Below the pieces are notes generated by a model. That model was not told where the DNA came from and did no database searches. It saw only the letters and a list, made by a program, of their open reading frames with translations. From the NCBI RefSeq assembly GCF_008632075.1, contig NZ_VWVM01000001.1:248001-312000 (forward strand): DNA of 64,000 bases, written 5' to 3'. A program made the position numbers and the translations under genes. Source of the DNA: Candidatus Pantoea gossypiicola (GTDB lineage Bacteria; Pseudomonadota; Gammaproteobacteria; Enterobacterales; Enterobacteriaceae). Shown one piece after another: positions 1 to 64,000 of this stretch. The number at the start of each line of letters is the position of its first letter. Position 1 is the first letter of the stretch.

Positions 1-1
1 C

Positions 2-781
2 TATCTTTGTGATGAGTCAGCAGGCTGGTTCCCTGACCTGGATGATATCCGCAGCAAGATAACACCGCGTACCCGCGGTATCGTGATTATCAATCCAAAT
101 AACCCGACCGGCGCGGTCTACAGCAAAGAACTGCTGTTAGAGGTGGTTGAAATTGCGCGTCAGCACAACCTGATCATTTTTGCTGATGAGATCTACGACA
201 AGATCCTTTATGACGAGGCGCAGCATCATTGTATCGCTGCCCTGGCCCCCGATCTGCTGACCGTGACTTTCAATGGCCTTTCCAAAACCTATCGTGTAGC
301 CGGTTTCCGTCAGGGCTGGATGGTACTGAACGGCCCGAAGAAACATGCGAAAGGCTACATTGAAGGGCTGGAGATGCTGGCGTCGATGCGCCTGTGTGCC
401 AACGTACCGGCCCAGCATGCTATTCAGACGGCGCTGGGCGGCTACCAGAGCATCAGCGAATTTATCATGCCTGGCGGTCGTCTTTATGAGCAGCGCCAGC
501 GTGCCTGGGAATTGATCAACGATATTCCCGGTGTCAGCTGTGTAAAGCCGCAGGGCGCGCTCTACATGTTTCCGAAAATTGACGCCAAAAAATTCAATAT
601 TTTTGACGATCAAAAAATGGTGCTGGATTTTCTGCTTCAGGAGAAGGTACTGCTGGTACAAGGCAGCGCTTTCAACTGGCCGTGGCCCGATCACCTGCGC
701 ATTGTTACGCTGCCTCGTGTGGATGATCTGGAGATGGCGATTAATAAATTTGGACGCTTCCTGCAAGGCTATCGCCAGTAG
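2..781 (+). CDS. alaA: Alanine transaminase AlaA, 5' end cut by window
   Basis: Pyridoxal-phosphate aminotransferase of fold type I that makes alanine from pyruvate and glutamate. The reading frame is open from the window edge (first full codon at 2), so the N-terminal third is missing; 259 residues are visible. The NPNNPTGAVYS motif of class I/II aminotransferases and the PLP-lysine segment FNGLSKTYR (Lys codon at 284-286) are intact. The close YfbQ/AlaA-type sequence and the following yfbR gene match the E. coli order. The ATG at 83 is internal and is not the true start. Confidence 0.93.
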   Translation, partial: YLCDESAGWFPDLDDIRSKITPRTRGIVIINPNNPTGAVYSKELLLEVVEIARQHNLIIFADEIYDKILYDEAQHHCIAALAPDLLTVTFNGLSKTYRVAGFRQGWMVLNGPKKHAKGYIEGLEMLASMRLCANVPAQHAIQTALGGYQSISEFIMPGGRLYEQRQRAWELINDIPGVSCVKPQGALYMFPKIDAKKFNIFDDQKMVLDFLLQEKVLLVQGSAFNWPWPDHLRIVTLPRVDDLEMAINKFGRFLQGYRQ

Positions 782-808
782 TCACGCCCGCGTATACTGA
801 CGCTATTT

Positions 809-829
809 GGGGAGAGCCTGTCTCTCCCC
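809..829. terminator. Hairpin between alaA and yfbR
   Basis: A perfect 8-bp stem (GGGGAGAG/CTCTCCCC) with a 5-nt loop lies 28 bases after the alaA stop. No T-run follows, so it may be a weak terminator or an RNA-stabilising hairpin. Confidence 0.4.
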
Positions 830-850
830 TGCCTGCTAACAGGAACGCGC

Positions 851-1450
851 ATGACTCAAAGTCACTTCTTCGCCCATCTCTCCCGTCTCAAGCTGATCAA
901 TCGCTGGCCGCTGATGCGCAACGTGCGCACCGAAAACGTGTCTGAACACAGTCTGCAGGTCGCCATGGTGGCGCACGCGCTGGCCGTCATCAAAAATCTC
1001 AAATTCAGCGGCTCGCTTAACGCCGACCGCATCGCCATGCTGGCGCTTTATCATGACGCCAGCGAAGTGCTGACCGGCGACCTGCCAACGCCGGTCAAGT
1101 ATTACAACGCACAAATTGCTCATGAATATAAAAAAATCGAGAAAATTGCGCAGCAGAAGCTGATTGAGATGTTGCCGGAAGAGTTTCAGACGATCTATCG
1201 CCCGTTGATCGACGAGCATCTGCATAGCGAAGAGGAGCAGGCCGTGGTGAAACAGGCGGATGCGCTCTGTGCCTATGTAAAATGTCTTGAGGAGCTGTCT
1301 GCCGGCAACAACGAATTCCTGCTGGCCAAAGCGCGGCTGGAAAAGACCTTAGCGCAGCGGCGCTCACCAGAGATGGATTACTTCGTTGAGGTGTTCATTC
1401 CGAGCTTCAGCCTGTCGCTGGATGAAATCTCGCAGGATACGCCACTGTAA
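851..1450 (+). CDS. yfbR: 5'-deoxynucleotidase YfbR
   Basis: HD-domain phosphohydrolase that removes the 5'-phosphate from deoxyribonucleoside monophosphates, a cytosolic step in dNTP homeostasis. It has 199 residues, the same as the E. coli protein. Metal ligands are visible: His33 in VSEHS, His68-Asp69 in LYHDASE, with Glu72 and Asp77 in the following [12 protein letters not shown] segment. A Shine-Dalgarno AGGA lies 6 bases before the ATG. It follows alaA in the same direction, as in E. coli; the intervening transporter yfbS is absent downstream. Confidence 0.95.
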
Positions 1451-1474
1451 GCCCGACGGTCTGGCCGCCGGGCT
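1450..1474. terminator. Hairpin between convergent yfbR and hxpA
   Basis: An inverted repeat (AGCCCGaCGG/CCGcCGGGCT, one mismatch, 5-nt loop) begins at the yfbR stop codon and lies 6 bases from the hxpA stop. It is suited to act in both directions but lacks a clear T-run. Confidence 0.4.
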
Positions 1475-1479
1475 AATCT

Positions 1480-2139
1480 TTAAGCCTGCTGACTGAAGGT
1501 AAAGCTGCCATCAGACTCACGAGTGACCACCAGCGACGCCAGTGATTCGAGCCGAAGCGCCACGTCATCCAGTCGCGGCGTCTCCGCCGGAGGATTGATA
1601 GCAATTACCGTACAGCCCGCGTTCAGGCCAGACAAAATACCCGCGGGTGCATCTTCTGCCACCACACATGACGTCGCCGCTAACCCCAGCTTCTCCGCCC
1701 CCAGCAGATAAGGATCGGGCTCAGGTTTGCCTTTAGCAACCTGCTCGGCAGTAATAAACACCGCAGGTTTCGGCAAGCCTGCAGCTTTATGTCGGGCATG
1801 CGCAACCGGCACCGAACCGGAGGTGACAATGGCCCAGGGGATCTGCAGCGCGTTCAGCCGGTTCAGCAGCGCTCTGGCACCTGGCAGCGCCTGCACACCG
1901 TCGGTGTCTGCCGCTTCAGCCTGCTCAAGCGCGACAAACTCAGCCTGAATAGCCTCTTCCGACTGGCCTGCCATGAAATGACGCAGAGAGGTAATCGCCT
2001 GTTTGCCATGGATGAAATCCAGGATCTCGTCAGCGGCGATACCATGACGGGCTCCCCACTGGCTCCAGGCTCGTTCAACCGCTGGCAGTGAATCGACCAG
2101 CGTGCCGTCTAAATCAAATAGAAAACCTCTGTAGGTCAC
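1480..2139 (-). CDS. hxpA: HAD-family sugar/hexitol phosphatase (YfbT)
   Basis: Haloacid-dehalogenase phosphatase of the YfbT/HxpA group, acting on sugar or hexitol phosphates. Motif I is FDLDGT with Asp9 and Asp11 near the N-terminus. Motif II is VTSG, the conserved Lys lies in KGKPEP, and motif III is VAEDAPAG. I choose the GTG start at 2139 (219 residues) because it is preceded by a strong AGGAGG about 5 bases upstream. The alternative ATG at 2160 has no ribosome site and overlaps yfbU. It is co-directional with yfbU and probably translated from the same transcript. Confidence 0.88.
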   Translation of the reverse strand: MTYRGFLFDLDGTLVDSLPAVERAWSQWGARHGIAADEILDFIHGKQAITSLRHFMAGQSEEAIQAEFVALEQAEAADTDGVQALPGARALLNRLNALQIPWAIVTSGSVPVAHARHKAAGLPKPAVFITAEQVAKGKPEPDPYLLGAEKLGLAATSCVVAEDAPAGILSGLNAGCTVIAINPPAETPRLDDVALRLESLASLVVTRESDGSFTFSQQA

Positions 2140-2152
2140 GCACTCCTCCTCA

Positions 2153-2647
2153 TCAGGCATTAATCACTTGCGCAATTTCGTTTGCACTTAAATGGTACTG
2201 GCGCGGACAAGTCTGCCACAAAGCTAACATGCGTTGATACTTTTCCCACATTGGAGTCTGTGCGTTAAAACCATGGGTGCCGGAATCGAAGTGGGTATAA
2301 CGCCCTTCGGTATTGACCATAAAACGGACGTAGCCCAGCAGGCGTGCTTCCGTTGCCGCATCAAAGCCCAGAAAGGCGAGACGGCGCTCTTCCAGCTGAC
2401 CTTTATCTTTCAGGTTTGACCAGGAAACGTGGAGCGCATGATGCATCTCCATAATATCGATCACCGTCCGGCAGATCGCTTCGCTGAGTTCGCCAAACTC
2501 TTTATCCAGCTCGCGCATCTGCAGCGCATAACCGCGTTCGATAATGGTCTGGTAACGGCGAAAACGTTCAGCATTTTCCGGCTCAAGCATGGCCATGATT
2601 TTGTACTGGTTAGTAAGAATCAGACGCTGCGCATGGGTCATTTCCAT
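2153..2647 (-). CDS. yfbU: Conserved protein YfbU
   Basis: UPF0304 family protein of unknown molecular function; 164 residues, as in E. coli. It is rich in aromatic and charged residues and has the conserved [23 protein letters not shown]-like region at about residues 94-117. Two ATG codons are adjacent. The second (2647) matches the E. coli N-terminus MEMTxAQRLIL and sits about 6 bases after GGGAG. It lies just upstream of hxpA. Confidence 0.92.
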
Positions 2648-2793
2648 CATTCACTCCCGGTCAGAGACCGCTCAGTTAATCGACAATGGAGAAATGATTG
2701 CACAGCGTTAGCGACACGGAAATCGCCGTATCGCCTTTCTTTGATTTAGCCGCAGGTTAGCGGTAACTATTTTACCGCCAGCCCGGGTATCGG

Positions 2794-3246
2794 TCAGAGA
2801 TCGTCGAGGAAGGTGCGGTCGAGTTGTTTAAACGCCCGCTTAAGCAGGTCGGCCAGCGCCTGATAGGTCGGCTTGCCTTCTACCGGTGCTATCGCCTGCC
2901 CCGCTTCTTCCAGCCGGGCACGCACTTCATGAAACCAATTAAGCAGCGTCGGCGGCAACGGCGTCACTGAACGCTTACCCAGCCACCATAGTCCCTGCAT
3001 CGGCAGGCTACAGGCAAACAGTGCCGTTGCTACGGCCGGACCTAACTGACCGCCCATCGCGATCTGCCATGTCAGCGTAAAAATCGCCAGAGGTGGCATA
3101 AAGCGAATGGCGAAACGCGTTGCCGATGAAACGCGGTTTTCCGGGAAAACCGGGGCCAGGCGCTTATCAGCGGGCCAGGTCTTCATATAGTGCTGGCCGC
3201 GCTGAAACAGCCGAAACCAATTGGTACTGCCGGATTCATTCGCCAT
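2794..3246 (-). CDS. yfbV: UPF0208 membrane protein YfbV
   Basis: Small inner-membrane protein of 150 residues with two hydrophobic segments at roughly residues 45-85 ([16 protein letters not shown] and [14 protein letters not shown]). Its cytosolic C-terminus is rich in charged residues and ends in FLDDL. In E. coli the homologue has been linked to insulating the Ter macrodomain; nothing here tests that. It is divergent from ackA across a 337-base gap, as in E. coli. Confidence 0.92.
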
Positions 3247-3583
3247 GGCTCACCTCAACTAATACTGCAAAGATTAAAAAATAGTTATAACCACACAACT
3301 TTACGTAACATCCTTCAATTATTTTTGTCTTTAAAGATGACTCCAGCTATTCTGACGCCGTTTTAACACCTTTCCGCAAGCGGGATGCGCCGTTGGGAAG
3401 AGGCCTGAGCCAAGTTTCGACAAGGCAATCTTCAAATTTTCGCGTAAGATTGCTGAAATTTTTTGCGGAAATACAGTTTTCTGTCTACCGCATGATGTTT
3501 GTCATTAATCTACCAGCTTTCATGGGCTACGCTGTTAGTCTGATTGCGTTTTATTTAGCCACTCTCAAAAAATAGGTACTTCC
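3247..3583. other. yfbV-ackA divergent regulatory gap
   Basis: 337 bases of AT-rich DNA between two divergent genes. It must hold the ackA-pta promoter(s). A 60-codon open frame (3393-3575) with a hydrophobic C-terminal half is present but has no ribosome site or recognised homology, and I do not call it. AGGT about 8 bases before the ackA ATG is the only obvious translation signal. Confidence 0.5.
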
Positions 3584-4786
3584 ATGTCGAGTAAGTTAGT
3601 TCTGGTTCTGAACTGTGGCAGCTCTTCCCTGAAGTTTGCCATTCTCAACCCTGCCAGCGGTGAAGAGTTCCTGTCAGGCCTGGCGGAATGTTTCCACCTT
3701 CCTGAGGCCCGCATCAAATGGAAGCTGGAAGGCGAAAAACAGGAAGCGCCTTTGGGTGCTGGCGCAGCGCATAGCGAAGCGCTGAACTTTATTGTTAAAA
3801 CCATTCTGGCACAAAAACCTGAGCTTTCGGCACAAATTGCTGCAATCGGCCATCGTATCGTTCATGGCGGCGAGAAGCTGACTCAGTCAGTCATCATTAC
3901 TGAAGACGTGATACAGGGCATCAAAGACGCCTCTTCTTTTGCACCGCTGCACAACCCGGCTCATCTGATCGGTATTGATGAAGCGATGAAAAACTTCCCC
4001 CACCTGTCAGACAAGAATGTCGCGGTATTCGACACGGCTTTCCATCAGACAATGCCGGAAGAGTCTTATCTCTATGCGCTGCCGTATAAATTATATAAAG
4101 AGCATGGCGTTCGTCGCTATGGCGCGCATGGCACCAGCCATTTCTATGTGACTCACGAAGCCGCCAAAATGCTTAATAAGCCGCTTGAGTCACTGAACAT
4201 TATCACCTGTCACCTCGGTAATGGTGGTTCAGTTTCTGCCATTCGTAATGGCGAGTGCGTAGACACCTCAATGGGCCTGACTCCGCTGGAAGGTCTGGTG
4301 ATGGGAACCCGCAGTGGCGACATCGATCCGGCGATCATCTTCTTCCTGCACGATACGCTGGGTATGAGCGTTGATGCCATCAATAAACTGCTGACCAAAG
4401 AGTCTGGCCTGTTAGGTCTGACCGAAGTCACCAGCGACTGTCGCTACGTAGAAGATAACTACACCACCAAAGAAGATGCGAAGCGCGCAATGGATGTCTT
4501 CTGTCATCGCCTGGCGAAATATATCGGCAGCTACAGCGCGCTGATGGAAGGTCGTCTTGACGCCGTCGTGTTCACTGGCGGCATCGGTGAAAACGCCGCG
4601 ATGGTTCGTGAACTTTCACTGAAAAAACTGGCACTGCTGGGCTTTGACGTCGACCACGAGCGCAACCTGGCGGCCCGCTTCGGCAAGTCAGGCTACATCA
4701 ATAAAGAAGGCACCCGCCCGGCGCTGGTGATTCCGACCAACGAAGAGCTGGTCATCGCCCAGGACGCCGCGCGTCTGACTGCGTAA
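3584..4786 (+). CDS. ackA: Acetate kinase AckA
   Basis: Converts acetyl phosphate and ADP to acetate and ATP, the last step of the Pta-AckA acetate overflow pathway in the cytosol. It has 400 residues, as in E. coli. Visible ASKHA-family features are [11 protein letters not shown] at the N-terminus, GHRIVHGG, the [11 protein letters not shown] segment carrying the catalytic Asp, HLGNGGS (phosphate loop), [20 protein letters not shown] and FTGGIGENA near the C-terminus. It is followed by a hairpin and then pta, 71 bases on. Confidence 0.97.
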
Positions 4787-4795
4787 AATCGTTTT

Positions 4796-4827
4796 CTCCG
4801 TCAGCTCAGGCTGACGGAGTTGTTTTT
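4796..4827 (+). terminator. Hairpin with T-tract between ackA and pta
   Basis: A perfect 9-bp stem (CTCCGTCAG/CTGACGGAG), a 6-nt loop and then TTGTTTTT. It would reduce read-through from ackA into pta, so the two genes are probably partly uncoupled. Confidence 0.75.
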
Positions 4828-4857
4828 GACACCCTGCCACTACTGAGAGGTTCAAAC

Positions 4858-7002
4858 GTGTCACGTACAATTATGCTCATTCCGACCGGCACCAGCGTCG
4901 GCCTGACCAGCGTCAGCCTGGGCGTTATCCGCGCCATGGAGCGCAAAGGTGTTCGCCTTAGCGTCTTTAAGCCGATTGCTCAGCCACGTGCTGGCGGCGA
5001 CACTCCGGATCAAACCACCACCATCATCCGTAAGAACTCCTCGATTCCTGCCGCAGAGCCGCTGCAGATGTCGCGTGTTGAGTCACTGCTGGGCTCCAAC
5101 CAGCAGGATGTGCTGATGGAAGAGATCATCTCCCGTTACCATGCCAACACCCAGGATGCGGAAGTGGTGTTGGTTGAAGGTCTGGTTCCAACCCGTAAGC
5201 ATCAGTTCGCCAACGCACTGAACTATGAAATCGCCAAAACGCTGAATGCCGAGATCGTCTTTGTGATGGCGCTGGGTAACGACTCACCGGCCCAGTTGAA
5301 AGAGCGTATTGAGCTGACCCAGAGCAGCTTCGGCGGTCAGAAGAATAAAAACATTACGGGCGTGATCATCAACAAACTCAACGCGCCGGTTGACGATCAG
5401 GGACGTACCCGCCCTGACCTGTCAGAAATCTTTGATGACTCCTCAAAAGCCAGTATTGCCAATATCGATCCTAAGCAGCTTTTCTCAGACAGTCCGTTGC
5501 CGGTGCTGGGCTGCGTGCCGTGGAGCTTTGATCTGATTGCGACCCGCGCCATTGATATGTGCCGCCACCTGGATGCGCGCATCATCAACGAAGGTGAGAT
5601 TCAGACCCGCCGGGTGAAATCTGTAACCTTCTGCGCCCGCAGTATCCCGCACATGCTGGAACATTTCCGTCCTGGCTCTCTGCTGGTCACCTCCGCAGAC
5701 CGCCCGGATGTGCTGGTCGCCGCCTGTCTGGCCGCGATGAACGGCATTGAGATTGGCGCTATTCTGCTGACCGGTAACTACGAGATTGACGACCGCATTG
5801 CCCGTCTCTGCGACCGTGCCTTCCAGACCGGCCTGCCGGTATTTATGGTGAAAACCAATACCTGGCAGACCTCCCTGAGCCTGCAGAGCTTTAATCTTGA
5901 AGTGCCTGCTGATGACACGCAGCGCATCGAGAAAGTGCAGGAATATGTCGCCAGCTACATCAACGCTGACTGGATTGAGTCACTGACCGCCACATCTGAG
6001 CGCAGCCGTCGACTGTCACCACCTGCCTTCCGCTATCAGCTTACCGAGCTGGCGCGTAAAGCGGGCAAACGCGTGGTGCTGCCAGAGGGTGATGAGCCGC
6101 GTACGGTTAAAGCGGCCGCTATCTGTGCTGAACGCGGCATCGCCACCTGCGTACTGTTAGGCAACCCGGAGGAGATTCAGCGTGTCGCTGCGGCTCAGGG
6201 TGTTGAACTGGGCAAAGGCGTTGAGATTGTTGACCCGGAACAGGTTCGTGAAAACTACGTGCCGCGTCTGGTTGAGTTGCGTAAGAGCAAAGGCATGACC
6301 GAAGTGGTCGCGCAGGAGCAGCTGGAAGATAACGTGGTACTCGGCACCATGATGCTGGAGAGCGGCGAAGTGGATGGCCTGGTGTCAGGTGCGGTTCATA
6401 CCACCGCCAACACCATTCGTCCGCCGCTGCAGTTGATCAAAACCGCGCCTAACAGCTCACTGGTATCCTCGGTGTTCTTTATGCTGCTGCCGGAGCAGGT
6501 GCTGGTTTACGGCGACTGTGCGATTAACCCGGACCCTACCGCTGAGCAGCTGGCCGAAATCGCGATTCAGTCCGCCGATTCAGCCAAAGCCTTTGGTATC
6601 GATCCGCGTGTGGCGATGATCTCCTACTCTACCGGTACATCAGGTGCGGGCAGCGACGTGGAAAAAGTGCGTGAAGCCACGCGTATTGCGCAGGAGAAAC
6701 GGCCTGATCTGGTGATCGATGGTCCGTTACAGTATGACGCGGCGATCATGGAAGATGTGGCGAAATCCAAAGCGCCGAATTCTCAGGTTGCCGGGCGCGC
6801 TACTGTGTTTATCTTCCCGGATCTCAATACCGGTAACACCACCTACAAAGCAGTACAGCGTTCAGCCGATCTGATTTCCATCGGACCGATGCTGCAGGGG
6901 ATGCGTAAGCCGGTCAATGACCTGTCTCGCGGTGCGCTGGTGGATGACATCGTCTATACCATCGCCCTGACGGCGATTCAGTCCCAGCAGGCTGAAGGCT
7001 AA
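4858..7002 (+). CDS. pta: Phosphate acetyltransferase Pta
   Basis: Reversibly converts acetyl-CoA and phosphate to acetyl phosphate, in partnership with AckA. It has 714 residues, as in E. coli. The N-terminal P-loop NTPase-like regulatory part starts [18 protein letters not shown] central DRTGG-type domain follows. The C-terminal catalytic PTA_PTB domain spans about residues 395-710 ([46 protein letters not shown]). The start is GTG, as in E. coli, after a GAGAGG ribosome site. Confidence 0.97.
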
Positions 7003-7017
7003 ACGGCTGGTCATAAC

Positions 7018-7051
7018 GAAAAAGGCATGCCCCGGAGCATGCCTTTTTTTC
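7018..7051 (+). terminator. Intrinsic terminator of pta
   Basis: GAAAAAGGCATGC/GCATGCCTTTTTTTC hairpin with a short CCCGGA loop and a seven-T run, 16 bases after the pta stop. Confidence 0.9.
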
Positions 7052-7111
7052 GCCGGTAACAAAGCGGCCCGGTCTGATGCGGATGAATAACCTGAATTAA
7101 AGCGCCTGTTT

Positions 7112-7636
7112 TCAGGCCCGGTTATCGCCGTTGCGGCTCATCCACAGGGAGAGCGCTTTCAGCGAATCGTCGGTGAACTCATCACAACGTGCAGTGATCT
7201 CATCGGGCGTCATCCAGATAATCTCATCGACTTCCGATTCCTGCATGGCGAATGGCCCGTGTGATACACAACTGAACAGTCCGCCCCAGACACGACAGTG
7301 CTGATCTTCGAAGTAGAATTTGCCATGTTCAGCAAACGGCACCGCGGCGATCCCTAACTCCTCTTCTGCTTCACGTCGCGCAGATTCCAGCATATCTTCA
7401 CCGCTCTGCACCACGCCGCCCGCGGTTGCGTCCAGTTTGCCCGGCATAAAATCTTTTATCTCGGTGCGACGCTGTACCAGAATCTTGCCCATACCGTCAT
7501 GAACCACAATATAGGTGGCGCGGTGACGCAGGCACTGAGCACGCATCTGCGCACGTGTCGCCTGAGCAACGACTTCATTCTCTTCGTTTACGATATCGAC
7601 CCACTCGATGCCGTCACCCGCAGTTTGATCCACCAT
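7112..7636 (-). CDS. yfcD: Nudix hydrolase YfcD
   Basis: Nudix-fold hydrolase of the IPP-isomerase-like YfcD group; the substrate is not established. The Nudix box GGVVQ...[13 protein letters not shown] is complete, with the REAEEEL core glutamates. The ATG at 7636 (174 residues) is chosen because it follows AGGAAAGGG by about 6 bases. It places the conserved [15 protein letters not shown] block near the N-terminus, as in E. coli; the longer 190-residue frame has no such site. The neighbouring transporter yfcC of E. coli is absent. Confidence 0.9.
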
Positions 7637-7744
7637 CAGTAACCCTTTCCTGTTTGGCGTACAGTTAAGTACGCAGTTTGCCACGTCGTTATTTTTATGT
7701 GGCGTAAGGTAATCACTTCCGACAGCCTGAGCAAGCTCTGGCTG

Positions 7745-8389
<645 letters not shown>

Positions 8390-8568
8390 TTACCTCAATT
8401 GGCTGTCAGGGTTGCATCATGTTTACCGATTTTTTTTTGCGAAGGCAACGCTGAGCTGCTCCGATCTCTCACGCCGGAATAACAAAGCGCGACGCGACGC
8501 ACTTCAGAGTGGCTCCGCTCTTCTATGCTGAAAGGAGCACATAACAAAAACACAAAGGGAGCCGCAAC

Positions 8569-9465
8569 ATGCACATTCTTATTACCGGTGGCACGGGACT
8601 GATTGGTCGTCACCTGATCCCGCGCCTGCAACAGCTGGGGCATCAGATAAGCGTGGTGACCCGTGACGTGGTCAGCGCGCGTGAAAAACTGGGCGAGAAC
8701 GTCGCACTCTGGTCAGGTCTGGCGCAACAGACAAACCTGAATAACATCGATGCGGTGATTAATCTGGCGGGCGAACCCATCGCCGACAAGCGCTGGACGG
8801 AGCCGCATAAACAGCAGCTATGCGAAAGCCGCTGGCAGATCACCGAGCAGATTGCCTCACTGATTAATGCCAGTGCAACGCCACCCGCCGTCCTGATTTC
8901 TGGTTCGGCAACCGGCTTCTATGGCAATACCGGCGATCTGGTGCTGACTGAAGAGGATGAGGGCCATGATGAGTTTACCCATCAGCTCTGCGCCCGCTGG
9001 GAGCAGCTGGCGCTCAGCGCCGCGAGTGAACGTACCCGCGTCTGCCTGATACGCACCGGCGTGGTGCTGGCTCGTGAAGGCGGCGCACTCAGTAAAATGA
9101 AACTGCCGTTTAAGTTTGGCGCGGGCGGGCCGATCGGCAGTGGCAAACAGTATATGCCATGGATCCATATTGATGACATGGTCAACGCGATTCTCTGGCT
9201 GCTGGATCATGAGGATCTGCACGGCCCGTTCAACATGGTGGCCCCTTACGCGGTGCGCAATGAGCAGTTTGCCGCCACGCTGGGGCGGGTGATGCATCGC
9301 CCGGCCTTTATGCGTACGCCCACCAGCGCCATTAAGCTGATGATGGGGGAGTCGTCGGTACTGGTGCTGGGAGGACAGCATGTGCTGCCAAAGCGGCTGG
9401 AAGCCTCTGGTTTCGGCTTCCGCTGGTACGATTTGCAGGAAGCCTTGCAGGATGTCGCAGGATAA
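8569..9465 (+). CDS. yfcH: NAD(P)-binding epimerase-family protein YfcH
   Basis: Short-chain dehydrogenase/reductase-like protein of the TIGR01777 group, 298 residues; its reaction is unknown. The dinucleotide motif [12 protein letters not shown] is at residues 4-15, [13 protein letters not shown] follows in mid-protein, and the [17 protein letters not shown] segment matches the family. The C-terminal part resembles the DUF1731 tail. GGGAG precedes the ATG by about 8 bases. It is convergent with the inserted dal operon. Confidence 0.92.
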
Positions 9466-9494
9466 CCCTGCAGCGGCCCGGGGCCGCCGCAGGG
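9466..9494. terminator. Strong hairpin between convergent yfcH and dalT
   Basis: CCCTGCaGCGGCC/GGCCGCcGCAGGG: a 12-bp stem with one mismatch and a 3-nt loop, starting right after the yfcH stop. There is no T-run on either strand. Its position between convergent genes suggests bidirectional termination or 3'-end protection. Confidence 0.5.
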
Positions 9495-9498
9495 GTAA

Positions 9499-10779
9499 TT
9501 AGCTACGCTGTCCGGCGACCCGCGACTGCATCGCCTTCTCTTCCCGCGTGTGCCCCGGTTGTGGCACGCGGATAATGAAGGTCAATACGTCAGCGAATAC
9601 ATACAGCGCGGTGTAGGCCCATACCACTCCGACGATGTCGAAGAATGGCAGCATGACGGAGGCGATAGCCGGTGCCACAAAGTTACTGAGTCCCGCGGAG
9701 AGATTGTAAATCGAGACCGCTGCCCCTTTGTGATGCGGCTCCAGCGTCGGAAAGACGGCGGTCATCGGCACAAACGCGGCGACAAAGATCCCCAGCATGA
9801 CCGCAGGAATTAATGCCACCCAGAAATTATGCCCCGCATACAGCGGCAGGTAATAGAAGGTCAGGCTGGAGATAGCCATTCCCAGGCAACCAAACCAGCG
9901 TACCTGACGGATCCAGCCCAGCTTCTCACCGGTGAGGCCCCAGAAGATATTCGTAAAGATGGTAACAAAGAAGAACACCGCCCAGATCTGTAGCCACTCA
10001 GAGAGGGTAAAGCCGAGACGGTCGACAAACAGCAGTGGCATGATAATGGCGAAACCAAACAGCGACAGCGTGTTGATGATGCGAATCAGGCAGGCATAAA
10101 AGACATGCTGATTGGTGAACAGGATGGTCACGGCACGCGACATCTCTGTCATCTTGTCGCGCATCGGCAGATTCACGCGGGAACGATCTACCGGCACGTT
10201 GCGCAGGCTGAACCAGGCAAGAATCCCACCACAGGCTACCCAGATGATGGCCAGCCACAGCGTTCCGGTCTCCCCCAGCATCGGAATGGTCAGACTGGGC
10301 AGATAGCTGCCCACCACGCCAATGCCGATTGAATACATCGCCCAGAACCAGCCGGTCGCCGCCGCCAGTTTCTCGCGCGGTAAGACCTGCACCAGCATCA
10401 TCATGAAAGAGTAGATAAACAGCGGATAAGCCAGCCCGCGAATGCCGTAAAACAGCACCATGAGGGGATAGTTACGCAGTCCAAGCCCAAGTGACATAAA
10501 CAGGGCATGCATGACGATCCACAGCACAAAGCCAATCATCATCGCGCGCTGCGGCGTGATCAGCTCGGCGACCACGCCCGATGCCCAGGCTGCCAGCGCG
10601 GCTGCCAGACCATAGAAGGTGAACACGACGGCAGACTGCGCGGGCGAAAAGCCCATGTCAGTGATATGGCGCGACAGAAACGCCATTTCAAAGCCATCAC
10701 CCGCCATAAAGATGGCGATAGCGAGGAAGCCCCAGAACATCTTTTTCGGTAAGCCAAACCAGTATTCGTTCGATTGCAT
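9499..10779 (-). CDS. dalT: D-arabinitol/polyol MFS permease
   Basis: Major-facilitator transporter of the RbtT/DalT polyol:proton symporter group, with about 12 hydrophobic segments over 426 residues. The N-terminal block FMAGDGFEMAFLSRHI and the FYGIRGLAYPLFIYSF segment match remembered Klebsiella DalT. The ATG at 10779 is preceded by AGAAGG at 8 bases; a GTG three codons upstream is less likely. It is the last gene of the dalD-dalK-dalT operon and imports D-arabinitol. Its own frame is intact although dalK upstream is frameshifted. Confidence 0.87.
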   Translation of the reverse strand: MQSNEYWFGLPKKMFWGFLAIAIFMAGDGFEMAFLSRHITDMGFSPAQSAVVFTFYGLAAALAAWASGVVAELITPQRAMMIGFVLWIVMHALFMSLGLGLRNYPLMVLFYGIRGLAYPLFIYSFMMMLVQVLPREKLAAATGWFWAMYSIGIGVVGSYLPSLTIPMLGETGTLWLAIIWVACGGILAWFSLRNVPVDRSRVNLPMRDKMTEMSRAVTILFTNQHVFYACLIRIINTLSLFGFAIIMPLLFVDRLGFTLSEWLQIWAVFFFVTIFTNIFWGLTGEKLGWIRQVRWFGCLGMAISSLTFYYLPLYAGHNFWVALIPAVMLGIFVAAFVPMTAVFPTLEPHHKGAAVSIYNLSAGLSNFVAPAIASVMLPFFDIVGVVWAYTALYVFADVLTFIIRVPQPGHTREEKAMQSRVAGQRS

Positions 10780-10806
10780 CACAATCACCTTCTGTTTGGT
10801 TAGTCG

Positions 10807-12275
10807 TCAGGCAGGCAGCAGGTTACGCACCTGTTGCTGCTGGATGTAGAGTTCCCGGAACAGACGCAGCCGCTGTTGCAGCACGGCTCCGCGAGCGTCG
10901 TCCGGTTGATAGCGCGCCTGGACTGGCGGCTTCAGACACACCTCATGCTCAGCACCGCCATCAGCCAGCCACGCCAGACGTGCCGCCCCCAGCGCGCCAG
11001 AGGCGCTGGCCGGGTGGGTAACAACCGGCAGTTGCAGCACATCGGCAATCAATTGCGCCCACAGCGTGCTGCGTGCTCCCCCACCAGTGAGGCTGTATTG
11101 CTGAATGGGGTGCCGGGCCTCGCCAAGCACCTCTGCCCCATCAGCCAGTCCGAATGCCACGCCTTCAATCACCGCATAGCCCAGCAGGGCGCGCGGCGTT
11201 TCATGGCGAGATTGAAGAAAGCGCCAGAGGCGTCAGGATCGTTGTGAGGGGTGCGCTCCCCGGAGAGATAGGGCAGAAAAATCGGGGCACTGCGCAGCTG
11301 TTCGTCACTGAGCTGAGCCATCTCCTCCATCAGCTGGCTTTCACTCACTGACAGCAGATTGCACAGCCAGCGCAGACAACTGGCGGCGCTGAGCATCACA
11401 CTCATCTGATGCCAGCGGCCCGGTAGCGCATGGCAAAAGGCGTGCACCCCGGATTGCGGGTCCGCCTGCAAGCGGTCATTGACGACAAAAATCACCCCGG
11501 ACGTCCCCAGTGAGATAAAAGCATCCCCGGCGTTCACCGCGCCTACCCCGACAGCCGACGCGGCATTGTCCCCGCCGCCGCCTGCAACCGTGACTGAGGT
11601 GGACAAGCCCCACTCGCTCGCCAGTGTCGGCTGCAGATGTCCACTTACAGCACTGCCTTCCACCAGCTCAGGCATGGCGGCACGCGTCAGTCCGGTGATG
11701 GCCAGCAGTTCATCCGACCAGTCACGCCGGGACACGTCGAGCCACAGCGTTCCGGCAGCATCCGAAGGCTCAGTGACAAAGCGCCCGGTCAGACGCCAGC
11801 GCAGGTAATCTTTCGGCAGCAACACCTTATCGATACGGCTGAAGATCTCTGGCTCATGTTCCGCAACCCAGCAGAGCTTCGGTGCAGTGAAGCCAGGCAT
11901 AATCATATTGCCGCTGATCGCTATCATCCGGGGATGGTGCTTTGCCAGCCTTTCACACTGTGGTGCGCTGCGCGTGTCGTTCCACAGGAGACATGGACGC
12001 AGCACCCTGCCCCCGGCATCCAGCAGCACGGCCCCGTGCATCTGACCGGACAATCCTATCGCGCGAATCTCAGCCCAGGCCTGAGGAGACTGATGACGCA
12101 ATTCCGCCAGAACCTCACAGCAGGCTTGCCACCAGCGTTCAGGATCCTGTTCTGCCCAGTGAGGATATGGACGCTGCACGCTGAGCGTGGCGTGCTGAGA
12201 CGCCACAATCTCACCCTGCGTGTTCACGATCAGCGCTTTAAGCTCTGAGGTGCCGATATCAATACCGAGATACAT
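10807..12275 (-). pseudogene. dalK: D-xylulose kinase DalK, broken by one-base frameshift
   Basis: FGGY-family carbohydrate kinase that would phosphorylate D-xylulose made by DalD. The N-terminal frame (from 12275) starts MYLGIDIGTSELKALI and runs through SGQMHGAVLLD, WNDTRS and LPYLSGERTPHNDPDASGAFFNL. It then reads out of frame to a stop at 11169. The rest, HETPRALLGYAVIEGVAFGL, GGGARSTLWAQLIADVL and LGAARLA, continues in another frame to the stop at 10807. Restoring one base near 11205-11208 gives a normal 489-residue kinase. It starts 2 bases after the dalD stop. A sequencing error is the main alternative. Confidence 0.85.
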
Positions 12276-12277
12276 GA

Positions 12278-13666
12278 TTACACCGCCGCCAGTTCAGGCT
12301 GCTTCAGCCACTGCTGCAGACTCGCCACCTGGCGCGTCACCAGCTCAAGAAACGCCTTATCGGACGCCAGTTCCGCAAACAGCGCACGATCGCTCAGGAA
12401 CGCACGGAGCGGATCGGCGCTGGCAAACTGTTTATGCAGCGTTTCGGCCTGGAGCGCACCATCCTGATAGGGATAGGGTAAGTCGTCACTGGCCCAGCGC
12501 TGCATAAACAGGAAGAAGAGTGCCGGAATCACCGCCGTTGCGGCCGGCTGCACGCCGCGCTGATAACATGCCTGCAGGGTTGGCGTCACCATGCCGGGAA
12601 TTTTGGACAAGCCATCGGCACCGACGCGCTGATTGGTGTCCTGAATATAGGGATTACTGAAGCGGGCCAGCACCACATCGCGATAATCCGCCAGATCGAG
12701 CGGGCTGGGTGAAAGTGAGGGAATGACATCCTGGGTCACGTAGTCGTGCGCCAGTTGATAAATGGCCGGATGACGGGTGCTCTCATCGATATAGTTCAGC
12801 CCAATCAGCGTGCCCGCCCAGGCAATCGCAGCATGGGTCGCATTGAGGATGCGAATTTTCGCCTCTTCCCACGGCAGCACCGATTCCACCAGCTCGACGC
12901 CCACCTTTTCCAGTGCCGGGCGTCCGGCAATGAAATCATCCTCAATGACCCACTGAATAAAAGATTCGGCCATCACTGCCGCACCATCCTCTCTGCCGGT
13001 CGCCGCCTGCACGCGTTCGGCCACCTGCGGGGTGGGTCGCGGTGTTATGCGATCAACCATGGTATTCGGTGAGCGGGTCTGTGCACGCACCCAGTCGGCC
13101 AGCGCGGTATCGCCTTTGGCCGTCAGAAACGCCAGGAAGGCGTCACGAAAACGCTCGCCATTGTGACGCAAATTGTCGCAGTTCAGCAGCGTGACCGGTG
13201 CCCCGCCCTCGGCAACTCGCTGTGTCAGAATGCGGCTGAGTGCGCCGTAGAGGGTGCGGATATCGCCACCCAGATCGGCCTTCACGTCCGCCTGAGTGAG
13301 ATCCAGCGTAAACGCGGGCGTCAGGTAGTAGCCTGCTTCAGTCACGGTGAAGCTAATCACACGCGTTTCCGCACGCGCGCCCTGCTCAATCAGCGCGCTG
13401 ATGTCGCTATCCCAGGGCAAAATTTTGCGCAGCGACGTGATGGTCTCATAGTCGCGCTCACCTTCGGGCGTCACGGTTTCCAGCACATATTCGCCCTGCT
13501 GCCGCGCGAGCTGATCAAGCAGCGGCGCGGCGTCCTGACGGATATTGCCCAGCGCGATGCCCCAGCTTTCGTCTCCCTGCTTACGCAGCTGATGCAGATA
13601 CCACGCCTGATGTGCCCGATGAAAAGATCCTGCGCCGATATGCATCCACACGGATTGATTGGTCAT
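12278..13666 (-). CDS. dalD: D-arabinitol 4-dehydrogenase
   Basis: Long-chain polyol dehydrogenase of the mannitol dehydrogenase family, oxidising D-arabinitol to D-xylulose with NAD. It has 462 residues. The N-terminal dinucleotide-binding segment is [16 protein letters not shown]. The family signature [12 protein letters not shown] is near residues 196-207, and [14 protein letters not shown] contains the conserved catalytic-domain residues. The specific assignment to D-arabinitol rests on the operon (xylulose kinase plus DalT-type permease); mannitol or another polyol cannot be excluded. GAGG lies about 8 bases before the ATG. First gene of the operon. Confidence 0.85.
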
Positions 13667-13680
13667 AATCGCCTCGATTA

Positions 13681-13819
13681 AACATTTGCCACGATAAGGG
13701 GCATTTGCCCGGTAGCCGTTAGCATAGTGTTCATCACGCGGATCCTTCTGCGAGCCCTGTCACAAATAATACTTTTGCTCTTTTATTGGGCTATTGCCCG
13801 GTTAGCGCTTTTTGCCCGG
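13681..13819. promoter_or_regulatory. dalD-dalR intergenic region with repeated TTGCCCGG boxes
   Basis: The 194-base divergent gap contains three copies of TTGCCCGG in the same orientation (13705-13712, 13793-13800 and 13812-13819). Two are followed by a TTAGC or GTTAGC sequence. A GGGCtattGCCC palindrome (13788-13799) overlaps the second copy. Such repeats between a SorC/DeoR-type regulator and its target operon are good operator candidates. Binding is inferred. Confidence 0.5.
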
Positions 13820-13860
13820 CTCGCGTTAAGATGTCTCTCTGAATTCGACGGAACAGCGTG

Positions 13861-14808
13861 ATGAGCAGAGAAGAGAAAAAGCAGGAGCTGGCCGCGCGTG
13901 CCGCGTGGATGTATTACGTTGCGGGCGTGACACAGCAGGAGATTGCGCAGGCACTGGGATTATCGCGCCAGGTGGCGCAGCGTCTGGTATCCAGTGCTCG
14001 TGAAATGGGCATGGTGAACGTAAAAATCGATCATCCCGTCACGCACTGTCTGCAGCTGGCGCGTGAGGTCCAGGAGAAGTTTGGTCTGGATCTCTGTCGC
14101 GTCGTGCCCTCGGCCAGTCTGAACGAGGATGCCATTCAGCAAATGCTGGCCGTCGAAGGGGCGGCGGTGATGGCACAGTTCATCAGTGAGGAAGCGCCAC
14201 AGGTCTTTGGTATTGGTTCCGGTAAAACCTTACGCTCTATTATCGACGCGTTACCCTGGGTGGATCGCCCGCAGCATCATTGCGTTTCGATGATTGGTGC
14301 CATCGCGCGGGATGATTCCGGGACACGCTATGATGTCCCGCTGAAGATGGCCGAAAAGATGCAGGGCAAATATTTCTTTATCCCGGCCCCTCTCTACGCC
14401 GACACGCCTGAGGATAAAGCGATGTGGGTGCAGCATAAGGTCTACCAGCGCGTCACCGAACGCGCCTTACGGGCAGACGTAGCCTTTGTCGGGATTGGCG
14501 AAGTGATGCCAGGCTGTCCGCTGAACGCTGAGGGATTTATTACCGATGCGCAGGTTGAGGCGCTGAACGCGCGTGGCGTCGCAGGTGAGATGCTCGGTCA
14601 CTTTTTCAATCAGCAGGGTGAACGTGTGTGGGGGGAAACGGATGAACTCCTGACCAGCGTGCATCTGGAAAGTCAGACACAGCGCAAAATCATTGGCTTT
14701 GCCGGTAGCGAACGCAAGTATTCGGCGATCCGGGCCGCCTTACAGGGCGGCTGGGTATCGGGTCTGGTGACCGATGAGGACACGGCGCTGAAGTTACTGC
14801 AGACGTGA
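13861..14808 (+). CDS. dalR: SorC/DeoR-type sugar-responsive regulator of the dal operon
   Basis: 315-residue SorC-family transcription factor. The N-terminal helix-turn-helix is AGVTQQEIAQALGLSRQVAQRLVSSA (about residues 21-46). It is followed by a sugar-phosphate-isomerase-like effector domain with GIGSGKTLRSIIDALP and, near the C-terminus, IGFAGSERKYSAIRAALQGGWVSGLVTDEDTA. It is divergent from dalD, the usual position of the arabinitol-operon regulator. The ATG at 13861 and a GTG at 13858 are both possible starts. The effector is probably a pathway intermediate or the polyol itself. Confidence 0.85.
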   Translation: MSREEKKQELAARAAWMYYVAGVTQQEIAQALGLSRQVAQRLVSSAREMGMVNVKIDHPVTHCLQLAREVQEKFGLDLCRVVPSASLNEDAIQQMLAVEGAAVMAQFISEEAPQVFGIGSGKTLRSIIDALPWVDRPQHHCVSMIGAIARDDSGTRYDVPLKMAEKMQGKYFFIPAPLYADTPEDKAMWVQHKVYQRVTERALRADVAFVGIGEVMPGCPLNAEGFITDAQVEALNARGVAGEMLGHFFNQQGERVWGETDELLTSVHLESQTQRKIIGFAGSERKYSAIRAALQGGWVSGLVTDEDTALKLLQT

Positions 14809-14833
14809 CGCAGCGGGCAGGCAGCGTACCGGC

Positions 14834-14860
14834 GCAGGGCACGTAACGCCGGTGCCCTGC
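14834..14860. terminator. Hairpin between convergent dalR and hisP
   Basis: GCAGGGCAC/GTGCCCTGC, a 9-bp perfect stem with a 9-nt loop, nested in a wider GC-rich partly complementary region (about 14813-14883). It has no T-run. It is probably the 3' boundary for one or both convergent units. Confidence 0.4.
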
Positions 14861-14888
14861 TTCCGGCACCTGTCCGCCCCGCTATCCG

Positions 14889-15662
14889 TTACTTCAGCGA
14901 TCCCTTGAGGAACTGCTGTAAACGCGGGCTTTTCGGGCTGCCGAACAGCTCCGCAGGCGGTCCCTGCTCTTCGATTTTGCCCTGATGCAGGAAAATGACG
15001 TGATTTGAGACGTGACGGGCGAACTCCATCTCATGGGTCACTACAACCATAGTTTTGCCTTCTTCCGCCAGCTTTTGCATGATGCGCAGCACTTCACCGA
15101 CCAGCTCCGGATCGAGCGCTGAGGTCGGCTCATCAAACAGTAACACTTCCGGCTCCATGGCCAGCGCACGCGCAATCGACACACGCTGCTGCTGACCACC
15201 CGAGAGATGAACCGGATACTTCGCCTGTGCCCGTGCGTCAATACCCACTTTATCGAGATAGCGGATCGCCCGTTCACGCGCTTCCGTCTTGCTCAGTCCC
15301 AGCACCTGAATCGGCGCTTCCATCACGTTTTCCAGCACCGTCATGTGGCTCCAGAGATTGAAGTGCTGGAACACCATGGTCAGACTGGTGCGCAACGCGC
15401 GCAACTGCTCTTTGTCAGCGACTTTCAACTGACCATCTTTGTCACGGACCAGCGTAATGTGTTGATTATTGACTACGATAGTGCCTTCACTCGGTTTTTC
15501 GAGGAAGTTAATGCAGCGTAAAAAGGTACTTTTCCCTGAACCGGACGATCCAATAATACTGATCACATCGCCCGCTTTAGCAGTTAACGAGACCCCTTTC
15601 AGCACTTCATGTTCACCGTAACGTTTATGCAATTCGGTGACGCTTAATTTATTGTCAGCCAT
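14889..15662 (-). CDS. hisP: Histidine ABC transporter ATP-binding protein HisP
   Basis: ATPase that drives histidine and basic amino acid import with HisQ, HisM and the periplasmic binding protein. It has 257 residues from the ATG at 15662, matching the E. coli length; a TTG four codons earlier is not needed. Visible are Walker [10 protein letters not shown], the signature [15 protein letters not shown], Walker [13 protein letters not shown] and the switch His in [10 protein letters not shown]. It starts 9 bases beyond the hisM stop and is translationally close to it. Confidence 0.96.
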
Positions 15663-15670
15663 AGTTCTAC

Positions 15671-16387
15671 TCAATGCGATGAAGAGGGTTTCACGTGGGC
15701 CAGCCAGCGGCGCTCCGCCAGGCGGAACAGGCTGATCAACACGTAAGAGATAATCAGGTATAACACCGCCGCCAGGCCGAAGGCGGTGAACGGCTGATAG
15801 GTCGCGGAGTTAATATCCCGCGCGATTTTCAGCAGATCCGGCACCGTCGCGGTGAAGGCCAGCGCCGTGGAGTGCAACATCAGAATCACTTCGTTGCTGT
15901 AGGCTGGCAGCGCCGTACGCAGCGCCGACGGCAGAATGATGCAGCGATAGAGTTTAAAGGTGGAGAAACCGTAAGCCCGCGCAGCCTCAATCTCACCGTG
16001 TGGTACTGAGCGAATAGCCCCGGCAAAGATCTCCGTGGTGTAAGCGCAGGTATTCAGGGTAAACGCGAGCAACGTACAGTTCAGGCCGCTGCGGAAAAAG
16101 GCGTTCAGCAGTTCTGTGCCTTTAACAATTTCCAGCGTGTACATGCCGGAGTAGAAGACCAGCAACTGTACATAGAGCGGCGTGCCGCGAAATACGTAGG
16201 TAAAGAGCCAGACCGGAAAGCTGATAAACCGGTTTGGCGAAACGCGGGCTATCGCCAGCAGAATGGCCAGACAACCGCCAATGGTGACTGAGAGAATCAA
16301 CAGCCACAGGGTGATAGCAACACCGGTAAAACGATAACCGTCTGTCCAGAGCAGCGATTTCCAGTATTCCTGAATAATCTCAATCAT
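15671..16387 (-). CDS. hisM: Histidine ABC transporter permease HisM
   Basis: Inner-membrane permease of the polar amino acid ABC family, 238 residues, as in E. coli, with five predicted membrane spans. The EAA-loop sequence [23 protein letters not shown], which contacts HisP, is at about residues 150-172. It pairs with HisQ. Its ATG overlaps the hisQ stop by 8 bases, which points to translational coupling. Confidence 0.96.
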
Positions 16388-17069
16388 AACTCGCCCTCTT
16401 CACACCGACCGTATAGCGGCGGTTCAGCCACCACAGCACGCCATTCGACAACGTGGTGAACACCAGATAGATCGCACCCGCGACAATGGCGAAGTAGAAC
16501 GGCTGCCAGGTACTTTTTCCGGCCAGCTGCGTCGCCTTCACCACATCTTCCAGTCCCAGCAGCGAGACCAGCGCGGTAGCTTTCAGGATCACCTGCCAGT
16601 TATTGCCGATGCCCGGCAGCGCGTAGCGCATCATGGCCGGAAACAGAATGCGGCGGAATACCTGCGCACCGGTAAAGCCAAACGCAGTAGCCGCTTCAAT
16701 CTGCCCTTTTGGCACCGCCATAAAGGCACCCCGGAACGTTTCGGTGAAATAGGCACCATAAATAAAGCCGAGCGTGATGATACCAGCAACCATCGGGTCG
16801 ATATCAAACTGCGCCATGCCCAGTGCGTCGGTGACCTGGTTGAGGACAATCTGCAGACCGTAGAAAATCAGCAGCATGAGTACAAGGTCGGGCACGCCAC
16901 GGATCAGCGTGGTGTAGCCTTCAAAAATCAATGCCAGTGGCCGGCTGCGAGACAGTTTCGCGCCTGCGCCAATCAGGCCCAGCAGCACTGCCAGCACGAC
17001 GGAGGTGAGCGCCAGCTCAAGCGTCACCAGCGTGCCCCGAAGAATTACATCAGAATAGCCATACAGCAT
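16380..17069 (-). CDS. hisQ: Histidine ABC transporter permease HisQ
   Basis: Second permease subunit, heterodimeric with HisM. The ATG at 17069 gives 229 residues beginning MLYGYSDVILRGTLVTLEL, close to the E. coli 228. The longer frame from 17099 has no homology in its first 10 residues. The EAA loop is GQIEAATAFGFTGAQVFRRILFPAMMRYALPGIGNNW. It lies downstream of hisJ across a 168-base gap with hairpins. Confidence 0.95.
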   Translation of the reverse strand: MLYGYSDVILRGTLVTLELALTSVVLAVLLGLIGAGAKLSRSRPLALIFEGYTTLIRGVPDLVLMLLIFYGLQIVLNQVTDALGMAQFDIDPMVAGIITLGFIYGAYFTETFRGAFMAVPKGQIEAATAFGFTGAQVFRRILFPAMMRYALPGIGNNWQVILKATALVSLLGLEDVVKATQLAGKSTWQPFYFAIVAGAIYLVFTTLSNGVLWWLNRRYTVGVKRASYD

Positions 17070-17103
17070 CGAGAGGGTCCTGTCGTGGGGTGAAAACAAA
17101 ACG

Positions 17104-17128
17104 CTGCCCGCCAGATATCGACGGGCAG
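17104..17128 (-). terminator. Attenuator-like hairpin between hisJ and hisQ
   Basis: CTGCCCG/CGGGCAG stem with an 11-nt loop, followed on the minus strand by CGTTTTGTTTTC. It sits 35 bases upstream of the hisQ start and could lower hisQMP expression relative to hisJ. A second imperfect hairpin (17185-17207, AAGCC...GGCTT) lies nearer hisJ. Confidence 0.5.
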
Positions 17129-17237
17129 TTTAGCTTTATCACTCTGGCGTCTCTGCCATCCGCCCGCCAGGGCGCAGCGGTATTAAGCCGTCCGTTCCGG
17201 CGGGCTTCAGCATACAGAGGATAAAGCGACAGGATGG

Positions 17238-18020
17238 TTAGTCGCCGTACACATTGAAATCGAAGTATTTCTTCGCAATCTTGTCGTAGGTGCCATCTTT
17301 GCGCATATCAGCAAAGGCTTTGTCGATGGCGGCTTTCAGTTCGCTGTCATCTTTACGCAGTCCCATCCCGGTTCCGACGCCAAAGATCTTGTCATCTTTC
17401 ACGGCCGGACCGGCGAAGGCGTAGTTTTTACCCACCGGCTGCTTCAGAAAACCTTCGCTTGCCTGCACTTCATCCTGGAAGGCCGCATCAATACGACCGG
17501 CGTTCAGATCCTGATAGACGAGATCCTGGTTAGCATAAGGCGTAACATTCACCCCTTTTGGCCGCCAGTTCTGATTGGCGTAGGTTTCCTGGGTGGTGCC
17601 CTGCAACAGACCGATGTTTTTGCCTTTCAGCGACTCAATGGTCGGCTCAATTTTCGATCCCTTCGGTGCCACTAAGCGCGCGTTCGCCGCATAGAGTTTT
17701 TCCGAGAAGGCGATCTCTTCCTGACGTTTTGCTGTGATGGAAAGTGAGGAGATGATGGCATCAATTTTCTTCGCTTTCAGCGAGGGGATCAGCGCATCAA
17801 AGTCGCTTTCAACATAGGTACATTGGGTATGAATACGTTTACAGATTTCGTTAGCGAGGTCGATATCGAAGCCCACTAACTTGCCTTGCGCGTCTTTCGA
17901 CTCAAACGGTGGGTAAGTTGGATCTGTGCCGATACGGATTGGACCCGGAACCGCCGCGAAGACGCTGGCAGCACTGGTTAAGCCCAGCATCAGGGAAAGA
18001 GCCAGAACACGCTTTTTCAT
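17238..18020 (-). CDS. hisJ: Periplasmic histidine/lysine-arginine-ornithine-binding protein
   Basis: Type II periplasmic solute-binding protein of the HisJ/ArgT group, 260 residues. The signal peptide is [22 protein letters not shown], cleaved before [19 protein letters not shown]. The single gene mixes features: [14 protein letters not shown] and [12 protein letters not shown] resemble HisJ, while [31 protein letters not shown] and the ending FDFNVYGD resemble ArgT. E. coli has both genes here; only one is present in this window, so it may serve both ligand ranges. The Shine-Dalgarno is GAGGG. A sigma-54-type promoter lies about 65 bases upstream. Confidence 0.93.
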
Positions 18021-18083
18021 AGATTACCCTCAAGTGAAGTGCTTTTTGTTATGTGGTTCGTGATATGTTTGCGCAAAGTAATT

Positions 18084-18099
18084 TGCATGTTTCATGCCA
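18084..18099 (-). promoter_or_regulatory. Sigma-54 promoter candidate for hisJ
   Basis: On the minus strand TGGCATGAAACATGCA has GG and GC with the exact 10-base spacing of the -24/-12 elements and matches the consensus TGGCACRnnnnTTGCA at all but two defined bases. The predicted start would be near 18073, about 52 bases before the ATG. It closely resembles the nitrogen-regulated argT promoter of enteric bacteria. Confidence 0.6.
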
Positions 18100-18251
18100 G
18101 TTCTGCAAGTTATCCACGCCGTTAACGTGATGACAGACAGGCGAAAACGCTGTGTTTGTGAGGGGAATATAGCAGTGAAGTAAAAGAGAAAAAGCGACGT
18201 TGTTAACTTTTGGTGCGTCAAATGCACGAAGAGTGATCCGAGGCGCGCTTA

Positions 18252-18268
18252 TGCACTAAATAAGTGCG
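18252..18268. promoter_or_regulatory. NtrC-box-like palindrome upstream of hisJ
   Basis: TGCACTAAATAAGTGCG resembles the NtrC site pattern TGCAC-n7-GTGCA (16 of 17 positions fit an inverted repeat with a central spacer). It lies 12 bases after the ubiX stop and roughly 185 bases upstream of the predicted sigma-54 start, a distance compatible with enhancer action. Confidence 0.4.
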
Positions 18269-18279
18269 CCTGCGGAACT

Positions 18280-18849
18280 TTATGCACCCTGCCAGCGCAT
18301 AAAGAGATCTTCCGGTAACTCGATATCAAACTGATCGATTACCCGGTTAACAGTCTGGTCGATGAGCTGATCGATGGTTTCAGGCCGATGATAAAACGCT
18401 GGCACGGGCGGCATGATAATGGCACCCAGTTCAGCCGCGGTAGTCATCATCCGCAGGTGGCCGACATGCAGCGGGGTTTCGCGTACGCACAACACCAGCT
18501 TACGCTGCTCTTTTAACACCACATCAGCCGCACGGGTCAGCAACGAATCACTGTAGCTGTGCACGATGCCTGAAAGCGTTTTCATCGAGCACGGCAGAAT
18601 CGCCATGCCCAACGTTTTAAACGAGCCCGACGAGATATTTGCTGCAATATCGCGCACGTCATGCACCACATCGGCCAGCGCCTGCACGTCACGCAGCGAA
18701 TAGTCGCTCTCCAGCCCCAGCGTCTGACGTGCCGCCTGACTCATGACCAGATGCGTTTCTACCTCTTCCACCTGCTGCAATACCTGCAGCATGCGCACGC
18801 CATAGATCACCCCGCTTGCGCCGGAGATGCCAATGATGAGTCGTTTCAT
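18280..18849 (-). CDS. ubiX: Flavin prenyltransferase UbiX
   Basis: Makes prenylated FMN, the cofactor of the UbiD decarboxylase in ubiquinone synthesis. It has 189 residues, the usual size. The N-terminal IIGISGASGVIYGVRML flavin-binding segment, the SSGSFKTLGMAILPCSMKTLSGI region and VLCVRETPLHVGHLRMM, with its conserved Arg and Glu, match the family. It is downstream of purF after a terminator, so it probably has its own promoter. Confidence 0.95.
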   Translation of the reverse strand: MKRLIIGISGASGVIYGVRMLQVLQQVEEVETHLVMSQAARQTLGLESDYSLRDVQALADVVHDVRDIAANISSGSFKTLGMAILPCSMKTLSGIVHSYSDSLLTRAADVVLKEQRKLVLCVRETPLHVGHLRMMTTAAELGAIIMPPVPAFYHRPETIDQLIDQTVNRVIDQFDIELPEDLFMRWQGA

Positions 18850-18903
18850 ATTCCAACCTTATGTCAGCTAATGCGCCATCATACGCGGCCAGCGGGTTTC
18901 TGA

Positions 18904-18940
18904 AAACAAACAGGGCGGGATTGCTCCCGCCCTGTTTTAT
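18904..18940 (-). terminator. Intrinsic terminator of purF
   Basis: AAACAGGGCGGGA/TCCCGCCCTGTTT, a perfect 13-bp stem with a 4-nt loop, followed by TTTGTTTTC on the minus strand. It lies 26 bases after the purF stop. Confidence 0.9.
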
Positions 18941-18962
18941 GCTGCCCGACTATAGATGGATG

Positions 18963-20480
18963 TCAGCCTTCGTTGTGCAGCTCAAGGTTTTCAACTTCGT
19001 TCTGGCGCTGAAGCGCTTTGGCATCATCATTACGCAACGACTCCAGATACTCCAGATACTGCTGGTCGACATCTTTCGTCACGTAAACGCCGTTGAACAC
19101 CGAGCACTCAAATTGAGCAATGTCCGGATTCTCTTCACGCACCGCTTCGATCAGATCGTCGAGATCCTGGAAAATCAGTGCATCGGCTTTAATCAGCTGG
19201 CGAATCTCTTCAACTTCACGACCGTGCGCAATGAGTTCCGTGGCGCTCGGCATATCGATGCCGTAGACGTTCGGGAAACGAATTTCCGGTGCCGCTGAGG
19301 CCAGGTAAACCCGTTTCGCGCCCGCTTCACGCGCCATCTCAATGATCTGCTCGGAAGTGGTGCCACGCACGATGGAGTCATCCACCAGCAGCACGTTTTT
19401 ATCACGGAATTCCGCGCGGTTCGCGTTGAGCTTGCGGCGTACTGCGCTGCGACGTAACTGCTGGCCCGGCATGATAAAGGTGCGGCCGACGTAGCGGTTC
19501 TTCACGAAGCCCTGGCGATAGGGTTTATCGAGAATACGCGCAATCTCCAGCGCGATATCGGTTGAAGTTTCCGGGATTGGAATCACGACATCGATATCGA
19601 GATCTTCCCACTCGCGGGCAATTTTCTCGCCCAGCTTGGTGCCCATGCGGACACGGGCGCTGTAGACCGAAATCTTGTCGAGGAACGAGTCGGGACGTGC
19701 AAAATAGACATACTCGAACAGGCACGGATTGCTTTTCGGGTTTTCAGCACACTGACGGGTCGACAGCTGGCCCTCTTCAGTGACATAAACCGCTTCACCC
19801 GGCGCCACGTCACGGATGAACTCAAAGCCCAGCGTATCAAGCGCCACGCTCTCTGAGGCAACCATATATTCGGTACGGCCGTCAGCGATAACGCGCTTGC
19901 CGAGGACCAGCGGACGAATACCGTTAGGATCGCGGAAGGCGACCATGCCGTGTCCGATAATCATCGCCACCACGGCGTAAGCGCCGCGCACCTGCTGATG
20001 CAGGGCCGCAACCGCAGAAAAAATGTTGTCAGCTGCCAGCGGATCGTTCTGGAAGCGATCCAGTTCCTGCGCAAAGATGTTCAGCAGGATTTCAGAATCT
20101 GACGTGGTGTTAACGTGACGGCGACCCTTTTCGAACAGGTGCTTACGCAGCACATGGGCGTTGGTCAGATTACCGTTGTGCGCCAGGGTGATGCCATACG
20201 GGGAGTTTACATAGAATGGCTGCGCTTCAGAGGCACTCGAGCTGCCCGCGGTCGGGTAACGCGCGTGACCGATTCCCATATTGCCCTGCAGTCGCTGCAT
20301 GTGGCGTGCTTCGAAAACGTCGCTGACCAGGCCGTTTGCCTTTCGCAGGCGAAAACATTTCAGCGCATCGATAGTACAAATGCCTGCGGCATCCTGCCCG
20401 CGGTGCTGGAGCACCGTTAACGCGTCATAGATCGACTGGTTGACCGGCATGAAACCGGTGATACCGACAATACCGCACAT
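18963..20480 (-). CDS. purF: Amidophosphoribosyltransferase PurF
   Basis: First committed step of purine synthesis: PRPP plus glutamine to phosphoribosylamine. It has 505 residues (as in E. coli). The N-terminal nucleophile hydrolase domain begins MCGIVGITG, with Cys2 exposed after Met removal. GHARYPTAG follows. The C-terminal phosphoribosyltransferase domain has the PRPP motif [14 protein letters not shown] at about residues 362-375. It is cotranscribed with cvpA, 37 bases upstream, under the PurR box at 21068. Confidence 0.97.
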
Positions 20481-20517
20481 GTTGTCATTTCCTCATTTAG
20501 CCGCACACCCGGTCACA

Positions 20518-21003
20518 TCACCGGGGTAAAAAACTCGACGTGCTTTTCAGGTAATCAAAGAACCACCTGATGATATAACTGAACTCGGGAATGAGTTGAG
20601 ACTGTTGCCAGTCCGGACTTTTGGAAAAGCCAGTGAATGTATCAAGGAAGAACAGCAAAGCGGCTACGATCAGCACACCACGCAACGCCCCGAAACAGAC
20701 GCCCAATACCCGGTCGGTTCCCGACAGGCCGGTTTTTTCCACCAGCGTGCCGATAACGTAGTTCACAATGGCACCCACAATCAGCGTCGCCACAAACAGC
20801 ACACCGATGGCAATACCGTTACGAACCAGTTCGTCGTCAAAACCTGTAAACCAGACTGCAAGGTAGGCGTAGTAATGACTGGCGACAAAAAACGCGCATC
20901 CCCAGGTAACAAGAGATAAGGCTTCCCGGACAAACCCACGAACCAGGCTGACCAGAGCCGAAAAACCAACTACCGCAATAATGACGTAATCAATCCAGAT
21001 CAT
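20518..21003 (-). CDS. cvpA: Colicin V production protein CvpA
   Basis: Inner-membrane protein of 161 residues with four hydrophobic segments, beginning [29 protein letters not shown]. It is required for colicin V export and for envelope tolerance in E. coli; the exact mechanism is unknown. It leads the cvpA-purF operon, preceded by a purine-repressor site and a TTAGAAT -10 element. Confidence 0.95.
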
Positions 21004-21067
21004 GAACTCTTCCAGCGCCAGTGCAATTGCACCCCTGCATCCAGTTCGGGGCGCATTCTAACAGAAA

Positions 21068-21083
21068 AAGAAAACGTTTGCGT
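21068..21083 (-). promoter_or_regulatory. PurR operator of cvpA-purF
   Basis: On the minus strand ACGCAAACGTTTTCTT is a near-perfect PurR box (ACGCAAACGTTTNCGT). It is immediately upstream of a TTAGAAT -10 hexamer (about 21054-21060) and at the same position as the E. coli cvpA-purF operator. It is embedded in a larger perfect inverted repeat (21062-21075 and 21088-21101). Confidence 0.88.
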
Positions 21084-21189
21084 AGCGGTTTTCTTTTTCT
21101 GCATCCATAAATGCGGCGATGAAAAAAAACGCAATCGCCAGGGTGATTATCAACCAGACAGGCCGTTGAAAATCGTCACTATTCTTCGT

Positions 21190-21214
21190 GGCAGCGCGCG
21201 TTAAGCGCGCTGCC
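21190..21214 (-). terminator. Hairpin downstream of dedD
   Basis: GGCAGCGCGC/GCGCGCTGCC, a perfect 10-bp GC-rich stem with a 5-nt loop, 53 bases beyond the dedD stop. There is no T-run after it. It is probably the operon's 3' boundary before the cvpA promoter. Confidence 0.5.
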
Positions 21215-21267
21215 TGCCCGGTAAAAGACGCAGCCTGTTACTGCTATCGGCAGCGCCAATCGCCGGT

Positions 21268-22047
21268 TTAACGGGCGCTGTACGGTTTTACAACACCGCC
21301 CAGTCCTGAGATGTTTTTCAGTTCACCAACTGCGCCTTGCATTTTAGTTTTCGAGGCATCAGGGCCAACGTAGATACGGGTAATCTGACCCTGAACCGGC
21401 GTTGACGGCACGGTAAAGGCGCGATAGCCCGACAGCCGCAACTGCGCGACAATCTCATTCACTTTGCTGGCGTTCTTCAGCGCACCTAACTGCACCACAT
21501 AAGCCTGTCCCGCCGGAGCCGTGGTCTCTGCCGCTTTTGGCGCTTCCTGCTTCGGCTGCTCAACCGCTTTGGGTTGCTCAACCAGCTTTGGTTTAGGCTG
21601 CTCCACGGCTTTTGGCTTCTGCTGTTCAACCAGCTTCTGCTTTGGCTGCTCGATGACTTTAGGTTTACGCGGCTCTTCGGCTTTCGGCTTCGTCACCGTC
21701 TGTGCAGGCACAGACTGATGAACCGGCGGCTGCGAGACAACAACAGGATCGCTCTCCTCATCCGGCTGCGTCCGTCCCTGCTCCGCCGTGGCGTTGGTTT
21801 TACCGTTGCCACTGCTGCTGTTGACGGCACTGCCTGCGCCTTCCGGCGGCTGAGCAGGAAGCGACTGAGTTACCGGCGGCACCATTTCGCTGTCCTGCTG
21901 ATCGTCAGGTTTCGGCACCAGCGGGATGGCAGCGAACTCCTCTTTGTAATGCTTTTTCTGACCATCCAGCAGCCCTGGCAGCACAATCACGCCAACAGCA
22001 ACCAGAATAACGGTGCCGACTAAACGGTTCTGAAACTTACTTGCCAC
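21268..22047 (-). CDS. dedD: Cell-division SPOR-domain protein DedD
   Basis: Septal-ring protein with a short cytosolic N-terminus, one membrane helix (VGTVILVAVGVIVLPGLL), a periplasmic linker and a C-terminal SPOR domain (AYVVQLGALKNASKVNEIVAQLRLSGYRAFT) that binds denuded peptidoglycan. The true start is the GTG at 22047 (MASKFQNRLVGT as in E. coli; 259 residues), preceded by AAAGGA. It overlaps folC by 11 bases. The linker contains a low-complexity run of PKP/VEQ repeats (about residues 140-180), longer than in E. coli. Confidence 0.93.
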   Translation of the reverse strand: MASKFQNRLVGTVILVAVGVIVLPGLLDGQKKHYKEEFAAIPLVPKPDDQQDSEMVPPVTQSLPAQPPEGAGSAVNSSSGNGKTNATAEQGRTQPDEESDPVVVSQPPVHQSVPAQTVTKPKAEEPRKPKVIEQPKQKLVEQQKPKAVEQPKPKLVEQPKAVEQPKQEAPKAAETTAPAGQAYVVQLGALKNASKVNEIVAQLRLSGYRAFTVPSTPVQGQITRIYVGPDASKTKMQGAVGELKNISGLGGVVKPYSAR

Positions 22048-23305
22048 GTCCTTTCTCCGTTTCAATCGATTCCATGACCTGTGCCACAGTATGGAAGGAA
22101 CCACACACCAGCACAGTGTCCTGCGGCGCAGCCCGCTCGCGCGCCTGCTGCCAGGCGAGTTCAACCGAACCAAAGGCCTCGCCCTGCGGCAGCGCGTCCA
22201 GCAGCTGCTCTGCACTGGCACCGCGCGGACCGTCAAGCGGTGCACAGTACCAGGCATCAACCATTGGAGCCAATGCCGCGAGCGTTCCGGCGATATCTTT
22301 ATCATGCAGCATGCCCACGACGGCATGCACTTTGCCGCGTTTCGGCAGCGCCGACAGCCGCGACGCCAGATAGCCTGCCGCGTGCGGATTATGAGCGACA
22401 TCCAGAATCACGCGCGGTGATTCACTTATTGTCTGAAACCGCCCTGGCAGCATCGCCAGCGGCAGGCTGGCGCGAATCTGCGTCTCACTGACCGCAAGCC
22501 CTGAGACCCGCAGCGCTATCAATGCAGTCGCCGCGTTAGGCAGCGGTACCTGAGGCAACGGCAGATCGTTCAGCTCGCCCTGCGCATCACGCAGCGACCA
22601 GCTTTCGGCCTGCGCATGCCAGGACCAGTCGCGGTTGCGCTGTAACAGTTGAGCGCCTTTTTCCTGCGCGACCACAGCGATGCTGTGTGGCATATCGGGT
22701 TCACCGACTACCGCCGGTTTCCCCGCGCGAAAGACGCCCGCTTTCTCACGTCCGATGTTTTCGCGATCCGGTCCCAGCCAGTCGGTGTGATCCAGCGCGA
22801 TGCTGGTGACTACGGCGACATCGGCATCCACGATGTTGGTGGCATCCAGTCGTCCGCCGAGGCCGACCTCGAGGATCACGACATCCAGTTGCGCCTGGCG
22901 GAATAGATTCAGCGCGGAGAGCGTACCGAATTCAAAGTAGGTCAGCGAAATATCAGCCCGTCCGGCTTCAATCTCCGCAAAGCTGGCACAGTGCTGCGCT
23001 TCACCAAGCTCCTCGCCCTGAATCCGGACGCGTTCGGTATAGCGCACCAGATGCGGCGAGCTGTAGACGCCTACGCGATAGCCCGCAGCGATCAGCAGCG
23101 TTTCCAGGGTGCGGCAGGTGGTGCCTTTACCATTGGTACCGGCTACGGTAAAGACAAACGGAGCGGGTTTCAGCAGGTCGAGACGAAGTGCTACCTGACG
23201 AATACGGTCCAGGCCCAGTTCAATGGCCTGCGTATGCAGATGCTCAAGATAATAAAGCCACGTGGCCAAAGGCGACGTGGCTTGAGGAAGGTGAAGATTG
23301 TCCAT
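22037..23305 (-). CDS. folC: Bifunctional folylpolyglutamate/dihydrofolate synthase FolC
   Basis: Adds glutamate to dihydropteroate and to folates using ATP. It has 422 residues, as in E. coli. The P-loop VAGTNGKGTTCRTLE is at about residues 54-68, and the Mur-ligase-like central region VDADVAVVTSIALDHTDWLGPDRE and VILDVAHNPHAAGYL are present. It is co-directional with accD upstream and dedD downstream, with an 11-base overlap to dedD. Confidence 0.95.
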   Translation of the reverse strand: MDNLHLPQATSPLATWLYYLEHLHTQAIELGLDRIRQVALRLDLLKPAPFVFTVAGTNGKGTTCRTLETLLIAAGYRVGVYSSPHLVRYTERVRIQGEELGEAQHCASFAEIEAGRADISLTYFEFGTLSALNLFRQAQLDVVILEVGLGGRLDATNIVDADVAVVTSIALDHTDWLGPDRENIGREKAGVFRAGKPAVVGEPDMPHSIAVVAQEKGAQLLQRNRDWSWHAQAESWSLRDAQGELNDLPLPQVPLPNAATALIALRVSGLAVSETQIRASLPLAMLPGRFQTISESPRVILDVAHNPHAAGYLASRLSALPKRGKVHAVVGMLHDKDIAGTLAALAPMVDAWYCAPLDGPRGASAEQLLDALPQGEAFGSVELAWQQARERAAPQDTVLVCGSFHTVAQVMESIETEKGRGK

Positions 23306-23366
23306 ATGTCCCGTTTTGCTAATTTATACCTGGCAGACTGGTGCTGCGGTATACGGTGCATTGGTA

Positions 23367-23389
23367 AGAGGCGCGAAAGTCGCGCCTCT
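23367..23389 (-). terminator. Hairpin between accD and folC
   Basis: AGAGGCGCGA/TCGCGCCTCT, a perfect 10-bp stem with a 3-nt loop, 11 bases after the accD stop. It is followed by TTACC rather than a T-run, so it is more likely a partial attenuator than a full terminator. Confidence 0.5.
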
Positions 23390-23399
23390 CTATCTCCTG

Positions 23400-24314
23400 T
23401 CAGGCCTCGTTGCTTTCCGATTCAGTCGTCGCGGGAGCGGACGGTTCACCGTCATGCAGCGGTGCCGGCAGGTTCATCATTTTGGCCAGCAGGCTTGCCA
23501 GTTTGTAGCGCATTTCCGGGCGGCGGATGATCATATCAATCGCGCCCTTCTCAATCAGAAACTCACTGCGCTGGAAGCCCGGCGGCAGTTTTTCACGCAC
23601 GGTCTGCTCGATGACGCGTGGGCCGGCAAAGCCAATCAGCGCTTTAGGCTCCGCAACGTTGAGGTCACCCAGCATGGCGAAACTGGCAGAAACACCACCC
23701 ATAGTCGGGTCAGTCAGCACAGAAATATACGGAAGACCACGCTCCTGCATTTTTGCCAGTGCCGCACTGGTTTTCGCCATCTGCATCAGCGACTGCAGCG
23801 CTTCCTGCATACGGGCACCGCCACTGGCGGAGAAGCAGATCAGCGGACAGTTATCTTCCAGTGCCTGCTCAACTGCCCGTACAAAGCGTGCACCGACTAC
23901 AGAGCCCATTGAACCGCCCATAAAGGCAAATTCAAACGCTGCCGCAACAACGGGCATACTGTGCAACTGACCTTTCATTACGATCAGCGCATCTTTCTCG
24001 CCGGTATCTTTCTGTGCTGCTACCAGACGATCTTTGTACTTCTTGGAATCGCGAAACTTCAGCAGATCTTTGGGTTCAAGCTCACTGCCAAGCTCAACCA
24101 TCGTGCCCTGATCGAGGAAACTGCCGAGGCGCTCACGCGCGTGCATACGCATGTGGTGGTCGCACTTCGGGCAAACCTCCAGATTACGCTCCAGCTCGGC
24201 GCGGTAGAGAACCTGGCCACAGCTGTCGCACTTGGTCCACACCCCTTCCGGGATGCTGGCTTTGCGCGTTGGCGTCGTGGTGCTTTTATTAAGAATGCGT
24301 TCAATCCAGCTCAT
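23400..24314 (-). CDS. accD: Acetyl-CoA carboxylase carboxyltransferase subunit beta AccD
   Basis: Beta half of the carboxyltransferase that forms malonyl-CoA, partner of AccA. It has 304 residues, as in E. coli. The N-terminal zinc ribbon has Cys29, Cys32, Cys48 and Cys51 (CDSCG and CPKC). The crotonase-like core contains [25 protein letters not shown] and [28 protein letters not shown]. It is downstream of dedA with a 144-base gap. Confidence 0.97.
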
Positions 24315-24458
24315 TGATGACCTTTCTGTTTAAAACTGACCTGGTCCAGTCGTCTTGATACTGCTGAAAACCGCTTCAGCAGACGGTAAATGTCGCTCAT
24401 TAAACCACAACCTGTTCAGACTGTGGATAAAAATCTGGTCTTACCCCTGAGCGAAGTC

Positions 24459-25121
24459 TTACGGCAGCTTCTGCTGCTTCGCCTGACGGCGATGACGCCA
24501 GACTTCAATCACACCCGGCAGAATCGAGACCAGGATAATGCCCACAATCAGCAGCTTCAGGTTTTCCTGCACCACGGGCAGATCGCCAAACAGGTAGCCG
24601 GCATAGGAGAACAGCAGCACCCATAACAGCGCACCCGTTACGTTGAACAGCGCAAAGTGGCGATAGGACATATGGCCCATACCGGCAACAAACGGCGCAA
24701 ACGTGCGGACAATCGGCACAAAGCGCGCCAGGATAATGGTTTTTCCGCCGTGACGGGCATAAAACGCGTGGGTTTTATCCAGATGGCTGCGACGGAAAAT
24801 CTTCGAGTTCGGGTTACTGAACAGCCGCTCGCCAAACAGGCGGCCAATGGTGTAGTTCACCGCATCGCCCAGCACCGCGGCCACCACTAACAACGCCACC
24901 ATCACATGCACATTGAGATCGTTACCCGGCAGTGCAGCCAGTGCACCCGCCACAAACAGCAGCGAATCGCCTGGCAGGAAAGGCGTCACAACCAGCCCGG
25001 TTTCGCAGAACAGAATCAGGAACAAAATAGCGTAAATCCAGATACCGTACTGTGCAACCAGCTCGGCCAGATGCACATCGATGTGCAGAATAAAATCGAC
25101 CAGAAAATGGAGAAACTCCAT
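24459..25121 (-). CDS. dedA: DedA-family inner-membrane protein
   Basis: Multi-span membrane protein of the DedA/VTT family, associated with membrane homeostasis and undecaprenyl- or phospholipid flipping. The start at 25121 gives 220 residues beginning [21 protein letters not shown], matching E. coli DedA; the longer frame merely reads back through truA. Conserved [20 protein letters not shown] and [27 protein letters not shown] segments are present. It sits between truA and accD as in E. coli. Confidence 0.94.
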
Positions 25122-25150
25122 AGCACGCCCTTTTAAGTCCTGAAAGTGAA

Positions 25151-25954
25151 TTAATCCGCGAGGAACAACGGTCCCATCGACGGCTGTGGTAACGCAAAGT
25201 GGGATGGGTAATCCACCGCCACCAGATACAACCCTTCTGCCCGGGCTGTGGCTGCGGCTAATGTCCGATCCTTCGCCGCCAGCAGCGTTGCCATCCATGA
25301 CTCCGGCTTATTGCCGCAGCCTATCTCCATCAGGCTGCCCACGATATTGCGCACCATGTGATGCACAAACGCGTTGGCTTTAATATCCACAATCACGTAG
25401 GGCCCCTGACGCGTCACGTTGAGGTGAATCACGTTGCGCCAGGGAGTACGTGACTGGCACTGCACCGCGCGGAATGAGGTGAAATCATTCTCGCCTAACA
25501 AACATTGCCCGGCTCGCTGCATCTTCTCCGCATCCAGTGGATGGTAAAAGTGCGTCACGCCCTGCGCCAGCACCGCCGGACGCAGGCGCTGATTGTAGAT
25601 CAGGTAGCGATAGCGTCGGGCCGTGGCGCTGAAGCGGGCATGAAATTCATCCGGCACCGCTTTCACCCAACGCACCGCAATATCTGCCGGCAGATTGGCG
25701 TTGACGCCCAGCGTCCAGGCACCATCAGGCCGCTGCGACGTGGTTTCGAAATGGACCACCTGCCCTGTGCCGTGCACGCCCGCATCGGTGCGGCCAGCAC
25801 AAAAAATGCTGACCGGATGATCGGCGACTTTCGACAGCGCGCGCTCTACCTTCTCCTGCACGCTGCGGACTTCATTCTGGCGCTGCCAGCCGTAGTAACG
25901 GCTGCCGTCATACTCGATACCGAGCGCCAGTTTTTGCGTCTGACCATCGGACAT
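25151..25954 (-). CDS. truA: tRNA pseudouridine(38-40) synthase TruA
   Basis: Isomerises uridines 38-40 in the anticodon stem of tRNAs. It has 267 residues (E. coli 270). The catalytic Asp57 is in [21 protein letters not shown] and [21 protein letters not shown] are typical of the family. It starts 2 bases after the usg stop, so translation is probably coupled. Confidence 0.96.
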
Positions 25955-25956
25955 GC

Positions 25957-26964
25957 TTACAGATACTCCTGAACCAGTTTCTCAGCGGTTTTCACCGCCA
26001 TCAGCGCGCCGCCAAAACGAATGTTGTCCGCCACTGACCAGAACTGCAGCAACTCCGGAATACCATAGTCGTTGCGCACAGCACCGATGCTCAGTTCGCC
26101 GTTGCCAGAAGCATCCGTCACTGGCGTTGGCACATCATCTTCTTCGCTCAGACGAATATCTGACGCCATCGCCAGCTCGGCACGCGCTTCTTCCGCAGAG
26201 AGCGGGCGCAGGTTTTCGATATGCACAATCTGCGCGTTACCGTAGAACACCGGAGCCTGTACGCTGCTGACCGCAATGGGCAAGCCTTCGTCCTGCAGGA
26301 CTTTGCGCACCTGATCAATCAGGCGACGTTCACTCTCCACGCTGCCTTCTGCGTCGGCCTGTTGTGGCATCAGGTTAAACGCCAGCTGACGACCAAAGTG
26401 ATGTTCATCAGCTGGGATACCATTCAGCAGGCGGGCACTTTCACCCGCCAGCGCATCGACTGCCACTTTGCCGTAGCTGGAAACCGAGATCAGATTGGTC
26501 ACCTGTAAACGGCTCAGCCCGGCCGCATCTACCAGCGGTTTAATCGCCGTCAGCAGCTGGCTCACCAGGTTGTCCGCCACGCTGATGATGTTGCGATTGC
26601 GATAATCTGCCAGCACCTGCGGGTTGACATCTGGCACCACCAGCGGCACATCGGGTTCCAGCGCAAACAGCTCACTGCTGTCGATCACCAGACAACCCGC
26701 ATTGGCCGCTTCGTCGGCAAAACGTGCCGAGGCGTCACGACCCGCCACGAAAAAGGCCAGCTGTGCCTGTGACCAGTCGAACGTCTCTGCATTGTCGACC
26801 CGCACCGAGCGGCCCTCGAAACGTTTAACTTCACCCGCGCTGTTTTCGCTGGCCAGCAAATATAATTCACCAACCGGGAACTGGCGTTCCGCCAGCAGTT
26901 CCAGTACAGCGTTCCCTACTGCGCCTGTTGCGCCCAGTAGCGCAATATTCCAGCCGTCAGACAT
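25957..26964 (-). CDS. usg: Usg, aspartate-semialdehyde dehydrogenase-like protein
   Basis: 335-residue paralogue of aspartate-semialdehyde dehydrogenase with an intact N-terminal NADP-binding motif ([17 protein letters not shown]). The region where Asd has its catalytic Cys reads [18 protein letters not shown], without a cysteine, so it is unlikely to have that activity; no function is known. It is the first gene of the usg-truA unit, 36 bases after a terminator that separates it from pdxB. Confidence 0.93.
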
Positions 26965-26987
26965 GTTGGTTTACTCCAGACAATGAC

Positions 26988-27019
26988 ATAAAAACAGAAG
27001 GCGGTGATATTCACCGCCC
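26988..27019 (-). terminator. Intrinsic terminator upstream of usg
   Basis: GGCGGTGA/TCACCGCC stem (27000-27018) with a 3-nt loop, followed on the minus strand by TTCTGTTTTTATG. It ends transcripts coming from pdxB or the ERIC region just before usg, implying an independent or attenuated usg-truA transcript. Confidence 0.75.
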
Positions 27020-27029
27020 AGGGATTCAG

Positions 27030-27122
27030 ATTTATTCCCATCGTCTTTCACGTTGCAGCGTTGCTGGCAGCGTTCACTCACCCGAATCACTTATCGGAGT
27101 AAGCTCATCGGGATTCGTTCTC
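27030..27122 (-). repeat. ERIC (IRU) intergenic repeat
   Basis: On the minus strand the segment reads CGAATCCCGATGAGCTTAC, then ATAAGTGATTCGGGTGAGTG, then CGCTGCAACGTGAAAGACGA and TGGGAATA. It lines up along its length with the enterobacterial repetitive intergenic consensus (GAATCCCCAGGAGCTTAC, AAGTGACTGGGGTGAGCG, GCAGCTTGAAGTATGACGGGTATA). It lies in the 302-base pdxB-usg gap, the only sizeable gap of that operon. The rest of the gap (27123-27266) shows nothing recognisable. Confidence 0.78.
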
Positions 27123-27266
27123 CTGCCGCCTTAATGCAACCCGAAATCCATTGGGTCTATCTCCCCTGAACTGGCCGTCATACAGGCACGCCAGCATTGC
27201 GCACCTTCCGTCAACTGTTCAGTACAGTACGGAAAAGCGCGCCAGGGCGCTGGCCTGCAGCGCCCG

Positions 27267-28400
27267 TTACTTCGGGGAGTAGATTGCGTTAAAGCCCAGC
27301 TGATTCAGCATCTCAGCCGTTGAGGCGTCATCACAGTTTACCTGCAGCGAAGACCACTCGCGGCGCTCCAGATACTGCTTGCGCAGACGATCAAACTCGC
27401 CGGGTTTCGCCGCCACTTTACGTAGCGGGGCATCATCGCGGCGCACATCATACACCAGATGCGCCAGGCGTTTCAGTGTTGGCTGATCCAGCGGGCCATT
27501 CAGGGTCATTTCACTGAATTCCGGCTCCGGCAGTAATGAGCTGAGCGGCACCTGCTGCGGCTGACCGATAAAGTTGCACCAGGCTTCAAAGACCTGGGTG
27601 GTGCCGCGTGCTTTGCCTTCCAGCGTGTAGCCCGCGATGTGCGGCGTGGCGACGTCGACCTTATCCAGCAGCGCCAGCGAGAGATCCGGCTCCGGCTCCC
27701 AGACGTCCAGCACTACGCTGAGATCATGGCGCATTTTCAGCACCTCCAGCAGCGCGCCGTTGTCCACGACCGGGCCGCGACAGGCGTTGATCAGGATGGT
27801 GTTGGGCTTCAGCGCCATCAGCAGCGCGGCATCCGCCAGATGCCAGCTTTTGTAAGGGCCGTCTTTAAACAGCGGTGTGTGGAAGGTCAGAATATCCGCC
27901 TGCTCTGTCACCGCCTCCAGTGACAGGAAATCGCCTACGTCACCGCGATCGGCGCGTGGTGGATCGCACAGCAGGGTTGTGATGCCCCAGGCTTCCAGCC
28001 GCTTCTGCAGCCGCCCGCCAACGTTACCGACGCCCACAATGCCGACTGTGCGGTCACGCAGCTCAAAACCATCGCGCTCCGCCAGCAGCAGCAGCGCAGA
28101 GAAAACATATTCCACCACCGCAATAGCGTTACAGCCGGGAGCGGCAGAGAACGCAATGCCCGCCTGCTGCAGCCAGTTCTCGTCGATATGATCGGTGCCC
28201 GCCGTCGCGGTGCCGACAAACTTCACCGGTTTTCCAGCCAGCAGCGATTCATTCACCTGGGTGACAGAGCGCACCATCAGGCCATCGGCATCGGCCAGCT
28301 CAGCCACCGGCAGCGGACGCCCCGGCACCGCGACCACGTCGCCGGTACGACTGAATAACTCACGGGCATAAGGCATATTTTCATCGACCAGAATTTTCAC
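27267..28400 (-). CDS. pdxB: Erythronate-4-phosphate dehydrogenase PdxB
   Basis: Second step of the DXP-dependent pyridoxal phosphate pathway. D-2-hydroxyacid dehydrogenase family, 377 residues (E. coli 378). Visible are [11 protein letters not shown], the Rossmann motif [17 protein letters not shown] (about residues 118-134), [14 protein letters not shown] and the catalytic His in [17 protein letters not shown]. The C-terminal DUF3410 dimerisation domain is present. Confidence 0.96.
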
Positions 28401-28455
28401 TACGGCTTTCCTGTCTGTTACATGTGAGGCAATTATTCTGGCACAAAGCGACGCG

Positions 28456-29235
28456 TTAGCCTAACCGCGCACGGTAGCGATCGGGCGTGGTGCCTGCCTG
28501 TTGCTGGAACATCACAATCAGCGCCGAGGCGGAACTGTATCCCAGCTCATGGGCGATGCTCTGCACACTTTCTCCCTGCTCGAGCAGTACGATGGCGCGC
28601 AGAAACCGCAGGCGCTGTCGCCACTCACCAAACGTCATATGCAGATGCTGCTGGCAGCGCCGCGCCAGCGTCCGTTCAGTCGTAAAGACCCGCGCTGCCC
28701 AGCCCGCCAGTGTCGTGTTATCGCCCGGATGCGCTTCCAGCGCATGTAACACCGGTGCCAGAAACTTATCGTCCGAAGTCGGCAGATAACTCTCCTGCAC
28801 CTGCGCCAGCTTCAGACGATCGCGCAGCACCTCGCACAGTCGCCACTGGGCATCCGTTGCGGGTTGCTCGATTTGCTGCTCAGCGAAATCGTCCATGATG
28901 GCGTGTGCAATGGGATCCACCAGCATCAGACAGGCGCGCCGGGGTAAGTCGGCGCAGAGCGGTGCCGCCAGATTAAAGGTGCGGAACTGCGCCTGACGAT
29001 GGTTATAGCTGCTGTGAAGCTGACCCGGCGGGATCCAGACCGGAATATCGGCCGGTGTCAGCAGGCGTTCACCCTCTACCTGCATCTCCAGGACGTGGCT
29101 CTTCACCATGATCAGCTGGCCCCAGACATGAGAATGTGGCAGATATTCGGTGCGGGCATTGGCCTGTTCATAGCGCATAAAGTAGCGTAGCTGCGGTGCA
29201 TTGACCGGCGGCTGGTAGGTCACTTTCAGGCTCAT
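28456..29235 (-). CDS. AraC-family transcriptional regulator
   Basis: 259 residues: an N-terminal cupin sensing domain ([24 protein letters not shown], then [22 protein letters not shown]) and a C-terminal double helix-turn-helix ([38 protein letters not shown], then [32 protein letters not shown]). The layout resembles NimR/YeaM-type regulators that control an adjacent exporter. It is divergent from the EamA transporter gene, its likely target. Inserted between pdxB and flk relative to E. coli. Ligand unknown. Confidence 0.85.
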
Positions 29236-29343
29236 TCTGTCCGCTCACTCGCTCATTTTGTCCGATATTAACTATCTGGATAAATCCGGACAAGCGTACA
29301 CTGCGCCTCATTAATGGCGTGTGATGATATATGGAGAGTCAGC

Positions 29344-30243
29344 ATGTTTTTCCTGTACCCGCTCTTCGCGGTGATGATCTGGTCGATCAACTCAATTGTC
29401 AGCAAACTGTCGGCCAGTGCGATCGATCCGGCAGCGATCTCATTCTATCGCTGGTTGCTGGCGCTACTGGTGCTGACCCCCTTTGTGCTGCCTGGCGTGT
29501 GGCGCACGCGTCAGATCATCAAACCGCATCTCTGGCGGCTGGCGATTCTTGGGCTGCTCGGCATGGTGCTCTACCAGAGCCTCGCCTATTACGCGGCGCA
29601 CAGTGTCAGCGCCCTCTTTATGGGGATCATCGGCGCGCTGATCCCACTGCTTACCGTACTGCTGAGCGTGGTTATCCTGCGGATTGCGCCAACGCTCGGT
29701 ATCCTGCTCGGCAGTATCATCTCTTTTTGCGGGCTGGTGTGGCTGGTTAGTGAAGGTGACGTGATGCAACTGCTGAATCACGGCATGGGCAACGGTGAAC
29801 TGATGATGCTGGCTGCTTCCACCGCCTATGCGCTGTATGGCGTCCTGACGAAACGCTGGGCGCTGCCACTGCCAATCTGGCAGAGTCTCTATGTGCAGAT
29901 CGTATTCGGCGTACTGCTGTTGCTGCCCGGCTTTTTACTGGCACCTGACGTATCGCTTAACTGGCATAACCTCCAACTGGTGGCGTTCGCCGGACTGTTC
30001 GCCTCCCTCATCGCGCCCTTTTTATGGATTCACGGCGTGCAGCACCTCGGTGCCAGCACCACCAGCATCTTTATGAATCTGACGCCGCTGTTTACCGCAT
30101 TGATCGCCGTGCTGTTTCTGCATGAGCAGCTGCACAGTTACCACTGGATAGGCGGTGGTCTGACGCTGGGCGGTGTCATACTGGCGCAGCGGCTGCGCAC
30201 ACCTTTAACCCGGCATAAACCGGTAACTCAGCCACCATCCTGA
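29344..30243 (+). CDS. EamA/DMT-family exporter
   Basis: 299-residue inner-membrane protein with about ten hydrophobic segments in two EamA repeats (roughly residues 3-135 and 148-285). The start at 29344 (MFFLYPLFAVMIWSINSIVSKL) follows GGAGAG at 6 bases; ten extra upstream codons have no site. Likely exports a small metabolite or drug, with expression set by the divergent AraC regulator. Substrate cannot be read from sequence. Confidence 0.85.
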   Translation: MFFLYPLFAVMIWSINSIVSKLSASAIDPAAISFYRWLLALLVLTPFVLPGVWRTRQIIKPHLWRLAILGLLGMVLYQSLAYYAAHSVSALFMGIIGALIPLLTVLLSVVILRIAPTLGILLGSIISFCGLVWLVSEGDVMQLLNHGMGNGELMMLAASTAYALYGVLTKRWALPLPIWQSLYVQIVFGVLLLLPGFLLAPDVSLNWHNLQLVAFAGLFASLIAPFLWIHGVQHLGASTTSIFMNLTPLFTALIAVLFLHEQLHSYHWIGGGLTLGGVILAQRLRTPLTRHKPVTQPPS

Positions 30244-30364
30244 ACCGCACCCGCTGCGGATTAAGGTGCAGGGCTGCGGTGAGTAAAGATGCAACTGAAG
30301 GCAGTGATAAACCAGGTCGGCTGGGGTTCACAACTGAAGCGTAAATCTCGCACCGAAACGCGAG

Positions 30365-30394
30365 TCCCCCGTGGGATTTCCCGGGGGCTTTTGC
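30365..30394 (+). terminator. Hairpin with short T-run after the EamA gene
   Basis: CCCCC-gt-GGGA/TCCC-GGGGG, a bulged stem followed by CTTTTG, 122 bases after the transporter stop and about 63 bases before flk. It probably terminates the exporter transcript. Confidence 0.55.
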
Positions 30395-30456
30395 TATCAT
30401 GGCCTATTCGTTTTCCGGCGCACCCCACGCTGTTCTGTTTTCCCAAGGAATCCGCC

Positions 30457-31503
30457 ATGCAACCTCTCAGCGGCCCCGGTGCGCCGGTCGATCGTTCATC
30501 TGTCAATCCGCAAACCGGCGTAACCCGTCACGGTTCTGTGGCGGGCGAACAGCCTCTCTCCCCTGCCCAGCGAACGACGTTAGAACGCCTGATCGTGCGT
30601 ATCTTATCGCTCAGCAATCTTAAAGCGCCTGAACTCTGGGCGGGCGTCCGTCATGAAGTAGGTGTAAAGAGTGAAGCCGAGTTACAGTCGCGTCATTTTC
30701 CGGCTGCGGAACAGTATCTGAATAGTCGCCTGACGCAGGCGCAGAACGGACATGGCACCCGCCAGCTGATGACTCAGCTCACCGAGCTACTGCCGAAAGG
30801 TAATAACCGTCAGGCCGTCAGTGATTTTATCCGTCAGCAGTTTGGTCAGACCGTCCTGAGCGCGCTGAGTCAGGATCAGCTGCGCCAGGTGCTGACGATG
30901 CTGCAGAACGGGCAGATGACGATTCCCCAGCCGCAGCAGATCCGCGTCAGCGATCGCACGCTGCTGCCTGCCGAGCACCATACTCTGAATCAGCAGGTGG
31001 TGCGCCTGGCCGCCGCCACCGGCGAATCCACCGGTAAGCTGTGGTCGGCGGCGCTGAAGCTGGTGAATCTGACCAGCGGCGATCCGATCCCCTCGCGCCA
31101 CTTCCCGCTGCTGACACAGTATCTGCAGGTGCGCCAGACGCTGAGTCAGCACAGCGCGCCAACGCTGCAACTGCTGGAGGCGTCCCTGAAGCAGCCGCTC
31201 GATCAGCAGGAACGGCAGCAGCTGGAGGATTACAGCCAGCAGCGTTTTCAGACGACGCCGCAGATGGTTCTGACCACGGCACAGACGCAGGATTTGCTGA
31301 ACTTCCTGTTCAGCCGTCGCGCTGACCGGGCTGAAAAACTTCTCGAGCAGCCGCTGGCTGCCAGTGAGATTAAACCTCAGCCGATCTGGTCACCGTTTGT
31401 TGCATCGCTGCCGCCCGCGATACAGCCGCTGGCGCAGCGTCCCCTGCTGGGATTTTTTGTCGCACTGGTGGTCATCACCCTTTTACTCTGGCTGGTACTT
31501 TGA
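30457..31503 (+). CDS. flk: Flagella-associated regulator Flk
   Basis: Membrane-anchored protein that in Salmonella and E. coli influences the flagellar export switch. The ATG at 30457 (348 residues; E. coli 331) follows AAGGA at 7 bases and starts MQPLSGPGAPVD; the frame upstream has no homology. The Gln-rich cytosolic body contains PLSPAQRTTLERL, SRHFPAAEQYLNSRL and IPQPQQIRVSDRTLLPAEHHTLNQQVVRLAAATGE. The C-terminus is one membrane helix (GFFVALVVITLLLWLVL). Between pdxB and fabB as in E. coli. Confidence 0.9.
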   Translation: MQPLSGPGAPVDRSSVNPQTGVTRHGSVAGEQPLSPAQRTTLERLIVRILSLSNLKAPELWAGVRHEVGVKSEAELQSRHFPAAEQYLNSRLTQAQNGHGTRQLMTQLTELLPKGNNRQAVSDFIRQQFGQTVLSALSQDQLRQVLTMLQNGQMTIPQPQQIRVSDRTLLPAEHHTLNQQVVRLAAATGESTGKLWSAALKLVNLTSGDPIPSRHFPLLTQYLQVRQTLSQHSAPTLQLLEASLKQPLDQQERQQLEDYSQQRFQTTPQMVLTTAQTQDLLNFLFSRRADRAEKLLEQPLAASEIKPQPIWSPFVASLPPAIQPLAQRPLLGFFVALVVITLLLWLVL

Positions 31504-31504
31504 G

Positions 31505-31948
31505 TCAGCAGCCGCAGGATGCCAGGGGCGCGGCGGCAGGCCATTCGCCCGCTGAATCACCCCAGATCAGCGGATGACCGTCACGTTTCCAGAAATCCAA
31601 TCCGCCAATTAACTCCTTCACCTGAAATCCCAGCGATGCCAGTTTCCAGGCCGCTTTCGTCGACCCGTTACAACCAATGCCGTCACAATAGGTGACATAG
31701 ACTTTGCTGCGGTCAAGCCGCGCCGTCGTGGTGGCATCCATCCCGCGATGTGGAAAGTTAATTGCGCCGCAGATATGACCGGCGCGATAAGCTTCAGGGG
31801 CGCGGGCATCGATCACTACAATTTCTGGCGTCTGACGGGCCAGATCTTCCGCCAGATCCCAGGCGTCGGTGTAATAGGCGAGTTTTGTCTGCAGATAATC
31901 GAGGCTTTGCTGCGGCGTAGCGGCCGGAAACTGTAAAACCAATGACAT
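31505..31948 (-). CDS. Rhodanese-domain protein
   Basis: 147-residue single rhodanese domain. IVVIDARAPEAYRAGHICGAINFPHRG at about residues 43-69 is the family N-terminal motif. The active-site loop is YCDGIGCNGSTKAA with Cys88, and a second Cys93 in the loop. The tail ends in ASCGC, adding two C-terminal cysteines. AGGAG precedes the ATG by about 7 bases. The stop is one base from the flk stop, convergently. It is divergent from a MocR-type regulator that may control it. Sulfur acceptor unknown. Confidence 0.85.
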   Translation of the reverse strand: MSLVLQFPAATPQQSLDYLQTKLAYYTDAWDLAEDLARQTPEIVVIDARAPEAYRAGHICGAINFPHRGMDATTTARLDRSKVYVTYCDGIGCNGSTKAAWKLASLGFQVKELIGGLDFWKRDGHPLIWGDSAGEWPAAAPLASCGC

Positions 31949-32035
31949 AGCGATTCTCCTGTTGTGGTGAAGTCGCAGTTTACGGCAAAGTGGACTGCTT
32001 ACTGATACCCATTATCCCGCAGGGTTAAGACCCAT

Positions 32036-33460
32036 ATGCCTTCACCGTTATTACAACTTTTCCAGCATCAGGCCAGTGGCGGCGTGCGTGAGCGGCTCTG
32101 CTCTACCCTGCGGATGGCGATCAACCGGCATCATTTGCACGCTGGTCAGAAGTTACCCTCCAGCCGGCAGCTGGCGCAGGATCTGCAGGTGTCTCGTGTG
32201 ACGGTGGAAGCCGCCTACGGACAGCTGGAAAGTGAAGGTTACCTGCGACGTGAAACCGGTCGCGGCACCTTTGTCGCGATAATCATCCCTGCCAGTCCCC
32301 TGTCAGCACCGATACGGCCTCAGTCTGCCCGTTTTTCGGCGCGAGGTCAGCAGGTGCTGGCAACCGGAGGCTGTCAGGATCCCCCGTTTCCTCACGCCTT
32401 TGCCGCCGGTTCCCCGGAGTTACGCGCTTTTCCCCATGACAGCTGGCGACGCCTGAGCAGCAGCGTGCAGCGTTCGCTGGGCAGCGCCGCCATGGGATAT
32501 GGCGATCCCTGCGGCTACCTGCCGTTACGCAGCGCACTCGCTGATTATCTGGCGCTCTCACGAGGCGTAGCGTGCCAGCCGGAGCAGGTGATCATTCTGA
32601 CCAGTTCACAACAGGCGCTGCAGTTACTGGCGATGATGTTCGTCGATCCCGGTGATGCGGTATGGATGGAGGAGCCTGGCTATCCTGGCGCACGCAACGC
32701 CTTCATGGCCGCAGGCGCACAGGTGCGCGGCATTGAGGTTGACGCTGAAGGTGCTATCCCCGCCAGCGGCAGTGCGAAGCTGATGTATCTGACGCCCTCG
32801 CATCATTATCCAACCGGCGTCACGCTCAGCCTGCCGCGGCGTCTGGCGTGGCTCGGCTGGGCGCAGCGCAACCAGGGCTGGTTAATCGAAGATGACTACG
32901 ACAGTGAATTTCATTACGACGAACGGCCTGTTCCTGCGCTGCAGGGGCTGGATCGCCATCAGCGGGTGATCACGCTGGGCACCTTCTCGAAGTCGCTGTT
33001 TCCCTCTCTGCGTCTGGCATGGATGGTGGTGCCGCCTGCGCTGATTACGCCCATCGGTCAGGCACGCAGCGTGCTTGATGGGCACAGCGCCCTGCTGCCA
33101 CAGGCTGTCACGGCCGCCTTCCTGCAACAGGGACATTTCGCCAGCCATCTGCGGCTGATGCGTCAGCTCTATCGCAGCCGTCGCGATCGGTTGCTTGAGC
33201 AGATTGAGCAGCGGCTCTCGCCCTGGATGACACCGATTGCCAGCGGCGGTGGGTTACAGATCACAGTGAAAATCAACAAAGATGAGGCGCGCTTAACCGC
33301 GCTGGCGGCACAACAGGGTTTGCTGCTGCCACGTCTCAGCCCGCTCTATGCCGGACCTGAGTCTCAGCAAGGCTGGCTGTTGGGCTTTGCTGCGCTGACG
33401 CCTGACGAGATTGTGGCAGGATGCGATAAGTTGTTAAGGCTACTGCAGCGGGAGGATTAA
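32036..33460 (+). CDS. MocR-family (GntR-aminotransferase) regulator
   Basis: 474 residues. The N-terminal winged helix-turn-helix of the GntR type (LHAGQKLPSSRQLAQDLQVSRVTVEAAYGQLESEGYLRRETGRGTFV, about residues 36-80) is fused to an aminotransferase fold-I domain. The PLP-binding Lys319 lies in TLGTFSKSLFPSLRLAW, and MEEPGYPGARNAF and EDDYDSEFHY are conserved. Such proteins use a PLP adduct as effector; PdxR is the best known. Its gene is divergent from the rhodanese gene, the probable target. Inserted relative to E. coli. Confidence 0.87.
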   Translation: MPSPLLQLFQHQASGGVRERLCSTLRMAINRHHLHAGQKLPSSRQLAQDLQVSRVTVEAAYGQLESEGYLRRETGRGTFVAIIIPASPLSAPIRPQSARFSARGQQVLATGGCQDPPFPHAFAAGSPELRAFPHDSWRRLSSSVQRSLGSAAMGYGDPCGYLPLRSALADYLALSRGVACQPEQVIILTSSQQALQLLAMMFVDPGDAVWMEEPGYPGARNAFMAAGAQVRGIEVDAEGAIPASGSAKLMYLTPSHHYPTGVTLSLPRRLAWLGWAQRNQGWLIEDDYDSEFHYDERPVPALQGLDRHQRVITLGTFSKSLFPSLRLAWMVVPPALITPIGQARSVLDGHSALLPQAVTAAFLQQGHFASHLRLMRQLYRSRRDRLLEQIEQRLSPWMTPIASGGGLQITVKINKDEARLTALAAQQGLLLPRLSPLYAGPESQQGWLLGFAALTPDEIVAGCDKLLRLLQRED

Positions 33461-33487
33461 ACGAGGTCACGCAGAGGGGCTGAAAAA

Positions 33488-33515
33488 CAAAAAGGGCCGG
33501 CAAGCCGGCCCTTCA
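33488..33515 (-). terminator. Intrinsic terminator of fabB
   Basis: AAGGGCCGGC/GCCGGCCCTT with a 2-nt loop, followed on the minus strand by TTTGTTTTTC, 19 bases after the fabB stop. It could also stop the convergent MocR transcript. Confidence 0.85.
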
Positions 33516-33532
33516 GCGTACTGACGTAATGA

Positions 33533-34753
33533 TTATGCCTGATATTTACGCATGGTCAGGGTGGCGTTGGTGCCGCCAAAACCAAAGCTGTTAGACATCA
33601 CGGTGGTCAGCTCTTTTTTCATCGGCGCAGTGACGATGTTCATACCGGTTGCGGCAGCATCCAGCGAGGTGATGTTGATGCTTGGCGCAATAAAACCATG
33701 CTCCAGCATCAGCAGCGAGTAAATCGCTTCCTGCACGCCAGCGGCACCCAGCGAGTGGCCGGTCATCGCTTTGGTGGCTGAGATGTAAGGCGTGTTATCG
33801 CCAAACACTTCACGAATCGCACCCAGCTCTTTCACATCACCGACCGGGGTTGAGGTTCCGTGGCTGTTCAGATAGTCGATTGGCGTATCGACACCGTTCA
33901 TCGCCATCTTCATGCAGCGCACTGCGCCTTCACCTGATGGTGCAACCATGTCTGCACCGTCAGAGGTCGCACCATAGCCGACGATTTCGGCATAGATGTG
34001 TGCACCGCGAGCCAGCGCATGTTCCAGTTCTTCGACAACCACCATGCCACCGCCACCGGCGATAACAAAACCGTCGCGCTCGTTGTCGTACGTGCGTGAC
34101 GCTTTTTCAGGCGTGTCGTTGTAGCGGGTAGAGAGCGCGCCCATGGCGTCGAACTCACAGGCCATTTCCCAGCACAGCTCTTCGCCGCCACCGGCGAAAA
34201 CAATATCCTGTTTGCCGAGCTGAATCTGCTCAACGGCATTACCGATACAGTGCGCAGAGGTGGCACAGGCGGAGCTGATCGAGTAGTTTACGCCATGAAT
34301 TTTAAATGGCGTGGCGAGACAGGCAGAGACACCAGAAGCCATCGCCTTAGTGACCACATAAGGGCCAACCGCTTTCAGGCCGCGTGGGCTGCGCATTGCA
34401 TCAGCACCAAAGACCTGGAAGCGCGGGGAACCGCCGCCTGAACCTGCAATCAGACCCACACGCGGGTTGCTCTGATACATTTCAGTGGTGAGGCCAGAAT
34501 CTTTAATCGCTTCTTCCATGGAAAGATAAGCATAGATGGACGCATCACTCATAAAACGCACAACTTTGCGATCGATGAGGCCGGTGGTATCTAATTTAAC
34601 GTTACCCCAGACGTGACTACGCATGCCGGAATCTTTCATCTCTTCAGAAAAGGTGATGCCAGAGCGTCCTTCACGCAGAGATGACAGCACCTCTTGCTGG
34701 TTATTACCAATACTGGAAACGATCCCTAAGCCAGTAATCACAGCACGTTTCAT
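33533..34753 (-). CDS. fabB: 3-oxoacyl-ACP synthase I FabB
   Basis: Elongating beta-ketoacyl-ACP synthase, essential for unsaturated fatty acid synthesis. It has 406 residues, as in E. coli. The thiolase-fold catalytic triad is complete: Cys163 in SISSACATS, His298 in [11 protein letters not shown] and His333 in [12 protein letters not shown]. It is divergent from mnmC. The upstream region holds a FabR palindrome and a FadR-like site, consistent with repression by FabR and activation by FadR as in E. coli. Confidence 0.97.
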
Positions 34754-34797
34754 TCAATCTTCCTCATCCACTTCTTCTTAATTGGCATGCACTCTAG

Positions 34798-34815
34798 CGT
34801 ACACTTGTACGCCGA
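34798..34815. promoter_or_regulatory. FabR operator in the fabB promoter
   Basis: AGCGTACACTTGTACGCC is an almost perfect palindrome identical in form to the FabR (YijC) box AGCGTACA-nn-TGTACGCT described upstream of fabA and fabB. It is 45 bases before the fabB start. Confidence 0.75.
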
Positions 34816-34816
34816 A

Positions 34817-34833
34817 CAAGTCCGATCAGCTAT
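34817..34833. promoter_or_regulatory. FadR site in the fabB promoter
   Basis: Read on the minus strand AGCTGATCGGACTTGTT matches the FadR consensus AGCTGGTCCGACNTGTT with two differences. It lies one base upstream of the FabR box, the order needed for FadR activation of fabB. Confidence 0.7.
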
Positions 34834-34907
34834 TTCCTTTTGTAAATTTGCGTCATGTCACGTGGGTCGCTAGAATCGCGCCACTGCCTGAAAAACGAGC
34901 CTTTACC

Positions 34908-36914
34908 GTGAAAATAACCCCGGTTGAACATGCACAGCTAAACTGGAATGAACAGGGTACACCTGTTTCCCGAGCGTTTGGCGACGTTTATTTCTCTAAT
35001 GACAATGGTCTGGAAGAGACACGCTATGTCTTCCTTGGCGGCAACGGTTTTCCCGGGCGTTTTGCAGAGCATCCACGTGATTTGCTGATTGTGGCGGAAA
35101 GTGGTTTTGGCACCGGCCTCAACTTTCTGACGCTGTGGCAGGCATTCGATGCGTTTCAGCGCGAACAGCCCGATGCCACGTTAAAACGTCTGCATTTCAT
35201 CAGCTTTGAGAAATTTCCGTTAACCCGTGAAGACCTGGCTGCTGCTCTGCAGCACTGGCCGGAACTGGCACCCTGGGCCGAAGCGCTGCAGGAACAGTGG
35301 CCTGCAGCCCTGCCCGGCTGTCAGCGTTTGCTGTTTGACGGAGGACGAATCACGCTCGACCTCTGGCTGGGCGATATCAACCAGCTGATGGGAGATCTGG
35401 ATGAAAGCCTGCATCGTCAGGTGGATGCCTGGTTCCTGGATGGTTTCGCGCCGTCGAAGAACCCCGATATGTGGACGCCGGCGCTGTTCAGCATGATGGC
35501 AAAACTGGCGCGTCCACAAGGGACCTTCGCGACCTTTACCGCCGCAGGTATTGTCCGGCGCGGCCTGCAGCAGGCGGGCTTTGACGTTATTCGCCGCAAA
35601 GGATTTGGTCCCAAGCGCGAAATGCTGTGCGGGCCGTTGCAGGATGCGCCTCCGTTACCCAGCCCGCAGCCCTGGTATCATCGCCAATCTGCGCAGCAGC
35701 ATGATGTTGCCCTGATTGGCGGCGGCGTCGCCAGTGCCACCTTAGCGCTGGCGCTGCTGCGTCGCGGCTGGCGGGTCACCCTTTACTGTGCCGACGAAGC
35801 CCCCGCGCTGGGCGCATCCGGTAATCGTCAGGGCGCGCTCTATCCGCTGCTCAACCAGCACGACCCGGCGCTCGCCACCTTTTTCCCGGCGGCCTTCAGC
35901 TTCGCCCGGCGGCTCTACGATCAGTTAACCGTCACCTATGAGCATCACTGGAGTGGTGTGCTGCAACTCGGCTGGGATGAGAAAAGCCGTAAGAAGATTG
36001 ATCAGATGCTGGCGATGGGCCTGCCTGAATCCATCGCCCGTGGCGTGGATGTCGCAGAGGCGGAGAAACTGGCGAATGTTGACCATGGCTGTAGCGGCAT
36101 TTTCTACCCGGAAGGTGGCTGGCTCTCACCGGCCGAACTGACCACCGTGCTGCTGGCTTATGGCGAAGCCCAGGGATTACGCATTCACTGGCTGCACCGG
36201 GTAAACAGCCTTTCACGGGATGATGATCACTGGACGCTGACGTTCAGCGATCGCCCGGCGGTCCGTCATCCGACGGTGGTGCTGGCTAACGGCCATGCGA
36301 TTGCCGACGTTGCGCAGAGCGCCCCGCTGCCGACCTATCCGGTGGCCGGTCAGGTGAGCCATGTTCCTTCAACCCCGGGCCTCGACGCGCTGCAGACCGT
36401 GCTCTGTTACGATGGCTACCTGACGCCCGTCAGCCCGCAGTTTGGCACCCACTGTATCGGTGCCAGCTATCATCGTGGCGAAACCGCAACGGATTACCGG
36501 GAAGAGGATCAGCAGGAGAACCGCAGCCGACTACTGGATTGCCTGCCTGACCGTCGCTGGGCAGAAAACGTGGATGTCAGTGACAGAGAGGCGAGAATGG
36601 GTGTGCGCTGCGCCACGCGGGATCACCTGCCGATGGTGGGCGGCGTACCGGATTATGACGCTACGCTGGTGCAGTACGCTGATTTACCGGCTCAGCTGGC
36701 CGCAAGTCACGATATCGCTGATGCGCCCGATCTGGCGGGCCTGTATCTGTTTGGAGCGCTGGGATCGCGCGGCCTGTGCAGTGCGCCGCTGGCAGCCGAA
36801 GTGCTGGCAGCTCAGCTGACGGGCGAACCGCAGCCGCTGGACGTGAGTACGCTGGCAGCGCTTAATCCGAATCGTTACTGGGTGAGGAAATTACTGAAGG
36901 GAAAAGCAGTTTAG
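34908..36914 (+). CDS. mnmC: Bifunctional tRNA mnm5s2U biosynthesis enzyme MnmC
   Basis: Finishes 5-methylaminomethyl-2-thiouridine at the tRNA wobble base. The N-terminal methyltransferase domain (about residues 1-240: [14 protein letters not shown]-like SAM motif, [15 protein letters not shown]) is fused to a C-terminal FAD-dependent demodification domain starting [22 protein letters not shown]. The GTG start at 34908 gives exactly 668 residues, the E. coli length; 42 codons upstream are promoter DNA read in frame. It ends [14 protein letters not shown], as in the family. Confidence 0.95.
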
Positions 36915-36947
36915 TCGATGCTGAGGGCGGCACGCCGCCCTGCAACG

Positions 36948-37232
36948 TTATGCGGAGAGCTGGCGTGCCTGAACAAACAGGTTGTCCCACATTCCGACCA
37001 CTAATGCCTGGTCGCGCGGTGAGAGTTCTCCGGCAGCGATAGCATTTTGCAGACTGCGTGAGACCTGGATCTGCAGCGCTTCTGGCGTATGTTCGCCCAG
37101 TTGTTCCACTTCGGCCACAGCCAGTGTCAGATGCCCGCGCAGATAACCGCTGGCGAACAGCTCATCGTCACTGGCATGCTCGACCATGTCGTCAATCAGG
37201 GCCAGAATACGCGCTTCAAATTCTGCGATCAT
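36948..37232 (-). CDS. yfcL: Conserved protein YfcL
   Basis: 94-residue protein of unknown function, close to E. coli YfcL (92). The sequence [41 protein letters not shown] is highly conserved, and the C-terminus has [19 protein letters not shown]. The ATG at 37232 follows AGAGGA at 6 bases; the longer frame to 37268 overlaps epmC without a better site. Co-directional with epmC. Confidence 0.9.
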
Positions 37233-37264
37233 CTCAATTCCTCTATTAATAATGCCTTCCTGCA

Positions 37265-37810
37265 TCACAGATCGTCCGGCCAGGGAAACTGCGACGCGGT
37301 GAGTGAAGGCCTGCCATAAAATTCCGCCAGAGCGGTAATAAAACGCGCGGGACGATCGGGAATGCCCGACGTCAGATAGCTCATGACCTGAGCATGCACT
37401 TTACGCTGGAAGGCAATGCGATCCGGCTCACAATCTCCGTCGAGATTGTCACAACTCACGTTGAAGGGAAAGCCTGCCGCCATACAAAACATCCACTCCA
37501 GCGCCTGCGGCTTGACTTCGACCGTTTCAAACTGACTCTGGGTCAGCGCGTCGCGGCCATCCGGGCAGTACCAGTAGCCAAAATCGACCAGTTTGCGGCG
37601 TGCTTCACCGGCAATGCACCAGTGAGAGATCTCATGCAGGGCGCTGGCGTAGAAGCCGTGGGCAAACACTACGCGGTTCCACGGCGACTCTGCATCAGCA
37701 GGAAGATAGATCGGTTCATCGTCGCCTTTAATCAGGCGTGTCTGAAATTCATCGCTGAAGCAGCGATCAAACAGCATAATCAGCTGTTCATAATGATGGG
37801 TCGGGTTCAT
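37265..37810 (-). CDS. epmC: Elongation factor P hydroxylase EpmC
   Basis: Hydroxylates the beta-lysylated Lys of elongation factor P. It has 181 residues from the ATG at 37810 ([18 protein letters not shown]), E. coli 182. [39 protein letters not shown] contains the conserved His and Glu of the presumed metal site (HExxH). Upstream codons to 37873 belong to yfcA read in another frame. Confidence 0.93.
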
Positions 37811-37829
37811 GACAGTATCGCGTTTCAGG

Positions 37830-38633
37830 TTACGAATGCAGCGTGGCAAGCCAGGCCATAACGTCGCTGCCATGGCTGTCCCACAGTAATTTAATGCTCA
37901 TGACGGCAGAGACAATCACCACCATCGGGCGGATCAGTTTCTGTCCGCGACTCAGCACCAGTCGTGCGCCCAGACGCGCGCCGCAGAAGGCACCAAGCAT
38001 CATGATCAGACCGGTTCCCCACACCACTTTGCCGCCGAACATAAAGAACAGCAGGCTGCCCATGTTTGAGGTGAAGTTGAGCACCTTGGCATGCGCGGTC
38101 GCTTTGGCCAGGTTGTAGCCGCAGAGGGTAACGAAAGCCAGCGCATAAAACGAGCCTGCGCCCGGCCCGAAAAATCCATCGTAGAATCCCACTGCCCCGC
38201 CGCCCACCAGCGCATAAGGCAGACCGTGCAGCCGGCGCGCCTGATCGACTTCGCCCAGCTTAGGCATCAGCAGGAACCACAGGCCAATCGCGATCAAAAA
38301 CAGCGGCAGCATCTGGCGCAGAAAATCAGCCTGCAGGCGCTGAATCAGTATCGCGCCCAGAATGGATCCCATCAGCGTCATGGCGATATTCAGCCACTGC
38401 TCATTCAGATTGACCGCACCGCGCCGGACAAAATAGAGACTGGCGGAAAACGATCCGCCGACCGATTGCAGTTTATTGGTTGCCAGCGCCTGAGCCGGAG
38501 AGAGGCCCGCCGCCAGCAGTGAAGGTACCGTAAGTAATCCTCCGCCACCCGCGATTGAATCAATAAAACCGGCGAGCATGGCGATTAAAAACAGCAGCCC
38601 GACCAGCAGCGGGCTGACCACAAACCACTCCAT
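37830..38633 (-). CDS. yfcA: TSUP-family membrane transporter YfcA
   Basis: 267-residue inner-membrane protein of the TauE/SafE (TSUP) family, with about eight hydrophobic segments. Characteristic glycine-rich blocks are AGFIDSIAGGGGLLTVPSLLAAGLSPAQALATNKLQ near the N-terminus and GFYDGFFGPGAGSFYALAFV in mid-protein. It probably moves sulfur-containing organic anions; the substrate is unproven. Placed between mepA and epmC as in E. coli. Confidence 0.92.
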   Translation of the reverse strand: MEWFVVSPLLVGLLFLIAMLAGFIDSIAGGGGLLTVPSLLAAGLSPAQALATNKLQSVGGSFSASLYFVRRGAVNLNEQWLNIAMTLMGSILGAILIQRLQADFLRQMLPLFLIAIGLWFLLMPKLGEVDQARRLHGLPYALVGGGAVGFYDGFFGPGAGSFYALAFVTLCGYNLAKATAHAKVLNFTSNMGSLLFFMFGGKVVWGTGLIMMLGAFCGARLGARLVLSRGQKLIRPMVVIVSAVMSIKLLWDSHGSDVMAWLATLHS

Positions 38634-38641
38634 GGAATCCC

Positions 38642-39466
38642 TTACAGTAGATGTTTATCCAGCAGGGCCTGACAGGCAGGCGGTAACGGTGGCGGCTCAC
38701 GCTTCACGGGCGCGCCAGAACCCGGCTTTTTCGGCAGGAACCAGCTCTGCAGCTCTGCGCCGCACCCATCGCCCGGAGGCGGTGCGGGCTGATCTTCACA
38801 GCCGATACTGCCCGCAGGGCAGCGCAGTCGCACATGCATATGAGCACGATGCGCGAACCACGGTCGCACTTTTCGCAGCCAGTCGCGATCGTTACCCGCA
38901 TCCGCACAAAGCTGCTTTTTAATCGCCGGATTGACGAAGATGCGTGTAACATCATCGTCTTTTGCGGCCAGTTTAATCAGGCTGTCGATTTCCGGCTGCC
39001 AGTGGCGCGCAATGACATTTTTATCGCCCGGCCCAACCAGATCCAGCGGCTGCGGCTTCAGCAGTTGCTGCGCGCTCCAGCGTGTTTTTGGCAGTTGCAG
39101 CCAGATATCCACATCCAGCCCGGTCTGGTGACTGGCGTGACCGCTGCTGAAGCGCCCGCCGGCCGCCATGCCCATGTCGCCAATCAGCACGTTACCCAGT
39201 TGCAGGTTATGCACCTGGGTGCTGAGCCGCTGAATAAACTGAATCAGATCGGGATGGCCAAAATAGCGCCGCTGATCCTGACGCATCACCTGATAGTGCG
39301 GTGAATTGAGCGGCAGTGCCTGCGCGCCGACAATACAGCCGTTGGCAAAGCCACCAATTGACTGCGGTGCGCCGCTGATCGGCTCCTGAATCTGTTGCCA
39401 CGGTGTGGCGGCCAGGCTGGAGGCGCTGATCAGCAGCGCACTCAGCGTAAGCAGAATAGCTTTCAT
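38642..39466 (-). CDS. mepA: Penicillin-insensitive murein endopeptidase MepA
   Basis: Periplasmic zinc endopeptidase that cuts D-Ala-meso-DAP crosslinks in peptidoglycan. It has 274 residues from the ATG at 39466, the E. coli length, with a signal peptide [22 protein letters not shown]-family metal ligands are visible in [23 protein letters not shown] (His and Asp) and in [11 protein letters not shown]. Paired cysteines ([15 protein letters not shown]) near the C-terminus fit its periplasmic location. It is 4 bases after aroC. Confidence 0.94.
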
Positions 39467-39470
39467 GCCA

Positions 39471-40556
39471 TCACCAGCGCGGTACAGAGCTGTTGACGTC
39501 ACCGTTCTGCGCCCGCTGGCGCAGCAGATGATCCATCAGGACGATCGCCATCATCGCCTCGGCGATCGGCACAGCACGGATCCCGACGCAGGGATCGTGA
39601 CGGCCTTTGGTGATCATCTCCACCTCTTCGCCGTCGCGGGTAATGGTTTTACCAGGCACGGTGATGCTGGAGGTCGGTTTCATCGCCAGATTGGCGCTGA
39701 TGGTCTGCCCGCTGCTAATGCCGCCCAGAATGCCGCCGGCGTGGTTGCTCTGAAAACCGTCGTGGCGGATCTCATCACGATGCTGACTGCCGCGCTGGTT
39801 AACCACCGCGAAGCCGTCGCCAATTTCGACCCCTTTCACCGCGTTAATGCTCATCAGTGCGTGCGCCAGATCGGCATCCAGACGGTCAAAGACCGGCTCG
39901 CCCAGGCCTGGGGGCACGTTATCTGCCATAACCGTGACTTTAGCCCCGATGGAGTCACCCTCTTTTTTCAGGCCGCGCATCAGTTCATCCAGCGCCTCGA
40001 GCTTATCGGCATCCGGGCAGAAGAACGGGTTCTGCTCCACGATGCTCCAGTCTTTCAGCTCACAGGCGACATCACCAATCTGTGACAGATAGCCACGTAC
40101 CACGACACCGTGTTTCATCTGCAGATATTTCTTGGCAATCGCCCCGGCCGCTACGCGCATCGCGGTTTCACGCGCCGATGAGCGGCCGCCGCCACGATAG
40201 TCGCGCTGGCCATACTTCTGCTCATAGGTGTAATCAGCATGGCCCGGACGGAAGAGATCTTTGATGGCACCGTAATCCTGCGAGCGCTGATCGGTGTTCT
40301 CAATCAGCAGGCCGATCGAGGTGCCGGTGGTCACACCCTCAAAAACACCGGACAAAATTTTCACCTGATCCGGCTCGCGGCGCTGCGTGGTATAGCGCGA
40401 AGTACCAGGACGGCGGCGATCGAGGTCATGCTGAATATCTGCTTCAGTCAGCGGGATGCCTGGCGGCACGCCGTCAACGATACAGCCCAGTGCCAGACCG
40501 TGGGACTCGCCAAAGGTCGTTACTCGAAAAAATTGCCCGATACTGTTTCCGGCCAT
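39471..40556 (-). CDS. aroC: Chorismate synthase AroC
   Basis: Last step of the shikimate pathway, EPSP to chorismate, needing reduced FMN. It has 361 residues, as in E. coli. Signatures seen are [21 protein letters not shown] at the N-terminus, [22 protein letters not shown] in the middle and [17 protein letters not shown] near the C-terminus. Transcribed with prmB upstream (45-base gap) and mepA downstream. Confidence 0.97.
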
Positions 40557-40601
40557 GCTGTTTCCTTGTCAGAGTTCGGCGGGCGAGGCTTCGCCCCACT
40601 T

Positions 40602-41534
40602 TTAGTCTTTATAAAAAGAGAAATGGTGTTGTGCGTCGACAATCTGCTGGCGCGTCAGCGTGAAGACGCCGTCACCGCCGTTGTCGAATTCCAGCCAGGT
40701 AAAGGGCACATCGGGATATTGCTCGATCATGTGCACCATGCTGTTGCCCACTTCGCAGACCAGTACGCCCTGCTCGCTAAGATAGTCGGGCGCGCAGGCC
40801 AGAATGCGGCGAACCAGCTTCAGGCCGTCGCTACCTGCCGCCAGACCAAGCTCCGGTTCGTGGCGATATTCGTTCGGCAGATCGTCCATATCTTCCGCAT
40901 CAACGTACGGCGGATTGGTGACGATCAGATCATATTTGAGCTGTGGTAGTTCGCGGAACAGGTCAGCACGAATCGGCGTCACCTGGTGGATGAGTCCATG
41001 TTCTTCAATGTTCTGTTCGGCTACCGCCAGCGCGCCAGTGGAGATATCCACGGCGTCCACTTCGGCTTCCGGGAAGGCATAGGCGCAGGCAATCGCGATA
41101 CAGCCGCTGCCGGTACACATATCCAGAATATGACGCGGCGGTGTGCTGACCAGACCGGCAAAGCGGTTTTCAATCAGCTCGCCAATCGGTGAACGCGGCA
41201 CCAGCACGCGCTCATCGACAAAGAATTCGTGCCCACAGAACCAGGCCTTATTGGTCAGATAGGCAACCGGAATGCGCTCGTTAACGCGACGGATAACGCG
41301 CTCAACGATCAAAAGACGTTCACTGGCGGTGAGGCGTGCACTGCGCATATCTTCAGGAATATCCAGCGGCAGCCAGAGTGACGGCAGGACCAGTTGAACG
41401 GCTTCGTCCCAGGGATTGTCTGTGCCATGTCCGTACCAGATTCCGGCAGCGGAAAAGCGGCTTACCGCCCAGCGCAGCATGTCCTGAATGGTGTGCAGTT
41501 CGTTCACTGCCTCATCGACGAAAATTTTGTCCAC
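40602..41534 (-). CDS. prmB: Ribosomal protein uL3 glutamine methyltransferase PrmB
   Basis: SAM-dependent N5-glutamine methyltransferase that modifies ribosomal protein L3. The GTG start at 41534 (310 residues, the E. coli length) follows GGAGG at 6-7 bases. The frame upstream to 41624 has no homology. SAM motif I is [27 protein letters not shown], and the substrate-binding NPPY is in [17 protein letters not shown]. Divergent from smrB across 159 bases. Confidence 0.95.
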
Positions 41535-41693
41535 GTAGCCCTCCGCAGGCCTTTTGCTAAATCGGCCAGTAGTGTGCCATGAAGCCGGGGAGAATTCAGC
41601 GCAGCAAGATGAAAAAGCTGACATTTAATAACATTAATCGGTAAGGTATAGCCTATGCTGTGTAGCAGACTTTTCGTAGATAACTGACCCGTC

Positions 41694-42242
41694 ATGAGTA
41701 AAAAAACACCCTTAAGCCCGGATGATCAGGCGCTGTTTCGACAGTTAATGACTGGCACACGTCAGTTAAAACAAGATACTTTCGTGCATAAATTACCGGT
41801 TAAAACCCGCGAACTGCCGGTAAAACGTCTGCTTTCGGAGCAGGCAGATAACAGCCATTACTTTTCGGATGAGTTTCAGCCGCTGCTCTCCACCGAAGGG
41901 GCAACCCGTTACGTACGCGCCGATGTCAGCCACTTTGAGCTGAAGAAACTGCGTCGTGGCGACTATACGCCGGAGATTTTCCTCGATCTGCATGGCTTAA
42001 CGCAGCAGCAGGCCAAGCAGGAACTGGGCGCACTGATTGCCGCCTGCCGCCGTGAACATCTGTTCTGCGCCAGCGTTATGACCGGTCATGGAAAACATAT
42101 TCTGAAGCAGCAGACGCCGCTGTGGCTGGCCCAGCATCCATGGGTGATGGCTTTTCATCAGGCACCGAAGCTGTTTGGCGGCGACGCCGCGCTGCTGGTT
42201 TTAATTGAGATTGAGGAGTGGCAACCGCCTGAGTTGCCCTGA
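41694..42242 (+). CDS. smrB: Ribosome-rescue endonuclease SmrB
   Basis: Smr-domain protein (182 residues; E. coli 183) that cleaves mRNA between collided ribosomes. The N-terminal helix is charged. The Smr domain begins [41 protein letters not shown] (about residues 98-140), containing the DxH (DLH) and TGHGKH motifs linked to nuclease activity, and ends [14 protein letters not shown]. Confidence 0.94.
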
Positions 42243-42271
42243 AAGGGGCCGGGATGATCGGCCCACAGGCG

Positions 42272-42754
42272 TCAGATCGCTTTCGCCAGCTTTTTGGGAC
42301 TGACCTGCCACAGGAGTTTACCGGCATGCTGCGCGGGATCAAATTCCACACAGGCAATAGCGGAAGTGGCAAACATGGGTGGGGCTTCCTGCGGGCACAG
42401 TTCAGAGACTAAATACCCCACCAGCGGTAAGTGAGAGATCACCAGCGCCGATTTCACGCCTTCGTTTGCCAGGGTCTGCAGATAGCACCCGACCATTTCC
42501 GGATCGCCGCCCGGCGTTAACTCCGGCAGAACATCCTGATTTTCCGGCAGGGGAAAAGCTTCACGCACGGTTGCGAGGGTTTGCTGCGCGCGTAAATAGG
42601 GACTCACCAGGACACGCTCAATGTCCGGCGTCTGGCTGTTGAGCCAGCTGGCCATCTGGCGTGATTCATTGCAGCCACATAAGGTTAAAGGCCTGACTGA
42701 ATCACTGGCTGCTTCCAGAGCCGCATCGCCGTGACGCATGATAAAAACTTGCAT
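42272..42754 (-). CDS. sixA: Phosphohistidine phosphatase SixA
   Basis: Histidine-phosphatase-superfamily enzyme of 160 residues. The catalytic RHG motif with His8 is in MQVFIMRHGDA, and the second His is in LVISHLPLVGYLVSEL. In E. coli it dephosphorylates NPr of the nitrogen phosphotransferase system. Convergent with smrB. Confidence 0.94.
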   Translation of the reverse strand: MQVFIMRHGDAALEAASDSVRPLTLCGCNESRQMASWLNSQTPDIERVLVSPYLRAQQTLATVREAFPLPENQDVLPELTPGGDPEMVGCYLQTLANEGVKSALVISHLPLVGYLVSELCPQEAPPMFATSAIACVEFDPAQHAGKLLWQVSPKKLAKAI

Positions 42755-42896
42755 AAAGCACCGCTGTTGTTTGTCGACATCGCCCGACGCCTGGCGCCTG
42801 ACTCTTCACTCTGCGAATGAACGCTGTGTTTTACCCTAATGGCTTCAGTATAGTCAACCGGTTGTTTATTAAATAAGCGCTTCTCAGAATCATGCT

Positions 42897-42924
42897 GCGC
42901 CGCACACTCTGGCGGCGCTTTTCT
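42897..42924 (+). terminator. Plus-strand terminator-like hairpin with no gene
   Basis: GCGCCGC/GCGGCGC with an 8-nt loop followed by TTTTCT on the plus strand. The gap 42755-42978 lies between two minus-strand genes, sixA and fadJ, so the hairpin does not belong to a known plus-strand transcript. See findings. Confidence 0.5.
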
Positions 42925-42978
42925 AAGCCGCTGAATCGGATTGGTTATTCCATTCTCAGCAGAAATGTAAAATTTCGT

Positions 42979-45075
42979 CTATTCTCTGGCCGCTTCAACC
43001 AGCGCTTCGCAGGGCGTAAATCGATCGCCATACTGCTGCGTAAGGCGGGTTAAGCGGTTGACCACCTCCGCCGAACCCAGTTTGTCCATGTAGTGGAACG
43101 GTCCCCCCAGGAAAGGCGGAAAGCCGATACCAAACACAGCACCGATATCGCCATCGCGGGCACAGCGAATCACCTGCTCATCAAGGCAGCGGGCGGCCTC
43201 ATTCAGCATCATCATCATGCAGCGTTCTGCAATCTGCGCTTCACTCTGTCTGGCCTGCGGCGTGACGTTCAGCAACGTATACAGCGAGGTGTCGGGCTTT
43301 TTACGCTGCCAGCGCGGCTGGTCATAACGATAAAAGCCTTTGCTGTTTTTACGTCCCTTGCGGCCATCTTTCAGCACCGCGTCAAAAGCGGCAGGCGCGG
43401 CAAAGCGTTCACCATAAGCCTGATGCAGGATGGGGCTGATTTTGCTGCCGACATCGATGCCTACCTCATCAAGCAGTTGAATCGGACCGACGGGAAAACC
43501 AGCCTTGACCAGCGCCCGATCGATATGATCAATCGGCTCGCCCTCCAGCAGGCAACGCATCGCTTCATTTATATAGGGCGTCAGGATGCGGTTAACATAG
43601 AAACCCGGCTTGTCCGCCACTACTATCGGCGTTTTACCCTGACTGCGCGCCAGCGCCACAATCGTTACCACCGTTGCGGTGGAGGTGTTCAGATGGGGAA
43701 TCACTTCCACCAGCGGCATTTTATCGACCGGGCTGAAGTAGTGCAGCCCGATGACATTCTCCGGACGCTGTGCTTTGGCGGCGATCGCCTCAATCGGCAA
43801 TGAAGAGGTGTTTGAGGCAAACAGCGTATGCGGCTGACAGTGGGCTTCCACTTCGCTGACCATCTGCTGCTTGAGAGCTAAATCTTCGAATACGGCTTCG
43901 ATCACCACATCACGCTGCGAGAACCCCTTGTAATCAATGCCGCCCGTGATACGGGCCATCTGCTGCTGACGCTGTGCCGGAGTGATCTGGCGTCGTTTGA
44001 CCTTTTTGCTCAGCAGATCCCAGCTGGTTTTCAGCGCATGGTTAACCCCTTCCAGGCTGATATCTTTGATGCGCACCGGCAACCCGGCGTTGATGGCGGT
44101 GACGCTGGCGATGCCACCCCCCATCAGACCGCCACCGAGAATCGCGACACGCTTCACCGCAGCGGGCTCCGCCTCACCGCCCCGCTCCTTCTTCATGGCC
44201 GTGGTCGCGAAGAAGATTCCGCGCAGCGCCGCAGATTCCGGCGTCATTGCCAGCTCACCGAATGCACGCGCTTCGGCGTCATGTCCGGCCAGGCTGCCCC
44301 TCTCCAGCCCGATGCGTACCACTTCAATAATGCGGTTTGCCGCCGGATAGTTACCCTGGGTTTTGGCTGCAGTCTGCCGGGTTGCGAGTGCAAATAGTGC
44401 CTGACGGCCCACCGGACCGTGCAGAAAACGGTCACGCAGCGGCAACGTCCGTCGGCTGACTTTGCCCTTTTTCACCCGTGCGATAGCGGTCTCCAGCAGA
44501 ATCGCCTGGGGCACCACGTCATCGACCACCCCCAGCCTGCGTGCCTGTTTCGCCCGCAGCGTTTTGCCGGTCAGAATCAGCGGCAGCGCCTGCTGCACGC
44601 CAATTAACCGAGGCAGTCGCTGAGTGCCACCGGAGCCGGGCAGTAAGCCGAGTTGCACTTCCGGTAATCCCAGGCGGGTTTTTTCATCCAGCGAGCAGAT
44701 GCGCGCATCGCAGGCCAGCGCCAGTTCCAGCCCGCCGCCCAGACAGGCACCATGGATAGCGGCCACTACCGGGAATGGCAGCGCATCAAGCGCAGCCATC
44801 ACTTCCTGCCCCTGTTTTGCCAGCGCTTCGGCTTCCTGCGCGCTCTGACAGCGATCAATCATGCTGATGTCTGCGCCCGCGATAAAGTTGTCCGCTTTGC
44901 CAGAAATCAGCACCAGGCCTGCCAGCTGCGGATCGCGTCGCGCCTCTGCAATGATGGCGGTGATCTGCCCGGCAAACTCCGCTTTCAGGGTGTTCATCTT
45001 CTCGCCAGGGACATCGATTGTGATGATGCCAACGTGATCCAGTCGCATCTTCAGGTGAAACGCATTCTGCTCCAT
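42979..45075 (-). CDS. fadJ: Fatty acid oxidation complex subunit alpha FadJ
   Basis: Multifunctional beta-oxidation enzyme used under anaerobic conditions in E. coli: enoyl-CoA hydratase (N-terminal crotonase domain, about 1-200: [46 protein letters not shown]) and 3-hydroxyacyl-CoA dehydrogenase ([22 protein letters not shown], then [12 protein letters not shown] and [20 protein letters not shown]). The ATG at 45075 gives 698 residues and follows GGAGG. It overlaps the fadI stop by 1 base (TAATG), so translation is coupled. Confidence 0.95.
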
Positions 45076-46385
45076 TATTCGGCCTCCAGAACCATTGCCG
45101 CACCCAGACCGCCCGCCGCACACGCTGTGACCAGTCCTAACCCGCCACCGCGACGGCGTAATTCATTCAGCGTCTGGGTGATCATACGCGCGCCCGTGGC
45201 AGCAAAAGGATGACCATAGGCGATTGAACCACCCAGCACGTTAAAGCGCTCTTCATTCACTTCGCCCAGCGCATGAGGACGATTGAGCACCTCACGGGCA
45301 AAGCGCTCGTCGCGAAACAGTTGCAGATTGCTCAGCGTCTGGGCCGCAAACGCTTCGTGCATATCGATTAGCGTCAGATCGGCCAGCGTGATCCCGGCGC
45401 GATCCAGCGCCAGCGGGGAGGAGTACGCCGGGCCCAGCAGCATATCCTGCTGTACACCAATCGCGGTAAACGCGTAGCTGCGCAGATAGCCCAGCGGCGT
45501 GACACCGAGTTCACGGGCGCGGCCTTCGCGCATCAGAATCACGGCGGCCGCACCGTCGGTGAGTGGCGTGCTGTTGGCCGCCGTGACGCTGCCGTGCTGA
45601 CGATCAAACGCCGGACGCAAGCGGGCGTAATCCTCTGCTCTGGCGTTCATGCGGACGTTATTGTCCTGGTCGATAGCGGTTTTCCACGGCGGCACAAAGG
45701 CTGCCATCACTTCCTGATTGAGTACCCCGGATTGCCAGGCGCGGGCGGCATGCTGATGAGATCGCAGCGCCAGCGCATCCTGTGCCTCACGGGTGATGCC
45801 ATGACTCTTTGCCATCTGCTCGGCGGTGTCACCCATGCGCAGGCCGGTTGAATACTCGGCCACCGCGGGCGGCACCGGCAGCAGATCGCGCGGACGCAGA
45901 CGCTTAAGGATGTGCAGTTTTTGCCCAAGGCTGCGGGCTTTATTGAGATCCACCAGCGCGCTGGCCAGTGTTTTACTGACGCCGATTGGCAGCACTGAAG
46001 AGGAGTCTGCGCCTCCGGCAATGCCCGCAGAAATCGTGCCAGCCAGCAGACTTTCTGCCACATTCGCCACTGCCTGGAAACTGGTGGCGCAGGCACGGCT
46101 GACGCTATAGGCATCGGTGTGCACATCAAGGCCGCTGCTCAGTACAATTTCACGCGCAATGTTCGGTGCTTCCGGCATCTGCACCACCTGACCAAAGACC
46201 AGTTGCTCGATCACCTCAGCTGGCAGTTCACTGCGCGCCATTAATTCGCTGACCACCATCCGCCCAAGTTCAATGGCGGGAATGCCATGAAAGCCGGTCG
46301 CCTGGCGCAAAAAAGGGGTGCGTAACCCGTGGGTTATTGCGATGCGTTCACCATCACGCGTCAGCAGCGGCTGCGCTTTGCTCAT
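45075..46385 (-). CDS. fadI: 3-ketoacyl-CoA thiolase FadI
   Basis: Beta subunit of the FadIJ beta-oxidation complex. It has 436 residues from the ATG at 46385, the same as E. coli. The catalytic Cys99 is in [11 protein letters not shown], the conserved His in [17 protein letters not shown] and the second Cys in [20 protein letters not shown] at the C-terminus. The frame extending to 46472 is untranslated promoter DNA and contains a FadR-type palindrome. Confidence 0.96.
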
Positions 46386-46424
46386 TATTCTCACCTGTGG
46401 CTGGGACTGTGGCATCATTGCCTG

Positions 46425-46441
46425 AAGAGGTCTGACCTGAT
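46425..46441. promoter_or_regulatory. FadR site upstream of fadIJ
   Basis: A perfect AGGTCTGACCT palindrome (46428-46438) is centred in a 17-bp sequence matching the FadR core TGGTCNGACCA. It is 40 bases before the fadI start. Repression of fadIJ by FadR, relieved by acyl-CoA, is the known arrangement in E. coli. Confidence 0.68.
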
Positions 46442-46510
46442 CAGTGTTAACCACAAGCGGGTGAGCCGCCAATACCGGAAAGGAAAAAGTGCGAAGGAAA
46501 ACACGAAAAT

Positions 46511-46537
46511 GTAAAACGCCGCATTAACGCGGCGTTA
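46511..46537 (-). terminator. Intrinsic terminator of yfcZ
   Basis: AACGCCGC/GCGGCGTT with a 6-nt loop, followed on the minus strand by TTACATTTTC, right after the yfcZ stop. Confidence 0.7.
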
Positions 46538-46543
46538 TGAGAC

Positions 46544-46840
46544 TTAACGCAAACCGAGCTGAAAAATCATCGTTTCAGCCTGGCAACTGAAAGTAAAATC
46601 GATATCCAGCTGCACACCCTGATCCACTTCACTAAAGCGCGACTCAATCACACAGGGTTCCGATTCAACTTCGCGTGCACGTTCGGTGAGGAGCGCTAAT
46701 TTAGCTTCAGCATCGTCACGCTGAGCAAACCATTCTGACCAGCTGGCGGTGCAATCGGTGTTATCCATTACCGTGCCCACATCAACACAACAGCAGGCTG
46801 CTGTTTCGGTCGCACTGCATTTTTTAATGGCATCAGTCAT
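46544..46840 (-). CDS. yfcZ: Conserved protein YfcZ
   Basis: DUF406-family protein of 98 residues, unknown function (E. coli 94). Conserved features are an N-terminal cysteine cluster (ETAACCCVDVGTVMDN) and a C-terminal block LDIDFTFSCQAETMIFQLGLR. It lies between fadI and fadL as in E. coli. Confidence 0.93.
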   Translation of the reverse strand: MTDAIKKCSATETAACCCVDVGTVMDNTDCTASWSEWFAQRDDAEAKLALLTERAREVESEPCVIESRFSEVDQGVQLDIDFTFSCQAETMIFQLGLR

Positions 46841-47073
46841 TTCATTCTCCTGACCAGCGATCTGGTGGGTTGAGCGATTTTATGGCCGAAATTTTACCTG
46901 CTCGCGTAAAGATGTGCCACGCGCATGGCCCTAAGTGACGAATATCACAATAAAAATTGATCCAGAACAAACTGGAATCGGTATGCTGTGCAGAATCGGG
47001 GCAGTTTTGTTATGCAGATCGAATTTTAAGCGATCAATCCTGAAATATTTTAAAAACAATATTGCAACATACA

Positions 47074-47090
47074 CACAGGTCAGACCTATA
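47074..47090. promoter_or_regulatory. FadR site 1 of fadL
   Basis: ACACAGGTCAGACCTAT has a perfect AGGTCAGACCT core (47077-47087) and overlaps the spacer and -10 of the predicted fadL promoter. Confidence 0.6.
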
Positions 47091-47097
47091 CTCTCCG

Positions 47098-47114
47098 CAC
47101 TGGTCTGATATGTG
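47098..47114. promoter_or_regulatory. FadR site 2 of fadL
   Basis: CACTGGTCTGATATGTG keeps the ACTGGTCNGA half of the FadR consensus and a degenerate second half. It sits at the predicted transcription start. Confidence 0.6.
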
Positions 47115-47198
47115 CGTTTTACGTCAGTCCCTACAATCCGCCGTCCTTTGTTACGCGACGTTATAGCGTTAAATAATAATTCACATGAGGTTGTGGTC

Positions 47199-48482
47199 AT
47201 GAACCATAAAAACCTGTTTGCAAAGTCAGCCGTGGCGGCTGCAGTGGCGCTTGTCTCTTCACACGTTTACGCAGCTGGATTTCAGTTAAATGAATTCTCT
47301 ACGATTGGTTTAGGTCGCGCATATTCAGGCGAAGGAGCAATGGGCGATACAGCGGCATCAGCCAGCCGTAACCCGGCGACGATGGCGTTAATGGATCGTC
47401 CGGAATTTTCACTCGGTGCGGTTTATATTGCGCCAGACGTCAATATCAGTGGTCGCAGCCCCAGCGGACGCAGCCTGGATGCCAATAATATTGCCCCGAA
47501 TCAGTGGGTCCCCAATATTCATTATGTTCAGCCCATCAACGATCAGTGGTGGATCGGCGCGTCTGCAACCTCTAATTATGGCTTAGCAACAGAGTTTAAT
47601 AATGGCTACACCGCGGGGGGTTACGGCGGTAAAACCGATCTGGTAACCGGCAATTTCAATCTCAGCACCGCGTACCGCTTAAATGAGCATTTTAGTTTTG
47701 GCGTCGGTTTTGATGCGGTTTATGCCAAAGCCAAAATTGAACGCTATGCCGGTGAGTCAGGCGCAAGACTGGGCGTTCCGGCTGATACGCAGGTTGCCCA
47801 TCTGAAAGGCGATGAGTGGGGATATGGCTGGAACGCCGGTATCCTGTACGAAGTGGATGAAAATAACCGTTTCGGCTTTACCTATCGTTCAGAAGTGAAA
47901 GTCGACTTTGATGGCGATTACAAAAGCAGCCTCTCTTCCCGACTGAATGCAGTGAATAACCCGGAAGTATCAGGTGTACCTTTTGGCACCAATGGCACCA
48001 CTGTTCCTGGCGCGTTAACCCTGAATCTGCCAGAGATGTGGGAAGTATCGGGCTGGCATAAAGTGGCACCGCAGTGGGCGGTTCACTACAGCATGGCCTA
48101 CACCAGCTGGAGCCAGTTCCAGGAGCTGAAAGCCACCGGTTCTAATGGCCAGACGCTTTTCTATAAAGATGAAGGCTTCCGTGATGCTTACCGCATTGCA
48201 CTGGGCACAACCTATTCCTACGACAAAAACTGGATTTTCCGTACCGGTATTGCGTTTGATGACAGCCCGGTACCGGCTGATAAGCGTTCTATCTCTATTC
48301 CGGACCAGGATCGTTTATGGCTGAGTGCGGGTACGTCTTACGCCTTTAACGATGATGCCTCAGTCGATTTGGGTATCTCTTATATGCATGGGCAGAAAGT
48401 AACGGTGAAAGAAGGTCCTTATACCTTTACCTCTGAAGGCAAGGCCTGGCTCTATGGTGCGAGCTTTAACTACAAGTTCTGA
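47199..48482 (+). CDS. fadL: Long-chain fatty acid outer-membrane transporter FadL
   Basis: Beta-barrel that takes up long-chain fatty acids. The ATG at 47199 follows GAGG and begins [25 protein letters not shown], a signal peptide cleaved before [35 protein letters not shown], the plug sequence typical of FadL. It has 427 residues (E. coli 446) and ends in an aromatic residue ([11 protein letters not shown]), the outer-membrane insertion signal. The frame back to 47112 is non-coding promoter. Confidence 0.96.
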
Positions 48483-48501
48483 TCGAGGGACGGGTTTAAA
48501 A

Positions 48502-48525
48502 AAGGCGACTCTGATGAGTCGCCTT
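48502..48525 (+). terminator. Terminator hairpin of fadL
   Basis: AAGGCGACTC/GAGTCGCCTT with a TGAT loop, 19 bases after the fadL stop. The T-run is only two bases; there is an A-rich 5' flank. Confidence 0.6.
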
Positions 48526-48681
48526 CAGACAGCTGACCAACCTCGACTTTTTCCCGGCAGGTACGGGAGTTCCAGAAATTCTCACTCTTCGACGTCTTTC
48601 TTCACCATGGTTAATCAACGCTCGCATAGCGAAGATTTACCCTCACCTTTCCCGGACTCTTTCATTACAGGTTTATCGCGG

Positions 48682-49564
48682 CGGTTTATCCCCGCTCGCG
48701 TGCGGAACACTCGTTCTGTGTCAATTTCTATTAGCTCTGCGCCGGTTTATCCCCGCTCACGCGGGGAACACAGCGTCAGCGTAATGGCACTGCCCACATA
48801 CTCCGGTTTATCCCCGCTCACGCGGGGAACACTCCGGCGTTACCCGGGCATGGGTAGCGCCACGCGGTTTATCCCCGCTCACGCGGGGAACACTTCTTCT
48901 CCGCTGACAAGGCGCAGGCTGAATCCGGTTTATCCCCGCTCACGCGGGGAACACTGCATCCCGCGTCAGCCGGACACGGGCTCAACCGGTTTATCCCCGC
49001 TCACGCGGGGAACACCGGGTATCGTCACTCTAGCCTCTCGAATTGTTCGGTTTATCCCCGCTCACGCGGGGAACACCAGCCAGTACCTGACCGGCCTGAC
49101 TGTTAAGCCGGTTTATCCCCGCTCACGCGGGGAACACCCGACGGATATCGCGTCAAAGGCACCAGCGCACGGTTTATCCCCGCTCACGCGGGGAACACAG
49201 CCTCCCAATCTGCGATCCAGTCGCCGCCAACGGTTTATCCCCGCTCACGCGGGGAACACCATCGCTGTGAATGATGGGCGAAAGAAGTACTCGGTTTATC
49301 CCCGCTCACGCGGGGAACACGCCCTTAATATCCCGCTCAAAATCAGACAGGTCGGTTTATCCCCGCTCACGCGGGGAACACGCTTCATGAATCAGCCAGC
49401 CATGAAGAGTCAGCGGTTTATCCCCGCTCACGCGGGGAACACTATACAGTCTGTGTATTTGCTCATTGCGAGACCGGTTTATCCCCGCTCACGCGGGGAA
49501 CACTTAAAGCCCGCACGCGGCGGGCTTACATGTGCCGGTTTATCCCCGCTCACGCGGGGAACAC
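48682..49564 (-). CRISPR. Type I-E CRISPR array, 15 repeats and 14 spacers
   Basis: A 29-bp repeat recurs at exact 61-base steps: 48682, 48743, 48804, 48865, 48926, 48987, 49048, 49109, 49170, 49231, 49292, 49353, 49414, 49475 and 49536. All 14 spacers are 32 bases and differ from one another. Read on the minus strand the repeat runs GTGTTCCCCGCGTGAGCGGG then GATAAACCG, the type I-E form. Fourteen copies are identical; the copy at 48682 has three mismatches and marks the trailer end. The leader is therefore at the high-coordinate side. No cas gene lies in the window; neighbours are fadL and mlaA. Confidence 0.98.
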
Positions 49565-49640
49565 TCTAAAATTATCCGACTGATTACAAAGCGTTTTTTC
49601 GCACCAGAAAATTCTACCGAATTTTACATCCGGATCTGCC
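49565..49640 (-). promoter_or_regulatory. CRISPR leader
   Basis: AT-rich DNA directly upstream (minus strand) of the first repeat. The junction reads ATAATTTTAGA then GTGTTCCCC, matching the TTTAGA/GTGTTCCCC junction I recall for E. coli type I-E leaders. AATCAGTCGGATA (49573-49585) is one mismatch from the IHF consensus WATCARnnnnTTR and sits where IHF binds in E. coli leaders. The pre-crRNA promoter should lie in or just beyond this stretch. Confidence 0.65.
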
Positions 49641-49923
49641 CCTATGAGCCGTTATTCTCAGACACCAAATCTGTCGAAAAAATACTGTTATTCAGGAAGG
49701 CAGAAGGTTAATAACAGCCCCAAACAGGAAAGGTCGTTACGAATTAAGTCAGAAGTAAAAGCAGAAGAGAAAAGTTTTCCATAGCATGAACGACGAGAAT
49801 CGGGCGATCAGGAAGAGCCTGAACCTGAACTCTGTTCTTACCCGGTCTTACAGCAGACCGGGTAAGACGTCAGCAATAAAATCAAAACGACGTATGTGAC
49901 GCGCCCTTTTAAGGACCGTAACA
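49641..49923. other. CRISPR leader-mlaA gap
   Basis: 283 bases without a recognised gene. A 13-bp perfect inverted repeat with a 6-nt loop (TCTTACCCGGTCT/AGACCGGGTAAGA, 49836-49867) lies 57 bases beyond the mlaA stop. It has no T-run, and may be the mlaA 3' hairpin. A 37-codon frame (49786-49899) spans it but lacks a ribosome site. Confidence 0.5.
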
Positions 49924-50688
49924 TTACTGCGAATCGATATCCTTCAGGTCATCCTGAATCGCGGCTGCGTTAGGATTATCTTCCGGCTTGAGTTTACCGC
50001 CACGCGCCAGGAAGTCGTGCCGCTGGAAGTAGGCGTTACGGATAAAGGCGTACGGATCGCTCTGCTGTTTCAGGATGGCATCAGAATCCAGCAACTGAGC
50101 GCGGGTCTCAATACCTTCCAGCGTCCATTTACCAATCGACATTGGCCAGGTCAGCCAGCCGAGGATCGGATAGAGCGTATCAACATAGTCACCGCCATCC
50201 TGACGAACCGTGAAGCTGCCGTAAGCAGGCAGTTCAACATAAGGCCCGTAGCCGACGCCATAGTGACCCAGCGTGGTACCGAAACGGTGCGGCTCTTCGC
50301 GCGCCAGCTCCGGGTTGGCTTTACCGGCAACGTCAATGAAACCGCCCAGTCCCAGCACGCTGTTCAGGAAGAAACGGGTAAAGTGAATGCCCGCATCACG
50401 TCCGTTACCGACCAGAATAGCGTTGACCATACTGGCTGGCTCTTCCAGGTTGCCGAGAAAATTGCTCAGGCCGGTACGCGCCGGGACCGGCACATAATCA
50501 CGCCATGCCACAGCGACCGGACGAAGCACGTACGGATCCAGCACGTTGTAGTTAAAGTTAAACATCGTGCGGTTAAAGCCTTCAAATGGATCGCTGCGCT
50601 GCGCAGGATCGCTATTTGCCGGCTTTGAACTGGCACAACCCACCAGAAGGACGCTGGCGACAGCCAGGCTGGTCAGGCGATAATTCAT
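49924..50688 (-). CDS. mlaA: Phospholipid-transport lipoprotein MlaA (VacJ)
   Basis: Outer-membrane lipoprotein that removes mislocalised phospholipids from the outer leaflet through the Mla pathway with OmpC/F and MlaC. It has 254 residues. The lipobox LLVGC has Cys18, and Ala at +2 fits outer-membrane sorting. The family core DPFEGFNRTMFNFNYNVLDPYVLRPVAVAWRDYVP and the GHYGVGYGPYVELPAYGSFTVRQ block are present. In E. coli it lies between fadL and yfdC; here the CRISPR array and ccm operon flank it. Confidence 0.95.
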   Translation of the reverse strand: MNYRLTSLAVASVLLVGCASSKPANSDPAQRSDPFEGFNRTMFNFNYNVLDPYVLRPVAVAWRDYVPVPARTGLSNFLGNLEEPASMVNAILVGNGRDAGIHFTRFFLNSVLGLGGFIDVAGKANPELAREEPHRFGTTLGHYGVGYGPYVELPAYGSFTVRQDGGDYVDTLYPILGWLTWPMSIGKWTLEGIETRAQLLDSDAILKQQSDPYAFIRNAYFQRHDFLARGGKLKPEDNPNAAAIQDDLKDIDSQ

Positions 50689-50835
50689 TCCAATCTCCCT
50701 GTGCGGATGAAAAAGGTCAGCCCATCGTTCAGGTCACAGCCCTGTCGTATCGGCTTATCCGATGAGCATAGCTGACTTTGTGCCAGAGGCAGCAGGCAAT
50801 AGCACGCATCATTTTTAACGTTATCATTTTGACGT

Positions 50836-52047
50836 TCAGGGTAGCTGCTTATTGATCTCCACCGCGATCGGCTGATGCCCATCCCAGGGTGTCACCGCGC
50901 TCAGACCCAGCCAGTCACCTGGCTGCGGATTGGCGCTGCCATCGCGGGAAATCCGCACCCGAACCTCAACCTGATGCTGCGCCGAAAGCAGGCGATCCGG
51001 CATCATGGCATTGCTGTCATCCAGCGTCAGCGACAGTGGGAAGTGGCTGAGCGGCATACGCTTAACCGCCACCGGTACCGGTGAATCCCCGTCAGAAACC
51101 GAAATATACAACACTCCGTCCTGCGGTAACATTTTTTCTGCCTCTGGGGTCAGCGTCACTGTCAGCGCCAGCTGACGACTCTGCTGCCCGGCATCGCTTC
51201 GGGCCTTTTCAATACTGCGGGCGATCATCGCGTGTCGCGAATCACCGGCAGGCAACAGACCCAGCAGAGTCTGCCATGCATCGATAGCCTGATCATACTG
51301 TTGCTGACCGTAAGCGTTATACGCCAGCAGGCTCAGCGTCCGCAGATTTTGCGGATCAGCTTTAAGCAAGGATTGCAGCAGCAGTGATGCCTGACGGTTA
51401 TCCTGCGGATCGGCGGATCTTGTCAGCACCTCTGCATAATCCTGCTTCAGCGCCAGATCGTTGGGGGCCAGCTGTAGTGCATGCTCAAAAGCCTGGCTGG
51501 CAATTTCCGCATTATTCAGCACCATGCCGAGCCGTCCCAGCATTGTCCAGTCGGCCAGATTATCCGGTTCGGTTTGCAACGCGGTACGTAATCCGAGCTG
51601 TAAACGCGCCAGCTCCTCCATGCTCAGCGGTTTTGCGCCGGGGTCCATCAGACGGGCACGCAGCTCAGGATACGCCTGCTGCACCTGCATCCAGCCGGTG
51701 AATTGTGCCAGGCCGCTGGTTTTCAGATAAGTGCCCAGCGAAACCGCAACCAGCACAATCAGGCCTGGCAGCAGAATCCAGCGGCGGCTGCTGTGTGACT
51801 GCAGCGTCTGTGCCGGCGGGATATCCGCCAGCAGCGTCTGCTGTAGCTCCCGTTCCATCAGCGGACGCTCAGCAACGACGCCCTGCGCTTCATCCTGCGC
51901 CAGCTCCTCTATCCGCTGATGATAGAAACGCTGATTCAGGCGATCGCGATCGCCTGCGCTGGCCTGACGCTGCCGCCAGCCTGCGGCCAGAAACAGCGTG
52001 CAGGCCGCCAGCAGTAACAGAAAAAGGGTAATCCAGAATGCACTCAT
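50836..52047 (-). CDS. ccmI: Cytochrome c maturation protein CcmI
   Basis: Inner-membrane chaperone for apocytochrome c, 403 residues. Two N-terminal membrane helices (FWITLFLLLLAACTLFLAA and WILLPGLIVLVAVSLGTYL) flank a cytosolic leucine-rich loop. A periplasmic TPR region (about residues 150-290) and a C-terminal domain follow. In E. coli K-12 this portion is fused to CcmH; here it is a separate gene whose ATG overlaps the ccmH stop by one base. Last gene of the ccm operon. Confidence 0.92.
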   Translation of the reverse strand: MSAFWITLFLLLLAACTLFLAAGWRQRQASAGDRDRLNQRFYHQRIEELAQDEAQGVVAERPLMERELQQTLLADIPPAQTLQSHSSRRWILLPGLIVLVAVSLGTYLKTSGLAQFTGWMQVQQAYPELRARLMDPGAKPLSMEELARLQLGLRTALQTEPDNLADWTMLGRLGMVLNNAEIASQAFEHALQLAPNDLALKQDYAEVLTRSADPQDNRQASLLLQSLLKADPQNLRTLSLLAYNAYGQQQYDQAIDAWQTLLGLLPAGDSRHAMIARSIEKARSDAGQQSRQLALTVTLTPEAEKMLPQDGVLYISVSDGDSPVPVAVKRMPLSHFPLSLTLDDSNAMMPDRLLSAQHQVEVRVRISRDGSANPQPGDWLGLSAVTPWDGHQPIAVEINKQLP

Positions 52048-52499
52048 TACGGCTTCCTGTCAGACTTCAGTAGCGCATTAAGACGCTGTTGCTCATCTTC
52101 ATCCAGCTCACTGCGGGTTTTGCGCTGACGGCTGCGCAGGATGATCACCACACCACCCAGCAGCGCAAACAGCGCCGGACCCGCCCACAGAATCAGGGTT
52201 GAAGGCGTGACCGGTGGCGAATAGCTGACGAAGTTGCCGTAGCGCGCCACCATGTAGTCGATAATCTGCTGGCGACTCTGCCCCTGCTTCATCAGCTCAT
52301 AAACTTTCAGCCGCATGTCGGCGGCAATCATGGCATTCGAGTCGGCGATGCTGTTGTTCTGACATTTCGGACAGCGCAGTGACGCGGTCAGATCGCGGTA
52401 TTGCTCTTCCTGGGCCTCCGAGTCAAATTGCAGCGTGTCGATGCCTGCCCACAGGTTGATGCTGAACAGCAGGCCGCAGAGCAGTAACAGCATTTTCAT
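52047..52499 (-). CDS. ccmH: Cytochrome c maturation thiol oxidoreductase CcmH
   Basis: Periplasm-facing, membrane-anchored protein that reduces apocytochrome c heme-binding cysteines. It has 150 residues from the ATG at 52499, with a signal sequence MKMLLLLCGLLFSINLWA. The active motif LRCPKCQNNSIADS has Cys43 and Cys46. A single C-terminal membrane helix (LILWAGPALFALLGGVVIIL) precedes a charged tail. It overlaps the ccmG stop by 4 bases (ATGA). Confidence 0.94.
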   Translation of the reverse strand: MKMLLLLCGLLFSINLWAGIDTLQFDSEAQEEQYRDLTASLRCPKCQNNSIADSNAMIAADMRLKVYELMKQGQSRQQIIDYMVARYGNFVSYSPPVTPSTLILWAGPALFALLGGVVIILRSRQRKTRSELDEDEQQRLNALLKSDRKP

Positions 52500-53053
52500 G
52501 ATCCCGCCTCCGCACTGTATTTCATCCACAAGGGTTTCACTTCCTGCTCCCAGACGCGCGCATTGAGATCGCCCGCGTGGCGATAACGGATAATCCCTTT
52601 ACCATCGATCAGGAAAGTCTCCGGCGCACCATAGACGCCGAGATCCAGCCCCAGCATGCCGTTGCCGTCGTAGAGACTTAGCGCATAGGGATTGCCCAGC
52701 GTATTCAGCCAGTTAACCGCCTTCTGACGATCGTCTTTATAGTTCAATCCGACGACACGAATGCCCTGCTCCGCCAGCGTATTCAGATAGTGATGCTCAG
52801 CGCGGCAGGTCGGACACCAGGTCGCCCAGACGTTGAGCAATATCGGTTGGCCATCTGTCAGCACGCGCTGATCATACGTTTTGCCCGGCTGATCCAGGGC
52901 TTCCAGCCGGAACAGCGGCACCGGTTTGCCAATCAGAGCCGATTCAAGACGGGTCGGATCGTCACCATCGGCATTACGCGTTAGCTGCCACAGCAGCGCG
53001 GCCGCCAGCAGCAGAAACAGCATCAGGGGAATAAACAAGATTTTCTTGTTCAT
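52496..53053 (-). CDS. ccmG: Thiol:disulfide interchange protein CcmG/DsbE
   Basis: Membrane-anchored thioredoxin-fold reductant for cytochrome c maturation. It has 185 residues: an N-terminal anchor (ILFIPLMLFLLLAAALLW), then NVWATWCPTCRAEHHYL with Cys80 and Cys83, and the conserved cis-Pro region GAPETFLIDGKGIIRYRHAG. It overlaps both ccmF and ccmH by 4 bases. Confidence 0.95.
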   Translation of the reverse strand: MNKKILFIPLMLFLLLAAALLWQLTRNADGDDPTRLESALIGKPVPLFRLEALDQPGKTYDQRVLTDGQPILLNVWATWCPTCRAEHHYLNTLAEQGIRVVGLNYKDDRQKAVNWLNTLGNPYALSLYDGNGMLGLDLGVYGAPETFLIDGKGIIRYRHAGDLNARVWEQEVKPLWMKYSAEAGS

Positions 53054-55008
53054 GTCCGTGCCTCCGCTTCTGCTTTTTTGCGCGAACGGTAACGGGGATC
53101 AAACAGGCAGAACAGCCCGCCCAGCGCCATCAGCGCACCACCGAACCAGATCCAGCGGACAAAGGGTTTGTAGTAGATGCGCACAGCCCAGCCGCCATCC
53201 TCCAGCTCTTCGCCCAGCGCCGCGTAGAGATCGCGGCTGAAACCGCCATCAATCGCCGCTTCGGTCATCATGGTACGGGCGGCGGTGTAAAAGCGTTTTT
53301 CCGCCTGCAGCGTCGCTTCATGTTTGCCGTTGCGGGTGACGTCAATGATGCCCATGCCGCCGCTGTAGTTAGGTCCCTGCAGATTCTGCACGCCGCGGAA
53401 GACAAAGTGATAGTGATGAATATCGACGCTATCACCCGCTCTCATCCGCACGTCGCGTTCCACGCTGTACTGCGTACTGAAGGCAATGCCAATCACCGTC
53501 ATACCCACACCAAGATGGCCCAGCACCATGCCCCAGTGGCTGCGTGACAGGTGACGTAAACCCACAAAGAACGGATGACGATGGGTGGCGCGCTCATGCA
53601 GTTCCAGCAGCGTCAGCACGATAATCCAGAGCGACATCAGCAGACCAACCACAGTCATCGCCGCAATGCGATCCTGCAGCCACCAGGGAACGATCATGGA
53701 ACAGGCCAGAGTGACAATCAGCGCCAGCCCCAGCCGTTTTGCGAGCTTCTGGGGTTCATCGCGACGCCAGCGCACCAGCGGGCCGATCCCCATCAGCAAA
53801 GCAAACGGTGCCATCAGCCAGCTGAACATCGTGTTGAAGAAGGGTTCACCGACCGAGATGCTGCCCAGCCCCAGTTGCTTATGCACCAGCGGCAATAGGG
53901 TGCCGAGCAGCACCACCAGCATTGCAGCAATCAGCAGCACGTTATTACCCAGGAGGAACGATTCCCGTGACCAGGTTTCATTCTGAACCCGGCCACGCAC
54001 CTGCCCGCCTTTAATGGCGTAGAGCAGCAACGAACTGCCGATAACGATGACCAGAAACGCAAGGATGAACATCCCGCGCGCCGGATCGGAGGCAAAAGAA
54101 TGCACTGACACCAGCACGCCGGATCGTACCAGGAATGTCCCCAGCAGACTCAGCGAAAACGCGGTAATCGCCAGCAGCACGGTCCAGGCTTTAAAGGTGC
54201 CGCGCTTTTCGGTGACTGCCAGCGAGTGCATCAGGGCCGTGCCCGCCAGCCACGGCATAAATGAGGCATTTTCAACCGGATCCCAGAACCACCAGCCGCC
54301 CCAGCCGAGCTCGTAATAGGCCCACGCAGAACCGAGGACGATACCGATGGTCAGAAAGACCCAGGCCGCGGTGGTCCAGGGACGTGACCACCGCGCCCAC
54401 GCGGTATCGAGCCGTCCGGCCATCAGTGAGGCGATGGCAAAGGCAAACGCCACCGAAAAGCCGACGTAGCCCATATAGAGCAGCGGCGGATGGAAAATGA
54501 GACCGATATCCTGCAGCATCGGATTCAGGTCATGCCCGTCTATCGGAAAGTCCGGCAGCGTGCGGCTAAACGGATTAGAGGTCAGCAGGATAAACAGAAG
54601 AAAGCCGAGGTTAATCATTCCCATGACGGCAAGCACGCGGGCCAGTGCATCCTGCGGCATCCCGCGGCTGAAGATCGCCACCGCCAGTGTCCAGGTGCTG
54701 AGCAGCAGCACCCACAGCAGCAGTGAACCTTCGTGTGCGCCCCAGGTGGCGGCGATGCGGTAGTAGACCGGCAGCAGGCTGTTGGAGTTCGTGACGACAT
54801 AGGCAACGGTAAAGTCGTTGCTGATAAAGGCCCAGACCAGCAGCGCAAACGCCGCTGCGATGCAGACAAACAGCCCGCTGGCCAACGGACGCGCCATTGC
54901 CATCAGACGGGCATCCTGGCGCACTGCACCCCACAGCGGATAACTGCTCAGCAGCAGCGAAAGCCCCAGCGCCAGGCAGAGCAGAAAGGTACCAATCTCG
55001 GGCATCAT
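53050..55008 (-). CDS. ccmF: Cytochrome c heme lyase subunit CcmF
   Basis: Large inner-membrane protein (652 residues) that transfers heme from CcmE to apocytochrome c. It has about 15 hydrophobic segments. The tryptophan-rich WWD domain [20 protein letters not shown] (about residues 229-248) is present, together with conserved periplasmic histidines such as that in VHKQLGLGS. It overlaps ccmE and ccmG by 4 bases each. Confidence 0.96.
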
Positions 55009-55490
55009 GGTGATTTATTTCCCGCCTGATAGAGCGATTGCGGGCCGGTGTGATTTTGCTTCATCGCGTCTTCAATCTCCGGCGGCGTGTATTTCTCATC
55101 ATGTTTCGCCAGCACTTCTTTGGCGATAATCTGGTTGCCCGTCGTCAGCACGCCCTGTGCGACAACGCCCTGCCCTTCCCGGAACAGATCCGGCAGGATG
55201 CCTTCAAAACTGACGCTGACCACGCCGCGTGCATCATAAAGTTTGAACGATACCGCCAGCGTATTGGGATCGCGCCGGACGCTGCCGGGCATCACCATGC
55301 CACCGACGCGCAGTCGCTGGCCCGCTTCAGGCTTCTCGTGCGCCTCGCCTTTGCCGTAGAGAATTTCACCCGGGGTATAGAACAGATCGATGTTTGAGCG
55401 CAGCGCATACATGACCAACGCGGTGGCCAGGCCAAGGCCGAGCAGGATCGCCACTGCCGCATAGAGGCGGTTGCGTCGACGGATATTCAC
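55005..55490 (-). CDS. ccmE: Heme chaperone CcmE
   Basis: Binds heme covalently in the periplasm and hands it to CcmF. It has 161 residues: an N-terminal anchor ([19 protein letters not shown]), an OB-fold domain, and the heme-linking His130 in [12 protein letters not shown]. It overlaps both neighbours by 4 bases. Confidence 0.96.
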
Positions 55491-55720
55491 AGTGTCTCTC
55501 CTGCCGCATCAGCTACGGCTTTTTTCGTTTTCGCCACCCGGATGCGGCGTTCCCGTGCATCACGCTGGCGGATCTCAGCCAGCAGGCGTCGGCGCAGCAA
55601 CAGCGTATGCAGCGTCAGGCCGATAAGCGGTAGCAGCGTGCAGGCAACCGCCAGCCAGACGTAAAAGGCGTAACCGCCCATCGCAAAGAAGGCGTGCAAG
55701 GAGGTAAATGCCGGGGTCAT
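55487..55720 (-). CDS. ccmD: Heme exporter protein CcmD
   Basis: Small single-helix membrane protein (77 residues) that helps release holo-CcmE from CcmABC. Conserved start [25 protein letters not shown], followed by a long basic cytosolic tail. It overlaps ccmC and ccmE by 4 bases each. Confidence 0.94.
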
Positions 55721-56457
55721 GCCTGCTCTCCCTGCTTCGCCACATCTAACGCCCAGGGACGATGACGTTCAGTTAACAGGATCAGGTTGCGTAACCGCAT
55801 CAGGGTCAGCGTGATAAACAGCAGCAGATAACCCAGGATTGCCCAGCGCAGGGGGGTTCGCATCACGGGCGCAATCGCCTGCTGAAGAAGGCCTGACGAG
55901 CCCTGATGCAGGGTATTCCACCACTGCACCGAGAAGTGAATGATGGGCAGATTGACCACGCCAACCAGAATCAGAATGCCGGCGGCCCGGCCTGCGGTGC
56001 GGCGATCATCAAAAGCATGATAAAGCGCGATAACGCCCATATAGAGGAACAGCAGCACCAGCTCCGACGTCAGACGCGCATCCCAGATCCACCAGGTGCC
56101 CCACATCGGCTTGCCCCAGGCAGAACCGGTGACCAGCGCAATAAAGGTAAAAACCGCCCCCACGGGTGCCATGGCGGCAGAGAGCAGATCGGCCATCTTC
56201 ATCTGCCACACCAGACCAATAAAGGCGGCGATAGCCATTGAGGCATAGATGCCCATCGACCACATCGCGGCGGGTACATGGATATACATGATGCGAAAAC
56301 TGTCGCCCTGCTGATAGTCGGCAGGAGCAAAACCGAATCCCCAGCCCCAGCCCAGCAGCAATGACGCCAGCCCTGCAACGGCAAACCAGGGCACCAGTCG
56401 ACCCGAAAATTGATAAAGCCGTTCGGGTCTGGCCAGCTGATGTAACGCTTTCCACAT
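55717..56457 (-). CDS. ccmC: Heme handling protein CcmC
   Basis: Inner-membrane WWD-domain protein (246 residues, six spans) that loads heme onto CcmE. The WWD motif WGKPMWGTWWIWDARLTSELVLLFLYMGVIAL is near residues 110-145, and the flanking histidines in YIHVPAAMW and FSVQWWNTLHQG are present. It is separated from ccmB by 67 bases, the only real gap in the operon. Confidence 0.96.
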   Translation of the reverse strand: MWKALHQLARPERLYQFSGRLVPWFAVAGLASLLLGWGWGFGFAPADYQQGDSFRIMYIHVPAAMWSMGIYASMAIAAFIGLVWQMKMADLLSAAMAPVGAVFTFIALVTGSAWGKPMWGTWWIWDARLTSELVLLFLYMGVIALYHAFDDRRTAGRAAGILILVGVVNLPIIHFSVQWWNTLHQGSSGLLQQAIAPVMRTPLRWAILGYLLLFITLTLMRLRNLILLTERHRPWALDVAKQGEQA

Positions 56458-56524
56458 ATCAGATGCTCACATTAACGATAAAAGAGTATTGCCGCGTCTT
56501 TCACGTGCGGCTGGTACAAGCCGG

Positions 56525-57187
56525 TTACTGCAAAGTAATGCGTAGCGCCGCCGCCGTAGCAAACGGCGCGAGCGTAGCGCTGCCCAGCAGCATCGCGCCA
56601 AGAATGGCCAGATAGCCCCCCGTCGGCAATCCCTGACTGGCCGCCTCCATCGCCGCACTGGCAAAGATCAGGACAGGAATAGCCAGCGGCAGCACCAGCA
56701 GGCTTAACAGTACGCCGCCGCGTCGTAAACCTACCGTGAGACCCACGCCAATGGCACCGAGAAAACTCAGGGTTGGCGTGCCTAGCAACAGCGTCAGCGC
56801 CATCGCCCGCCAGCCATTAAAATCCAGCGACAGCAGCAGCGCAGCCAGCGGCGACAGAATAATCAGTGGCACGCCGGTAACCAGCCAGTGCGCCACCACT
56901 TTGCCGATAACCGTTAGCGGAAGAGGCGTTGGCAGCAGCACCAGTTGCTCCAGCGAACCATCGCTGAAGTCATCGCGGAATAGCCGTTCCAGCGCCAGCA
57001 GCGACGCCAGCAGTGCGGCAACCCAGGCAACGCCCGGCGCAATACGCGCCAGCTGTTGCGGATCCGGTCCGATGCCCAGCGGAAACAGGGTAATGACAAT
57101 CAGGAAAAACCAGAGCGGATTAACCACATCCGCACCGCTGCGAAAGGCAATGCGCAATTCACGCTGGATGAGGCGAAACAGCATCAC
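56525..57187 (-). CDS. ccmB: Heme exporter ABC permease CcmB
   Basis: Membrane subunit of the CcmAB ABC transporter that uses ATP to free holo-CcmE. It has 220 residues with six hydrophobic segments, starting [44 protein letters not shown]. It overlaps ccmA by 4 bases. Confidence 0.95.
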
Positions 57188-57801
57188 TCTGCCTCCTCGT
57201 CGCCGAGGCGAATTTTACGCACCCGTGCTGCATCCGCAGGCAAATCCTGATGGGTTGTCAGGATCACTGCACCGCCGTTATCGGCATGCCGGACGAATTG
57301 CGCCATTAATTTTTCAATTCCCGCTTTGTCGATGGCGGTCAAGGGCTCATCGAGGATCCACAGGCTGGCATGGCTTAGCCACAAGCGCGCGAGCGCCACC
57401 CGACGCTGCTGGCCCGCCGACAACCGGCTGACCGGCACCTCTTCATCGCCCGTAAGATCGACACACTCAAGCGCAGCAAAGATCTGCGCATCACTGCAAT
57501 CGGGATGGTAAAAACGCAGATTTTCCAGCGGCGTAAGCACGCCTTTGACACCGGTATGGTGGCCCAGATAAAGCATTGCCTGGTGCCAGGTTTCACGCTG
57601 CCGCAGGATTGGCTGCTGTTGCCAGCGTATTTCACCCTCTTCAGGACGGCTGAGGCCAGCCATCAGGCGCAATAACGAAGTCTTACCGGCACCATTCGGG
57701 CCTTCAATCTGCACAATGTCACCAGCAGAGACGCAAAAAGAGAGCCGTCGGAACAGCGCGCGTTCATCGTATGCACAAGTGAGCGTAATGATTTCCAACA
57801 T
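57184..57801 (-). CDS. ccmA: Heme exporter ATP-binding protein CcmA
   Basis: ATPase partner of CcmB. 205 residues from the ATG at 57801 ([20 protein letters not shown]), E. coli 207. Walker A is [14 protein letters not shown], the signature [16 protein letters not shown] and Walker B LWILDEP, with the H-loop His in [10 protein letters not shown]. The open frame extends to 57876 but those codons lack homology. First gene of the operon. Confidence 0.93.
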
Positions 57802-58043
57802 CGAGGGGAGAATCGCACCAGCTAAAAGTGGCCGGGATATTACCACAATGTTGCTGTGGGCCGAAGTGTGAGCCACCGCTCAGTTTCGCTGCCAGTAGCT
57901 TATTCGTGCGGTATCGTCAGAAGTCTGAATAAAAATGCAGTTCCGAAAAACGTTGTTACGCTTATTCGCACTGATTGTTACATTCTCAGCAAATAAAAAA
58001 CGACTACGCTTATTACGCTACAGCACTATCACCAGGAGAAAAT

Positions 58044-58979
58044 ATGAAGCCTTCATCAGGTAACGAACAGGGTCCTAACGACGTAGAAAGCGAAGAGAAG
58101 GACAAGGGCACTGACATCGAAGTCGATGAGGAGGCTTTACCCTCCCGCGCAGCGGCGATCCATGAGGAAATTCGCCAGGATGGAGAAAAGGAGCTGGAGC
58201 GCGACGGTATGGCGCTGCTCTGGTCAGCTATCGCGGCGGGCCTGTCTATGGGCGCCTCGCTGATGGCTAAAGGGATATTCCAGGTGCATCTGGATGGCGT
58301 ACCGGGCGCATTCCTGCTTGAAAACCTCGGTTATACCTTTGGTTTTGTTATTGTCATTATGGCGCGCCAGCAACTGTTTACTGAAAATACCGTTACCGCC
58401 GTGTTACCAGTGATGCACAAACCGACCTGGAGTAATGCGGGTCTGCTGTTGCGGTTATGGAGCATTGTTTTATTCGGAAATTTAATCGGTACGGCACTCG
58501 GTGCGCTGGCATTCAATGAGATGCCGATATTTGATGAGGCTACCCGCCAGGCGTTTACCGATATCAGTATGAAGGTGATGGAAAACACTCCCGGTGAGAT
58601 GTTTGCCAATGCGGTGATTTCAGGCTGGATTATCGCCACTATGGTCTGGATGTTTCCCTCTGCGGGGGGCGCTAAGCTGCTGGTTGTTGTCATGATGACC
58701 TGGCTGGTTGCGCTGGGTGATCTGGCGCATATCGTAGTAGGCTCGGTAGAAGTGCTTTATCTGGTTTTCAATGGCAGCATCAGCTGGCATGAGTTTTTGT
58801 GGCCGTTTGCCCTGCCAACGCTGCTCGGCAACATTACCGGTGGTACCCTGATTTTTGCCCTGATAAGCCATGCGCAAATCCGCAATGATATGAGTGAAGC
58901 CGCCGTGGCTAAAGCCAAGGCCGAAAAGAGGAAGCAGGAGAAGCGCCGCCAGCGTGAAGCGCAGGAAAACACCGAGTAA
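58044..58979 (+). CDS. yfdC: Formate/nitrite-transporter family protein YfdC
   Basis: 311-residue inner-membrane protein of the FNT family with six spans. It has a long acidic N-terminal cytosolic extension (DVESEEKDKGTDIEVDEE, about residues 13-30) and a basic C-terminus rich in Lys, Arg and Glu. Conserved blocks are WSAIAAGLSMGASLMAKGIFQVHLDGVPGAFLLENLGYTFGFVIVIMARQQLFTENTVTAVLPV and GDLAHIVVGSVEVLYLVFNG. The transported ion is unknown. The ATG follows CAGGAGA at 4-5 bases. In E. coli it is next to mlaA; here the ccm operon intervenes. Confidence 0.92.
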   Translation: MKPSSGNEQGPNDVESEEKDKGTDIEVDEEALPSRAAAIHEEIRQDGEKELERDGMALLWSAIAAGLSMGASLMAKGIFQVHLDGVPGAFLLENLGYTFGFVIVIMARQQLFTENTVTAVLPVMHKPTWSNAGLLLRLWSIVLFGNLIGTALGALAFNEMPIFDEATRQAFTDISMKVMENTPGEMFANAVISGWIIATMVWMFPSAGGAKLLVVVMMTWLVALGDLAHIVVGSVEVLYLVFNGSISWHEFLWPFALPTLLGNITGGTLIFALISHAQIRNDMSEAAVAKAKAEKRKQEKRRQREAQENTE

Positions 58980-58994
58980 TAGCGGTCGGATCAA

Positions 58995-59026
58995 CGCCAT
59001 GCTGTGCTTTTTTGCACTGCATGGCG
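58995..59026 (+). terminator. Hairpin downstream of yfdC
   Basis: CGCCATGCtGTGC/GCACtGCATGGCG: a 12-pair stem with one T-T mismatch and a six-T loop, 15 bases after the yfdC stop. There is no T-run after the stem. Confidence 0.5.
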
Positions 59027-59577
59027 ATTTGAAAGCCTGCGGCTGAATATAAAGCATAGCGTCGCCAGCTGAGAATAGACAAATACCCAATAGTAGACAT
59101 TATCATTTGCGCTTAGCGCGAACGTATCGTAAATTAAATTCACTTCATGTCAATTTAGTTTTGATTATTCGTGGGCAATTCTCATTCTGGAAAGCATGTT
59201 AATAAAACCAGATTCCACCCAACATTACCCTCCCACAAAATTAAAGTTTATTAGCTTTTGAATAAATATATATAACGCCAGACATATATTCCCCCACCCG
59301 ATTTTTTGTTACCTTTACCGCTAACAGGAAAGGCCGATTCCTGATGCGACACAGTATACGCCAGACTGGAAAATCACTTAATTTATTCACTTTAATTTAT
59401 TAAGGAGGAATTAATTAAGTTGACTTCTGAAAATAGAGCTTATTGCCGCATCAACTTATTTCCTGTTAATTGCACACAACAAGGACCAGGTAATAAACCC
59501 TGCGTCACCACTTGAAGAGACTTTTTATTGTGTCAATACACGTCACGTTAATCTGACTCAACAAAAGGATTATAAAA
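59027..59577. other. AT-rich region upstream of the fimbrial genes
   Basis: About 550 bases, clearly more AT-rich than the core genes. It should contain the fimbrial promoter. I see no tRNA, although argW sits next to yfdC in E. coli, and no invertible repeat pair. A strong ribosome-site-like TAAGGAGGA (59401-59409) is followed by a short TTG-initiated frame (59420-59515). Confidence 0.5.
59420..59515 (+). CDS. Possible 31-codon leader peptide upstream of the pilin gene
   Basis: A TTG codon 11 bases after a full AAGGAGG opens a 31-residue frame beginning MTSENRAYCRINLFPVNC and ending in a TGA 62 bases before the pilin ATG. It contains three cysteines and has no recognised homology. The spacing is longer than ideal, so it may be chance. 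Listed because the ribosome-site match is unusually strong for non-coding DNA. Confidence 0.2.
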   Translation: MTSENRAYCRINLFPVNCTQQGPGNKPCVTT

Positions 59578-60177
59578 ATGAAAAAATTAGCGCTTAATAA
59601 AATCACTGCAGGAATTGCCCTGTTAATGACCTGCCAGGTCGCTTTCGCCACCTCTACTACTGCTGATGTCGGGGGTGGCACCATCACCTTTTATGGTGCA
59701 GTAACAGATGCAACCTGTAACGTAACAACCAACAGCGGAAGTGACTTTGCGGTTGATTTAAATCCGGTCACCAGCACCGATATGGGCACTACCGTTGGCG
59801 TAGTCAGCACTAATGCAAAACAGTTCACGCTGAACGTAGATGGCTGTTCAGGTTTTGACAGCACCAGCGCTACAGCGCAGACGCTGAAAATCACTTTTTC
59901 AGGCGGGAATGTCTCTGATGACAACACCTACCTGAAAAACACGACTGGCACCTCAAGCGGCGTGGGCATCGGTATTACTAAAGATGGCAGCCAGTTGGTT
60001 GCGCTGAACTCCGCGCTGGACAGTGGCCTGAAAACCACCTCTTCAGACGGCACAAACTTTGATACTGCACCAGGCGGTGCCATTAACTACTACGCCAACT
60101 ATTACAACTATGGCGGCGCAGCAGTAAAAGCCGGTTCAGTGGTGACCACTGCAACTTACACCTTCACTTACGAATAA
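59578..60177 (+). CDS. Fimbrial major subunit (type 1 pilin family)
   Basis: 199-residue secreted pilin. The signal peptide MKKLALNKITAGIALLMTCQVAFA is followed by a mature chain with the FimA-like pattern GGGTITFYGAVTDATCNVTT. The two cysteines (ATCNV and VDGCSGF) form the conserved pilin disulfide. The penultimate Tyr in TYTFTYE is the donor for usher/chaperone strand pairing. AAAGGAT precedes the ATG. First gene of a pilin-chaperone-usher-tip cluster. Confidence 0.88.
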   Translation: MKKLALNKITAGIALLMTCQVAFATSTTADVGGGTITFYGAVTDATCNVTTNSGSDFAVDLNPVTSTDMGTTVGVVSTNAKQFTLNVDGCSGFDSTSATAQTLKITFSGGNVSDDNTYLKNTTGTSSGVGIGITKDGSQLVALNSALDSGLKTTSSDGTNFDTAPGGAINYYANYYNYGGAAVKAGSVVTTATYTFTYE

Positions 60178-60233
60178 TTGTAAAAACAGGATATTTCGCT
60201 GAGACAAGGATGTCTAAAAAATGAGGACTGAAA

Positions 60234-60941
60234 ATGAAACTCGTTTCTTTAGGCACACTGCTATGCATTTTTTCATTAAGCGCAAACGCCAGCGTCGTGA
60301 TGAATAATACGCGTGTTATCTATAGTGGTGACAAGAAAAGCGTCAACGTACAGCTCGTCAATAAATCAGCAGAAGCTCATCTTGTTCAGTCATGGATAGA
60401 CAACGGAAATCCTGATGAGAAACCTGAAAACCTCAGGCTGGCATTGGCCGTTGTGCCTTCCGTAGTTCGCATCGGTGCCAATGATGGTCAGATTCTGACT
60501 GTAGTCAAAAATGATCTGGCTGCCTCACTGCCAAAAGATCGTGAAAGCCTATTCTGGCTGAATTTCATCGATATCCCACCGAATCCAAAAGATAAAAGCG
60601 GTAGCTACCTCCAGTTTGCTATCAGAAACCGCGTCAAAGTTTTTTATCGTCCAACTAATCTGAGCATCAATCAAAATAAACTGCAGGATCACCTGAAGCT
60701 GACGCGTGATAACAATGGCACCTGTATTAAAAACAGCTCACCCTATTACGTCACCGTTGCCGGATTAAGCAAAGTCAAAAATGGCAGTAAAAAAGATAAT
60801 CTGCTGCAGGAATCCGTACTGGCAAAACCCTTTAGTTGCGCCTCTGTTGGTAAGTCTGCAGGTTTCTCAACCCAGGGAAAATTTTATCTGACATACATTG
60901 ATGATTTCGGAACTTTAAGAACAGTTGATATCAGCCGCTAA
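60234..60941 (+). CDS. Periplasmic fimbrial chaperone
   Basis: PapD-like chaperone of 235 residues with signal peptide MKLVSLGTLLCIFSLSANA. The family features are VVMNNTRVIYSGDKKSVNVQLVNKS (first Ig-like domain) and ESLFWLNFIDIPP, the conserved F1/G1 region that donates a strand to subunits. A second domain follows, with Cys pairs (GTCIKNSSPYYVTVAG and FSCASV). GAGGA lies about 8 bases before the ATG. Its stop overlaps the usher ATG by one base. Confidence 0.9.
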   Translation: MKLVSLGTLLCIFSLSANASVVMNNTRVIYSGDKKSVNVQLVNKSAEAHLVQSWIDNGNPDEKPENLRLALAVVPSVVRIGANDGQILTVVKNDLAASLPKDRESLFWLNFIDIPPNPKDKSGSYLQFAIRNRVKVFYRPTNLSINQNKLQDHLKLTRDNNGTCIKNSSPYYVTVAGLSKVKNGSKKDNLLQESVLAKPFSCASVGKSAGFSTQGKFYLTYIDDFGTLRTVDISR

Positions 60942-63379
60942 TGAATACCAGACTGACTCTTCTAAAAACAACGTTACTTTTCATCAGCGTCGCTGTATGC
61001 ATTCGCAGCTATGCTGAGGAAGAATTCAATCAGGGCTTTATGCTCGGTAGCGCCTCGAATGAAGCCTGGTCCAGCGAGAGAAACCCTATCTCTCCTGGCA
61101 TCTACAGCGTGGATATTTATGTTAATAAAGAGTGGAAAGGTAATCATCAGCTAAGAGTGGAAGGGAATGGCGTCTTTCTTATTCCCAGAGAAGATATCAG
61201 TGCTTTAGATATCAAAACCGACCCTGACGCACATGATAAGAAACTGACGCCGCTGAACCAGGATTGGGTTGACCTGCAGGATATTGTCACTGACGACGCG
61301 CTTAAGTTTCGTCAGGATATTTTCCAGCTGGATATTACCGTCCCGCAGGCACGTATTATTGCGCACGACCGCAACTGGATGCCGCCAGAATTGTGGGATA
61401 AGGGAATCACAGGGTTATTCACGAACTACAGTGCCATCTTTTCTGGCGGTAAATACCGTGACAGTAATAACCAGTCCAATCTTTATCTGACCCTGAATAG
61501 CGGCTTTAACGTGGCTGACTGGCATCTGCGCGACAATAGCTATTACTATCGCAATCAGACCACTTCCCGCTGGATGAACCGTTCTCGCTATCTTGAGAAA
61601 TCGATTCCGGCGATCAACTCGGCAGTTAAAGTGGGTGACGATTACACCCGCTCATCCTGGTTCGACAGTGTTAAGTTTCGCGGATTCAGTCTGACTAAAG
61701 ATCTCGCCATGTTGCCTGACAGCTACCGAACCTATATGCCCGTCATCAGCGGTGTGGCACAAACCAATGCGATTGTTAAGGTGCTACAGGATAACCGGGT
61801 TGTTTTTCAGCAGAGCGTTCCCCCAGGTCCTTTTGAATTTGCTGACCTTATGCCAACCGGCTCACGTTCTGACCTCTCACTCGTTATTGAAAACGCAGAT
61901 GGCAGTAAAACCACGACCATCATCCCATACTCGGCTGCAGGCAGCCTGCTAAGAAGCGGCTCCACCGACTGGGAGATATATGCCGGTAAATTTAAAAGTG
62001 ACGCCCTGTTCAGGCAGAATGATTTTGTTCAGGCAGAGTATAGTCGGGGCATTAACAATTATTTAACAATGGTTACCGGTGTCATTGCTGCCGAAAAATA
62101 CCAGTCAGGACTGATCGGTACCGGTCTGCTTGTTCCGTGGCTCGGTACGCTGACTACCAGCTATCAATATACCCAGGCAAATTTGACAGAAGAAAAGCAG
62201 CAAGGTGAGAAAGTCAGGGTGGCGCTGAATAAACATTTTCCAACCCGAACATCAGTCACTGTTGCGGCCTCTTACAGCGACAAAAACTTCATTACTCTGA
62301 GTCAGGCGGACACCGCTGCTGAATATATCAGCGACCGTATAGGCTACCGAGCTCAGGAAAAGAACAGTCTTAATCTGGCTATTGATCAACGCCTGCCCGC
62401 AGGTTATGGCAGTTTAAACGCCAGCCTTTATGCTGTGGGTTACTGGAATACTGACAAGGTCTCTCGCCAGTTCAGTGTGGGATGGAGCAACACTTATAAT
62501 CAGATTTCCTGGTCACTGAATGCAGGCAAAAGAATTTACACTAATGCAGAAACATACGAAGAGAATCGCAGTAATGCGGTTTATCGCCAGGAAGAGTATG
62601 CCAGTTTAACACTCAGCATTCCCTGGAGCATATTTGGGCACGATGGCACAGTCAGTGCCTCATCCAGTGTTGAAGGAAGCCAGTCAAGCGCCTCTCTGGG
62701 CTGGAATGAGAAAGTTTCAGACGCGTTCAGGTATAACCTGTTAGTGAATAATCGAAGCCGTGACGGTGTCTCTTCTGGCGGTTATTTCTCTTATGCATCT
62801 CCGTGGTCGACCTTTACCGGGAATCTGACACAGGGTGAGAAATATACCCAATATGGCGCGACGGCTTCGGGTACTATACTGCTCTCTCAGCACGGTTTGC
62901 TAACGTCGCCACAGACCGGTAATCACTTCGTGATTATTGATGCGCCGGGCATTGCTGGTGCGAAAGTTAATGGTAACGCGACAATTTATACAAATAGTCA
63001 GGGTAAGGCGCTGGTGCCCTTCGCGACGCCGTGGCGCAAAAATACATTTCATCTTAATTCTGAATCCGCCAGTGATATTCAGGGGAATATTAAAAAAATC
63101 GCACCCTGGAAAGGCAGTATTTCTTATGTGAAATACATGACCGATACGCGAAAAACATTTTCATTACTGGCCCGTCACCCTGATGGAACACCGCTGGCGT
63201 TTGGTGCCTCGCTCTTTGACCGAAAAGGAGCAGAGTTAGGTTTTGTAGCTCAGGGCGGCCTGATTTACGTCAAAGCTGATGCCCTGCCTGACTATATTCT
63301 TGCGCGGTTCGATAAACAGCAGTCCTGCGTGATTAAAAACGCGGTTCTTACCGGAGATAATCTATGTACACGTTTATAA
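60941..63379 (+). CDS. Outer-membrane fimbrial usher
   Basis: FimD/PapC-type usher of 812 residues, forming the beta-barrel pore for pilus assembly. After a signal peptide (ending SYA), the N-terminal domain has EEFNQGFMLGSASNEAWSSERNPISPGIYSVDIYVNKEWKG and the LTPLNQDWVDLQDI region. The barrel and plug follow (RGFSLTKDLAMLPDSYRTYMPVISGVAQTNAIVKVLQDN, VPPGPFEFADLMPTG). The C-terminal domain has paired cysteines (QQSCVIKN and DNLCTRL). It overlaps chaperone and tip genes. Confidence 0.93.
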   Translation: MNTRLTLLKTTLLFISVAVCIRSYAEEEFNQGFMLGSASNEAWSSERNPISPGIYSVDIYVNKEWKGNHQLRVEGNGVFLIPREDISALDIKTDPDAHDKKLTPLNQDWVDLQDIVTDDALKFRQDIFQLDITVPQARIIAHDRNWMPPELWDKGITGLFTNYSAIFSGGKYRDSNNQSNLYLTLNSGFNVADWHLRDNSYYYRNQTTSRWMNRSRYLEKSIPAINSAVKVGDDYTRSSWFDSVKFRGFSLTKDLAMLPDSYRTYMPVISGVAQTNAIVKVLQDNRVVFQQSVPPGPFEFADLMPTGSRSDLSLVIENADGSKTTTIIPYSAAGSLLRSGSTDWEIYAGKFKSDALFRQNDFVQAEYSRGINNYLTMVTGVIAAEKYQSGLIGTGLLVPWLGTLTTSYQYTQANLTEEKQQGEKVRVALNKHFPTRTSVTVAASYSDKNFITLSQADTAAEYISDRIGYRAQEKNSLNLAIDQRLPAGYGSLNASLYAVGYWNTDKVSRQFSVGWSNTYNQISWSLNAGKRIYTNAETYEENRSNAVYRQEEYASLTLSIPWSIFGHDGTVSASSSVEGSQSSASLGWNEKVSDAFRYNLLVNNRSRDGVSSGGYFSYASPWSTFTGNLTQGEKYTQYGATASGTILLSQHGLLTSPQTGNHFVIIDAPGIAGAKVNGNATIYTNSQGKALVPFATPWRKNTFHLNSESASDIQGNIKKIAPWKGSISYVKYMTDTRKTFSLLARHPDGTPLAFGASLFDRKGAELGFVAQGGLIYVKADALPDYILARFDKQQSCVIKNAVLTGDNLCTRL

Positions 63380-64000
63380 AGAATCTGTTAATCGCCTCGG
63401 GAATATTTTTTGGGCTCGCGATCGCTTCGATTAATCAGGCGCTAGCTTTTTGCAACCCATACAGTCTGGCAACTGGCAGTTCTATCGTGGCGACTTCCAC
63501 GTCAAGTGATATCGATCTGGCAAACATGCTTTCACTGACAAGTAATTATTCAGTGACCATAAGCTCAAATTTTACCGGTTTTAAACTGGGATGCCAGACC
63601 AGCGGTGAAACCCTCTATTACCGTAATGGGATTGAAGATGGCTATACGGTTAAGTTTTCATCTGGCGATGAAGATTATTATATTAAGTTTACAGCGTCTA
63701 TTCCCGTTACAAGTAAGCTATTCAGTGTAGGTTTCATCAGCCAGGATTATCCCGCCTCAGATTTTGATACTGATATCACTGTCAATGCTGAAATCGCTGA
63801 CGGCACTACTTACGATACAGCTACAACCACCGGCAACGCTGAAATTCCGTTGTTATATTTGATCTCATCGAACGGCAGCACTCTTTATCCCACCGCCAGC
63901 GCACTGCGAGGATTTGTAGCAACTAAAGACTCAGCAACATCCGCCTCATATAATGAACTTAAGGCATTTGCATCGGTGAATGTGGCGTTTGTTCCGGTTA
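63364..64000 (+). CDS. Fimbrial tip/minor subunit or adhesin, 3' end cut by window
   Basis: An ATG at 63364, inside the last 16 bases of the usher gene, opens a frame with no stop before the window end (212 residues visible). The signal peptide is MYTFIKNLLIASGIFFGLAI..INQALA, cleaved before FCNPYSLATGS. The mature N-terminus has one cysteine, and a second in FKLGCQTSGE, about 47 residues on. Ser/Thr/Asp/Tyr-rich beta-type sequence follows. The gene position after the usher, and a domain longer than a plain pilin, suggest a two-domain adhesin; I do not recognise a specific family. Confidence 0.72.
   Translation, partial: MYTFIKNLLIASGIFFGLAIASINQALAFCNPYSLATGSSIVATSTSSDIDLANMLSLTSNYSVTISSNFTGFKLGCQTSGETLYYRNGIEDGYTVKFSSGDEDYYIKFTASIPVTSKLFSVGFISQDYPASDFDTDITVNAEIADGTTYDTATTTGNAEIPLLYLISSNGSTLYPTASALRGFVATKDSATSASYNELKAFASVNVAFVPV

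Follow-up and report, generated by a model that had tools for sequence, protein, structure and literature searches.

The CRISPR array described here, from Candidatus Pantoea gossypiicola (the host), is most probably a canonical type I-E array that has recently lost its Cas machinery. It lies at positions 48682–49564 of the window, by which we mean the whole 64,000-nucleotide stretch of DNA that was analysed. Repeat analysis and recounting confirmed the structure given in an earlier note on this DNA, namely 15 repeats of 29 bp at an exact period of 61 bp, 14 of them identical, and 14 spacers, each 32 nt long and each unique. The repeat is palindromic and folds into a strong hairpin (−15.2 kcal/mol, z −3.9). 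A genome-wide pattern search allowing up to 3 mismatches returned 44 copies in the host and none for the reversed-repeat pattern used as a control, which excludes chance. The first repeat (48682–48710, minus strand) is a degenerate, leader-distal terminal repeat that on comparison deviates from the other 14 at 3 of 29 bases, and the opposite side fits a repeat-plus-leader pattern exactly. With the altered repeat at the low-coordinate end and the leader at the high-coordinate end, the array is expected to be transcribed on the minus strand from that leader; a sigma-70 promoter scan of the leader found no promoter. Assignment to type I-E is based on the 29-nt hairpin repeat, the leader and the regularly spaced, non-repeated spacers of some 32 nt, as well as on spacers from mobile DNA with an AAG protospacer-adjacent motif (PAM). 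The last is seen for window spacer 11 and for four of the five matched host spacers; of the 14 window spacers, 2 gave a usable match, the other having TAA at its best one.

The array is flanked on the left by fadL (47112–48482, plus strand; the longest open reading frame, whose true start is possibly further in) and on the right by mlaA (49924–50688, minus strand), identified by protein match. MlaA is 97–99% identical to the proteins of the eight nearest named loci, all of them Pantoea, P. agglomerans included, and on this ground the host resembles a member of the P. agglomerans group. Gaps between the two genes were taken between protein alignments and could be measured in 72 of 80 named loci. 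In the host the gap spans 1,441 bp, against 66 and 68 bp in the two Escherichia coli loci, so the array does sit within a gene pair adjacent in that species, as previously noted. Among the eight named Pantoea loci nearest to the host, six have gaps of 74–143 bp; the remaining two have 215 bp (L018) and, in an array-bearing locus (L023, Pantoea sp. GD03673), 768 bp. L023 was the only one of the 80 loci to contain the host repeat (up to 7 mismatches), with 4 repeats and no shared spacer. Gaps of 2.6–3.0 kb without the host repeat were also seen in L032, L036, L037, L038, L040 and L041.

The DNA on both sides of the array is conserved in relatives. The leader and the intergenic DNA behind it (49565–49923, minus strand; first 100 nt 60% AT) align with the fadL–mlaA sites of two other genomes of the genus, with 82% identity over 367 columns for G050 and 69% over 372 columns for G015 (taken to be Pantoea sp. 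GD03673), and this conservation backs the earlier placement of the leader on the high-coordinate side. The trailer-side intergenic DNA (48483–48681) is 86% identical to that of G050 over 199 nt. Judged by these trailer- and leader-side identities, the fadL–mlaA array sites of the host and G050 are orthologous.

For the cas genes, searches with seven proteins (Cas1, Cas3, Cas8e, Cas7e, Cas6e, Cas5e and Cas2e) were run against the host assembly, a 4.94-Mb draft in 47 contigs rated 100% complete, and none of them was found. Of 61 genomes of the genus, one gave a Cas1 match and one a Cas3 match, and Cse1 (Cas8e) was detected in 2 of 60, the host not being among them in any case, and a joint tblastn with Cas7e, Cas6e, Cas5e and Cas2e gave nothing in the host. 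The Cas1 model detects the E. coli control. The Cse1 and Cas3 models miss it, and their power is shown by G015 and, for Cse1, also by the remote G010: G015 was positive in the Cas1, Cas3, Cse1 and joint tblastn searches, and G010 in the Cse1 and joint tblastn searches. The Cascade proteins of G010 were detected despite only 25–31% identity to those of G015, indicating adequate sensitivity. A Cas5 model (PF09704) did not detect the E. coli control and was set aside as uninformative. The earlier description of an orphan type I-E array with no cas gene nearby can therefore be extended, for the seven proteins sought, to the whole assembly, within the scope of a 47-contig draft and of genes other than type IV.

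The same searches bear on the proposal, made in the earlier note, that the array is still served by cas genes elsewhere in the genome, which found no support among the seven proteins sought. A broader form, in which the array is served in trans by cas genes on a plasmid, in DNA missing from the assembly or entering the cell at times, is in our judgement quite unlikely. The assembly is a draft, and cas genes could lie on a plasmid that was lost or on DNA that failed to assemble; the clean repeats would fit such service, as would spacers that differ wholly between species at orthologous sites, where acquisition probably continued after the species split, and plasmid-borne Cas1e occurs in other Enterobacterales. 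Against it stand the failure to find any of seven Cas proteins in an assembly rated 100% complete and a plasmid Cas1 search with no Pantoea among the best 40 of 183 matches and the ten named top organisms. Separately, G010 carries on contig C8 (L097:9698-14666) a Cascade-only I-E set (cas8e, cse2, cas6e, cas7e and cas5e), followed by diverged repeats of a different sequence at 60–62-nt steps, on a contig with a plasmid-type Rep3 initiator; no Cas1 or Cas3 match was obtained in that genome.

The genome search for further arrays with the same repeat, suggested earlier, yielded three, two between phoE and crl and one between lysR and lpd, so that the host has four arrays at three sites. The phoE–crl arrays contain 18 and 10 repeats, lie 2.2 kb apart and have 3 of 27 repeats altered when one altered terminal repeat is excluded. 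They appear as one array split by a 2.2-kb insert (L010:9038-11207) carrying a zeta-toxin-like gene and a partner of unknown kind, the left part being without a leader; G015 and G050 each have a single array at this site and no match to the insert. The array beside lpd has 5 repeats with 8, 2, 4, 2 and 0 mismatches, and its 2-mismatch form is a common variant in G015 too.

Six of the 61 genus genomes contain repeats with at most 2 mismatches, and five of these six gave no Cas1 match. Among the five, repeat counts are substantial in the host (43) and G050 (28) and few in G042 (7), G035 (3) and G030 (2). Sampling of 198 genomes across the wider family gave 35 with a leader-attached array; a Cas1, of whatever type, was detected in 28 of these 35 but not in the other seven, the host among them. 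Cas1 thus accompanies arrays in 1 of 6 array-bearing Pantoea genomes versus 28 of 34 of the rest (Fisher p = 0.004), a comparison that is indicative only, as arrays were scored by different criteria in the two groups and Cas1 was counted regardless of its type.

A likely home site for the lost operon was recognized between lysR and lpd, a gap examined in 30 of 61 genomes, those for which loci were returned. In G015, cas2-cas1-cas6e-cas5e-cas7e-cse2-cas8e-cas3 lies here between a lysR-side and an lpd-side array. The cas3 gene (L096:9846-12506) is broken by an in-frame TGA, and for this reason G015, the only genome of 61 with both Cas1 and Cas3 matches, may lack interference too. Its lysR-side array (L096:3191-3497) contains a two-spacer block present twice with one different spacer in between. 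The host interval from lysR to lpd measures less than 1 kb; going from lysR, a single isolated repeat (6 mismatches) is followed by a hicB-like gene, the 5 repeats (one unaltered) and lpd. In G057 a cas1 fragment of 33 residues (58% identity, E = 7e-9) lies in the interval together with one repeat and a hicB-like gene, and G043 has a hicB-like gene there with no repeat and no cas match; the hicB-like genes of host, G057 and G043 are at L012:9502-9810, L151:1653-2084 and L153:3276-3575, respectively. Weak tblastn cas matches in lpd gaps (E ≥ 0.02) were not counted. Since no significant cas remnant was found in the host gap, deletion there is deduced from the relatives; on the sequences compared, we infer that the cas operon was ancestral at lysR–lpd and was then lost repeatedly.

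The age of the array was approached through its spacers and repeats. Comparison of 122 spacers from six genomes revealed none common to two genomes. With an orthologous site and yet no common spacer, the simplest account would be that the arrays were filled separately in each lineage once the lineages had split. The 14 clean repeats of the window array show no change in 406 nt, and across the 41 repeats of the fadL–mlaA and phoE–crl arrays, a count that leaves aside two altered terminal ones, the changes amount to two substitutions and one indel. Over seven genes, the host has diverged at four-fold sites by 0.144 from G050 and by 0.259 from G015. If a neutral clock is assumed and the altered terminal repeat excluded, the age of the clean repeats of the window array would be no more than about 10% of that of the split from G050; selection on repeats while cas is active, and recombination, could distort this estimate. 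The earlier note took the uncorrupted repeats as a sign that cas genes are present; they are better read as a sign of recent building, and suggest a recently built array rather than cas still present. It had also held that missing I-E cas genes together with identical spacers in distantly related strains would indicate a dead relic: no cas genes were found, but neither was any spacer common to the other species compared. An ancient dead relic therefore fits no better than an array still served, and recent orphaning fits best.

Freshness could also have been acquired at second hand, if homologous recombination in the fadL and mlaA flanks had recently exchanged an old array for a clean one from a cas-positive donor, in which case the state of the array would be silent on when the lineage lost cas. 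The conserved flanks and the uneven gene-to-gene divergence from G050 (0.056 to 0.199) are compatible with such an import. The phoE–crl arrays, however, share this repeat and are almost as free of changes, so that a second locus would have needed replacement, and we regard this explanation as very unlikely. Recent orphaning remains the preferred reading.

The origin of the spacers was examined by comparison with phage and plasmid DNA, a check proposed earlier that succeeded for spacers 5 and 11 and gave no usable match for the other 12 window spacers. Spacer 11 (49321–49352, minus strand) matches the viral contig IMGVR_UViG_3300031134_000326 perfectly (32/32) with an AAG PAM; for the gene holding the protospacer the best PHROG is of unknown function and the next ones are a lytic tail protein and an endolysin. 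Spacer 5 (48955–48986, minus strand) matches phage helicase genes, with 3 mismatches and TAA in EF2-1, its best match, and 4 mismatches and AAG in SP-031, as well as a gene of Blautia phage NatCom_24097 with 4 mismatches and AAG; flanks were checked for these three phages. Three spacers of the phoE–crl arrays also gave matches flanked by AAG, one to phage 15G (1 mismatch), another to phage phiNP (2 mismatches) and a third to a prophage-like stretch of the Pantoea plasmid pPagL15_1 (2 mismatches). AAG is therefore present at the best external match of four of the five matched host spacers (p = 3e-7), and 38 of 43 host spacers had no accepted external match. Window-spacer matches were drawn from the best 40 of 81 records, and those with E ≥ 2 were not counted, except those of spacer 5. 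The IMG/VR scan used exact 22–23-nt pieces from 8 of the 14 window spacers (spacer 5 and spacers 7–13), one of which matched. A BLAST with the whole array returned mostly other arrays through the repeat and was redone with spacers alone. Matches of spacer 14, 20–30 nt around its terminator-like hairpin and including a Pantoea piersonii plasmid and Pantoea phage AH01, were dropped as probable chance.

Three host spacers match the host's own DNA. A phoE–crl spacer matches a prophage exonuclease gene, beside an integrase gene, with an AAG PAM and 4 mismatches, all PAM-distal, while the 23 PAM-proximal positions match without exception (23/23). Another spacer has matches at the starts of two contigs (5 mismatches, AAG), and a third has one in DNA lying between two phage structural genes (4 mismatches, AAA). 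The contig-start matches, at L112:104-135 and L113:104-135 (host contigs C17 and C5), involve the same spacer at equal distance from the start, and a phage primase/helicase gene lies near the match on C17; this arrangement suggests that the two contigs are related prophages broken in assembly. In E. coli, mismatches across positions 25–32 left no detectable interference, and priming still occurred (PMC5904413). The self match alone is thus no proof of a dead system, given that PAM-distal mismatches abolish interference yet allow priming in E. coli. A live system would nonetheless be expected at least to prime on the exonuclease site, which supports, but does not prove, inactivity.

A further possibility is that the arrays are retained for another function, either regulating host genes or, in the manner of the anti-cas orphan I-F arrays of E. 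coli, guarding the cell when cas operons enter it. The guard role has a precedent, in that the targets of orphan I-F arrays in E. coli are for the most part I-F cas genes (Almendros et al. 2016, cited through PMC8616872). The accepted matches of the host spacers are all to phage or phage-like DNA, and no spacer matched cas in the two operons compared: the 43 host spacers had best scores of 11 and 12 mismatches against the G015 and G010 operons, respectively, versus 12 and 12 for shuffled spacers. A retained guard or regulatory role is highly improbable.

Taken as a recently orphaned I-E system, the host arrays would have the following history. An ancestor would have had a cas operon at lysR–lpd, whose Cas1 and Cas2, acting in trans, would have selected phage DNA next to AAG PAMs and inserted it into the arrays that have leaders; the operon would then have been deleted or replaced. 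The spacers would now be a memory that can be neither read nor extended in this strain unless cas genes return.

Arrays without cas genes are already known in Cronobacter (PMC5626840) and Serratia (PMC9981886). In Cronobacter dublinensis and C. muytjensii, strains lacking cas genes retain a single array with 14 or 15 spacers, and other strains of the same species carry I-E or I-F operons (PMC5626840); in contrast, the host has four arrays at three sites, and a likely cas home site and a cas1 fragment in a relative were found. In Serratia, 18 of 35 CRISPR-positive complete genomes have arrays only, read as possible remnants (excerpt of PMC9981886), and the site of the lost operon, placed for the host, is not given in that excerpt. 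The anti-cas I-F arrays of E. coli likewise persist as orphans after cas loss (PMC8616872), but in the host five spacers match phages or phage-like DNA and none the two cas operons compared with them. The closest known system is the E. coli-type I-E CRISPR-Cas of Enterobacterales, of which G015 is the nearest example; it shares the 29-bp palindromic repeat, the 32-bp spacers, the leader, AAG at phage sites and several arrays per chromosome, and differs in that G015 has a full operon, with cas3 stopped in frame, whereas no cas gene was found in the host. One P. agglomerans strain reportedly has neither arrays nor cas genes (PMC10882544), and among the titles listed in literature searches none was devoted to orphan I-E arrays in Pantoea.

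Orphan arrays are often dismissed as decaying relics or assembly gaps. The combination of a clean array, a likely operon site, a relative with an operon and a relative with a cas1 fragment makes this a good setting for studying the rate of cas loss and the usability of the memory left behind. A wider generalization, rather unlikely at present, is that CRISPR immunity in Pantoea persists through its arrays rather than its cas genes, with fixed sites at fadL–mlaA and phoE–crl inherited vertically while cas genes come and go at lysR–lpd, each arrival refilling the arrays. If so, most lineages with arrays would at any given time possess a clean and readable memory but no machinery, and an operon that returned could draw on that memory immediately. 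Should Pantoea indeed swap cas genes in and out of one site, the presence of an array as evidence of immunity would have to be read differently.
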